This document shows, piece after piece, positions 1-64,000 of a DNA stretch of 64,000 nucleotides. Source of the DNA: Apostichopus japonicus (lineage: Eukaryota > Echinodermata > Holothuroidea > Aspidochirotida > Stichopodidae); NCBI RefSeq assembly GCF_037975245.1, contig NC_092578.1, forward strand, positions 3,910,001 through 3,974,000, given 5' to 3'. The first letter of the stretch is position 1; the number at the start of each line of letters is the position of its first letter. The notes below the pieces were generated by a model that saw only the letters and a program-made list of their open reading frames with translations, had not been told where the DNA came from and searched no databases. A program made the position numbers and the translations under genes.

Positions 1-1
1 G

Positions 2-199
2 GCGGCAAGTTCTCAACGTATAGGAGGAAGAGGTGTCGTACATGAAGCAGAATGCACATTACAGATTCCGAGATTCGATTCGAACCTAAATACTATAGTA
101 GACGGATCGCTCGTCCACCAACCTTTAACCGGGAGTGTGAAATCGGTTCCCTTCGAAGGGAGGCTTGTGATAACTGCACTTGATGTTGCATCGTCATGA
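2..199 (+). CDS. C-terminal end of an unidentified gene (partial)
   Basis: An open frame runs in from the left edge of the window without any start codon and ends at a TGA at 197-199, giving 65 residues. The peptide has mixed, protein-like composition (hydrophobic beta-strand-like stretches such as GRLVITALDVASS at the very C-terminus) and codon use comparable to the other exons here, which is why I take it for the last coding exon of a plus-strand gene. I do not recognise the family and cannot see where the exon begins. The alternative is a chance open frame, since 66 sense codons at an edge is not decisive. Downstream DNA to about 1150, where an AATAAA occurs at 1146-1151, would be its 3' UTR. 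Confidence 0.45.
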   Translation, partial: AASSQRIGGRGVVHEAECTLQIPRFDSNLNTIVDGSLVHQPLTGSVKSVPFEGRLVITALDVASS

Positions 200-779
200 T
201 AACATGCTTGCAGTGTTGATGTAACTGGGGCTGGGTTGGCATTTTTTTTTCATTTTGGTGTGTGCCCAGGCTAAATTTTGGGTGACTTTTCTGGAGTTCT
301 CATGTGGTGATTTGTTCAAGATTACAGCACTTGAAGATGTACATACCTTCTGCAACACCCCCCCTCCCCTTCGGTTGTAATATTGTTACACTATATACAC
401 AGGGTCTCCGACATCAAGAGGGATGGTAGGACGAGATATGCCCCACAAGTAATTTTTACAACAATGTTTTTCTCCTTCCTCTCACCTTTTCTCAAACCTT
501 CGTCGGGAACCGTGCTATAACCCAAGTGATATTCACACATAATTGCGAGGATACCCCTGAAATAAGTAATGACTTCTGCACCGTTTATTCCTTACAGAAA
601 ATTGTGTGTCCCACAAATTTATTGTAATGATATATCGAACGCTGGCTACGACCTGCGCTTTAGTCAACGAAGTCCCTGAACACCAACAACAATTTGAGGA
701 AATTAACATTTCACATGTGGGTATCCCCTATTAAGTATTTGTCGGTAGTCCTCCGCGGGTTGTGTAATGTTACGTGCTG

Positions 780-952
780 CTCGCTTCTCGGCCTTTTGGC
801 TAAGATCATGTGTAGTATATTTTCCCTTTTGTGGGGAATCGTGATACACAGCTGACGATGATCACACAGTCAGTCTCTATGCAAGGGGACTGGGGTGGAG
901 GGCGGATCAGTCGCTCGGTTTTTCGTACCCAGGTTCTTTCCTGGGTGACTTT
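780..952 (+). ncRNA. U2-snRNA-headed RNA-like element (variant snRNA, pseudogene or SINE)
   Basis: From about 780 the sequence follows the highly conserved 5' end of U2 snRNA for roughly 38 nt: stem-loop I (CGCTTCTCGGCCTTTTGG), then TAAGATCA and the branch-site recognition element GTGTAGTAT, with one clear substitution (CATG for CAAG). After that it departs completely from U2. The remainder still looks like an snRNA: short hairpins, a GGTTTTTCG block at about 917-925 resembling an Sm site, and a perfect 7-bp terminal hairpin (ACCCAGG/CCTGGGT, 927-946) followed by a T-rich end. It could be an snRNA variant, a U2-headed SINE, or a truncated U2 pseudogene with chance downstream structure. I saw no promoter element I could name. 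Confidence 0.45.
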
Positions 953-1701
953 TCTTAAAAAGTATGTTACAATAGTTACATGCTAAAGGTCTATACTGGC
1001 TGTTTACCCACTAGCTATTGGCCTACATGTATAGTGTATATGACGTGAGTTATTTATTGTTTGGTGCAGTATGCTATACCTAACTCTGCAGTCTACCAGA
1101 CTAAGCCACAGTTTCATTATGTGCAGACGTTCAAGGACAACTGTCAATAAAAGCCTGGTACGTAATTCTTAGAAGTACTATAAATCTAACAGAAATTATG
1201 GTAAATTATCATGAAGTAAAAAATGAAATTATGCAAGTACAAGTTATAACGAGTTTCCCTTTGATATTCACTGGCGGTTTATCCTCTTTTTTTATCTTGT
1301 TTTATTTTTTCTGCAGGCAGATAACCGTATCTCTAGAAATACTGGAAATTCCCAAACCGATGAGGTCACTCTAATTAGTACTTTAAATTACTAAATCAAG
1401 AGGCTCATTTCAAAGCAGAATGAACCACCCTTATTGTATGAGGGGGTTCGGCGGGGAGATGCAATGGTGCCTAAGGTTCGGTGTGCAAGGGATCCCCTTT
1501 GAGAATGTTTGGTGCAAAATTGTGCTATGCCTATACTTTGCAACTTTTGAAACCCATGTAGAAGTTTCAACCGTTTAGGTTGTTCTGCAGGTACATAATG
1601 TATATGTTTGTACTTCACACTAGGATGTTTTGGAATATTCTTTCTGCCGGTGAGGGAGGGCGGGTTGGGGGGGGGTTACTGAGTCTCCCAGATTTCATTT
1701 T

Positions 1702-1742
1702 GGGATTAATCCCCACCCCACATGTGGGTGGGGATTAATCCC
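1702..1742. repeat. Near-perfect 40-bp palindrome
   Basis: Two inverted copies of GGGATTAATCCCCACCC flank the self-complementary centre CACATGTG, with a one-base indel between the arms. The arms also contain the small palindrome GGGATTAATCCC. It may form a hairpin or be a dyad protein-binding site; no gene lies next to it. Confidence 0.6.
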
Positions 1743-2766
1743 CACCCCATAACTATACATGGTTTTGCCCATTGATTTGGTGACATTAGTTTTCAACCCT
1801 TGCATTGCATAATCTTACGTATCCTTGGGCCTATTCTGAAAATTGGTGTTTGATGCTTTCAAAAAGCGATCGGCAGAATATCAGTGGGGACTGTGGTCTT
1901 CATCAGAAGAATTTCAGGTTTGTAGATGCTATGGTGGCACAGATGGGTGTTAAAAATTTCAACTTCATTAACTTGAGTTTCAACTTCACACACACACAAA
2001 CACATACTGACACCCTCACATAAATACCCCATACACACGCTACGGTCCATCAGCATGGCAAAGACTCGTTGTGTCTTCAGCAAAGAATAAAAAAGGACAA
2101 GGACAGTAGTGTATAGTGTGCCTGAGTATTGGTGTATTTGACTGTTACTTTAAAATACCCATTACCATTGGGTTGTTCCTCATCTCTTAAAGAGAGCAAT
2201 ATCATCTGTGGTCACATTACACAAGTACTGTTTTTTGTTTTTTCTGTTTGGTACCTTCAAGCTGCTTGTCTGCCCTAACAGATGTAACATATTAAGTTAG
2301 CATATTTAAAACATTTATCAATGGGCAACATTTCATGTATTCTTTTTGAGATAACAACCATTTAACCTGCAGTAACAGTTTCAATTGCAAAAAGGCCTAG
2401 TTTTGCAATGTAGTGATAAGCTTTTTCGGTCATAACCTAAGCGAACCTGCTAGACATGTATCACTGTAACCTTTAATATGTTAAGTCCAATCCATATGGT
2501 TACTAATACGAACACATCAAAAGAGATGAAAAATATCCAATGTTCTGACTTTTCAGTTAGCCACAGAAATATTTCCAAATGACATCGAGACACTTTTTAC
2601 TTTTTCTTCCTTTTTCATTTTGTGTTGCTCAGTATTGATTCACAAAAAAAACTGCTACTATAGGTCAAATGATATTTATAAAGTCTGAGATATTTTAATA
2701 AATGTATCTTCAGTGTCTGACACTGAAGGGCAAGTTACTATATTCAACTAGGTTGATAGTGTATCA

Positions 2767-2772
2767 TTTATT
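2767..2772 (-). promoter_or_regulatory. Candidate poly(A) signal of eEF1B
   Basis: AATAAA on the minus strand, about 430 nt beyond the eEF1B stop codon. It is the first canonical hexamer downstream, so the 3' UTR would cover about 2745-3203. Other AT-rich variants nearby could be used instead. Confidence 0.4.
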
Positions 2773-3203
2773 GTGATAAACACTTGAATAAATTTATCCA
2801 TCGTTAGCCAATATAATATTTCATCTACCTCAGCAGCCATTCTCCTCCATCAAAACCAGTCTCTTTTAGAACCCCCCTTTCCCCCACCTTCTTTCAAGGC
2901 AGAAAATAAAGGTTTTCCTCCCAAATTTCAGTGAAAAATGGGATTACCAGTAAATCTATGTTAAAAGATTTGAGCTATCCAGTTCTTATTTTAAGGTCAT
3001 GCTATTATGTAATGACAGCTTGTCACTTGTCAGGGAATACTTTTCTTTAAAAACCTTCAGGAGCATCAAAATTCTGCATCTTCATCAGAAATGTAATAAA
3101 TTTAACCGCATCTCATGATTAGCTGGAGGAACCTTCCATACCAATTTTAAAGGAGTTTTTTTGCAAGGACAAAATGGCATCTATTAAGACCATAATTCAC
3201 TGT

Positions 3204-6200
3204 TTAGACTTTGTTGAAGGCAGCTATATCTGTGGACTGGACGTGTGACTCGAAAGATTCAATTTTCTCCTGGAGGTCATCTGAGCTGACCTGAGAAGAA
3301 AATAAATTAATCACATTCATTTCACAATCACAGGAAGGAAAACAATATTTCAGTCAGTGTTAAGGTCAAGCCCAAAGTGTCAACAGTTTAGAGAGAGCTG
3401 TGCCCCTCCTCCACCCCCCCCCCCCCTTCCACCCCACCTCCATTCTCACTTCTTAATGATAAATATGGAAAAATTCCTTCAACAATTTTTCTTTTGCCAT
3501 TGGGTTGATAAAGAAGAACACTTGATGGAATAGAGATAAACACAAGGAAATGAAATGAATTTAGGCATATTTTACCTTGTCATCTTCGATCACGCAGGCA
3601 ATCTGCAGTTTCTTGACACCGTAGGCCAGAGGAACCAGTTGGCCTACAAACAAGAGACAAAGGAGAACATCATTAATAACCAATATCAAACAGGAATTAC
3701 AGATGGTTTTCATGTTCATCCATAATCCTAGATTACCAAATGGCACCTTCTGCCTGCATTACCATTTTCATTTCAGAAAACTTCTGTTACCGCAAGTCAC
3801 ATATTTACCAAAGAGCCAAAACTCACTCAGGTTTTCATACTGTAGTTACAGCGGCTTAAAAATGAAAGTCACAAATACTTCTTTACCTGTCAATGTCAAA
3901 TACATGCTTGTAAATAAAATGAGACAAATCGGCATCATAAAAAAATAGTCACACTGTTATTTAGATGGCGCTATTTCAGTTTAACAATGTTAAAGACTGC
4001 AATCTGAGAAGGAAGCAAATTCACACTATCCTTACAGTACCTTCAGTGTCAAACGCATGCTCGTGTCAAGAGATGACATACAGAGCATCTGTTGTTAATA
4101 ATCACTGAGACAAATCTACACCAATCAGTTGTGGTTTTTCTACGATGGCACTATTCCTATTACACAATCTCAACCACTACAACAGCTTAAAAGATGGAAT
4201 TTCAGCAGATTTGTTAAGTCTTGACTTGTTTCGGTCCAAGAAAAAAAAAGAGTAGCTCAGCAATGTTTCTATAGTTACAGTATTCCGGTTTTCAAAACAT
4301 TTAGCTTTAAGAAAATGCTCAAACCCTGGAAGGCTCCTTTAAGGCTCAACTGATGATGACATCAGCATTTTAGTGAAGGACTAAATGTTAATATTAATTG
4401 ACTAATCTTATTGTTTTATAAATCCTAGTAACTTAAACCAAAGCAAGTTCCTTCAATTTCACATGAACAATCGACCACCCCCTAGGTGACATTCATAACC
4501 ATTTATCCTTGTAAATGTTGTAAATGTATTATGAACATATTCATTTGGGCCATAATGTCTTATGTTTAACTATTTTGTGTTGTTTTGTATTTTCTGATGA
4601 ACTGACCTACTGGTCATTTAGTTAGAGTAGTCCAGCCATATTAAATTGGTCAGCGTCGTCAGATTGGAAGATGATTCTTCACAAACAGAATGCAGTATAA
4701 AAACACAACCTGGATTGACACCACTGTATTTCAATGTTCTACGACTTTGTTGTGATCTACAAAATTGATTTCTTGCCCAAAGCCATTACTTAGATGAAAC
4801 TGCCGTTCTACTGAACAGTTCTAGTGGGTAAAAGATCTATACCGCTCAAAGGAAAGGTTTCTGTGCTGATAGGTTAACATCAGATCGCAGGGAAAATCAT
4901 TAATTTGCAGGAAATGGTAATCACTTTGGACTTTTTGTTCATTTTAACCAAGGCACAAATTTTCTTTTACAAACCTGAATGTACTGTAATAATGCTCAGG
5001 CACAGTCCAGCCTCCCTTCCTTGCCCCCCCCCCCTTCTTGCCCCATATCTAATACTTAACATCCTAATGAAATGACGGAAAATTTGACATGATTAATTAA
5101 TTAAAATCAATTGAATGTTACCTGCTCCCCATAATAGACCATCCATCTCAATGCCTCTCACAAACGCTTCAATTTCTTCCATGTTCGTGGTGTCCTCCCA
5201 AGGTTTTACATCAAATACAATATTAGATTTTGCAATAAGTACTTTCTCTGGAAAAGAACCAAAAAAAAAACCCCAAAAAGGTTAAAAGATTATTGAGATC
5301 GCCATTGACCTAATTTCTTACATTTTTTTTTTGGGGGGAGGGGGAAAGTACATTTTATTCATAGAAAACGTCAATGGAATAATAGTAAAAACAGTCTGTA
5401 TCGGAAAATGCACACATCTTGCTCAATTCCTGTGGAGCACAAATTTCAATCCCCTTTGAAAAGCATATCTTTCAGCAAGTTCATATCTTTCAGCAAGTCT
5501 CTGCACTTTTGCCTAAATTGCTGACATTTTCAAATTTCACCAACAGTTTGAAAAATCTCATAAGAGATTGATTTGTTAAGCGGAACTTGACAGCTTGTTT
5601 GATTGTTGCAGGCTGGGATGAAAGACTGCCAAGACAAACCGAGACATACTAACCAAGCAGCACATACAAACGTTTCCTGCACAGTTCACTAGCGATCCTT
5701 TCAGTATTTCTAGAGCAGAGTGGTAATTCCAAACAGTTGCAACTTCAACTTACTTGGTTTCTTGTTAGCTTCTGCCATTTTAGCTTTAACTTTTGCGAGA
5801 GCCTCGGTCTGTTGGTCGGGAGAGAGGGGGAGAAAAATAATCACTTGGAATGTTGCGAGAATCTTTCACACAATAGCGCAAGATTTAAAAACTTCATATC
5901 TTTGCAATACAAAAATGCTATGAGGAGGTGATTATGACTTAATTATGTAGAAAAGTTTTAATAATTTTGCTAACCAATAAAATGTTTGGCCACTGGAATG
6001 TCCCTTTAATTTGCTCAGTGACTCCTACATCCATTGGTGAAGGAATCAAATGCTCATGGATGTATAATTTAATCAAATCTCAGGAAAAAGGATCGGATGA
6101 TATTAAACAATGTTACCAGCAGACAAATTATTTATCATAAGAGCATCTACCTTACTTGAATGTGTAAGAGAGTGTGTAAAAGTAAGTGGGCCTGACGTTT

Positions 6201-9200
6201 TGATCCTAGCAGGATCTTCTTCAGAGGCTGATGTTAATATATACATTTTTGGGCAGATTTAATCTCTCCAGACTACAGAAAATTGTTGCTTCTCAGTGTA
6301 TTACCTTTGAAGAAGTGACAGAAGGGGATTCACAAACTACCAGATATTTAAATGATAATTACATCAGCAGTGAAGTTTTTTTCTAATGTGCACCAGTTTC
6401 CTAAACATCATCTCAAGTCTGCTTTCTTCGCTACCTGTTTACTTAAAGCAACTTTCTTGAACCTTTATTTCCAACTTAAACTTAGTAAAATTGTACCAGG
6501 TGAAAGAATCTAGGAGGGTATAATCAGCTTGATGGATTACAATCTTATATTGAGTAATACTTGGTAGATTTCATAATCATTTCTTGGAACATATTCAAAT
6601 GCAAACAAGAATGTTTATCGATATACACTAACTTTGGAAGAAGTTTGAGCTAGAGGTTAGTGTGAGGCAATGAAGACTTACATCTTTTTCTCCGCCAAAT
6701 AGATCGTCATCCTCTGAATCTGAGTCGGAGTCATCAGCCGCTGGGGCCGCTTTGCCTCCGTATTGGGTCAAAGGCTTCTTGACACCTGGAAGACTAATGA
6801 AACAAACATAATAAGTCTGTCTGTCAGTGCATGCACGTTAAGGAAAATGGTTGTGTTATTGAGTAACATAACTTATCTTACCATAAGAAACTTCTCTGCA
6901 GCATCAAACAAAAGCTGTAACTCTAGATTTGTTTTTTTTTTACATGAAATCACCAAAGATGTTTGAAATCTGTCAAAATTGTTACTCTTTAATTTCAGCT
7001 TGAAGGGTGTGAAGACACCCACAAAAAGAAACGTCTAATGCCGGCAATCCGACCTAGTTTTTCGAATGAGGTGTAACAGAAGTGTTAGACACCACACACA
7101 ACTTGCTACCATCGGTAATTAGACACTAGTGTACAGTCAGTACATACAGCTGTGGTCAATACCCACAGCACAGTGTACAAACGATACAGCGATGGACATC
7201 TCGGGTTCAGCTAAATATAACAAGGTATCACGTTTATTACTGTCTGCATTTTGTAGCGACAGGAGAAAAACTTCACTTGCAAGCAACGGAAAGTTAACTT
7301 CTTAAAGATGGCGGCACGCTGTTTGGAGGTGGCATACTCCTATTAGAGTCTATATCAATCCGCTCGATTGTTCTCCTTCAGGAAAAGTGCCAAAAAGCAG
7401 CGGGAGAACATCTTTTGTGACCTGTTATCAATCATAATCTAGTTTTTTGTGGCTTGCATGTTGAAGAGCATGAATGGAAGTACATGTGGTGAGAAAATTG
7501 GGTCAATTGAGGCAATTTTAGACCCCTTTAGGCCTCCCGGGAGCAGCGTAGGAAATTTGTTTACCACTGAGTGAAGAGGTTTGTTTACAAGTGACGAAAA
7601 CTTCCGGCTCGGATAGCAAAAAATCCACATGGTCATGGTACGGAAAATTGATGGTGCCATGAAAGGCCAACTTGTCAGCTATCCGGTGATGGGTAGCGTT
7701 TAGCTAGTGAAAACTTCTATCTAGACTTAGAGACCATATTACTTTTGTGATTTAGTGTGTAAGTCAATAGGGCTTTTAATGGGCATATGCTACCTGGAGC
7801 GAGTCTTTCATGCCTTTAACCATTTGATATGTGACACATGTTTGCATGCATTTCCGGGGAACATTTCTTGCCCTCTGAAATGGCCATTTTTAGTCCCAAC
7901 AAGTGAGCTACTTAAAATACTTCACATCAAATTGGGGCAGATATAGCACCACAGGAACATCCATCTATAAGACATGAAACTCGCTTTTGCAGGTCATGTC
8001 ACAGGATGCATGGCTTTTCAACATAAGATATATCCTAAAACTTACCTGTCAAAGCTAGATTTATATGATTTGGTTTGGTTGTACCATCTTAGAGCATGGA
8101 AGAGGTCAGCTGAGGGTGCACCATTCAGGGCCTGGAAAACCACCACATCAGCTTGAGACACTGTGTACCTGGAAGAAAACAAATAACATTTTACAGCTAT
8201 AAAAGGCACAAATATTTCTATCTGCTCCTTACTGAGTTACCTTCAGCCAATTGGAACTTAATGCACAATAACAAGGGAAACTCCCAACATTACCAGATGT
8301 CATCACAAATGTTCCTTGTCCTTATTCCTTAATTGTAATTCATGGAAAAAGAAATATTCCTTACTTAACCTCACCAACAATTTAATGCATATTCATGAGG
8401 CTTAAATCAAATGATTTTGTGTATCTGCTTCCCAACCGAACCCCCCCCCCCCCCCCTTCTGTGTGAATCTGTAATTTTCATTGAGACATGGGGGCCTCAA
8501 AAAAGCTTGGATGATTTTGCAAGGAAAACGACTTATTAAATATTACCAGACAATGAAAGGTGTCAAAATTTAAACTAACGTTGGGGCCTAGGCCCTACGC
8601 CTACATGCCTAAGTTATGATCGCACTCATAAACTTGCAGCAGCATATGCATTGTATTAATTTACATTTTGCTATAGCATGGTGGGCTCATAATTGACGCA
8701 CTTAAGGATTTGATTAATGATATCTATCAAGGAAAAATCCAAATTACTCAACTGTATGTGTTTTTCATATGTGTAGTTCCTCAGAAATGTTCTGACCTCA
8801 AAATATTTAAGGTTCTGTGCTTATGCACCGTACAATTGAGCAGAATTTGACCACAAAATGTCTGCCGTGTCAAGTTCTTTCATACCCCTAAATTGACACA
8901 TTCGTCGATAAGCTAACTGTAGTGTAGGCCTTAGTATACATCCATTGACTTTAGATGCTGTTTGCTATGCTCTGAGCCTCTAAGCTCAGACAGGTCAGGT
9001 CCCTGAGAGTAGTGTTATCATATTGAGGTAATGTTGGGTATTTTTAGGGTGTAAGATTTCCAAATGGCCAAAAAACGTGCAAAACTGGGGGGAGGGTGTT
9101 AAAAGCTTAAAAAATACCACAATTTGGTCAGCAAATACCTCAAATGGATTCAAACTCATGAAATATGTAATTCTGCTTGACTGCAAAAAAGTTTAGGAGG

Positions 9201-9438
9201 CCTGCTGTATCGTTGCTAGTAATAATTTAAGGTGCGTCAATTACGGGGGTGCGTCAATTATGAAGCCTTTACTATACTATTAATATAGTACAGTACTACT
9301 AACTAGTAGTAGTACTGTAGTAGCCTACAGCCATTTGCATTACATTGCATATTATTACCCTTCAATAAAACTTTTGTCGGCGAGGAATTCATTCAGGGTC
9401 TTCAGACCAGCTGCACTCTTTAGATTACCGAAACCCAT
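3204..9438 (-). CDS. EEF1B2: Elongation factor 1-beta (eEF1B-alpha, guanine nucleotide exchange factor)
   Basis: Seven coding exons (minus strand): 9359-9438, 8046-8168, 6682-6793, 5754-5808, 5122-5247, 3576-3643, 3204-3290. They join in phase into 216 aa against about 225 in vertebrates. The factor reloads eEF1A with GTP during translation elongation in the cytoplasm. Residues 1-67 form the GST-C-like domain that contacts eEF1G; 69-105 are a linker with an acidic serine cluster ending DDDLFG, the usual CK2-site region; 125-216 are the catalytic domain ([26 protein letters not shown]-terminal DIAAFNKV). The start ATG has A at -3 and G at +4. The exon-3 acceptor is fixed by the SLPGVKK junction, 8 nt upstream of a decoy AG. 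Introns carry a TTAA-flanked element (7004-7815) and a hammerhead-like repeat. The promoter abuts the foldback element. Confidence 0.97.
6191..6230 (-). other. Hammerhead-like repeat motif (degenerate)
   Basis: Read on the minus strand the segment gives CTGAAGA, then the hairpin GATCC-TGCTA-GGATC, then AAAAC and GTC. A hammerhead core is CUGANGA - stem II - GAAA. The arrangement fits, but the G of GAAA is A here, which should abolish cleavage. Such motifs are known from Penelope-like and other retroelements. It lies inside eEF1B intron 3. This is a motif resemblance only. Confidence 0.3.
7004..7815 (+). mobile_element. TTAA-flanked non-autonomous DNA element, long copy (812 bp)
   Basis: A second, shorter copy sits at 53400-53759, which defines the ends. 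Inverted ends are AGGGTGTGAAGAC on the left and AGGCATGAAAGAC (reverse-complemented right end). TTAA follows the right end exactly (7816-7819) and TTGA, one substitution away, precedes the left end. TTAA duplication is the hallmark of piggyBac-type transposition, but no transposase is visible, so the superfamily is inference. Compared with the short copy this one has about 450 bp of extra interior (about 7345-7798). It lies in the eEF1B intron between the second and third coding exons. Confidence 0.7.
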
Positions 9439-9561
9439 GTTTGTAATGTGCTAATGGTTGCCAAGTGGTGAAAAATAACTGATAAATGTCAATTCCTGAG
9501 CTCTAGATGGGAGAGTCGGGTGGAATCACAGCTTCCGAATGATCTGGCACACGTGTAAAAG
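9439..9561 (-). promoter_or_regulatory. eEF1B 5' UTR and proximal promoter remnant
   Basis: Only 123 bp separate the eEF1B start codon from the inner edge of the foldback element, including its 9-bp target duplication at 9553-9561. Any further upstream promoter sequence of eEF1B must lie within the element or beyond it at 17068 and onward. I could not pick a TATA box or a clear 5' terminal oligopyrimidine start. Confidence 0.4.
9553..9561 (+). repeat. Left target-site duplication of the foldback element
   Basis: GTGTAAAAG, identical to 17059-17067 at the other end of the element. A perfect 9-bp direct repeat exactly outside the terminal inverted repeats marks insertion by transposition. Confidence 0.8.
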
Positions 9562-9608
9562 GCCTCATTGAAGGTAGCAGCCACTAAGAGCAGACACTAA
9601 CAGCAGCC
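9562..9608 (+). repeat. Left terminal inverted repeat of the foldback element
   Basis: Forty-seven bases matching the reverse complement of 17012-17058 at 42 positions. Internally it repeats the motif CAGCCACTAA, a short subrepeat structure typical of foldback termini. Confidence 0.8.
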
Positions 9609-9741
9609 ACTAAGAAAAAAAGGACAGTAAGACATGACACACAGCACTACAACTGCGGTCGTGTGTGTTTGTTATAACCAGTGTTACCAGCAACAGTTGA
9701 CGAAAAAACGCTAGATTGGCGAAAATAAAACCCCAAACGCG

Positions 9742-12700
9742 CTGTATATACGTAATGTGTAATGATCAGGAAAATGATTTTTTTTCAAAATCGATTAACT
9801 TTAGTTATGGAGCCTACAAGGATGTCCGGTTAGCACCACATTAAAGTAGAAAGGTTCCTCTTTTACGTGGTATACCTCTACTATCGGTAACAAAAATGAT
9901 TCCTTGACCAAAAGTGACCTTAAAGTTTTAACCCCGATACGGACATCTCTAAACGCGCTGTATATACGTAATGTGTAATGATAAGAAAAATGTGAATTTT
10001 TAATTTTTTTCAAAATCGATTAACTTTAGTTATGGAGCCTACTAGGATGTCCGGTTAGCACCACATTAAAGTAGAAAGGTTCCTCTTTTACGTGGTATAC
10101 CTCTACTATCGGTAACAAAAATGATTTCTTGACCAAAAGTGACCTTAAAGTTTTAACCCTGATACGGACATCCCTAAACGCGCTGTATATACGTAATGTG
10201 TAATGATAAGAAAAATGTTAATTTTTTAATTTTTTTCAAAATCGATTAACTTTAGTTATGGAGCCTACTAGGATGTCCGGTTAGCACCACATTAAAGTAG
10301 AAAGGTTCCTCTTTTACGTGGTATACCTCTACTATCGGTAACAAAAATGATTTCTTGACCAAAAGTGACCTTAAACTTTTAACCCCGATACGGACATCTC
10401 TAAACGCGCTGTATATACGTAATGTGTAATGATAAGAAAAATGTGAATTTTTAATTTTTTTCAAAATCGATTAACTTTAGTTATGGAGCCTACTGGCATG
10501 TCCGGTTAGCACCACATTAAAGTAGAAAGGTTCCTCTTTTACGTGGTATACCTCTACTATCGGTAACAAAAATGATTTCTTGACCAAAAGTGACCTTAAA
10601 GTTTTAACCCCGATACGGACATCTCTAAACGCGCTGTATATACGTAATGTGTAATGATAAGAAAAATGTTAATTTTTTAATTGTTTTCAAAATCGATTAA
10701 CTTTAGTTATGGAGCCTACTGGGATGTCCGGTTAGCACCACATTAAAGTAGAAAGGTTCCTCTTTTACGTGGTATATCTCTACTATCGGTAACAAAAATG
10801 ATTTCTTGACCAAAAGTGACCTTAAAGTTTTAACCCCGATACGGACATTTCTAAACGCGCTGTATATACGTTATGTGTAATGATCAGAAAAAATTTATAA
10901 TTTTTATTTTTTTCAAAATCGATTTACTTTAGTTATGGAGCCTACTAGGATGTCCGGTTAGCACCACATTAAAGTAGAAAGGTTCCTCTTTTACGTGGTA
11001 TACCTCTACTATCGGTAACAAAACTGATTTCTTGACCAAAAGTGACCTTAAACTTTTAACCCCGATACGGACATCTCTAAACGCGCTGTATATACGTAAT
11101 GTGTAATGATAAGAAAAATGTTAATTTTTAATTTTTCAAAATCGATTAACTTTAGTTATGGAGCCTACAAGGATGTCCGGTTAGCACCACATTAAAGTAG
11201 ACAGGTTCATCTTTCACGTGGTATATCTCTACTATCGGTAACAAAAATGATTTCTTGACCAAAAGTGACCTTAAAGTTTAAACCCCGATACGGACATCTC
11301 TAAACGCGCTGTATATACGTAATGTGTAATGATAAGAAAAATGTGAATTTTTAATTTTTTTCAAAATCGATTAACTTTAGTTATGGAGCCTACTAGGATG
11401 TCCGGTTAGCACCACATTAAAGTAGAAAGGTTCCTCTTTTACGTGGTATACCTCTACTATCGGTAACAAAAATGATTTCTTGACCAAAAGTGACCTTAAA
11501 GTTTTAACCCCGATACGGACATCTCTAAACGCGCTGTATATACGTTATGTGTAATGATCAGAAAAAATTATGATTTTTAATTTTTTTCAAAATCGATTAA
11601 CTTTAGTTATGGAGCCTACTAGGATGTCCGGTTAGCACCACATTAAAGTAGACAGGTTCATCTTTCACGTGGTATATCTCTACTATCGGTAACAAAAATG
11701 ATTTCTTGACCAAAAGTGACCTTAAAGTTTTAACCCCGATACGGACATCTCTAAACGCGCTGTATATACGTAATGTGTAATGATAAGAAAAATGTAAATT
11801 TTTTAATTTTTTTCAAAATCGATTAACTTTAGTTATGGAGCCTACTGGCATGTCCGGTTAGCACCACATTAAAGTAGAAAGGTTCCTCTTTTACGTGGTA
11901 TACCTCTACTATTGGTAACAAAAATGATTTCTTGACCAAAAGTGACCTTAAAGTTTTAACCCCGATACAGACCCTTCTCTAAACGCGCTGTATATACGTA
12001 ATGTGTAATGATCAGAAAAATTTATAATTTTTATTTTTTTCAAAATCGATTAACTTTAGTTATGGAGCCTACTAGGATGTCCGGTTAGCACCACATTAAA
12101 GTAGAAAGGTTCCTCTTTTACGTGGTATACCTCTACTATCGGTAACAAAAATGATTTCTTGACCAAAAGTGACCTTAAAGTTTTAACCCCGATACGGACA
12201 TCTCTAAACGCGCTGTATATACGTAATGTGTAATGATAAGAAAAATGTAAATTTTTTACATTTTTTCAAAATCGATTAACTTTAGTTATGGAGCCTACTA
12301 GGATGTCCGGTTAGCACCACATTAAAGTAGAAAGGTTCCTCTTTTACGTGGTATACCTCTACTATCGGTAACAAAAATGATTTCTTGACCAAAAGTGACC
12401 TTAAAGTTTTAACCCCGATACGGACATCTCTAAACGCGCTGTATATACGTAATGTGTAATGATAAGAAAAATGTAAATTTTTTAATTTTTTTCAAAATCG
12501 ATTAACTTTAGTTATGGAGCCTACTAGGATGTCCGGTTAGCACCACATTAAAGTAGAAAGGTTCCTCTTTTACGTGGTATACCTCTACTATCGGTAACAA
12601 AAATGATTTCTTGACCAAAAGTGACCTTAAAGTTTAAACCCCGATACGGACATCTCTAAACGCGCTGTATATACGTAATGTGTAATGATAAGAAAAATGT

Positions 12701-13537
12701 AAATTTTTTAATTTTTTTCAAAATCGATTAACTTTAGTTATGGAGCCTACTAGGATGTCCGGTTAGCACCACATTAAAGTAGAAAGGTTCCTCTTTTACG
12801 TGGTATACCTCTACTATCGGTAACAAAAATGATTTCTTGACCAAAAGTGAACTTGAACTTTTAACCCCGATACGGACATCTCTAAACGCGCTGTATATAC
12901 GTAATGTGTAATGATCAGAAAAATTTATAATTTTTATTTTTTTCAAAATCGATTAACTTTAGTTATGGAGCCTACTAGGATGTCCGGTTAGCACCACATT
13001 AAAGTAGAAAGGTTCCTCTTTTACGTGGTATACCTCTACTATCGGTAACAAAAATGATTTCTTGACCAAAAGTGACCTTAAACTTTTAACCCCGATACGG
13101 ACATCTCTAAACGCGCTGTATATACGTAATGTGTAATGATAAGAAAAATGTTAATTTTTAATTTTTCAAAATCGATTAACTTTAGTTATGGAGCCTACAA
13201 GGATGTCCGGTTAGCACCACATTAAAGTAGACAGGTTCATCTTTCACGTGGTATACCTCTACTATCGGTAACAAAAATGATTTCTTGACCAAAAGTGACC
13301 TTAAAGTTTTAACCCCGATACGGACATCTCTAAACGCGCTGTATATACGTAATGTGTAATGATAAGAAAAATGTAAATTTTTTAATTTTTTTCAAAATCG
13401 ATTAACTTTAGTTATGGAGCCTACTAGGATGTCCGGTTAGCACCACATTAAAGTAGACAGGTTCATCTTTCACATGGTATATCTCTACTATCGGTAACAA
13501 AAATGATTTCTTGACCAAAAGTGACCTTAAACTTTTA
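9742..13537 (+). repeat. Left satellite arm, about 17 units of a ~225-bp repeat
   Basis: Anchoring on TCGATT, units start at 9791, 10016, 10242, 10467, 10693, 10919, 11142, 11367, 11593, 11819, 12046, 12272, 12498, 12724, 12949, 13172 and 13398, i.e. a period of 223-227 bp. Units are nearly identical. Two types differ in the block TTCCTCTTTTACGTGG versus TTCATCTTTCACGTGG. The 223-bp unit and its neighbours recur about 2.03 kb apart, showing a nine-unit block duplication. The unit carries GACCAAAAGTGACCTT in this arm. Open frames of about 70 codons in some units rely on TTG as start and are broken in most units, so I do not regard the satellite as coding. Confidence 0.95.
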
Positions 13538-16230
13538 TCGAAGTTAATCGATTTTGAAAAAATAAAAATTAACATTTTTCTTATCATTACACACTACGTA
13601 TATACAGCGCGTTTAGAGATGTCCGTATCGGGGTTAAAACTTTAAGGCCATTTTTGGTCAAGAAATCATTTTTGTTACCGATAGTAGAGGTATACCACGT
13701 GAAAGATGAACCTGACAACTTTAATGTGGTGCTAACCGGACATGCCAGTAGGCTCCATAACTAAAGTTAATCGATTTTGAAAAAATAAAAATTAACATTT
13801 TTCTTATCATTACACACTACGTATATACAGCGCGTTTAGAGATGTCCGTATCGGGGTTAAAACTTTAAGGCCATTTTTGGTCAAGAAATCATTTTTGTTA
13901 CCGATAGTAGAGGTATACCACGTGAAAGATGAACCTGACAACTTTAATGTGGTGCTAACCGGACATGCCAGTAGGCTCCATAACTAAAGTAAATCGATTT
14001 TGAAAAAAATAAAAATTATAAATTTATCTGATCAATACAGATACCGTATATACAGCGCGTTTAGAGATGTCCGTATCGGGGATAAACTTTTAAGGCCATT
14101 TTTGGTCAAGAAATCATTTTTGTTACCGATAGTAGAGGTATATCACGTGAAAGATGAACCTGTCTACTTTAATGTGGTGCTAACCGGACATGCCAGTAGG
14201 CTCCATAACTAAAGTTAATCGATTTTGAAAAAAATAAAAATTAACCATTTTTCTGATCATTACACATAACGTAAATACAGCGCGTTTAGAGATGTCCGTA
14301 TCGGGGTTAAAACTTTAAGGCCATTTTTGGTCAAGAAATCATTTTTGTTACCGATAGTAGAGGTATACCACGTGAAAGATGAACCTGACAACTTTAATGT
14401 GGTGCTAACCGGACATGCCAGTAGGCTCCATAACTAAAGTTAATCGATTTTGAAAAAATAAAAATTAACCATTTTTCTTATCATTACACATTACGTATAT
14501 ACAGCGCGTTTAGAGATGTCCGTATCGGGGTTAAAACTTTAAGGCCATTTTTGGTCAAGAAATCATTTTTGTTACCGATAGTAGAGGTATATCACGTGAA
14601 AGATGAACCTGTCTACTTTAATGTGGTGCTAACCGGACATGCCAGTAGGCTCCATAACTAAAGTTAATCGATTTTGAAAAAAATAAAAATTATAAATTTA
14701 TCTGATCATTACACATAACGTATATACAGCGCGTTTAGAGATGTCCGTATCGGGGTTAAAACTTTAAGGGAATTTTTGGTCAAGAAATCATTTTTGTTAC
14801 CGATAGTAGAGGTATACCACGTGAAAGAGGAACCTTTCTTCTTTAATGTGGTCCTATTCGGACATCCTAGTAGGCTCCATAACTAAAGTTAATCGATTTT
14901 GGAAAAAAAAATCATTTTTTGGATCATTACACATTAGATATACAGCGCGTTTAGAGATGTCCGTATCGGGGTTAAATTTTAAGGTTACTTTTGGTCAAGA
15001 AATCATTTTTGTTACCGATAGTAGAGGTACATCACGTGAAAGATGAACCTTTCTATATGAATGTGGTCCTATTCGGACATCCTAGTAGGCTCCATAACTA
15101 AAGTTAATCGATTTTGAAAAAATAAAAATTAACCATTTTTCTTATCATTACACATTACGTATATACAGCGCGTTTAGAGATGTCCGTATCGGGGTTAAAA
15201 CTTTAAGGGAATTTTTGGTCAAGAAATCATTTTTGTTACCGATAGTAGAGGTATATCACGTGAAAGATGAACCTGTCTACTTTAATGTGGTGCTAACCGG
15301 ACATCCTAGTAGGCTCCATAACTAAAGTAAATCGATTTTGAAAAAAATAAAAATCATAAATTTTTCTGATCATTACACATAACGCATATACAGCGCGTTT
15401 AGAGATGTCCGTATCGGGGTTAAAACTTTAAGGGAATTTTTGGTCAAGAAATCATTTTTGTTACCGATAGTAGAGGTACATCACGTGAAAGATGAACCTT
15501 TCTATATGAATGTGGTCCTATTCGGACATCCTAGTAGGCTCCATAACTAAAGTTAATCGATTTTGAAAAAATAAAAATTAACCATTTTTCTTATCATTAC
15601 ACATTACGTATATACAGCGCGTTTAGAGATGTCCGTATCGGGGTTAAAACTTTAAGGGAATTTTTGGTCAAGAAATCATTTTTGTTACCGATAGTAGAGG
15701 TATATCACGTGAAAGATGAACCTGTCTACTTTAATGTGATGCTAACCGGACATGCCAGTAGGCTCCATAACTAAAGTTAATCGATTTTGAAAAAATAAAA
15801 ATTAACCATTTATCTTATCATTACACATTACGTATATACAGCGCGTTTAGAGATGTCCGTATCGGGGTTAAAACTTTAAGGGAATTTTTGGTCAAGAAAT
15901 CATTTTTGTTACCGATAGTAGAGGTATATCACGTGAAAGATGAACCTGTCTACTTTAATGTGATGCTAACCGGACATGCCAGTAGGCTCCATAACTAAAG
16001 TTAATCGATTTTGAAAAAATAAAAATTAACCATTTTTCTTATCATTACACATTACGTATATACAGCGCGTTTAGAGATGTCCGTATCGGGGTTAAAACTT
16101 TAAGGGAATTTTTGGTCAAGAAATCATTTTTGTTACCGATAGTAGAGGTATATCACGTGAAAGATGAACCTGTCTACTTTAATGTGATGCTAACCGGACA
16201 TGCCAGTAGGCTCCATAACTAAAATTAATT
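13538..16230 (-). repeat. Right satellite arm, about 12 units in inverted orientation
   Basis: The same satellite as the left arm, reverse-complemented, beginning with no spacer straight after a truncated left unit. Units carry arm-specific changes: AAGGCCATTTTTGGTC or AAGGGAATTTTTGGTC where left units read (inverted) AAGGTCACTTTTGGTC. Almost every unit contains the palindromic E-box CACGTG. The last three units (about 15554-16210) are almost identical to each other, indicating recent local amplification. Some units near 15046 and 15497 share a variant block (CTATATGAATGTGGTCC), a two-unit periodicity. Confidence 0.95.
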
Positions 16231-16460
16231 GATTTTGAAGAAGAAAAAAAAAATATCAATATTTTAAAACGTTTAGGCCACTTTTGGTCAAAAAAATCGG
16301 CTTTGTTACCGATAGTAGGTATTACACGTGAAAGAAGAAATTGTTTTCTTTGATTTGATGCTAACCGGACCTCCTAACTAGGTCGATAACTCAAATTAAC
16401 CGATTTTGAAATAATAATACGTTTGGATCATAACACATTACCGCGCGTTTCGAGCTAATT
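16231..16460 (-). repeat. Diverged edge copy of the satellite unit
   Basis: Recognisable pieces of the unit persist (GTTACCGATAGTAG, ACACGTGAAAGA, GATGCTAACCGGAC, the GCGCGTTT block) with many substitutions and deletions. Edge units of tandem arrays escape homogenisation, so this is expected at a true array boundary. Confidence 0.8.
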
Positions 16461-17011
16461 TTCCCATTTGCATCCCACTCCTGTTAGGATCGAACGGTTT
16501 GTAGCCATCGAATTTCAATAAATCAAAGTGTTACTGGCTGTTTTTTCATACCACTTGTAAGAGGAATAACTTAACATCGTCATTGTACCCCTCTTGACTG
16601 TTGCATATTCTCATAAATTAATTGTTTAGACATTTGAAAAAAAAAGAAAAAAAATGGTATAAAAATTGCCGCCATTTACGCCTTTCTCCACAAGATTTGG
16701 TAGGATCACAAGTTTCAGTTCAATATGGATGCAGATTTCGTCCACCATTAAATTCCAAAATTATATTACATGAAAGAGCAACAACTCATCTCTCATATGG
16801 TGCAATTATTGGCATTTTACAGTATTCATAGCGTTAATTATTATCGCTTTAAAACAGGTACGAAAAAGTAGCAGTCTTGTTATTGTCCGCTAATTTAGGC
16901 TGCCCTTAGTGGCTGCTGGGGATCAACTTTCCCGCCACAGCGTACCCAGCGCTCGTCACAGTGTACAAACATCAGCGGCCAACGGCGTGTAACGTTGATG
17001 TATACACTATT
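16461..17011. other. Single-copy interior end of the foldback element
   Basis: About 550 bp between the array and the right terminal repeat. It holds a further TTAGTGGCTGCT subrepeat near 16909 matching the terminal-repeat motif, and a 69-codon plus-strand frame (16622-16831) that resembles nothing I know. I see no transposase. Confidence 0.5.
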
Positions 17012-17058
17012 GGCTGCTGTTAGTGGCTGCTCTTAGTGGCTGCTACGTTCAAACAGGT
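17012..17058 (-). repeat. Right terminal inverted repeat of the foldback element
   Basis: Inverted partner of 9562-9608 with five mismatches over 47 bases. It contains two copies of TTAGTGGCTGCT. Confidence 0.8.
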
Positions 17059-17067
17059 GTGTAAAAG
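17059..17067 (+). repeat. Right target-site duplication of the foldback element
   Basis: GTGTAAAAG, a perfect match to 9553-9561. Confidence 0.8.
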
Positions 17068-18034
17068 AAAGCAAGATGGTAAAAGTTTTGTGGCCATATT
17101 TTGATGTAAAGTCTAGCCAAAGATATATCTGATTGGGGGCGACAAATACATTTACGTAATCGTCAAACTGGGTTACTGCTCTGTGCATCTACAACTTACA
17201 AGTTATTTCCAATACTACGGCACACTAGTGTGTAAGACTGGTGCCGATATTTCGGAACTTTCTTCCATCCTTGAGAAGAGGTTGAAGATCGAGGTAGCGT
17301 AATCAAGAAACATTCCAAATATTGATGATTCGTTGGTTACTTGCCGTCGTATTTCTTTTTAAGACATATTGAACTAAGTTAGGATAGGTTACCATCAGCC
17401 CGTTGTTAGTCAATGTTAGGCTAATGTAGCCCTTTTTTGGAACCTGGATAGGTCTCACGTTAGGCTAAATTTAGACCTAAATGATTTGGGATGGCTGAAA
17501 GGCTCCGAATATTCCAATGGAGCGCTTAAATGTTTTCTGACAGGTTGTGCAGTCAGCTATTTCATTTTGTTTGATTTTTGGAATGATGACTTACCCTTTG
17601 TAGTTTGTACTGTCTGTTGTGTAAGTGTAATTTGTAAATATGTAAGGCTTAGGCTAGCCTAACCTATATGCTAATGCTATACAGTAAATGGGTTACATCA
17701 GTATGTTGATTCTAAGAATAATACTTAGTTAAGTTTGCTGATGCTAACTACCATAGATATGTCAATATTCATACAATATACCGTTGAACCGCTATTTCCT
17801 GGAGATCTTTCTGGGACTTGTGCAAGGCAGCTTATTAGAAAAGGTGATTAAGAAAGGTCTTTGTTGTATGTACTTTTGATAGAGACCTTGGGTCACTACC
17901 ATCACTACACTGCCTCACAAGTTTGCTTACATGTTAAGAGACATCAACAAATTACAGTGAAGAAGTGTAACAAACATGACTTTGTGTGTAAATTATTAAT
18001 CCCCTTTCACCTTCTCTGGATTGCAATCAGTGCG
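17068..18034 (+). promoter_or_regulatory. NDUFS1 upstream region and probable 5' UTR
   Basis: About 970 bp between the mobile element and the NDUFS1 start codon. The pyrimidine-rich run ending GCAATCAG just before TGCGATG at 18031 could be a 3' splice site, which would put the transcription start in an upstream non-coding exon; GATGGTAAAAG at 17074 is a possible donor for it. An in-frame extension upstream of the ATG exists but does not look like NDUFS1. No TATA box was identified. Confidence 0.35.
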
Positions 18035-21000
18035 ATGTTCCGGTTATCTGCATCAAGAGTGTGGCAGCTGTCCCACAAACTGACAGCCCCTTTAGGAGCC
18101 AGGGCTAATTCCGGTACTTCACCAGCACCAGAGAAGATCGAAGTATTCGTGGATGACCAACCTGTTTATGTTGACCCAGGAACAACTGTCCTTCAGGTAT
18201 GATTATAATCATGATGTGTGAAAGGTACTGTATCTTTCTTCACTGTCCCATTGTCATTTATCACGTTAAGTAAATCTAGCTTCATACATGTGACATATTT
18301 TGATCTCACTTTTCATTGAAATGTCTCCTCAAGTTCTTTGCAAAACTTCACCATTCCTTATGGAGTTGGCTAGACAGTAATGATAATGTAAGATAATTTC
18401 AGCTCCAATTCATAGTCTACTTTACAATTGCAATATAGAATTTTTATTTCTCCATTGCAACATTCACAAATTATTTCTCCCATCTCCATTTCTTGGTAAT
18501 TTCTTCCAATGCCCTCCAACCTTCTCTGTTGTTGTTTGACTACTGACTTACAGTCAACAGTAAATAATCAATATTTGTTAACTTCATGAAAATGTTGCTG
18601 AACCCTTGGATAGAAACATACACTTATCATTTTGTACATATAAATAGCATACATGTGCAGTGTCTATCCTTAATGGTGTTAGTCTTTCAATATTCTTTTC
18701 TTTTGTTTTATTTTCTAGGCATGTGCTCAAGTTGGGATTGAGATTCCAAGGTTTTGCTACCATGACCGCCTCTCAGTGGCCGGCAATTGTAGAATGTGCC
18801 TTGTGGAGGTAGAAAAGTCTGTCAAGGTATGTTAACGACTTTCAGAGCAACAAAGCACATGCATGCTAAGAATGTAGGTGGAATAGTTAATGAATATTGA
18901 GGCATGTTTTCCAAGGACTTTGAATAAAATGAGAGATGGGGTGGAATGGGGGGGGGGATAGGTGTAGGACCAATGTGCTATGGTGTTGATATTGCCGGGC
19001 CATGCTCACATGAAAATCAGAGCTGTGGAGTTTACTGGCTGGCCCAGGCTCCTCTGATGCCCCCCCCCCCCTCACACCTCCCTCTTCTCTTAATGTTGGA
19101 GGCCTTATGTTGAGAACACCTAGTTGATTTTCCAACATGTGACCTGCAGTGTTGTAAAAATATTAACAGCCTAAAGAATTTCTGTATCATGTTTTTAAAG
19201 CAAATAATGAATTGAATAGTAAATCAAATTGAATGGCTTAGTAAAAAGCTTGAACCATTTTAGACAAGACACAATAATGTGTGGTTCTACCACAGAACAA
19301 TGAATTACATCTTTCATTGAAAATGGGAAACATATTTTATCTGATGGGAAGTATACCATAGGTTGTATAAACTTCCTACTGGATAATACAGCTCCCTTTG
19401 AGGTTACTAATGAAGTGCAGCCCCTCCCCCCCACAAAATGAAAAGTTACTAATGAAGTGCAACCATCACACAAATGAAATTTGCAATGAACTCATTTGTC
19501 TTCAACAGCCTGTTGCTGCGTGTGCTATGCCCGTTATGAAAGGCTGGAGAATCAAACCAAACTCGGAGATGTCTCGTAAAGCCAGAGAAGGTGTCATGGA
19601 ATTTCTTCTGATGAATCATCCTTTGGACTGTCCCATTTGTGACCAGGGTGGAGAATGTGATCTTCAGGTATATACCATTCTCTGTTTTTGATATTAATGT
19701 CAGGCCTGGATGGCAATTCTTTTATGAAGCTGAGCAGACACCTTGTGCATGTTATAGTAGAATCAGATTGGGCTCCTTACACTTCATGTAAGGTGGCTAT
19801 CTAATTTTACAGTGGTGGATTTTTTAAACAATTTGGAAGAGCATTATATTGTGGATTTCTTCTGAAGGAATGACTCATCTTACTGTTGCCAGCCAGGGCT
19901 TGAACACACCACCTTCCAGTTGTCAGTGTTTCATTGCTTGTAGTGCCACTGCCTTTATCCACTTAACCATAGCACTGGTCGTGTATAGAATTTTCACCAT
20001 TACAAGGAAGTAAGCATTATCAGTTCCATTTTCACACATGTTACACGTAATTGAGCAATTATAAAAAAAAGTACCCGAGGTCGGAGGGGGGGGGGAGGGG
20101 TTGGAAGTTACATTGTGGATCTTTCCTGCAAAGTACAGTAAGATTGGATATCGGTAAATGAATTACTAAAATCAAACAGTTGTGAATTACACAAATGTTA
20201 AATAAGATATGTAAGGCATCTTTTAAATTGATGAATATTGAACGTTGATATCGTCACTAAATTAAGAAGTTGACTTTATCCTTTCAGGTTTGTAAGCATC
20301 TTTCTTGAATCTCCAGGATTTCTTTAGTGATGGCTAGTCTGTAGTAAATTATCTTTTTGACATTGTTATCTATTTTTTTTCTGTTTCACAGGATCAATCA
20401 ATGGCATTTGGTAGTGATAGAAGCCGGTTTGTCGATAACCAGTTCACAGGAAAAAGGGCTGTTCAAGACAAGAATGTTGGTCCGTTAATCAAAACTATTA
20501 TGACACGTTGCATACACTGTACCAGATGCATTAGGTAAATGCTTCTTATTCAAGTTCTCTTGTGTACGAAAGACTAATGCAGCCATGCCCCCCAAAAAAT
20601 ATAAACCACTGATATACATACAAGACAAAAAAATTTAACGACAAACTAAACTTTTAAACGAAACACAAAGTTTAAAACCGAAAAAAAAAAATATTGGAAT
20701 AAAAAAAAAAAGTACTAATCAAAAATATTTGTTTTTGGTATTAAATTTTTTTTTTTTAAATTTTTAAATGTTTGTTTTTCATTTTAAAAGTATTGTTTCT
20801 CTTTGAAGATTTTTTGTCTTCTATATATACCCATGGTTTATATATTTTATTGGCACGGCCGTATTAGTCTTTTTCGTTTTAAAATGTTTGTTTTTGGTTT
20901 TAAACATTTTGTCTTCTATATATCTCCATGGTTTTAAAAATTTTGTCTTCTATATATATCCATGGTTTATATAATGTTTGGGCATAGTCGCATTAGTCTT

Positions 21001-24000
21001 CTGTACTTGTGTTATGTTGTATTTAATCGTCCTCTGTCTTGTCAGAGTTTTCCCCAAAAATAGAAATTTTCTGACATCAGTTCCAACAATGGTAAAGCTG
21101 AGGTAAAGGGTGAACCATCCTATGTTCTCAAACAAACAAAAAATTCCATTATTGTCCTTATGGGTTCGTGGTGGCTGAAAAAGATGTAGACCCATACATG
21201 AGATGATCATGTAATTAACACTGGTTTGATTCAAGCCTTACCTTCTTTCTCTCTAATGAGTATTCAGTAAGGTATGAATATTGAACCAGGAGTTTTCAAG
21301 TGTTGTACAAGATCACTCATATTGTTTGTAAAACCTGTGGCTTCTTATATCTTTTCATCTTCAACTTTCAGGTTTGCCAGTGAGATTGCTGGGGTGGACG
21401 ACCTAGGAACCACAGGAAGAGGAGGTAGCATGGAAGTAAGTTATACACTGACCGTACGTGCTGACTTATCACTGTCATAGTAAATCATGCACGATAGATT
21501 CTACCATCGTTGTCTTCCAGTTCTATGTCCTATATGTCAATATCACATAGTTTATCCTGATTTGGATGTGTTCCTCTCACATTTCTTTTGTTTAGTGTTA
21601 ATTTTGTGTTGAGTTGCTAGTACATGACAATTAATCTATGTGCCTTAAGTTATTGAAATGTTAATGAGCAAAACTGCGTCACAGATGAATAATCAATGTG
21701 CATGACATTAAAAGTAGAACTAACATGATTCGTTTTCAAACTGATTGTGGTTGGAGGTATCCAAGTTCTTGAAGAGACTGTATTGTGGAGCAGAAATTAG
21801 AATGTTTGTATGATACTTGAATCCAGTAAAAAGATAGCCTTTTTCAGCTTGTAGTACTAAACAACTCTGTGAATAGAAGGTCTTTATGGAAAAACTTGAA
21901 CTTCGGCATACCTATATGCTATGAAACTGTTGAAAAAGGAAACTGTGTTCAAAGTTTCTCAATCAAAACTGGTCATTTTGGCGCATCTAGAGCTCTCTTT
22001 GGTATCACTTCATAAGCCCTTAACGTCCCAGTATGTGTTTGCCGATGAATTTCGGAGAAGAAAAACTTCAGAAGCAGATTCAATGATTCTTGTTCTAAAT
22101 GCTTAACGACAGATAATTCAATAAAAATAATGAATATTGATATGGAAATTGCATAGAATGGTGTCTTTTAGTCGAAGTTTAAATTTGGCAAACACGTCCT
22201 GTGAAACATAAACTTCACAGGCTTGTATGCATAATAACATTTGTGTCATGTGTAAATGGTTTACTGTATGTAATATAAACTTATCACACAGGTGTGGAAT
22301 TCCGAGATTCGATTGATGTGCTATTTCAAGGAAACCCGCAATCAGCTCTACCTTTAATTACCTTTAACTACCTTTAATTAATCTTGACTCATTCTCTCAA
22401 TTTCTCATCAGTAATTGTGATTTGCATTCTTTTATCTTGTCCACAGGTTGGAACATACATAGAGAAAATGTTTGCATCAGAACTCTCTGGCAATATTATA
22501 GGTAAATTTGTCATTCCTAATATGCTTTTTTTCTTTTTGAGGACATCTATTCATTTGATCATTTTTGTCTAGAATTTGATCTAGATATTATATTTATGAT
22601 TATTTAAATGCTATTCAAGACATAAAAGCTGTATAAGACCAAAAAGGGCAGGATAGACGTTCGCTTTCACGTGGCTCAAAAGACCAAATTTATCAAGGCT
22701 TAATGGTGACGGCCTTGTGATCATAAATTGGGACTTAAAAACCCATAAGATCAGTTGCAGTCTCATTTATTAATATAACAATAAAGATATCTCAGAATAT
22801 TGTATAAACTTGTAGTATTCAGTAAATTGCTGTATTTTTTTTTATTTGGAAGAAAATTTGAGAGACTTGGAAAGAATTAAGCAAAAAAGTCAGTCACATA
22901 ATTTCTCTCCACTCTGTACAGATCTCTGTCCAGTCGGTGCGTTGACCTCGAAACCCTACGCTTTCACGTCGAGACCCTGGGAGACCAGGAAGACCGAATC
23001 TGTGGACATCCTGGACGCAGTCGGCAGTAACATCGTGGTCAGCACGAGGGGTGGGGAAGTCATGAGGATCCTTCCAAGATTACATGAAGTAAGTCGTTAA
23101 TCATCATATAACTAAGTAAACACATGTGTAACCATGTATGGAAGATTATCTAAACTGGATGTGATTCTCTTTGCCCAGTGTGAAAAATTTACCCAAGTTA
23201 CAGGAATATTTAGAATAAAGAATGTTGATCCAGACATATGGTTAGTGACCATGTCAGGTTGGCAATATGAGATTACCATCTGGAATATGTTAATCTGGGT
23301 ATAACAAAGCCGATTTATCATGAAAATTAGATGAATTTCTACATAACCTCAAAAATGTGTGGCAGTTTTGCACACAAACACCTAGTGCTTTGCGATAAAC
23401 AAAATCAATAAACATTGAAAGTGCCATTCAGATGGCAAACGTTAAAGTATATAACTGCAGCCGACTGGAGGGATTGTCTCTGGGACAGGTTATCATTGAC
23501 CAGGGGTAAACTGACATCAGTAAAGCGATTTGAGACCTATTGCTGGTATAAAGCGCTATATAAAAATCGAATATTATTAATAGTATTATAATTATCTGCA
23601 GGATATTAACGAAGAGTGGATTTCAGACAAGACCAGATTTGCGTACGATGGGTTGAAGAGGCAGAGATTGACAGTACCGATGGTGAAGAGCGAGGAGGGT
23701 AACCTGGTACCGTCCGACTGGCAGGAGGCGCTACAGAAAGTAGCCATTCAGGTAACCCTAACATCTAATTAACTTCCATACTATTAAGATACTGGGTTAC
23801 TTGACACGACAGATTAGGGTCACTCAAATCAGTATTTTGGAGGGTCCCGTACTCGGTGGAGGTCAAAGGTGATTTCGTTTCTTGTAGGTATTTTTTGCCA
23901 GAAGAGAGAATGTGTCAGTCCTTCATTTCTTTCTAATGTAACTCGTAGCATAAGACTTGCTTTTAGTTGCTTTTAGTAAAAGGTACACCAGTATGGCAAG

Positions 24001-27000
24001 AGTATGTCTACTTGCTCTTAGCAAAATGTACACCAGTATGGCAAGAGTATGTCTACTTGCTATTAGTGAAAGGTACACCAGTATGGCAAGAGTATGTCTA
24101 CTTGCTCTTAGCAAAAGGTACACCAGTATGGCAAGAGTATGTCTACTTGCTATTAGTGAAAGGTACACCAGTATGGCAAGAGTATGTCTACTTGCTCTTA
24201 GCAAAAGGTACACCAGTATGGCAAGAGTTTGTCTACTTGCAGTTAGTGAAAGGTACACCAGTTTGGAAAGAGTATTTCTAATTGCTTTGCTAGATAAAAC
24301 AAAAAAAGGTCTGCTTGTATGCCAGTCAGGAATTTATAGCCACAAGAACAAAGAGAATATTTCTGAATATCTTGGAGCACATTAGGCACATCAGAGACTA
24401 TCCATATAAACAAATTATAATTTAACTGTAGAGGTTCATATAATGATTGGTTAGCTGTTTGTCAAGTACAGAGAGGAATATAACCTTCCAATTTGGATTA
24501 TTCTTCGTCTTCCTCAGCTGAACACTGTCGATGGGTCCGAGATTGCTGCCATTGCGGGTGGTCTGGCCGATGCAGAGGTACGTCTTCTCGTATTTATATA
24601 TATATTTGTGTAGGGTGAGATGAATATAGTACTACAAGTAGAATGGAATTGTCTTTAAATTCAGAAACTGTCAAAAGTGTCACCTGACGTAGAGGTGAAG
24701 AGGTTAACCCCTCTGTCTCTCTCCCTCTCTCTAGGTACAGCTGTAATATTGTTTTATCTTTTGTTTTCTAGGCCCTGGTGTCCCTGAAAGACTTCTTGAA
24801 CAGATTAGGCTCTGAGGCTCTTTGCACAGAGGAAGTATTTCCCATGGACGCATCAGGGTAAGTCTACTTTTATTGGTATTAGTCCTAATGTTCTCTCTCC
24901 CTGAGTAAAATTAAAATATATTAGTGGTATGACATATGAAGTCAGTCTCTTAGATTCATATTTAACATCCATGATTATAAATTGTCAATTGTCAACAACT
25001 CCGTAACTGGACGACATACATTAATCTTGGAGTGACACAAACTGGGGACCCAATGATTGGAAGGCACCGGCGTTAACCACTGAGCTAACACTCCTTTTTA
25101 TTGAATTATGTGGTGACTCTTATTGTAGCCAAGGTATCCAGGAGGGCCAACGAGAGGCAATAATCTAAACCAGGATTGAAATGGCTAGCACCCCTTCTGA
25201 CCCAGGTGTGTAGTCCTAATGATGACCAACAAAGCTAAATATAGAAAATGAAAGGAAGAGAAATAACCAAATCAAAACTGATTTATGAAAATTCCCTCAT
25301 TTCTTTCTAGCACCGATCTAAGATCCAACTATCTCCTAAACACAAGTATCTCCGGAGTAGAAGAGGCAGACCTGGTCCTCCTGGTGGGTACCAACCCCCG
25401 TTTCGAAGCACCCTTGTTCAACGCCAGACTTCGTAAGAACTGGATCCATAATGATCTGGAGGTCGCGATGGTTGGATCAAAGGTCGACCTAACCTTTGAC
25501 TACGAGGTAAAGTCAGCTGTTTCTTACTTTTCAGTTTGTGTTCTCTCTGAGTATACTTTATATTATGTTTAAATGATTAATGGTCGCTGCCAAACCTTGG
25601 TATTGTAAGGTTTAAGGTCTATTGTAATTTGTTGTTGCTGTTGTCATAGGGATGCATGGGATAGAAAGCAGACTGAGTAATACCAGGGTGGGAATACTAT
25701 CCAGTTAATAACAGCCACAAAGGGGTGGTTGGGAAAATAACCCGAAATAGTTAAAATGATATATTACTTTTGTTTGAGGGATTTTTGTTTGAGGGATAAA
25801 ATACTCTTTTTGGAAGTAGGTTTGGGAGATTTAATATCTTTTGTCTTTGTTGTTATTGTAGTTGGTCTTCAGTTTTTGTTTCATTCTTTATTTTGAAACA
25901 TATATTTCAATGTCTAGAATTTTTATATTGTGAATTTTGAGCCTTTTGTCAAAAATCTTCATAATTTGTTCTGCTCTCAGCATCTTGGAGATTCGGTTGA
26001 CATCCTCCAGGAGTTAGCTTCTGGTAAACATCCCTTCACTCAGAAGCTCTCGTCAGCCAAGAGGCCCATGGTGGTAGTCGGAAGCGGAGCCCTCCAAAGA
26101 GAGGATGGAGCTGCCATTCATTCTGCTCTCACCTCCTTATCACAGAAACTAAGAGCAGGATCAGATAGCAGTGATTGGAAAGTCTTAAATGTGCTGCACA
26201 GGGTAAGAAAGAAATCCCGTAAGATTACTCTGCCTAGCATAGTTACCAAACCCCACTTATCTACGAAGACAACTCGTTTTAAATTTGTACAGTCAAGAGG
26301 CCCATGGAGGTAGAGGTGGGTGGAGGCCTTGGATGAGAGGATGGAGCTGCCATCCACTCTCCTCTCTCTCACCTCTATATCGCAGAAAACTAAGAGCAGG
26401 ACAGACAATTGAACTAAATTATCCTTGTGTTCTTTATGATGTACAATTCTTTATTCACAATCGCAAAACAGACAGTGGACTCAGTATCGTGAATATAATG
26501 AGTTTTAATTAGTTCTGGACCATATTTATGGAAAATCGCTCAAATCGATCACGGGGCAAAAGTGCTTTTGCTGCTGCTGCCCCTTCTCTGTGGAACAGTC
26601 TTCCAGAACATGTAAAACACAGTACATGTCTTGCTTCTTTTAAACACTCTCACAAGACTCATCTGATGAAAACTGTTTAATTAATTGTTCACTGTTGCCC
26701 ATTTTTGCTTGCATTTTTGTCTTGTACTATGTTTACTGTTTTTGTTTTGCTGTTGCACTGTTTGTGTCACTGCGCCATGAGCGTCTTTTTTGACGGATAC
26801 CAGCGCATTATAAATGTCCATTATTATTATTATTATTAAAATGACCAACTTGTGAACGGTGTTGTTGTGTCTTTCATTGGTATTTCAACCGTTTTGTTAT
26901 TTGGTATGTATGTTTTTTTTTTAAATATCCCGGTGGTGTACCTTCTCATGCACAGGTTGCCAGCCAGGTCGCTGCCCTCGATTTGGGGTACCAAGCTGGC

Positions 27001-30000
27001 GTCGACGCCATCCGGGCTAATCCACCAAAAGTTCTCTACCTCCTAGGAGCAGATGAAGGGACCATTACCAGAGAGGACCTTCCAGCTGACTGTTTTATAG
27101 TCTACCAAGGTATTTCACCAATGAAAATAACATTGAACTTTTCATTATTGATTACATGACCCAGAAGACTATTGTTATTACATGACCTTAACTAGTATTA
27201 CGTATGGTAGACTAGTGTTACGTATACCCTCCCAGCAGACAGGTTTAAGATAGTACGTAACTGTGCATTTTGTACCACATGCCCTAGAATTGGATTACGT
27301 TCACTGTTGCTTATTACAGGACCTACATGTACATAAAAGTATGATATAAATTGGATAAGCAATTGCATTACAGTTCATGTTTTAGAAATCTCATTCAGCC
27401 TCTTACAAGTGTGACTCATTGTTAATTTTCTTTGCATAAACTGGTTAATAATACAGGTTTAATAGGTAACACAATAAAATGTTCCTGATCAAATCCAACG
27501 TCAAAACTGCAATTTGCAAATGTTTCCCTTAGTTCATTTTATCAACCTGAAAATGTTATTATTCACACAAGGAATGATTTAATTCATTTATCAGATTAGT
27601 AAAAATCATGTGATACGCATTGATTCCATTCACGTCTAAATTTGACTGAACGAAGCTCTACCAGAATAGCCATTGATTTCTTCTGCCTTACCTCTTTTAC
27701 TATTTCATTTACCAAGACTGCTTGTGTGTTTATTAGATATCTTTTCTTTCATCATGATGTACCTATCAGGTCACCATGGTGATGCGGGTGCAATAATGGC
27801 GGATGTCGTGTTGCCGGGAGCAGCCTACACAGAAAAAGATGCGACGTATATCAACACAGAAGGAAGAGCCCAACAAACAAAGTAGGTGTAGTCATTATTC
27901 TATCCTCCTTTTTACTTTTTTCTCCCTCTTTTTAAAATTATACAAGTATCACAAGTTTACATCATCTTTTCAACTGACAATAGTAAACCTTGTGGATATT
28001 ACTTCGTATCCTGGCACAAAGTCAATATTTTGACCACCTCGGTTTACTTCGATAGGTTTTTTGATTAGGTAGAATGTTAAGATGTGACGGGATGAGGAAA
28101 CGAATTTCATGGATATTTTATGAACTATATTTTCTTTCTTTCTTGGAACAAAGTAATGTAACCAGCTGTTTATTAGTCAATGACTGTGATAAATATGCAA
28201 GACAGAATTATAAATATTTATTTTTTTGTTTTTGTGGTGCTTTTGCATTGCTGATTACATGGGTAGGAAGATCTGAAACAAGCGGCACAATTAATGAGAA
28301 AGTTAATGCTGTACGGTGGTCATCTTAAAAACCAAAAGGAATATTTAAGGCATATATTCTGCGATGAAATTATCCCATCTTGTCAGAGTTTCCTTCACCA
28401 GCAATAGATATTAAGGGAAAGTCATTCTTTATTGAACCATAAACTGATATAGTCTTGATGGATTGCTGTCAGAAATTAAGTATATATTCATCTTTGGTTC
28501 AGTGAATATTTGTATCATCCCTTAATGGTTCATGGATGGAACAAATGAGAGAACCTCTGTTTTAGACTATCAGTCTCTCAAAGATTACAACTTGACTTTG
28601 ACCTTTTTTTTTATTTTTTTTTTACCCATGCTACCTTCGTCTCCCTTAGACTTGCAGTCAGTCCACCAGGATATGCACGAGAAGACTGGAAGATCATCAG
28701 AGCTCTCTCAGAGGTAACTAAGGAATCAGAGGGTTGGGGAAGGGAGAAATGAAGAGATGGGAAGAAGTGGGTGTGCAAGTTGAAAAGCATCACAAAGGTT
28801 ATGGTTTGAAGGAGTCAGGGTTGGGTTTAGTCAGGGTTGGGTTTACTTGACCTGTAAGATATGAGCATCTACCAGGGGAAGGATTGAAGGGTCTCCGGAA
28901 GGGTCTGATTATGAAGGGAAGATGATGGTAACTGCTTGAAGGGTTCAGAGTGGGCATTTATGTTTGATGTTGCCCAGACAGGGGTATTTAGAGGTACTGA
29001 GCAGGGTAGGATTTAACAGGACATTTATTCAAGGGGAGAGAGTCAGAACCACTTTGATCTCAAGGGAGGTTAGCTACATCAGTCAGACATTCGAGTACCA
29101 AGTATGAAGAATTCAAATGTACAGTTTGGATTTAGTAGAACCACAAATTACCTTGTAAGCACTCACCAAAAACACTTTCAGAAACCCTTCAAGTTTAACA
29201 TTAAAATTTGTCTCTGGAACATTTTTGGGGTGCAATTAACAATGCTCTTCCAAATTTCATTTGTAAAGAAATGCATAAGACATGTCATAGTGTTATAATT
29301 GTATACCTTGTAACAGATTTCGATTGGTAATCAGCTTCGGTGTTTTTTTTTTGTGGTCTTGGTTGAGCAAATGTAAGTGAACAGTGACCATAGTCTACAG
29401 AGCCAACCAACTTTCACTCACAGGCCTGTAAACTCTTAAAAATCTTAAAAATAAAAATCTTATAGATCTTAAAAATCCTTTCTCTCTTTCTCCCTTGATG
29501 CTTCTGTCAGGTCTCCGGACAGACATTGCCGTACGATGATATCAGAGATGTAATGCGCCGCCTCACACAGGTCTCACCAAACCTGACCCGCTACGGAGAG
29601 GTAGAAGAGGCTAACTTCTTCGCCCAAGCTCATTCCTTGGCTCAGGTTGGTATACGTAATACTAACAGGGTTCGTAACGGGGTGTACACCATGTCGGCAC
29701 CACAGTGTTTGTAAACATATAGTCACTAGTAGAGTGGTATACACAATACACAACTTCATGTGGTGCATTGTTCAAGTTTCACCATTGGGGTCAGCCTGTA
29801 TCTTGCAAAATATGCACTGCTCAGGTTGCTATGAAGAATGCTGATGTAACAGCAGGTCAGTGTCTGATTATCCAGTAGGCAGGTGAGGCAAGGGCCTAGG
29901 GGCCACAAATTTCAGGGGACTGGTCAGATCAAAAGACCTCTGTGATCACTGCCAGGCCAGACCTGCCAACTTTCTACTTTCAGGTTGCTCCTGCAACACT

Positions 30001-30805
30001 TCATGGAGTAGGTAGGGGCAACATAGGGGCCACAAGGGTTTCATACCAGCACTGTGGGTGAACCCAGGTTACATAAAAAACATATATTTGCTGTCAGGCT
30101 TAGGATAAGTATATAAGTAGCTGTGGCCTGTCTGTTACATTATCAGTGATTCAACTGAGGTACATGTTGATACTACCATGAACATAGCCGAATAGTAAGG
30201 TAGTTTAGTATAAAGTATTAGAATGATAATTTTATACTTCTGATGTTTAATTGGTTCACCATTTGGTGTGTCCTGTTATTGTAGAAAGAATGCCAATTGC
30301 TCCTTGCAAAAACTGTTTTGTTAATACCCACAATATTAATTTTTTGAAAAAAAATTCATGTGATATATGTGTTCTTATGCAGTGCAGCTATAAGCATTCA
30401 TCTAATATATGTGTCCTTGTGCAGTGTTACTGTAAAAATTGTTACCTTCTTCAGGAGAGCCAGTGCCCCTTGCTGGTTTCATCCGCAGTATTTTCTGATG
30501 TGTGAATAATTTGTAAGCAAGCCAAACCAGCACATACAGCTACTTTCATTACAATGTGAAGAAACCCTTCTGTTATCCTACCACACTAAGTGGACAGGAG
30601 TAACATACTTAGGAGACCTCATGACACTTTTAACGGTTTTCTGTCGTTTTCCGTTTTTTTCTCTCCACAGCTGGTCAAAACCAAATTTTCAAAAGATCCT
30701 CTTACACCCAAACAGACGTCACTTAAAGATTTCTACATGACAGACTCCATCAGTAGGGCGTCCAGAACGATGGCCAAGTGCATTCAAGCAGTTTCTAAGA
30801 AGTAA
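18035..30805 (+). CDS. NDUFS1: NADH-ubiquinone oxidoreductase 75-kDa subunit, mitochondrial
   Basis: Seventeen coding exons join in phase into 723 aa (human 727): 18035-18196, 18719-18826, 19509-19667, 20392-20534, 21372-21435, 22447-22501, 22922-23088, 23602-23751, 24518-24577, 24772-24857, 25311-25506, 25981-26202, 26956-27109, 27770-27881, 28650-28713, 29511-29645, 30671-30805. The protein is the largest subunit of the complex I matrix arm and passes electrons through three Fe-S clusters. All ligands are present: C67, C78, C81, C95 (2Fe-2S); H127, C131, C134, C140; C183, C186, C189, C233 (two 4Fe-4S). A basic N-terminus ([10 protein letters not shown]) is a mitochondrial presequence. The C-terminal half is the molybdopterin-oxidoreductase-like domain. 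There is a four-residue insertion near 157-160 relative to human. Exon 16 uses a weak donor (GTTGGT). Introns hold a minisatellite, LINE and SINE relics and a decayed copy of exon 12. Confidence 0.98.
19890..19985 (-). mobile_element. Degenerate tRNA-derived SINE relic
   Basis: On the minus strand the segment has an A-box-like TATGGTTAAGTGG and, about 55 nt on, a B-box-like GTGTTCAAGCCC. Spacing fits an internal RNA polymerase III promoter, but no cloverleaf remains. It lies in NDUFS1 intron 3. Confidence 0.4.
23450..23595 (+). mobile_element. LINE/SINE 3'-tail relic
   Basis: The stretch ends with AAAGCGCTATATAAAAATCG followed by an ATT-rich tail. This AGCGCTATATAAAT-(ATT)n signature is typical of 3' ends of CR1/L2-type LINEs and SINEs that borrow their tails. 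It sits just before the NDUFS1 exon at 23602, with the ATT tail running into the intron end. No reading frame survives. Confidence 0.5.
23971..24285 (+). repeat. Intronic minisatellite, 7 x 45 bp
   Basis: Seven exact 45-bp units in NDUFS1 intron 8. Units alternate between CTTAGCAAAA and ATTAGTGAAA starts, making a 90-bp higher-order repeat. Because 45 is a multiple of three and the unit lacks stops in several frames, three long overlapping frames appear on both strands. They are by-products of the repeat, not genes. Confidence 0.95.
25027..25093 (-). mobile_element. tRNA-like SINE relic
   Basis: Minus strand: GAGTGTTAGCTCAGTGGTTAAC contains a perfect tRNA A-box (TAGCTCAGTGG), followed by a weak B-box region (GGGTCCCCAG) and ACTCC that could pair with the 5' end. 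It most likely derives from a tRNA-headed SINE. It lies in NDUFS1 intron 10. Confidence 0.5.
26291..26408 (+). pseudogene. Decayed duplicate of NDUFS1 coding exon 12
   Basis: About 90 bp after exon 12 the intron repeats the exon's second half: AAGAGGCCCATGG, then GAGAGGATGGAGCTGCCAT, then CAGAAAACTAAGAGCAGGA, in the same order and spacing as at 26057-26163. Translated in the matching frame it reads KRPM...EDGAAIHS, but it contains stop codons (TGA just before the GAG-GAT, TAA near the end) and frameshifting differences. It is a tandem duplication of part of the exon plus flanking intron that has since decayed. Confidence 0.8.
26521..26837 (+). mobile_element. 5'-truncated LINE, 3' end of reverse-transcriptase ORF plus (ATT)n tail
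   Basis: The frame 26546-26680 encodes 44 residues including [14 protein letters not shown] and [10 protein letters not shown] before TAA. The AAPxLWNSLP...SFKxxLKTHL pattern is the standard C-terminus of reverse transcriptases of Jockey/CR1/L2-like LINEs. It is followed by about 140 bp of 3' UTR ending in CATTATAAATGTCC and an (ATT)n microsatellite, the typical 3' terminus. Only the last few hundred bases of the LINE were inserted. It lies in NDUFS1 intron 12. Confidence 0.85.
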
Positions 30806-31640
30806 TATATATTAATAGGAGAAACAAGAAAATGTGAAAGATTTCGTTAAGGCTATGATGGTTGGCATATAACGAACAGTATAGTGTTATGGTAACAGAC
30901 ATGTTTGATGTGCTACACACAAAGTCTTTTAAGGGGAGGGGCTGGAGAAAGGGAGACGGGGAATATCACGCTTAGTAAATGCACATGGCTCAGTTACATA
31001 CTGTGTAGGACATTTGTGGTGCATATAACAGCCATAGAGACGTAATTAAATGTTCATTGCCATGGTAACATCGTGTTGTGCCTCCAAATTTCCTATTAAA
31101 AATCGTCTATACAGTCACACTATGGAAAGTGTGTACTGAAACTTTGTTTGCAGTGGCTCTTTTCATTTTCCCTTCCCAAATGTACCGCCCCTCCCCCCCC
31201 CCACCCCAACAGGAACACTTCTTCTGTATCAAGATGTCCACATCCCATTCCGGAACCTCTTGTTTCTTTTCCATATATGCTTGGCTTAGTTTGAATTACT
31301 GGCATTCGGTATCATCAGTTTACTTGCAATTTAAAGTTCTGCTTTTTTGCTAGCAATTATTTTTCTAGCAATTTATGAACTGTTGAATTTTTAACTGGTG
31401 AATGCATGTAATTACTATTTATGGAGTATTACCAAACACACTGCTCTCTTAAATGTTAAATAATATAGTGAAATTGTTATCGAAACTGCTGTGAAGGAGC
31501 ATAAGAGTTTGTCTGTTACAGAACCTGGAGGGACAGAAAAAATGTTGTTTTGACTTCCAAGGGATATATTCTTGATTGGAATTGTGTATAAGTCAATGAA
31601 GAGAGAAGACAAATTTTAATAAACATGAGAATGTTGAATA
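30806..31640 (+). other. NDUFS1 3' UTR
   Basis: Non-coding DNA after the TAA at 30803-30805. The first AATAAA is at 31618-31623, giving a 3' UTR of about 830 nt; a further hexamer near 32035 could give a longer form. It includes a C-rich tract near 31190. Confidence 0.5.
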
Positions 31641-34600
31641 TTCATAGAGAGTATCCTCTTGATTTTAATGTGTCTTTTTCTGTTGTACTTGTAAATTACA
31701 ATTTGAATTTAAAGATGCTCAATGTTCAGGGAATTGGAAGATGTTAAAGAATTTGCTAGATATGACACAAAAGTACACATCCTTGGGTTTCTTTAACAGT
31801 TTTGGAATGATTTTATCCATGGGTTTGACAATTTCTTTGACATTTTATTCGTAACCTAGCATTCAAATGTGACATAAACTGAATATGGGTGGTGGTAATC
31901 ACTGATTTTGTAATGAATACCACCATCAAATCCCACTCTTTTGAAAGGAAGTCCACTTTGTTCCCCTTCAAACTTTGGTCTTGTATTTGTTCTTTGGCAA
32001 GCCTCTTCAAATAGTTAAGTACCTTGTTTTTAACAAATAAATATGTATATGGTAAGGCTACAATTGAGAAGGGTTGTCCCAACTCCTTCATCTTTCATTG
32101 CAATTGCATGATGACCCTCGCTAACGGGACTGTTGGAAACTGCCATAGAAAAGTTCCTTACAAATGCGAGGGCGCTACCTAGACTAATATTACAGAGCGG
32201 TATACAAAATTACATCGGATTTGTAAACAACGTCATACGTGCGTAAACATTTCAGGTCCCAGTAGCCGTTAGACCTATCAAAGCGTTGCTAACATAAGCT
32301 ATACAGAGTAGTTGACAGGTCTCCTCGAATTCGGAAGACATTAGCATATATCCAGAACGCTCATTTTTCTACACCGACACGGCAGTTTGGTATGTATAAT
32401 TAGCACCTAAGTTAGTTCAACATCGCTGAGTTCAACAATAGTCTAATAGTAGGTCTTACTGTACAGTACTAGTATTAGCCTAACTTGCGCAACGGTACTT
32501 TTGTGGCATGTTATTATGAAAGGCCCAGCCTATGCTTTATTTCAGCACATGTTCTCTCAAATCGTATGACAGGGGGCTGCTTGTATTAACATCTCATGCT
32601 TTAGTGTATACGATATCGTTTGGTTACAGTAGGCCTTAAGCTATATTATAAGCCTAGCAAGTACTATAAGTAGTAGCCTAAATTAAAGGTGCCCCAAAAT
32701 AGAATTAGAACCCACGCAGGGTTAATGTAGCCTTGTATTTGTAAATTGTAGGTAGGACTGTGCTGTATTTTTTACACTTCAACTTGGACAACTTCAGTGC
32801 ATACTGTGATCACTGTTTTAAATGCATGCAGTCTCGCAGGTTAAAACAATCATATTTTTTATATGATTAGGCCTAGCCTAGGCGTACTGTGTAACTAATG
32901 CTATAATCACCTAGGCTCAGTAGATAATCATGTAATCATTTCAATGTACTATTTTGCTGAATTTTTGCCCTTTTCGCAGTATTCGGCAGACGGAAAATTT
33001 CTGACATTGCCATTGTATTTCCCCACGGTTTCATGGTTTATTGACCTTTACATTCACAATTGCTATACCCCAGAAGGCTTGAAATCAATACATGTAGTAT
33101 CATTACTTAGTGTAACTGTAATTTAGTGTTAAGTTTACAAAATAAAAGTTCCTGATAACTGTAGCTCAGTCTCCACGACATGTGTTTGTTTCTCTCATGA
33201 CACCAGAAATGTCAGTATTAAAGACAAAGTTTTGTCTTGGTGAAAAAGAATATAAATTACTTATATTGGACTTGGAGATAAAACTGTAAACAAACACTTT
33301 TGATAGTTGTTCTTGTTTTTAAAACAACATTTTATTAGTTTTCATTAATGAAGTTCTAGCTACTGTAGGCCTGACCTAGGAACTAGGAAGAGCTGGTCAA
33401 TGTCCTCAAATAATCCTTAAAGTAGCCATCCAAACGTTTAACATTTTCAATATGGGAAGTGTCTGCAGACTACAGTATATATAATGTACTGTATTAACAT
33501 GGAAATTCTATCAACATGTCCCTATTAAAAGTGCCTTTCAAAGCTTGATACAACTATGTCGATCTCATTATTACCAGTGGCATCTGTTACTTGTGATAAA
33601 TTGATATTTACCACGCATGCTACTCTGACAAATTGGTAAACATACGGCCATTGATCTATAAACTACTGTACTGTGATGCGTGTATTAAAATCAATACTGA
33701 ATGATGTAAACATATATGTACTGGATGTTTACTAGTACGCTCCTTTTGTCACATGTGGCTTTGAATATGAAATAAACCTCTGGTTAGAAAGAAATGTATC
33801 ACTAAACCAAGAAAAGCCTTTTAAATAGGTCAATAAATGTCTCACAAATGAAAAAATGAAGAATTGTCTTCTGGAAAACCCCTTAAAATATTTTTGATCA
33901 TTTGTGTCATTTAGTAATGGTCTTAATCTCCTGTCATGCAGAACTTGTGTGCATTGATGTGAGGAATTTATAACCGGAAACGAAAGCAAAAATATCTGTA
34001 GACCTGTGTTAGCCTTGGAGAAGCCATGATTTCAAGCATGTTTTGTGTTCGTCGACAGTTTTAACCCAGACGTAGCGAGTTTGACTCTAAATAGGAATAT
34101 TACATTTTTTTATATCGATCAAAGACCACAGACTACATCCCCCCTACCCCCCCCCCATCACCAATGCAAAAAATTTATCACTAATGTAAGTTGTGATTTA
34201 CTGTGCCTTTCTGAACTCTATGCTCCACTTCTCATTGACCTAACCTATAAACTAGCAATTTAATAGCACTCCCTCGTGAATACCTCCCTCCCTCCCTCCC
34301 CCCCACCCCCCCCCCCACCATCTCTTCCTTTCCGATCTACCTTTCATCTGTTCTTTGGTGAATGATTTCCATGATTCAGTAGAAATCATGTAATTATTCA
34401 TAGAGCTGTTGTGTTTGCAAGTCTGATCCATCCTCATGTTTTGTTTTTTTCAGCTTTAAAATGTAAGCAAGATATGAGGTAATACTGTACCTCAATTTAC
34501 TTGTTTTAAGATGTTGTCATGTGACAAGTACTTTATGTAAATTACTAGGTTCTGTGGTGTACGGTATGGATGCAATAAGTTAAAAACCATATTTTTAAAC

Positions 34601-35791
34601 CTATATACATGCAGGGTTGCAGTAAATTGTGAAACCATTTTCATCGAGTTTTCCATCATAACTGTTGTCATCTGCTACAAGTTTCTCCAAAAAGACTATC
34701 TAGTTTATCTGGCCTCGTACAAGTTCTCATTGTTTGACAACTTTCAGAGACAATCACAAGTGATTATTATGCACCACCATTAAGAATTAATTATTTATGT
34801 AATAGATGGAAAACATGTTTGTATATAGTAAACTGGTGATGAATTATTGTTAATAACTATTTACATGACAACTGATCAACGGGAAGTCTTACATCAGTTC
34901 CTGTATACTGTAGCAGTCCACAGTTAGATTACGGGTCAGGCCCAAACAATAAGAATTTATTTCAAGCAATGTGAAAAAGGAGATCTGGCTTAGTTTTTCC
35001 AACATTTGATCCAAAAACACCCCCCTCCCCTGCCCCCCCATTTTGGATTAATTTCATATGAGACAAACATTCAGCTCATTCAAAACTGCAACACAAAATT
35101 TGAACCCTAAATTATTCCCTGGTAAAATGTTTAATCTTGATATGTTACAGTCCCGGCAAAAAGAAAACAAATTAGTGGTAGTCTTGTTGAACCTTTAAAT
35201 ACTGTAAGTCTTCTGGATTGAAGAGCTGTTCACTTTTAAACTCTACTAAATTTCTGGAATGCTTCTTTAACCCTACTACAGTATGATGATGCCTACACAG
35301 GCCTAAATCTTCAGTTTTATCCATTTTTTGAAATAAATTTTGATTCTCAACCAAAAGTTCATACAATTTAACAGAGCAGACTTGGATGACATTCAATATC
35401 GTTGTCATTGATAAATTTATAACATGTTATAAACATTGTAATCATATCAGGCCATAATAGTCTTACATCTTCCCATTACTGTAACTTTTGTAACATGCTT
35501 CCAAACTGACCTACTGTAGTAGGCTGTGTAGTTAAAAGGCTACTGTTACGCCATTCACTTTAATAATTGGGGAACCCCAGATGTTTAAAGGAATATTTCT
35601 CAAACATTAAAAGTGTTATATAGGAGTATTACATCCTGGACAGATGCTAGTGTTTTCTAACCCTTTCCTGTCTAAAATATATGAAAATTAATTTGATGCC
35701 TTAAGTCATCTTTCTAATCTGGAAAGAAAGTCACCAAACCCAACCATTCCCCCAGTGCTGTAGACTGTGTGTTGGAGATGCTAGTTAATTA

Positions 35792-36047
35792 AGTAATAAT
35801 CCTAGATGAAAATATGTGTCTGGGAGGTTTCATTGAAAATCTGTGATGTCATAACACCCCTAGGAAATCGCAACCTTTTACTTTCTCTTTGTCTAATTTC
35901 ATTTCATGATTTATAAAGTAATAATCCTAGATGAAAAGACAGTATGTGTAGACCTGGGAGTTTTCATTTTGTAAATCTATGGTGACATAATACCCCTAGG
36001 ATTTGCAACTTTTCACTTTCTCTTCCTTAAATTTCATTTCATGATTT
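35792..36047 (+). repeat. Tandem duplication, about 125-bp period
   Basis: Two adjacent diverged copies starting AGTAATAATCCTAGATGAAAA (35792 and 35917) and each ending in an ATTTCATTTCATGATTT block. They differ by substitutions and small indels. Confidence 0.8.
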
Positions 36048-36054
36048 TGAAGGT

Positions 36055-36683
36055 AGACTGTTATTAAATTAGTGTTGTTGAAATTGAAACCAATGTTCTC
36101 ATGAGGTCATGTTTACAAAGGGACTTGACAGTTTACAAAGGGATTTGACATTTTAGTTTCAGCATTTGCATGTGCATATTACAGAAGAATAAATCAAATT
36201 TGTAAGAAATAGAGAAAAAGAAGGGGAAAAAAGAAGAAAGAATTAGCATGTGGCTCAATGACGTCATACAGTATTTAGACTTGCTGAAGTATTCAACCTC
36301 GTACTGTATGTTCCAATAAATAACGGTAACATTATACAATATCCTAAATGCAGTAAGAATTTGTCTTAGATCTGTTTGGTGAGTTTGTTCATCACAGTAT
36401 TCTCTATCACATCAATAATGATGGTTGAGTTTGTGTCTCCTTCAAAACGATAAATTTTCCAGAAGGAAAATTTAGGTTTTGGTGGGACTGATGAAAGAGG
36501 AACACGTTCTAAAGCATTCATAGACCGTTATTAAATTAGTGTTGTTGAAATTGAAACCAATGTTCTCATTAGGTCATGTTTACAAAGGGACTTGACATTT
36601 TACAAAGGGATTTGATATTTTAGTTTCAGCATTTGCACATATCACAGAAAGAAAAAATCAACTTTGTAAAAAATAGAGATAAA
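36055..36683 (+). repeat. Direct repeat pair spaced 467 bp
   Basis: Segments 36055-36216 and 36522-36683 are close copies (both contain TTATTAAATTAGTGTTGTTG and the internal doublet TTTACAAAGGGA). The intervening 300 bp is not repeated. Either a segmental duplication or terminal repeats of an unknown element; no coding content is seen between them. Confidence 0.75.
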
Positions 36684-37369
36684 CAGAAAAAAAAAAAAAA
36701 AAATTTCCCCCGGACATTTCAATCTAAGAACATGGACTCACTGAAAACACAGACAAAACATTTGGTTTTTATCAGAGATGATCTTGTTTCCATAAAATTT
36801 AAGAACTAAAAATTAAACAATCCAATTCTGAATAAAAATTAAAAAATGCAGTCGTACTTTGTTAAGGTATGATTCATTTTATACTCTTGTGCACATCATC
36901 AGTGCTCTTAGAGCAGTAGGGTGCTCTGCTCTTACACACTGGTTATTAATAGAACTTGACAAACATCTTGTCGATATGTTGATACTGTATGAATAATTCA
37001 CAACTTCCGTGTTTTCATTGCTTTTGTTTTTTAAACCCTTTCCCCTGGAGAGCAAACGTTCACCCTTAATATGTACTGCAACAACCTACCATATTGCTTC
37101 CCTCATTTAATTAAATGCTTTTCATTTTGTGTTTTCAGAATGCGTCTCTTCAGCTGTTAAATCTCGTTCCGACTAGTGGGTTGCCGATGTTCCAGGATTT
37201 TCCCCCACCCCCCCCATTTTTCTTTTCCCGCAGAGTGAATTGTTTGCAGCGTTCCTCACCGAGACTTCGTAGAAGCAGTGACATGATATTGAGAGTGTGG
37301 GAGCATTGCTCGACTGATTAATGAATCTATAACGTCGCCTCAATCAGCCAATGAGACGGCTGTTTGCCG

Positions 37370-37657
37370 TGCTCTTCTCGTCGTTACGACAAACATTGAT
37401 TGACGCGCCGGTCATCCGTCTTTTAATAAAGGAGGAGAATTGGAGTGAGAACTGTCGGATAACAGCACAGGCGTCTTCTCGGTGAATAGCAGGAGGTGGT
37501 TTGCGACAATCAGTCAACGTTGCACGGAGCCGGCTTCTTCATAGCGGTAGTGTTTTAATTGCTACGACCATTCAGTATGTTTGTGCTTGGATGAATTTTG
37601 TTCTATGGTCAGATAATAATTCTCTTTTTTAAACTGTGTACTATCTTCCGTGTCACA
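37370..37657 (+). promoter_or_regulatory. MRAS promoter and 5' UTR
   Basis: This interval is richer in G+C and CpG than its surroundings (for example GACGCGCCGGTCATCCG near 37401-37418), as expected of a constitutive animal promoter. Two short upstream frames precede the MRAS start: 37577-37594 (5 codons plus stop) and 37591-37632 (13 codons plus stop). The start site of transcription is not evident, so whether they lie in the mRNA is unknown. Confidence 0.45.
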
Positions 37658-40600
37658 ATGTCGAACGCTTTGCCGGACATATCCCGGGAGAATCTGACTA
37701 CGTATAAACTGGTAGTGGTTGGCGATGGCGGTGTCGGTAAGAGCGCCATCACCATACAGTTCTTCCAGAAGATGTTTTACCCCGACTACGATCCTACGAT
37801 AGAAGACTCTTATATTCAGCACACAGAAATAGATGGCGAATGGTGTATTCTTGATGGTGAGTATACAGTTTACTAAAGAGCTATATTCTGCATTAACTAC
37901 AGACCACACTGGTCATGCAGTGTGCAGAACAAAGCACCATGAAGGGAAAGAAAAAAGCTGTATATACAGTATATATATATATATAGATATAGATATATAT
38001 ATATATATATACACACATATGTAAACACTCAGCTTTAGTACTTTCATGCAGGCCTAGGAATTTCAAAATTTTAGCTACTTACCGTACTAATAAATGTGAA
38101 ATCAAATTCCCCCTTGCATTTTCCTTGAATATATACCCGATTTTATTCATTTTTAACTAAGCAGAAAATGCAGTTACCCTTTTTTTCCCTTGTTACTAGC
38201 AGACTGTAAAATCCATGGGCATCATTTAGCCAGTAAACAACTTCAACTTTAAGGCCTGTTGTATGGTATAGCAGAGTGTACAGTTTAGTGATAGTCTGTA
38301 GGATAACAAAGACACCATAGAAAGAACATATAAATATTCCATGTTAATCAGAATGGAATATATGTGTGACAAAATAGAAAAGACAAAAAAAAAAATGTAA
38401 CAAATTAACAATACATACTGGAGGAAACACAAAGTTGTACATATTTACTGTATGTGATGCATACGTTGCAAATGTTGCAATCTAATATTGATATTTAAAA
38501 TTGAGTTCAGTTGGTTTATAGAGGCACTGCAGTATAAATGGTAGTAGAATATGGTGACTCTTTGAATTAATTGTACTGTATGTGGGCCAACTACTCTATT
38601 AAAAGAGTTATTTACATACATGCTACAACTACTCGTTGCATAACACCCATCTCCTCAAAACCTCTCAGCAATCTCGCTCCACCCTGCCTAGAGCGAGTTG
38701 GTAAAACCGTTTTAACATTGTACAGCAGGGATTCCCTGACTGGGGTGCATGAACTCTCAGGGGGTGCGTGAGTCCATCCCAGGGCGTTCGTGAGACATTT
38801 CTGAAAGTCAAAACTAGAGTAGTTTTTGTTGAACTAAAATCTGATATATCATATAATTTAGTAATGTACAAAAGTCGTACCTATCGACAAACTCTTATCG
38901 CGTTCCATACGTACAGTATATATGTTGCCATACTGTAGTAGTACCCTACTGTGTATGTGATACTTGATCTTTTACAAAGCACTGTTATGCGTATTAAAGT
39001 ATAATAATGACTCAGATCGTGTCTCGAAAAAGTTGGCGGTTCGTGGACAACTCTGACATCCACAGGGGGTTCGGGGGGGGGATAAAGTTAGGGAAACCCT
39101 GCTGTACAGTATCAATTGGCCCTCTATGAACGGACCAGGACCAAATCAAAATTCTCCACAAAAAAGCTTTTCACTTTATTGGAAGACACAGATCTGACTT
39201 GTGCTCTGTATGAATGTGACAGACGTTGAGCAAGTCATCTTTGTCTGGTGGAACCTTGTTACCGTTAAGCAATAATTAATACTTAATATATTTTGTGCAT
39301 TGACCACTTAACAGCCCCACCCCCCACCCACCCGGGGCATTAAAAAAGTCTCTTGTCTGTCTTCAAGTGGAGCAACAGAAGTTAGATCTGTAGAGCCAGA
39401 TGTTTCTATGGTATGCATGAATGAACCCTGTGATCAGTTTACTGCACTGCAGGATTTGTAAGTAATCAGTCAAATCAATCTAGATAGTTTGTAAAAGGTC
39501 TGTGATTGTCTCTGAACCAGTAATTGGTGTCTTGTTGTAGAATGTAGATGTTGCAGATTAATTCGTCAAAGCAAAACAGACAGTGCAGCTATATATACTG
39601 TACTTACATCATAGAAGGTAGTGTAGCTGATTGATCAAGTTAAATTATTTGAAAGGTTGCATTATGGGATCAAATAGAAGAAAACCTGTCCACAGAAAAT
39701 TGTGGAGCACTGATTGAGTTATAACTGATTGTGATACAAATTTCTAATGTTTTCAGCCGATTCAGGGAGGATCTGGGGGAGGGGGGGGGTGAGAGGGTTG
39801 CTCTCCCTCCTTTATATAATCCTGGATCTTACCTGGATGTATTAAAAACTTGGGCAAACTGGTTGCTAGGCAAAATATACATGTATACTTCAATTGGTAG
39901 TATAATGTTTGGCTGGTGACATATATTGTAGTCTTTCCCATAGCAACAGTTCAATAGCATACAAATATTTTAATCACTGTCAACCATCCCCTCTCTCCCT
40001 CCCTCCCTCCCTCCCTCCCTCCCCACCTCTCTTCCTTCATACCTTTTCAGGGAACCGTCCCGATGTCCTGGCATACATAAATCTCCGGATTTCGTTAGTA
40101 CATTCCCGGATTAAATTTGTCCCCTCAATTGTGTCTGGATATAATTCAACACTCTACCTGGAATATCGCAGAATTTATGCTCTTGAAAAGGTTCAATCGT
40201 TCATTGTACAAATGGTCTTCCGTTCACATCATAAGAAACACGTAAACAAGTATTAAACGTACGCACTTCAAAATAAACCACAGAGCAAAAACTTTGTGAC
40301 ATGACCATCACAGGACGAAAACATCCTCACAGATTTTAATCAGTTGATGGATTTCCTGCCAAAAACAAAGTATCATGCTTTGGGTCTCAGAACATGTAAG
40401 TCAATCCTGGCTACGTAGTTGTCATCAAATATTGTCGCCATAACTCGTATTTTCATAAAGGTTTGTATGAGAAAACTACCATTCTGCCGTTAGTAATTAA
40501 TACTTGTATTACAGTAAAGGCAAGTTCTGCAACCGTTGATGTCATAAGCTGACATGACGCCATTTCGGTGTTCTCAGAAATGAGAATTTCTCATCAGATT

Positions 40601-43600
40601 TATTTTAATTGGTATTTATTCATAATTTATCGATATCAGGATGTAAAATTGGAAAATTTCTAAATTTAGGGATATACAGTAGTTGTTCAAAACTGGAGGA
40701 GCTAGGTTCAAAACTGAAAACAGAATGGCAAGAACTGCCAACAAATATTTGTCAGCATTTGTTGATGTTTTGAAGGCTGGAATATTAAAACACAGATCAG
40801 TGTAAAAAATTATATTTACTATTATTCATTGACGTCACTGAAATTATCATCAGTTTGAGCACAGTGTTAGCTGGATTAAAGGAGGAGGGTAGATTAGGGT
40901 ACATAGAATTGACAAAAACGGTTTAACAAAACCATGAAAATATGTTCCATAATTTATTTGTTCTATTTGGCCCCAAACATGTGTTTGCATTAGGTTGTTA
41001 AATAGGATATTAACATAAAGGATAAGTTGCATATTTCTTTGATAGTACTGTACTGTAGATCTCTGGTCTTCAATGGTTGTTTTTGCTCCCACTTTTCACC
41101 TTTTATCGTCATGGCGACCTTTTAGTAGTAGATGTTGTGGCATGGGGATGGGGCCAATGAGGAGGCGGTGGTACAGTACAGTTTTATATGATTAAGGCTG
41201 CTACTTTGTTGTTATATTTTGCATATTTTGTAAGTTTGGTAATTTTGTAATTTATGTTTTTCTATGTAACTTTTTCACATCTTTTCTGCCCACAAATATC
41301 TGTAATATCATTCTTCTGAACTTTTGACGACCCTTTAAAACACTTTGGTGGTTGAAAACCTAAAAAAAAAATTACATTTTGGATGTTAATTTTTCCACCT
41401 TTTGTCCTCACAAATATCAGTAATGTCTATCTCCTTCCGAATTTTTGGTCACCCTGCCAACAATTTTTTTTTTTTTGGAAACCTAATACGGTGATGCAAG
41501 CTCCAGGGCTACAGTACAGTATACCCTACTGTAGATCAATATCGAATATTCATTGATATATTACATGTAGCTAGTATATAAATAAATTATTCTACAGGTT
41601 GCTGTAGTATATAGTTTGTGAATTTTCCTGCACTGACTGTTTCATAAAGTCAACCCTATTGTACCCCAATACACAACTGTCTGTTTCATATCATTTGAGT
41701 TCGTGTGTGTGTGAGTACAGTATGACTCAACTATTGAAGCATTTGTTGCATGCTCATATATAGAGTAGCGAGATGCTGCAGGCATCTTTTTATCGTCACA
41801 TGCACCACTGCAATTTCTCTGAAAGAGAGACCAGGCAATCTCAAGATCTCCAAACTGATTCATACCGCACCGACCGTGTTTAGATGTGATGTCATCATCC
41901 TAATTCGACGCTACCGTGTGTCTCTGCAGTGTGCAATGGGGTTTATACAATATTGGGGGAGTGAGTTAGCGTTGAAATTTTGCATACATGTTTTTTTAAA
42001 GCCTTCTGAAGTTTCGTTCGTATCGCAGAACTTGGAACGGTGAAATACCGGGAAGTACTAAGGTACGGCAAATATTTAACAAGGTGCTGCATATATGAAT
42101 CTGTTAATATGTATTCATTATCTATGTGTGTGTAGCAACTTGGTATAATCTCAACATTTACTACAGTGTGTAAAAATAAACATTGAATTGCGAAAGATTA
42201 CCAGTTTAAATTATACACAGTCCACTGTACTGTACGTACTGTGTTTAAATTTGGTGAACATTGATTTATATCGTACAATTGTTTGCAGGTTTGGCATCTG
42301 AGTTAATTTAATTAAACTGCTGTTAATTTAATTAACAAGGTGTATACATAGGTCTGTACAATTTAATTGTCAAGGACTAGATACAAGACTTAATAGCTTG
42401 TGACCTTTCAGTCTTTTGGAAATATTGTAATTTGAAGAAAGAATGCACACATCTGCTTTACATTATTGGATAATTATTCAGTTTTCACACATGCTTAATT
42501 ATGTAAGCCACTAATGGAATTAGCAATGTGAAACAGCCAATATGGTGTGAGAAAAGGAAGAAAGGAGGAATATATTTAGACTTCTCAAATTAAGAATCTG
42601 AGGCATTAAAAGCCGATCGGGCTGATTGATTAAAATGTAGTGGTACCACTTCGCTTAGCTATTTGCAATCTCAAAGCAATGGAATATCCCCACTCATCCC
42701 CTTTTGCTCTCTCCTCCCACCACCCACCCCACTCCCCCCCCCCCCCTTTACCCCTTACCTGTATTGCTGGCCTGCATCATCCAATGCCCACACTTCAAAT
42801 TGGACTTCTTACTGTAGATCTTAATATCTGGCTAAGGCCCAGTACAATTTATACTATATACTGTACATATAAAATACTCCTTTAGTACTTTAACCTTTTT
42901 CATGTTATTTCGATAAATTGTACCAACCATACTTTTTGTCAAGTTTTGGACCAATGAGATCAGTGTTTACTACTGTACACAGTACACAATACAATGGAGA
43001 GGTCCTACACTTAATATCTGCATCTGCAATAGCACTATACATACTGTACAAGGTACAGTCCCAAACATTGGAACCCCATACTGTACCTGTAGTATACAAC
43101 AAAAGTTTATTGAACCATTTGTGAAAAATTCCAGTATGTAAGTTATGGTACTCACATTCAAATATCCAACAATGAGAGAGATTTGATGTGCTGGTTCAAA
43201 TAACAAGAAATTAGAATAATATTTTGTTGGCCAACAGTTAACTCAGGGAGGTATAATAAGCCTGAGGCTGAAATAGTAGAGATCATACAGTAGATAAGAT
43301 ACTATTCAGCTGTTTGGCCATACTGTATGTACAGTGATATTGTACTTAGCTCACAATTTCTCTATAGAGCTATTATCCTGCACAATGGCCAAAGAAATGC
43401 ACTGTATTATGGAAACCAGTCATCAGTATACCCCAAAAAAATGAATAAATGTTCAAGTTTGATCCAAAAGCTGTCAAAAATACTTGCTTGAAGGAATCAG
43501 ACCCTTTAAATTATTGTCAGACATGGAGGAATTTTTTATATTTTAAATTTTAATTTTGAAATTAGATAACAGTAATAATGTACTGTATCTTAGCAAGGCA

Positions 43601-46600
43601 ATCTGTTGATTGTCACCTTTATTGTAGAAGTTGGAACATTACATCAGTGACCAATACTTGACATTCTAGCATTTTTTTGAGGGCGAGGTGGGGGATCGAG
43701 AGAGGGGGAGGGCTGGGGAGTGAAGGCCCGGGACAATACTGATGACCATTAAGGCAGTCTCCGTTTATCATTATCATAATTACTTTATCCAAAGGGTTTC
43801 TGCCTAAAACCGTAAAATAAAAATACAAAATCAGTATTTCCCCCCAAGTTATGATGCCAAGTCAGGTAATGATTTATAATTGTCCTCAAATTTCAACAAG
43901 TATTTTACTGCCAAGTTATAAAATTAGCTAATGCACATGGAAATATTTAAAAAAAAAAATTTTGTTATAATTCACAACAACAGATCTATTGTTTATAGGT
44001 CGATCTCTCCGAGAGATACAATCTGCGGGTACTCTAATAGTTTTATTACGAACGATTATGATACTTCAAACTGAAGTGATACCTTCTTGGTAAAAAGCTT
44101 CAACCTACAAAACATCCCGTAACAACGTAAGTCGAGACGGATCCTCTTCCCACATGATTTATCGATCTGAGTCATCTCTGAACATCCCAGTTAGAATATT
44201 CACGACATTTCAATTCCCAACGAACTTGAATGGTTGATTGCACGGAAGTACTTGAAGGGACAGTAGGGTCATGACAAAGAATACAAATCTGTATTCACTA
44301 TGTGGCCGATTTGGGGAAATGACAAGCAGTTACAGAATTAATCATGTTGAGTAAACCTTTAACTGTTAGGTTGGCTGTGGCTGGTAACATTTTGAGCCAA
44401 AACGATATTTCCTTTAAATAACCAGTCTTCACCAACCCCCCTCCCCACTCTATCATCTATCAAGTCCTATCACTGATGTAAACTTCTGAAGAAGAAATAA
44501 ATTCTGAATTTTCATCAAGTTGTGTTTTTTGGTTTTTTCCCTTTTTTCTTTTTTTTTGATGTAAACTTCTGAAGAAGAAGAAATAAATTCTGAATTTTCA
44601 TCAAGTTGGGTTTTTTGGTTTTTTCCCTTTTTTTTTTTTGATGTAAACTTCTGAAGAAGTAATAAATTCTGAATTTTCATCAAGTTGGGTTTTTCGGTTT
44701 TTTCCCTTTTTTTTTTTTTGGATGTAAACTTCTGAAGAAGAAATAAATTCTGAATTTCAATTTTCATCAAGTTGGGTTTTTCGGTTTTTTCCCTTTTTTT
44801 TTTTGATGTAAACTTCTGAAGAAGAAATAAATTCTGAATTCTCATCAAGTTGTGTTTTTTCCCCTTCTTTTTCGTAGTTCTTGATACGGCAGGTCAGGAA
44901 GAGTTCAGTGCAATGAGAGAACAGTACATGAGGACGGGGGACGGATTCCTCCTGGTCTACTCCGTCACGGATCGTGCCAGCTTTGAAAACATGAAATCAT
45001 TTCATATTCAGATCCTGAGAGTGAAAGATAAGTAAGTTGTATTAAGAACGTTGAAAGGAAAGTATTTGTTATTTTCAAGTTTATTAAAAAATGTATCGAG
45101 TCCATGACTCTGCTGCTCAATGATCTGTGACAGGGAAAGGTTTAATTAACTTACCTGTCTTTTCACAACATCAGCACTCTTTGCTCTATTTTGCTTAAGG
45201 TGAACTGATGTAAGCAGATTAAAAAGTATTACAGTCTACTTTAAAGACAACACTCTTGGACGCTTTGGGTGGAAGATCAAGGTGGGTGAATCATGGGTTG
45301 TGACCGGTGGATAAAAGTGGACAGTGCTAAAAATGTTAGCATCATTCTAGGCATGATAAAAGCAATAGTGCAGATGTTGGGAGGAGACAGATAAGTTTGT
45401 CGCTCATAATTACCAAAACTTGATAAATATTTGGATTTTCACAATATTAGGGACATTTAAGGGATCCAATACACTGTAGATACACTCATTTTATTCGTTG
45501 CTAAAGCCAGGAGGAAACTTTGTATTAACTTTGCTCCTCGCTTACCTGTCTCCTCACAACCTTAGCACCATGTTTTTAGGATATATATGTCGGAGCATGC
45601 GCTGTAGGTGTTGCATTGAATTTTTTTTTAATTTACACTGCTAACAGTAAAGTTCTGTTTATCTGCATACTTGTTATATCTATCTTAGTAAGTAGAAAAC
45701 CCCCTCTTGTTTTTGATGGAGGTCAACTGAGGTCAAAATGTATACTAAGCCCAAAGCACTGTTAATACTCCAAACTATAAAGTTCGGTCCAATGTCATTT
45801 ATAGAACGCGGTAGTCCCTTGTCATTGTCTTAGTAGGCTCATTCATCACATGAAGGTTTTGGCAGAATCTGAAATGGGAAGGGGAATTATTGAACTGAAC
45901 GGTGACAGGGAATTGAGCTACTGTACTGTATGCAGTGTGTAGCTAAATTGTGACACAAAAATAAGCTGAACAATTCCAAAAACCAAATTTTGAACTAGGA
46001 TCTAGGGAAATGAACAACACAATTCATAAAGAAACTTATGACAGGGACATAAGCTGTCCATTTTTTTTTTAGGACATTAAACCAAAATTATAATGTGGAA
46101 AAACATTCCACAATTCCAGAGTTGCATTGTGACAGGGATTTGAGTTGCCTTAAAACCAAACCATGACAGTGAAATGTGCAACTCAGTTGTTTTAATCACA
46201 TTGTGACATGCTGGGGAGGGAGCTGCACCATTTCTGAAACGGACTCACGACCGGTCAATGAGCTGTGTAATGTTTTGAGCATTGTGACAAGGAATGGAAT
46301 AGGCCTATAATTGGGGACCAAAACTGCACAATCCCTTTAAAACTGGAACATCAAGAAGGGGGGGACATTTTGTTTTACTGATGTCAAACTCAAAATTCGC
46401 TTCAAAACGTGGACTGTTTTCACTATACAAGCCACATGTTGTACTCTGGGCATCTGCCTCACAGTTTTCATTCATCCTTCTTCATCTTCCATTCATCAAT
46501 CCGAATGTATTTATAACTTCCCGGCCTCTTTGACTTCGATGGAAAGGTCAAAAGACGAGCCTCTCAGCCAAATCATCTCATTCATTGTATCATTAAAGGG

Positions 46601-49600
46601 AAACCGGGGACACATGTCCAGTGAAGGGTATCCATTAGTAAACACCTCTGTGAATGCTAAACCTGAATGCAATTTCCTCTTTGAAGTCAAGTAGTACTCC
46701 ATCTAGCCTGTGTGTTTTGACACTGTTGAGTTTAATTGCTCCAGATCCATTTGATTATAATTTAATGTTATTTTGAAAGCTTTCTTGAACTGTTGGTCTT
46801 CTGGCTGTCTAGAAGGACACATTCATCAAAAGTTTGTTTTTAGAAACGTTTCCGTTCCGGTGCTCTGTAAATACTGAATGGTTTACATTACTTGGGGAGT
46901 TCAGTTATCGGTCACGGATTGTGGTGGATCCATGCTATGGAAGACCTTGTGTTGAACTCGCATGAAAGCACTAAATTTGCACTTGGAACAGAATTTTCAA
47001 AATCAGTTTCAAAAGAAAGACTCTTTGTATATGCTGACCAAAAGTGATTTCTGTTTTTTCATATTTTTTAGGGACGGGGAGACTAAAAAGGGGAAAGTGG
47101 ATCATAATACACTATCTGTAATAAATTTTCAATAACTTGAAAATTTTACAAGATAACATGATCAACAGAATTGTGAAATATTTTTATCCCCAAATGATGC
47201 TGCAATAGTTGAAGCAAAATAATATATGGACTAGCCATGTTGAATTATTTTAAATGTCACTTTTGGTATTACTTGCTGTCAATTACCTGACAAAAATAAC
47301 TTTAATAACAGCTGGGACATATAAAGCATATTTGTCTGTTTCCTAAATTGATCTTAATTCAGTGATGGCCTTTGTACAGTAATGAGGAATAAGTACTGAC
47401 ATGCTGAACAAAACAAAAACAAAAAACAGGATTGTCTGCTTACAGTTTCCATGGAAACTTTCCATTTACACTAAAAATCTGTTTTTTGTACAATGTGTCA
47501 AATTTTTAATTTGTTCAAAAAATGATCATAATTGACAAAAACTAAATCAACAACATCTTGTAAATTAATTTTCTTTTTCATTCAGTTTTTATTTTTGTTA
47601 ATCTAAGCTATTGGTGTGGACAGCATAATGCCATAGTTTCACAGTTTGAATATATACTGCACAGGTAAAATTTATGAGGCTTCTTGTCTGGAATGAAGAG
47701 GACTACAACTTTTTTTTACTTTTTTTTAGTTTTTTTCAAATATATATTTGTTTTGGTATGTCCAAATGTGATGGAGGATGATTCCAAATTAACCGTTTTA
47801 CCTACTTTGTGGGGAACGGTGGGTATTTATTAGTTCCTGAATTTGATGTTAACCAACTAGGGCTGTAGATTTGAAAGTTTTATCAGTCATATTGTATGCA
47901 ATTGTTAGCAATAGCATACTTACACATACAGGATATTGGCTCGTCCATATAAACAGCTGTGCTACGACGAAAAAATGACCATATAATAGCTCTCATACAG
48001 TATATATGCTGTACATAGTCTGTAATGTGATGTAAAAATAGTATTGCAGACAGACTTTCAATTATGGTAGGAGACAAACAATATTAGCAAGGGGAGTGTT
48101 GTATTAAATTTGGAGTCAACTGTCTGTGTACAAATAAGTCAAATTTGTTTACAGATCGCTGTCTGTTTTATGACATTTACCGAACGACTGCATTGACTCT
48201 GACAGCATTGAACTCATTTTTCCGTCCAGGAGTTTAGGTTTCTAGCAAAAGGCCAATTTTCATTTCCTGTTGTTTATGTTATCATCAAGCTGCTGCAGGG
48301 GTTTGGCTTAAGAAAAAAAGCAGGCTTTCTGATGTCAACAAACGTCTAGGGTTACCATAGTTTGGTAGTACTATAATTGCTGTGGAATCTGATTGGCTGA
48401 AATCCTTTGAAACTGAAGAAAAGTCTCTAATACAGGATGCATTCTAAACGTTTGAAACTATTTTCTCTGTTCAAAACATTTCAATCTGTCCACCACAGAC
48501 ATTGGACGTGTATACTGTAGTTACCACATATCACATAGTTGTACAGTCATGTTCATTTTATCTGTCTAGAAAGACATGTCAAAGGCAACCATGCACATGG
48601 AGGTGCAGGAGGTTTGAAAGGAGGGGAAGTGCCCCCCCCCCCTTAAAGGGATGTCTGGGGATTGTTGCCCTGAAAAATGTCAAATTTAGATGTGAAATGA
48701 TGCGTTCTGAGGCATAAATTATGTCTTAACACCCCATTCACCCTCCTCCCTAATTCACCCTCCACCTCCCTTGCCCACTCATTTGCTCCCCTCCCATTCC
48801 CTGCCCACCCATTTTTCCTCCCCTGCCTCGCCCTCCCCTTCACACACAGCATTTATTTATTTTGTTTTTAAATTTCTATACTATCATAGTGTAGTCTTCC
48901 TTCAACCCATTCAAAATTGCTGTCGGCAAAAAAGTTGTTCAAGTCCACAACGCTTTTTAAAGGATGGTCGGGGCCCCTAGATGATCCATAAATGGAATAC
49001 AACCTTGGGAGGGATAATGTCTGCTATTTGTGAAGATCAGGGGTGAAAACAACTCACTTTGCAAATAAGTTAGTTGTGTCTAAGAAACAAGACATGTATT
49101 TATTAGTCATACATACTCGCAAACCATCCTTAGTTAGGAAGGACCCCTGCTGGCAGAATCTAGAGAACCCTCTCTCACCCAGCTGTCACCTAACTTCATC
49201 TTGTCACCCACAACCAGCAGGAGGGAACAAATGAACATTGCCTATTATCTATTTATGTTCATGATTATATAGCATCTGTTCGACAACTCCTAGAACTGTA
49301 GCTTCTGCCAAAGGGACTGTCAGCAAAATTGACTGTCTAGGCTGCCAAGTATTTCCACTGGATTCACAAAGTATCATACAATATTATTTATTGTATCATA
49401 ATAATTTCATAACATTGTTGTATAATATTATTACGTGGCCCAATGATAAACAATTATCTTTTTATAGTATATATATATATAGTACAGTATGTATTGAGAT
49501 CTACGAATATTTGGTCATGCTGGTGACCTTTCAACTTAGCTATAAGGTTACCAACTTTCACAGATTGGCAGTGACATCACAGATTTTGGGACTAGCCAAT

Positions 49601-51612
49601 ACTCTGGTCACCGATTTCAGATCCCTGTTATCAAAAATCTACTCAGTATTTTACAGTAAGTGCATCAAGTGAAGAATTATGCGAGTTTTTTTTTTTTTTT
49701 TTTTAATCTTATGTCTTGATTCAATGTTGGTAAGAAAAAACAACTTAAGTTTAACATAATTTTTACCCCAATTTAAAATCTATGCTCAGCCCTACCCATG
49801 TGTCTGAGCTTCAGATATCCATTAAATTGTTTTCTTTTACATTTACAGGGATTCCTACCCGATGATTCTGGTGGCTAACAAAGTCGACTTAGATCATCAA
49901 AGGAAAGTCAAGTTGGAGGAAGGAGCAGATCTCGCAGCAGAAATGGGGGTAAGTAAATATTTCTTTACAATTTTAATCGCACGATCGACTTTATCCTACC
50001 TTTAATATTACAGTATGTATTCAATTCCATCGTGAATACCACCCTCTAAATTGAAATGGAAAGAAAGTAACCCACATATTTGGTCAATATTACCTTGTGG
50101 TGGAGCATTTACACTACTAAAGGTAGCTGTGGCAATATATATTCATTTATGTTTTTATAATCTTTTGATTGCTTAAGTGAATTCTTGTGAAATTCATTTT
50201 GTGTCAATAACAGTCATAAATGTGGTTTAACGTTCTTCTGTTGCACTCATCATGGCTGTATCTCACAGAGTTATACTTCCATAGATTCACTCTGTGGCTT
50301 GACCTTACGCATCTGTTTTCCTACTGTTATTGTCAATTCTTGCAACAAAATCTGTCAACATCAAGACAAACATCCAAGAAAAACATATTAATGTAAATGT
50401 CTATTTTTAACTTGATTACCGTTCATGAAGAAGTGTTTTGTAAAGGGAAAAGAATATACTGTACAGTATGGTGGGATTTGTGCAATGTTGTTTGTAAATG
50501 AAGACAACAAATCCATGCTTAACCCGTATTTTGATAAGTATTTAATTAAGTGTAACATCTGAAAGCATTTCTGAAATAGCTAATTAAGAGTTTCAATGAG
50601 TCACCTGAAATTTAGTGTCCAGAGTATATTAATTGCCAGTTATTTCTTTAGGTCAAGTCCTGTGAGTGACAGAGAGTCACTAAACTAGTTCAAATGGGGA
50701 AAAGAATGTTAGAAATGTTTCTACTTGATGAGTGGTATAGGGAAATATGCAAGCTGTGGTTTTCAATTTTGCTTTAGAAAAGGGGGGGAGGTGAGGAGAG
50801 GGGCAGAGGTAAGTTTACAATAAGAGTGTATGTGTATCTCATATTGGTTTTTGTTGTTGTTTTATATTTACAGGGTATTCCGTACATTGAAACCAGCGCA
50901 AAGGATCCTCCTCAGAACATTGATGCAGCTTTTCATGAAGTAGTACGAGTAATCAGGTACGGTGTGATTGTCATCAGACTGTCAGGAGAAGTTCCTTACT
51001 ACCCTTCATCCCTTCCAAGACCCCCTCCTTCTGCCCCCTCCACCCTGCAATCCCCTTAATGAAATGGAAATGTCCACGTAGCATTCTTTGGAGTGGTATG
51101 AGTCATTTGGTGTAACCTCTCGATTAAGAGTCTTCAACCTGATTATCAGGAAATACAACAGATTGCCATATCATGAAACATATACCACCCCTTCCCTTCC
51201 CCCCACGGCCCTTGCCCTCTCAACAGAGAGCAAAAAAAAGCCTTGTTCCAGTTATTCACTGGTATTTGAGTTCATTTGTTTGACCATCTCTACATAGTTA
51301 TCTCTCCTGCAAACCAGAATGACCAATATCTTGTTTTGCTATTAAAGGTTGTAATTAAGACAAGGGAGTTGTTTCTGTAGTGATCAGAGATGTTGTATAG
51401 CTGTTTTGGGGTCGTGAGTCAGCAAACCAGAGTTCATGGGCCAAGTATGTCGCACCTCTTATCATTTCTTTCATTCTATTAACATTACAAAAGTCTAATT
51501 TCTCTCTCTCCGTCTCTGGCTTCATGATAGGAGAACACCGATCGACAAGAAATTGAAGAAAAAGAGGAAATCACAGAAATCAAAGAAAGGACTGAAGTGT
51601 GTTGTACTGTGA
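37658..51612 (+). CDS. MRAS: Ras-related protein M-Ras (small GTPase)
   Basis: Five coding exons, 37658-37856, 44878-45031, 49849-49948, 50874-50956 and 51531-51612, give 205 aa (human 208). M-Ras is a membrane-anchored GTPase that signals to RAF via SHOC2-PP1C. Motifs: P-loop GDGGVGKS 22-29, switch [10 protein letters not shown] 44-52, DTAGQEE 69-75, NKVD 128-131, ETSAK 157-161. [14 protein letters not shown] and [12 protein letters not shown] match M-Ras rather than R-Ras, Ras or Rap. The tail is strongly lysine-rich and ends in CVVL, a CAAX box whose final leucine predicts geranylgeranylation. I chose the ATG at 37658 because it has A at -3 and matches the family N-terminus; an in-frame ATG at 37598 would add 20 atypical residues in a weak context. 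Intron 1 is 7 kb and contains a hAT-like element and a tandem repeat abutting exon 2. Confidence 0.97.
37961..38020. repeat. AT/GATA microsatellite
   Basis: Alternating TA dinucleotides with interspersed GATATA, about 60 bp, in MRAS intron 1. Confidence 0.9.
38726..39101. mobile_element. hAT-like miniature inverted-repeat element, 376 bp
   Basis: Inverted ends CAGGGATTCCCTGACT (left) and CAGGGTTTCCCTAACTT (reverse complement of right) match over most of 16 bp. They are flanked by 8-bp direct repeats TTGTACAG (38718-38725) and CTGTACAG (39102-39109), seven of eight identical. CAGGG-starting ends with 8-bp duplications are characteristic of the hAT superfamily. No transposase is present. It lies in MRAS intron 1. 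Confidence 0.8.
44475..44877 (+). repeat. Five-copy 82-bp tandem repeat abutting an MRAS splice acceptor
   Basis: Copies begin at 44475, 44558, 44640, 44721 and 44805 with GATGTAAACTTCTGAAGAAG, and each ends in a long T-rich run. The last copy's T-rich run (TTTTTTCCCCTTCTTTTTCG) is directly followed by the TAG acceptor of MRAS exon 2 (exon starts at 44878). The repeat therefore supplies the functional polypyrimidine tract and stacks several identical decoy tracts upstream. The long minus-strand frame across it (44453-44848) is a repeat artefact. Confidence 0.9.
45890..46350 (+). repeat. Degenerate tandem repeat in MRAS intron 2
   Basis: The phrase GTGACAGGGA(A/T)TTGAG(C/T)T and related GACAGGGACATAAGCTG recur four to five times at irregular spacing of about 80-110 bp, together with AACAATTCC/CACAATTCC blocks. 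Old, much-decayed tandem repeat. Confidence 0.5.
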
Positions 51613-52124
51613 ACATCACTGGATAAGCATAGAAGATGTGGTGAGGTGAAGGAACAGTGGGAAATGGCATATACTCTATACATTTTGTGACTGACTTTGA
51701 ACTACATCTTTTCAAGATTTGTATTTTCATATCTGGTTCTGGCAATGTCTGAGGCTCATCAAAGTTGACATCTTCTCTACGCCTACTATTGTTGATCGAA
51801 TAAACAGATCTTCTACTTTCCAGAGTAAATTATTGAAAAGCATCACAAGTGAGAAATAGAACAAAATGGAGGTTTTGGTATGAGAAGGTTCTTCCAAAAA
51901 TGAGAGGCTGAAAGGTTGAGTTGAACTGCAGTTAGATTTCCCCTCCCCTCCCCCTTGCTAATAGCCTTCCCTGGGGTTGTTGGTGCTACAAACTATGTGT
52001 AAGAGGGCTCCGGTTCCTGCCCAGGAGAAAATTAAATGTTGTGTAATTAACTTGAATTTTTGTATGAGGTTGAAAAAGAGGGATGTACAAAACCAAGTGC
52101 CCTTTCCTGGATCCAGGCCTGTTG

Positions 52125-52351
52125 CCCACCCCAAGAGCACAATAATTGGCAGGTGCCTGTTTCCCACCCCAAGAGCACAAGAATTGGCAGGTGCCTGTTG
52201 CCCACCCCAAGAGCACATGAATTGACAGGTGCCCGTGTCCCACCCCAAGAGCACAAGAATTGGCAGGTGCCCGTGTCCCACCCCAAGAGCACAAGAATTG
52301 GCAGATGCCCGTTGCCCACCCCAAGAGCACAAGAATTGGCAGGTGCCTGTT
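52125..52351 (+). repeat. Minisatellite, 6 x 38 bp
   Basis: Six copies of a 38-bp unit beginning CCCACCCCAAGAGCACA, with few differences. As 38 is not a multiple of three, all three frames on each strand stay open in rotation, producing several overlapping ~110-codon frames with no coding meaning. It lies in the distal MRAS 3' UTR if the 53085 poly(A) signal is used. Confidence 0.95.
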
Positions 52352-53084
52352 CAGTCACTTCCACCGACCGAGTTTGTTGGTAGGGCATGAACCTTGATGG
52401 ACAGGCTATAGGCAGATGACATTGTTTTATAGAGATTTTGGCTGTGGGTTTCCTTGTATGTGACTCCCATTATTTGGGTGGTCTTTGGATCCTTACCCCA
52501 GAAGAAAATTTCAAACTTTAGATATCAAACAGTGAATTCTGAGGCATATTTAGACAATAAATTAGGGTCTACATTCAAGGTTGTGCTAGTTAAAAAATTT
52601 GAATATGCAAACTTCTCCCCTGACTGATGACAGAGGTGGGGGAGGGAGGGCCATAGCTTCCTTCGCAACCCCCTCCCCCTTTGTGCACATCACCGACACT
52701 GTGTGTGTGAGGGTGCTAGATATTTACTGTAATACATATAAATATAGTATAAGTAATCAGAACAACTCACTTTCATATTATGTACTACTGTAAAGTATTT
52801 TATAGGTTTATATAATTTTCACTGTTTTTTTAGGTTAGCAATGACCGTGGATTGTGATTTTGTGAGAAACAAATTGTTAAATTTTTTTGTTTTTTGGTGC
52901 CTGATACATAGTGCTGGCTACTATGAGTGGTAAATAACTTATGGCATGATATTGTGGTTGGTGTTCACAAGGTGATAATAAAAAAGGACGAAATATATAC
53001 GTAATGTATGAACATTTACTATCCCGATTTTATATTTGAATATTTGTTTGCGTTCATATTGTTGTAAGAAAGTTACATCATCTG

Positions 53085-53090
53085 AATAAA
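53085..53090 (+). promoter_or_regulatory. Candidate distal MRAS poly(A) signal
   Basis: Canonical AATAAA (TCTGAATAAACAG) on the plus strand before the convergent PDIA4 gene begins. Confidence 0.35.
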
Positions 53091-53399
53091 CAGTTTATCA
53101 TTAATTGTAACTGTCATTTGTGTTAACATTTTCTTCTGATCAGAGCACAAGCTATAAAAGGAATTACTTCCCGGCAAAATAGTTTCCCCATTTCTATTTA
53201 CAAACATACACATAACAAAACATAACATTTACCTTATGTCCAAACCCTGAACCAGTCTCACTACAAATAGTTTGTAAAAAATGGATGACTGTAGGGCACA
53301 CAATTAATTTTGACAAATTGTAGACCATTCAAAAACCATGGCTATCTGTCCAGGTGATATTTCTATACCACTTCAAAGTTTTGAGAAATGTCTCTTTAA

Positions 53400-53759
53400 A
53401 TGGTGTGAAGACTCGCGCAAAATGAAACGTCTAATGCCGGTTATCTGACCTAGTTTCGAATGAGGTGTATCAGAAGTGTTAGACACCACCATCGATCCCA
53501 GAAAATACACACACAGCTTGCTACCCTCGGTAATTAGACACTAGTGTACAGTCAGTACATACAGCTGCGGTCAATACCCACAGCACAGTGTACAAACCAT
53601 ACAGCGAGGGACATCTCAGGTCCAGCTAAAGATAACAAGGTATCACATTTCATTACTGTCTGCATTTTGTAGCGACAAGCAGAACACTTCGCTTGCAAGC
53701 AACAGAAAGTTAACTTTTTCAGAGCGTGGCACACGGTTTGGGTCGAGTCTTCAATGCCT
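53400..53759 (+). mobile_element. TTAA-flanked non-autonomous DNA element, short copy (360 bp)
   Basis: Exact TTAA on both sides (53396-53399 and 53760-53763). The ends ATGGTGTGAAGAC and AGGCATTGAAGAC (right end reverse-complemented) match at nine of 13 positions. The sequence is a close relative of 7004-7815 in the same orientation (for example both contain AACGTCTAATGCCGG and GTAATTAGACACTAGTGTAC) but lacks about 450 bp of its interior. Confidence 0.8.
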
Positions 53760-53763
53760 TTAA

Positions 53764-55068
53764 CATTTAGACCTGCTCTGAAGAACTCACGTTGTCATCA
53801 ATTGGACCTTAAAGTAGCATTCCAGAGAACGTAGCATATTATAAAGGTAAAATATCGTGACAACTGGAATAACACTAAAAACATTACTTATATTCCAAAG
53901 GTTTCCTTTTTTGCTTGGACTAAGACATATCAAGATTGAAATTCTGCCTTAAAGTCAGTCTTTAATCACAAAACATGAAGTCCTAGTTTATATTCTTCTG
54001 TTCCTACACATAGTATTTGAAAATATCACACATAAGCATATCCAATTCACTTCAGTATGACCCTTGTTTGGCAGTAATCTGTTTCTTCCATGGCGACCGT
54101 GTCTGAAACTAATTACAACCGTCTTTGAAAGAGAATAGTTTAATATCCTTTATCCCAGTCTCATCATACTCTGAGAAGCAGATACATGGTAATTTATAGA
54201 AATTAGTCTGTAGAGGCTTTTATAGAATGTCTGGCCATGAATGCGGGTAATTAAACACTGAAAAATTCAACAAGAACAAAAATCCCTTTCACCTGCAACT
54301 CTTAAAAATATCAGTTTTTGGACAGTAGTGATTCTTTCCACCACCTTTACAACTCCCACTTAAAATCCAACTCGTTCAAAAGTTTGACAAAAATCTGCCT
54401 GATGAATTCTTCAATAGCCCCACTTTTCAAAAGCTACGTATGTACCTAACTGAATGCTGGATAGTTCTGTCAGGCAGATACATCTACCACACCAACATAA
54501 CCTACTAAAAAATAGTTAGAATGAAACATTTAAATAAGTGGAATGAACACCCCCCCCCTTAAGTACAAATTATTTGAATATGGCTGGACTAAGGCACTAT
54601 AAACCAAAAAGATATGGCAAACGACAGAGGATAGTGTAGGAAACAATACCCTATCAGTAATAGCAGCATTTTCAATATTTAAAACGATCCATGAGGCATC
54701 CAAGACTAACCCCTTCCGTCCACAACAGCTAAAAGACAGCTAGTAGTATGACCACCACACATGAGAGGTTTCTTGAATTGTAACAACTCCAAACTATTAA
54801 TGTTTTGAGACTAACATAAACCTTGGTACTCAACCCTTTGCACAAGTGGAAAACACAAATTTACAGAAACTATTATTTTTTGGCAAATAAAAAAAACAAC
54901 AAAATAACAGTGAACATCGTGAGCGACTGGACGCGCCGTACCCTTGACTAAACCTGTGATGTGACAGTACGGACAGAATACATTTCTCCGAAAAATAGTA
55001 CTCAGATCTGATCCTTCACCAAAACAAATACATATTTTTTCCACTGTTGATCAAAAATTAAAATCTTG
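53764..55068 (-). other. PDIA4 3' UTR
   Basis: About 1.3 kb beyond the PDIA4 stop with no other gene. No minus-strand AATAAA was found; ATTAAA variants occur, e.g. at 54139-54144. Contains a C-rich tract near 54550. Confidence 0.4.
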
Positions 55069-58000
55069 TTATAATTCATCTTTAGTCTGAGAAGCTGTGG
55101 TGTTTTCTTCAATGAAAGCGCTTAAAGATGCCACCGTCCTTTCCCCGCCCTCGAATTTGATCAGGTTCTCTAAGTCTCCCCCTTTGACTAAGAATAAGGT
55201 GGGAAAGCCCTCTGCTTGTACCTCCATTGGCAGGTCGTTTGCAGTACCGTCGATCTTAGCGATGACGACGCTGTCCGAATCCTTGTACTTTTTACCGAGC
55301 TTCTTGTAAACGGGTTCCAACTTCTTACAGTGGCCGCACCAAGGCGCGTAAATCTCAAGGAGGACGTTCTTTTCTGTTTGCCTGACCTCCTTATCGAATG
55401 TGTTACCTACAATGATCCTGACAGGTCCATCGTTGTCCTTTGGTTTGGGCTGTGACTTTATAACAGGCTTCAGGTTACCTAACGAGGGAAAAGACAAAAG
55501 AATAAACGAGATGAGACAGATCGGCAGTGCGTAAACTTTACTGCCCACGAGCCAGGATATTCCATCGGGAGTGAACCCACGGCCCCCACCCTCTCCCACT
55601 TCATCGAATCAATGCTCAGACTGCATCAATGCTAGCTTGGACACGGGAGCTCAATGTTTATAAGATGAATTTATTCCCCACCTTCCCCCACTCCCCCCCC
55701 CCACTGGCAAGATCCAAAACTGTAGATAAATTTGCCAGCATCTGCGGCAATCAATTTTGGGGTCGAGCCTCATGGTTTACAAACCGTAGTGATAGATGTA
55801 ACAGTGTGTTCACTATCGGCCTTTCTTATGTTCCCTAACAGGTTATTACATTCCTGGGACTCGCCAGTTAACCTCTAGGGCGGCCTCAATTGTTTGTTTA
55901 TTTACAAATGCCATTTCCGGTTACCTTCATTGCTTCGTAACTTGCCAAACAATAAAACTTGCCAAACAAAATATAAACAAACAATGTAACACTATGAAAA
56001 TGATGATTCAAGAATTCTAGACAGTTTAACAACTAACCATCTTTGAAGTCCTGTAAGAATTCCCGGAGACCTTCGACAGAGAATTCATCGTCCGTGTCCA
56101 TGGCATACCTTCTCTTCTTGGTATCGTACAGACCAACGTTTATCTCGTTTCCGCTGTCGTCCAAACCGAGGTCGACCAGAAATTTGCCAAATTCATCCTC
56201 GTCGGCGATTGCAAAAGTGTAGTCCTTGTACTCAGGATCAGAGGCGACCTCTAGGATCCTGTGTCTCCAAAATTGTGTGTCTACAAATATATATTTAGAG
56301 AAAAAAAAAGGTGAATCATTGCAAAATACAAACAGCAGAACAGTTTTTGACACCGGGAAGCAATCATCGGAAGGACACGTTGACTATTAACGTTGGCCTT
56401 ATGGAGAGACATTTCTAGTTTTGAAGAACTTGTTTTAATAACTAGTTTATAATAATAGCTAATAATAGTTAATTACTGGTTTATAACTAGTTTAATAACT
56501 ATCGTTTTGAGCAAAATATGAAGCCAGTAATGTATGTTACATCATGAGAATGGATCTTTTACAAAAAGGACATCTCCCCATTTATGAGAATAACAATAGG
56601 GGTTAACCATATTTCTGTGGTTGCAAAGTGGGACACTGATTCCCGTGAAGAAAAATTCAGGGGATTTTGAAGAGGGCTGCACAGCTTTTCCCACAAAGTC
56701 ATGCGGCTAATAGGCCGCCATTTGATCCAATTTATGTGTTGAAAACGATTATATGATAATGATACAGCATGTGCACTTTTTTTTACATATCGTGAAATTT
56801 TTGTGTTGGCGGGAATGCAGGACAAGATATATTTGATTTACACCTGAAGGTCGGTGAACAGCAGATTTGGCGGTAATCGTTTAAGAAAACTTTTTTAAAA
56901 AATGGAAAATGGCAAAAAAAATTACGCCTAGAAGGGGGATTTGAACCAGTGACCTTTGGTTACAAGCCCAGCGTTCTATCAACTGAGCTACCCAGTCCTT
57001 AATTGGTGCCGATCCCTATATTTGCCATTTCTTTGCTGGGGCTGCCAGTCAGAAGGCCATGGTACTTTGCAAAACGTGTAACCAGTGATCCAACCCAGTT
57101 TCATTCGATAAAACCCACGAAGCAGCAGGGAAGGGATTTCATGAGAAATTGGGAAAAGTTGTAAAACTGGCAATTTTTTTGAAAATGTACGAAACAAATC
57201 TAGTTAAAATGGTAGCTTTGGCTCTTAGCCACCTTACCCCAAAAAACAAAGTTTCTCAAGGGACGACCCTTCCCCTTACACCTCTTGCCAGGACAGACGT
57301 AAGTCAGCATTTGTGCCTATCCCCCTCACCCCCCACCCCCCCCCATACAACCCCCCAGAAAAAACAAGAAATGGCATCTACAATAGATTAGAAAATTTTA
57401 CAACTATCATACAGATCCATCAGGGCTAGTACAAATACAGGTTACTATGCTAGAGTATGTGTGCAGGCTCACTACAACTTAGTTGTATAGATCTCTTACT
57501 CAAAATTGAAGCAGGCCTCCAAATTTGGTCTGTTTACTGGCTAAACGCTGGTGGATTTTCCCGTTTGCCAGTAGAAATAAAAGGCATTTTTCTGCCAGTG
57601 GACATTACAGAACATTAACACACGGTTAGTTGATTAACAATCGTCATACTGCCTTATTACCAGCAAATGTTATTGGGCTTAACTCAAAAAGCCAATAGAG
57701 CAACTGATGTGTCTTGTAATTCAGGAAAATGTTACTGGAAACTTGATTTGAATACTTTTGTTGCCAAAATTTCTAGGCCCGCTGAATGTATCTCTGATAT
57801 GTATCGCTGAATCTAAGTATGAGAGAAAGCTACGCAGCTTGGGTGAGGATTGACCAAAGGCAAATCACCACTCTAAAACCGATTGTTACTTGTGGTCATT
57901 ACCAGGGCAACAATGGTCCTTACCTTTCCTGTAGTCATGTGACCAATCTACGGTATAGAAGACCATCACATTGGTAGTATTTTTGTACCTGGTGCCCAAG

Positions 58001-61000
58001 TTTTGCTGAGTCAATTGCCCCACCAGAGGTCGGTTGTGTTTGAGATAAAACGCCGTTAGGTCATCCTGCGTGGCATCGGCCTGGAAGAATGGAACAAAAG
58101 GGATCTGGCGTTTAGGGACGACCAACGGAACTTACCGTCTTTATGATCCAAACTCCAATCCAATCCGTAGAATACAATAACCACCGCCTGACCACGAAAC
58201 CACCGCTCAAACACCGAGTCGATCATCTGCCCCACCAGCGGTACATCGTGTCTTTGCAGCCAGACCAGCAGGGTATCGAAGGTAACATTGACCTTCTAAA
58301 AGCAGGAAAGAGCAGATATTCTCAGCGGACACTCAAATCACGGTTAGCTGGCCCGTTGACATTCATCCATATTTTGAAGGCTACTACTAACTGGTAGACA
58401 GATGTCAATCATACGAGTTGTGTTTTGAAAATTTATAATCTAATCAGTTGGCTCGTGAGCCCAAAAATTGTCGACAGTTTTGGAGATCATTTTTGCTATT
58501 CCCCCGTTTTTTTTTTGGCGTTTTTCTTGAAACAGAGAATGACAATCCAGACAAAATATAATCCTGATCATTGATTTACAAATTAACCCTTCGAAATCAG
58601 TTTCCAAATGTTCATATAAATAATGCACCTGACGTATGTCTGATAGCAAAACACTTGGGTTATTAATGCTAATAAAATGCCAACAAATGGACTGCCATGT
58701 TTAGATTCAAATCAGATCGATCAGACTTTTCATGAACTTGATAAATTTGTTAATGGACCAGTCACCAACCATGAAAAAGCAAACCGCTCTGGCGCCATAC
58801 TCTCTGTTAGCTCAACCGCTTGACCGCCGAAAAACCCAGAGGGGGGACGATGACCGATGAAGGAGCAGCGAAGGAAGTGGTGTTCAAGTAGCAGTGGTTT
58901 TTGTGTGAGGGTAGCAGGGGATGGATAACAAAAGAAAAGTATATATATATATTTGCAACATTTTATTCTTATGCAAAAGTTCCCTCAAGATAAACAGAAG
59001 GAGAACGCGATTGCTAAACGAATCAAGTGCGAAATGAAGATTTTGCGAAATGGGAAGCAAAGACCAGATGTTAAACGTGTAGAAATTTGCTTGTAAGCAG
59101 AAATATCGGACATGCCGTTCTCATTCTTTGATTAAACGACAGAGGCAAACAACTTTGAAAACAGTGCACTTTTGCACAATTTCTAACTTTCACAAATTTA
59201 AAAGGGATATATTTTCGATGGCAGACGATACAACACTTGTTATAAAGAGAAAGATATACATCACTGTTAGTTGAAAACCCATCTTAATATCTTAATTATA
59301 ATCATCATAGTCATAGCGATTTATTATGCGCACGTACGTAACCGCCCTGCGGGTGCTCAAGGCGAAAAGAAAAGGAAAAACTATGGTAAAAGAAAAGAAA
59401 ATATCTTGTTCGTAACTTCGTAGAGAGATATGGTCGATTGAAATGTAACCTATTCTGATACTAGTCTAAACCCTGGATTCTTCCAAGAAGTGCATCAGAG
59501 TAGGTAGTCTATGACGTCATCACAGCAAATGATCTTCAAAAAGTTTTACTTTCCTATTTATAATCTTCTTGATGATTTTCCTTGAAATATGATACTGTTA
59601 CAATATTTGCACATAGTTGTCAATGTTCTCTGTATTTAGAATTTCATCAACATATTTATTATCCTCTCTGAATCAGTGAATTAATTACTATAAAGGGAAA
59701 AAAAAAAAAAAAAAAAGTGTTCACCTGAATTGTTGTGATGAAGTCATTCGCTCAAATTCGAAAAAAGAGAAATATAAATGCTTCTAAGATGTGGTTTGAC
59801 CGAATGGTTTGACCTAATGTTCTCACCAAACACAGTATATTACAGCACTTCTACTACTATTCTCTAACGCTGTAAAACACTGTGACGACTTAACTATAGA
59901 CAATTCATATACCAACATGTCTTTCTTTTGATGTAACTGTACACTGTTTAGCAGAAATGTTGCAGCACATTCTGACTAGCTGTCCTCCCTTAGTTTTATG
60001 TTATATTACATACAGGGATGTGCCCACACTGGGCAGCACCGGGCGGCTGCGCCCAGCAGTTCTGAATGCCGCCCAGCACAAACAGTATTTTAAACATTTC
60101 CACCCGGCACTTGTTTGATGATAACTTTTTTTTTTTACCATAACCAAAATCTGGGAGAATACATGGCACAGAATAGGAAACAAAGCACCACCTAACAAAG
60201 CACCACCTAGGAAACAAAGCACCACTTCATGTGCAAAATTTGTCCAGTGGGAAAGGGTGTACCCCACCCATGAGATCCCTCTCCCAGGGTGTGGATCGCA
60301 CTACCGCACAATCTGCCCGGCACTCAAATATTCTTGAGCACATCCCTGTATATATATAATATTTAACTTCCATGGGTCATCGTTAAACCTGATATTGAAC
60401 AAGTATATATGACACTGTTTGATAAACGATAAAGCATCACAACACAATGCACACACAAGAATGATGTTAATTGCTGCACCCATTCACCGAGAAAACTGCA
60501 GTTTCTATGAATAAACCCATGATTTACTTCTTACCTCATCAAAGACAAAGCGGCCTGGTTCGTATTTACTGTGGTACCTCTTGGAATGAAAGAGAACAAT
60601 GTTGCTGGTAGATACTTCATAGAGCTTGCGAGCTTCTTCCAGGAAGGTATAACCGAACCGATACTCCTCGTTTATTGCGTTAGCTGTGGCATGTAGAGAG
60701 CAAGAAAAGGTGAAAAAAGAGCAACCAAAACCTAACTTCGTCGATATCTATGGTTGAAAACGGGGCTTAAGTTGAGTAAACTATTCAAGATCGGAACCAA
60801 AATCTTACTCAATATTTCAAAACTCTGAATAACATACTTGATACTTCAAACTCGGTACTCGAACCTGTTTTCGAAAATGAGTACTCAGTGTTGACTAGTA
60901 CTTAGGATTTCTAACATGATAGGGGTCATTTTTGGCTCATTATTATTTTGTTCAAAACTCAAGACTTTAATACTTAGTACTATTTAAGTATCCGTTCAAA

Positions 61001-63633
61001 TACATATTATTAAGTACTCATGATATGTCAATGCTAATAATACTCATTAATGAATACTCAATATGTAAAAGTAAAATGTAGAATTCATTTACTTGTTATT
61101 AAATACAAAACACTACAATGTCATTTACTACTCATTACTACTCATAGCTTACGACTACTCATTACTCATAATTACTCATTGCTAAAAATTTAGAATTAAT
61201 TTACTTGTTATTAAATACAAAACACTAAAAAGTCATTACTACTCATTACTACTCATAGCTTACGACTATTCATTACTCATAATTACTCAATACTCGTAAT
61301 TACTCATTAATACTAAACACACCAGACTGGTGCCTGTCTGTCTCTCAAGGAGGAATGACATCCTACAGGAACTTACCCATCGTTCCTTATAATTGGATTT
61401 CAAAGCAAGACTAGCTACGATGAGAAGTACGACGTATATTAAGTATATATCTCACCGGTATCTACGTATAACTGGTACATGGGATCATCTTCTCCCGAAA
61501 AGAATCCGACCACAGAGAGATCATCCTGATAATCTATGTAATCCTTTACTTCCTTCATGGTTGTAAGTTCAACTGATGTTGGCTTGGCCATCTGTCTCAT
61601 GTACTTAGCGATACCTGTCGGAAAAAAAAAATAATAACCACGGTCAAGTTTTCGGTTGGATCTTTCTTTGTGAAAAGTGACTTAGGACTTAGCAGCATCA
61701 CTCTAAGGTAAAAAGGAAACTTTTATTATAATTTCAGGGATGAGACTGAGACGGGGAAAAAAAATCTGAAATTTATGGATCGCCGTCCTGGGGGAGAGGT
61801 TTAAGGAGAGGGGTGTCCCCCTCCCCTTTAGAAATTTTTTGTCAGGTAAGGAGGGCTTAGATGCAAAATGGTGGACTCTAGATGGAATCTATCACATCAC
61901 GTAACTCGCCAAAAAAGTGTGGAATTTCTGCTTGTATAATTTATCCATTAGCTTTTTTGAACCAAAAAAAGGCTTTTTTGCTTGCTTTGTGCTACTTTAT
62001 TCCACCACTGGTCAAATTCGGTGTTCCTTCCCTTCACAGTCCAGCATGTTCGGCCCCAAAAAAATAAATAAATAAATAAATAAATAAAAAAATATAAAAA
62101 AATAATAAAAAACGCGAATTACGAGAAAAAACGCGAAAATGAAAAAAAAAAAAATCGGAAACCAGCGTTTCCGCGGAAGAGTCTCATGCCTGGAATTTAG
62201 AATATGTATATCGTAAAGGACAAAGGAGACGGTGATATCCATCTCAGAAGGCCGTGTACCTGCATATTCACTCAAACTACTGGATAATGAAAGCCACGGT
62301 AATTAGCACCATGCTTCAAACAAAAGAGAACTATGCGATAGAAGCCAGGTCTCAACAAAATTTTTAATTCGTGCCTCCGGGTCATGTGAAACTGCATGTC
62401 CCAAAGAGAAAACATGCTATTATGACTATCCCAAAATATCAATCACAGATATGAAGGGTTTAGTAAATTATTTAAGTGTTTAATCATAACCATCTAGATT
62501 TATAAACAAAAATTTTTAAAAAATGCAAGGTTTCTTCAGAAGATTCACACAAAGCAGCACTAACAGGAATATGGATGTTCTGAAAAGGTATAACTTTGGA
62601 TGATAATACCTCCCTCAAATGGATATGTATACAGTGTAATGGGTGCCCTGTGGGATATACCAACAGGGCATAGCACCAACTGGGTATAGCACCAACTGGG
62701 CATAGCACCAACTGGGCATAGCACCAACTGTGTGTTAAAGTACTACAGACACCTAGCCAATCTGCCCCATATTCAGTACATTAATTGTGTGTGATATTCT
62801 CATTCAAAATCTGTTGAACTTTTTTGAAAATCTCTTTTCATGTCTAAGATATACACATTTGAAATTTTGATAAATCTGGGAAACTCATTAAATATGTGCA
62901 AACTATGACGTGGTGTGTTTCGTTCATCAAAATTTAGTTTAGGCTTAATAAGCTAACCCCTAATTATACAAGCCCACATATATCATTGAATAATGCGATG
63001 TTCCTCTTTTCAAAGAAGACAAAATATTTAAAAAAATGCTTTTGGCCACAATCCTGGGGTCAGTGTCCTTGAAACGATAAAGTTGTAAAACCAAAGGGAT
63101 AACATAACAGAAAATTAGGCAGTCACTCCCTTTACATCATAAATGTGCATAGTTAGCTAATGTTTATTCGAAAATCAAACTAGAATTAAGGAAAGAGTTG
63201 TTAAATGGTCAATCTTTGATGGATTTTCATGGACGTTGCATCTATTTTCATGATTTCTAATGCTTATTAGGATGATTAGGGCAATGATGTTCATAGGCAT
63301 CCATAGAACTTTTAAGCTTAACGATAGAAAATAGTCGTGAAAGAGTCGCAGAGACCCAAGAGAGGGCGCTATTTATGACTTACAAAGCAAAATTCAAAAG
63401 TTACTGGAGGAGTCATTATCTATTTACCGACAGCATCCCGTGGTCCTTCGTACTCATATTTGACACCATACCGCATGACGAACATGGTAGGATAACCAGT
63501 GACTTGAAACCTCTTGACTAGGTCGCCTTGGTGAACTGCATCTACGATAGCTATAACAATTGGTGGATCCTCCTTCACCAGCTCCTTTGCTGCTTTCTGC
63601 AGTTCAGGGCCTAGCTTTTTGCAATGGCCACAC
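55069..63633 (-). CDS. PDIA4: Protein disulfide-isomerase A4 (ERp72), C-terminal part
   Basis: Coding exons in transcription order: 63428-63633, 61456-61614, 60535-60683, then either 58136-58295 or 57924-58080, then 56038-56280 and 55069-55478. They encode about 440 residues; the signal peptide and first thioredoxin domain lie beyond the right edge. PDIA4 forms and isomerises disulfides in the ER lumen. The exon at 63428 begins inside the CGHC active site of the second thioredoxin domain (CGHCKKLGPELQKAAKEL, cis-proline in GYPTMF). The next exons are the redox-inactive b and b' domains. The last exon carries the a' domain (APWCGHCKKLEPVY) and ends in KDEL, the ER-retrieval signal. KPVIKSQP before a' and the domain order identify PDIA4 rather than PDIA1 or PDIA3. 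The longer open frame at the start of the last exon (to 55599) reads through the acceptor into intron and is not coding. Confidence 0.96.
56926..57000 (-). mobile_element. tRNA-like sequence (Thr-UGU-like), SINE relic or tRNA pseudogene
   Basis: Minus strand: TAGCTCAGTTGATAG (A-box) and GGTTCAAATCC (perfect B-box) at tRNA spacing, with an anticodon-loop-like CTTGTAA (TGT). A run of eight T follows a few bases later, usable as a polymerase III terminator. Acceptor, anticodon and T stems pair poorly (about 1-3 of 7, 3 of 5 and 2 of 5), so I do not call a functional tRNA. It lies in the PDIA4 intron between exon A and 56280. Confidence 0.55.
57924..58080 (-). CDS. PDIA4: PDIA4 alternative exon A (b' domain), canonical member of the pair
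   Basis: A 157-nt exon encoding 52 residues plus one base (ATQDDL..., PLVGQL, VMVFYTVDWSHDYRK) that continues into DTQFWRHRILEV of the next exon, as in vertebrate PDIA4. Only 55 nt of intron (58081-58135) separate it from exon B. B followed by A reaches a TGA within seven codons; skipping both reaches a TAG within ten codons of the next exon. Confidence 0.9.
58136..58295 (-). CDS. PDIA4: PDIA4 alternative exon B (b' domain), upstream member of a mutually exclusive pair
   Basis: This 160-nt exon runs from acceptor TTTTAG to donor GTAAGT and encodes 53 residues plus one base. Its product contains PLVGQM and VIVFYGLDWSLDHKD, aligning along its whole length with exon A (about 17 of 52 positions identical). 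It enters in phase 0 and leaves in phase 1, exactly like exon A. It has no stops and its splice sites are strong, so it looks functional rather than decayed. Vertebrate PDIA4 matches exon A better (TQD.., VDxSxDYR), so B is the derived or specialised version. Confidence 0.85.
59296..59365 (-). mobile_element. LINE/SINE 3'-tail relic
   Basis: Read on the minus strand: CGCCTTGAGCACCCGCAGGG, then GCGCATAATAAATCGCTATG and ATTAT-rich sequence. This resembles CR1/L2-type 3' ends. No coding part remains. Confidence 0.35.
60013..60348. mobile_element. hAT-like miniature element, 336 bp
   Basis: Begins CAGGGATGTGC and ends with its perfect inverse GCACATCCCTG. The interior has a GC-rich GGGCAGCACCGGGCGG block. 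The flanking octamers (ATTACATA and TATATATA) agree at only five positions, so the duplication is eroded or the end is off by a base or two. A second copy starts at 63663. Confidence 0.65.
61068..61293 (+). repeat. Tandem duplication of a TACTCAT-rich 112-bp block
   Basis: Two adjacent copies (about 61068-61181 and 61182-61293) share ACTTGTTATTAAATACAAAA and a run of TACTCAT-like heptamers. Simpler TACTCAA/TACTTAG repeats extend on both sides (about 60820-61310). It lies in a PDIA4 intron. Confidence 0.8.
62666..62729 (+). repeat. Short tandem repeat, 4 x 16 bp
   Basis: Four copies of GGGCATAGCACCAACT with one substitution (GGGTATAGC in the second). PDIA4 intron. Confidence 0.95.
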
Positions 63634-63662
63634 CTGGTTAACAGTGAAAGAAATATAATTTA

Positions 63663-64000
63663 CAGGGATGTGCCCACGCTGGGCGGCACAGGGCGGGCCC
63701 GCCCAGCACTAAAAATTACCGCCCAGCACCGTCTTAAAAATTGTGAATTCCGCCCAGCATTTTTTTCATATAAAATCCCGACATTCCCAACAATATATTC
63801 AACATAAATTGGGCCTAGCCTATGCCAAAATCATACAGACTAATAATGCATCAGTTACGCATGCGAGAAACATTACTTACAGCTCTCAATCGGTCCCTTC
63901 TAAAATCTCTTTGAAACAAACTAATAACTTTTACCAGGCAGGTACGTAATATATTTCACTAAAAAATAAATTAAAATATGCAAATTGTTAGCAAAACTAG
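63663..64000. mobile_element. Second copy of the CAGGGATGTGC element (right end not seen)
   Basis: Starts CAGGGATGTGCCCAC like the element at 60013 and shares the GGGCGG/CGCCCAGCAC blocks for at least 90 bp in the same orientation. I did not find the inverted right terminus before the window ends, so the end given is the window edge. It begins 30 bp upstream of the PDIA4 exon acceptor at 63633. Confidence 0.55.

Follow-up and report, generated by a model that had tools for sequence, protein, structure and literature searches.

Exon 8 of the sea cucumber PDIA4 gene as a probable old tandem duplicate used as two mutually exclusive exons

The window that we analysed is a stretch of 64,000 nt from Apostichopus japonicus (contig NC_092578.1, positions 3910001-3974000; this contig is labelled C18 in Table 1). 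A PDIA4/ERp72 gene is encoded on its minus strand, and the gene is complete at 69772-55069, where positions above 64000 fall beyond the window. Conceptual splicing gave ten coding exons plus one alternative exon, and the parts that lie inside the window are collected in Table 1. The translation carries three CGHC motifs and ends in KDEL; PF00085 matches the second and third of these domains inside the window and the first just outside it. The best PDB match of the b-b′ part is ERp72, entry 3ec3 (chain 3ec3_A), a chain which we take to be from rat. The gene identity given in the original prediction is thus confirmed by the three CGHC domains, the b and b′ domains, the KDEL signal and the top PDB match. 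The same layout of three CGHC domains, b, b′ and an endoplasmic reticulum (ER) retention signal is found in rat ERp72 (3ec3) and in human PDIA4/ERp72 as described in passages of PMC3500226.

Table 1. PDIA4 exons inside the window and the short intron between the two forms of exon 8
Feature	Positions in window	Strand	Observations and basis
PDIA4 exon 5, part of second CGHC domain	63428..63633	-	frame open in both isoforms; phase 2 in, 1 out; PF00085 at C18:3973435-3973635
PDIA4 exon 6	61456..61614	-	conceptual splicing
PDIA4 exon 7, b domain, shared upstream exon	60535..60683	-	exit phase 0; donor TGAG|gtaaga; aligns to rat ERp72 3ec3_A
Exon 8B, alternative, 160 nt, 53 complete codons, b end and b′ start	58136..58295	-	splicing, genome search, alignments, simulation
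Intron between 8B and 8A, 55 nt	58081..58135	-	GT...AG; candidate branch CTAAA, branch A at nt 24; 18 pyrimidines in 20-nt tract
Exon 8A, alternative, 157 nt, 52 complete codons, more ERp72-like copy	57924..58080	-	splicing, genome search, alignments
PDIA4 exon 9, remaining b′, shared downstream exon	56038..56280	-	entry phase 1; weak acceptor, rank 203/843 under matrix
PDIA4 exon 10, third CGHC domain, KDEL and stop	55069..55478	-	PF00085, conceptual splicing

Exons 8B and 8A are adjacent, homologous and similar in length, and both are entered in phase 0 and left in phase 1, as expected of tandem-duplicated exclusive exons. The boundaries and phases first assigned to the two exons, and the intron of 55 nt between them, were all reproduced. 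When spliced conceptually, an mRNA with 8B only stays open and encodes 634 residues, and one with 8A only stays open and encodes 633. In contrast, joining 8B to 8A introduces a TGA in 8A, at the seventh codon if the junction codon is counted and 137 nt before the end of 8A, and skipping both exons leads to a TAG in exon 9, 213 nt before the end of that exon; the original prediction had called both stops correctly. Each exon alone is therefore productive while both or neither are unproductive, and by this frame logic a productive mRNA has to contain exactly one of the two. Tandem exons that are spliced in a mutually exclusive manner are well known in general. A stop codon that lies far enough before the next exon junction usually exposes an mRNA to nonsense-mediated decay, and by that rule the stops created by double inclusion and by double skipping are both sufficiently distant.

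The kinship of the two exons, proposed at about one third identity, is borne out by the alignment of their peptides, in which 17 of 52 residues are identical (33%) with no internal gap; the local BLOSUM62 score is 85, and none of 5000 shuffles scored above 51. In a six-frame search of the genome (671.6 Mb) with E values up to 10, each exon peptide retrieved itself and its twin alone, the twin matches having E values of 0.004 and 0.009. Two and three first-look candidates were scored for the 8B and 8A peptides, respectively, and no third copy or source gene elsewhere was found among them. These data support a tandem exon duplication as the origin of the pair. An assembly artefact or a recent duplicate was ruled out on the residue identity of 33% and on the third codon positions, which agree at 17/52 sites.

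As to the age of the duplication, we counted by hand, in a MAFFT alignment, the columns with two states, each of them found in two of the four sequences 8A, 8B, rat PDIA4 and human PDIA3 (the row for human PDI, which is unreliable there, was left out). Three columns unite 8A with 8B, one unites 8A with rat, and none unites 8B with rat, a count that points, if weakly, to a duplication that postdates the split between echinoderms and vertebrates. Compared with human PDIA3, the 8A peptide scores no better than shuffled sequences (457/2000 reach its score), and the 8B peptide gives a weak signal (24/2000). No paired exon was confirmed among 134 pattern stretches from prokaryote contigs or among 26 such stretches from viral contigs, which is expected because this is an animal gene.

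Several observations argue that the B copy has been under constraint. The b-b′ unit matches rat ERp72 with either exon in place (142.5 bits and E of 1e-40 with 8A, 132.1 bits and E of 2e-37 with 8B), and the Thioredoxin_6 match falls by only 4.6 bits, from 66.3 with 8A to 61.7 with 8B. On the opposing side, both exons taken singly stay below the Pfam cut-off of 27 bits (14.5 for 8B and 20.1 for 8A), and the NCBIfam search returned no match for 8B and a weak one for 8A. The alignment score of 66 between 8B alone and rat ERp72 was reached in 0/2000 shuffles. Identity between the two exons at codon positions 1, 2, and 3 is 28/52, 27/52, and 17/52, a modest difference between positions 1 and 2 combined and position 3 (Fisher p = 0.018). 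We also simulated neutral decay, starting from an A-like exon and placing all divergence on one branch. At a third-position identity of ~0.30, 0/4000 simulated exons remained open with at least 17 identical residues, as against 1/4000 at ~0.41 and 38/4000 at ~0.52; the observed value is 0.33. Because neutral decay fails to yield 8B at the observed third-position divergence, constraint on this exon is supported.

These results bear on the idea that 8B is seldom or never used and is decaying as a redundant copy, recent loss of use included. The rat residues are matched at 12/41 positions by 8B and at 18/41 by 8A, so that 8B is the faster diverging copy, as such decay would predict. Yet its frame, its phases, both of its splice sites and its similarity to ERp72 have all survived at a divergence that brings third positions close to saturation, and the neutral simulations do not reproduce it. 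We therefore regard a decaying 8B as unlikely, its most compatible form being one in which use was lost recently. Faster divergence of 8B is also compatible with a weaker constraint.

A different role for 8B would be that of a regulatory switch, in which an mRNA carrying both 8B and 8A is unproductive and so reduces the amount of PDIA4 made, the protein with 8B being itself of little weight. The early stop upon double inclusion, well ahead of the next junction, is what such a switch would need. However, 8B is productive when used alone, aligns to 8A without gaps and has kept ERp72-like residues, all of which would be needless in a pure poison exon, and we consider this role improbable.

Splice sites and branch points were scored with hand-built matrices based on vertebrate frequencies, with no training on this species. 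On the minus strand between 55000 and 70000, the donor of 8A ranks first and that of 8B second among 923 GTs, and the acceptors of 8A and 8B rank 2 and 11 among 843 AGs. The possibility of U12-type splicing, or of an incompatibility between U2 and U12 sites, was ruled out, as the donors are gtaagt and gtaagg, the acceptors are AG, and no donor resembles the U12 consensus. Within the 55-nt intron, the top branch candidate, CTAAA, has its branch A 31 nt before the intron end and is followed by the pyrimidine tract. The predicted distance from donor to branch is 23 nt, counted from the first intron base, close to the ~25 nt proposed originally. The branch-point consensus is yUnAy, and CTAAA is an imperfect fit because its final base is A.

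The intron is also shorter than every other intron estimated here. The remaining nine PDIA4 introns measure 559-2239 nt, and the smallest of 73 (67 + 6) introns estimated between adjacent myosin and kinesin matches is 126 nt. Two gaps inside such matches measure 96 and 366 nt. The estimates cover 70/70 myosin rows and 113/134 kinesin rows, with the remaining 21 rows added and compared with 12 hand-picked neighbouring rows; sizes were estimated from match ends, and hidden introns within matches were checked in 21/204 rows only.

Could so short an intron keep 8B and 8A from being joined? In alpha-tropomyosin, the branch point has been mapped experimentally and is located a long way upstream of the exon, whereas in PDIA4 it is a predicted one inside an intron that measures 55 nt in all; the two genes are unrelated. 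They are alike in having adjacent alternative exons with a donor-branch distance that bears on their joining (PMC6692369). The link that had been drawn between a short distance and exclusive choice in tropomyosin agrees with passages of the same paper, which put the minimal 5′SS-branch distance for efficient assembly at about 50 nt, name alpha-tropomyosin, and cite a distance of 35 nt that abolished assembly on one substrate (PMC6692369). On the other hand, a human HNRNPH1 intron of 56 nt is described in PMC8363638 as being spliced with the help of SPF45. It resembles the PDIA4 intron in length (56 versus 55 nt) and in donor-branch distance (27 versus a predicted 23 nt), and differs from it in having a truncated pyrimidine tract, where that of PDIA4 is ~20 nt; a longer tract moved splicing of the HNRNPH1 intron towards SPF45 independence (PMC8363638). 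Since that human intron is spliced at 27 nt, distance alone is no proof of a block. Steric enforcement of exclusivity by the 55-nt intron is thus plausible, and we place the chances of it at about even.

A serious alternative, to which we give somewhat less than an even chance, is that the exons are exclusive with no steric block. The 55-nt intron would then be spliceable, nonsense-mediated decay alone would clear the 8B-8A product, and a regulator would pick the exon. The precedent of HNRNPH1 in human cells (PMC8363638), the good splice sites on both exons, and a frame logic that is enough by itself for exclusivity at the protein level all speak for it, and the spacing limits of ~50 nt and 35 nt (PMC6692369) speak against it, as does the fact that 55 nt is below every intron estimate from PDIA4, myosin and kinesin. 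This alternative is a variant of the reading that we prefer and is compatible with the first half of it.

That preferred reading is that exon 8 of PDIA4 underwent an old tandem duplication and now exists as two exons of mutually exclusive use. We hold it to be likely as a whole, and the architecture of the gene makes exclusive use of the exons very likely. In splicing, exon 7 would be joined to 8B and then to exon 9, or to 8A and then to exon 9; both choices keep the frame through KDEL. The 55-nt intron, with its predicted donor-branch distance of 23 nt, would disfavour the joining of 8B to 8A, and any leaked double-inclusion mRNA would be removed by decay as a backstop. Exon 8B would accordingly be expected to appear in RNA and presumably to be conserved, and the two proteins would be unlike each other where b meets b′ and at the beginning of b′, and hence in the partners or clients that they bind.

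In alignments to rat ERp72, the segment encoded by 8A or 8B runs from the last part of b into the first part of b′, and we assume the corresponding folds for it. The original prediction leaned on b′ as the main substrate-binding region in PDIs. This holds for human PDI, whose principal client site lies in b′ with a pocket that includes F240, F249, and F304, but it does not extend to ERp57, the b′ of which is described in the same passages as being without that pocket (PMC7763558). Because of ERp57, we can only infer that the b′ client site carries over to PDIA4. In a MAFFT alignment of five proteins, the human PDI row was plainly misaligned, and pairwise alignments agree on F240 only: it pairs with Leu in 8A and with Met in 8B, the rat row being unreliable at that position. 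F249 falls within the exchanged segment with an unstable alignment partner, and F304 lies farther along the domain, where no sound alignment was obtained. In composition, 8B encodes a more hydrophobic and more acidic peptide than 8A does (GRAVY 0.16 and charge -2.1, versus -0.82 and +1.0), and altered partner or client binding between the isoforms is a reasonable expectation. More tentatively, PDIA4 may yield two ER oxidoreductases that have all three catalytic domains in common and are distinguished only by a face at the b′ start, swapped through exclusive splicing enforced by the 55-nt intron. This would be a client-specificity switch in the PDI family that selection has maintained ever since the exon was duplicated in the echinoderm lineage, and its use might depend on tissue or ER stress.

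PDI specificity is usually framed as a matter of separate genes. If the preferred reading is true, a single PDIA4 gene would give two enzymes whose surfaces are not the same in one domain outside the catalytic ones, and nature would have swapped 52-53 residues at the b′ start with three catalytic domains unchanged, which would be a ready-made test of the role of b′ in ERp72. The 55-nt intron would likewise offer a natural case in which to see how firmly the limit on donor-branch spacing holds beyond mammals.

The open-licence literature that we searched, as far as its passages go, held no report of a mutually exclusive exon pair in PDIA4, sea cucumber included, in agreement with the original prediction, which knew of no described case. 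The human PDIA4 passages of PMC3500226 mention no splice variants, those mentioned there belonging to other PDI genes, and in the passages concerned PMC9830730 and PMC8945230 use “mutually exclusive exons” as the name of one type of splicing event, with no description of the PDIA4 pair. Papers that contain both this phrase and PDIA4 likewise use the phrase for an event type, in the passages concerned, and bring in PDIA4 in a different context. The nearest parallel comes from passages of PMC5589949, in which exon 10 of the oyster alternative oxidase is duplicated in tandem, giving two variants of a stress-related enzyme. Both are tandem exon duplications in a marine invertebrate, and in the oyster, too, one copy diverges faster, there between species. 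The oyster exons differ in being terminal, and one mRNA holds both of them through an alternative 3′ splice site (PMC5589949), whereas the PDIA4 exons are internal and their joint inclusion breaks the frame. With regard to pairing of the docking and selector type, 20 inverted pairs were listed when 56281-60534 was scanned for repeats, and many of these pairs are rich in A/T.

The lysine and arginine of ERp57 that contact calnexin and calreticulin, K274 and R282 according to PMC7763558, have their equivalents in the twin exons and the common exon downstream (Table). As read from the alignments, both PDIA4 isoforms, A (containing exon 8A) and B (containing exon 8B), carry Lys and Arg opposite these residues, with the ERp57 numbering obtained via the 3f8u-7qng offset and gaps placed differently in the alignment of isoform B. 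Rat ERp72, aligned to isoform A, has Thr and Lys at the same positions. The twin exons each supply one possible N-glycosylation sequon, and the sites differ: N398 (NTT) in isoform A, from exon 8A (57924-58080), and N367 (NVT) in isoform B, from exon 8B (58136-58295).

The acceptor of exon 9 (window 56280), the exon common to both isoforms, is weak, ranking 203 of 843 minus-strand AGs (positions 55000-70000) with a hand-set matrix that is based on vertebrate frequencies and is not species-trained. Its pyrimidine tract is replaced by an A/T-rich stretch.

The tRNA-like stretch in the intron preceding exon 9 is probably a tRNA-derived SINE; it has at least 39 further matches genome-wide at 81-92% identity, among 40 of 78 candidates scored, the self-match being one of the 40. 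ARAGORN called no tRNA genes in the window. Upstream of exon 8B, a repeat scan found inverted ends that are 90% complementary and separated by 308 nt, a MITE-like arrangement; similar letters were seen again, by eye, near window 63660. The putative Ras-like GTPase gene is convergent with the 3′ end of PDIA4.

Table. Features in and around the PDIA4 gene
Feature	Window position	Strand	Location	Basis or class
ERp57 K274/R282-equivalent positions			Final codons of exons 8A and 8B, plus exon 9	Alignments
Inverted 20-nt ends	60007-60354		Intron 5′ of exon 8B	MITE-like
tRNA-like stretch	56925-56998	Minus	Intron separating exons 8A and 9	
Small Ras-like GTPase, coding segments	~49840-50980	Plus		By eye
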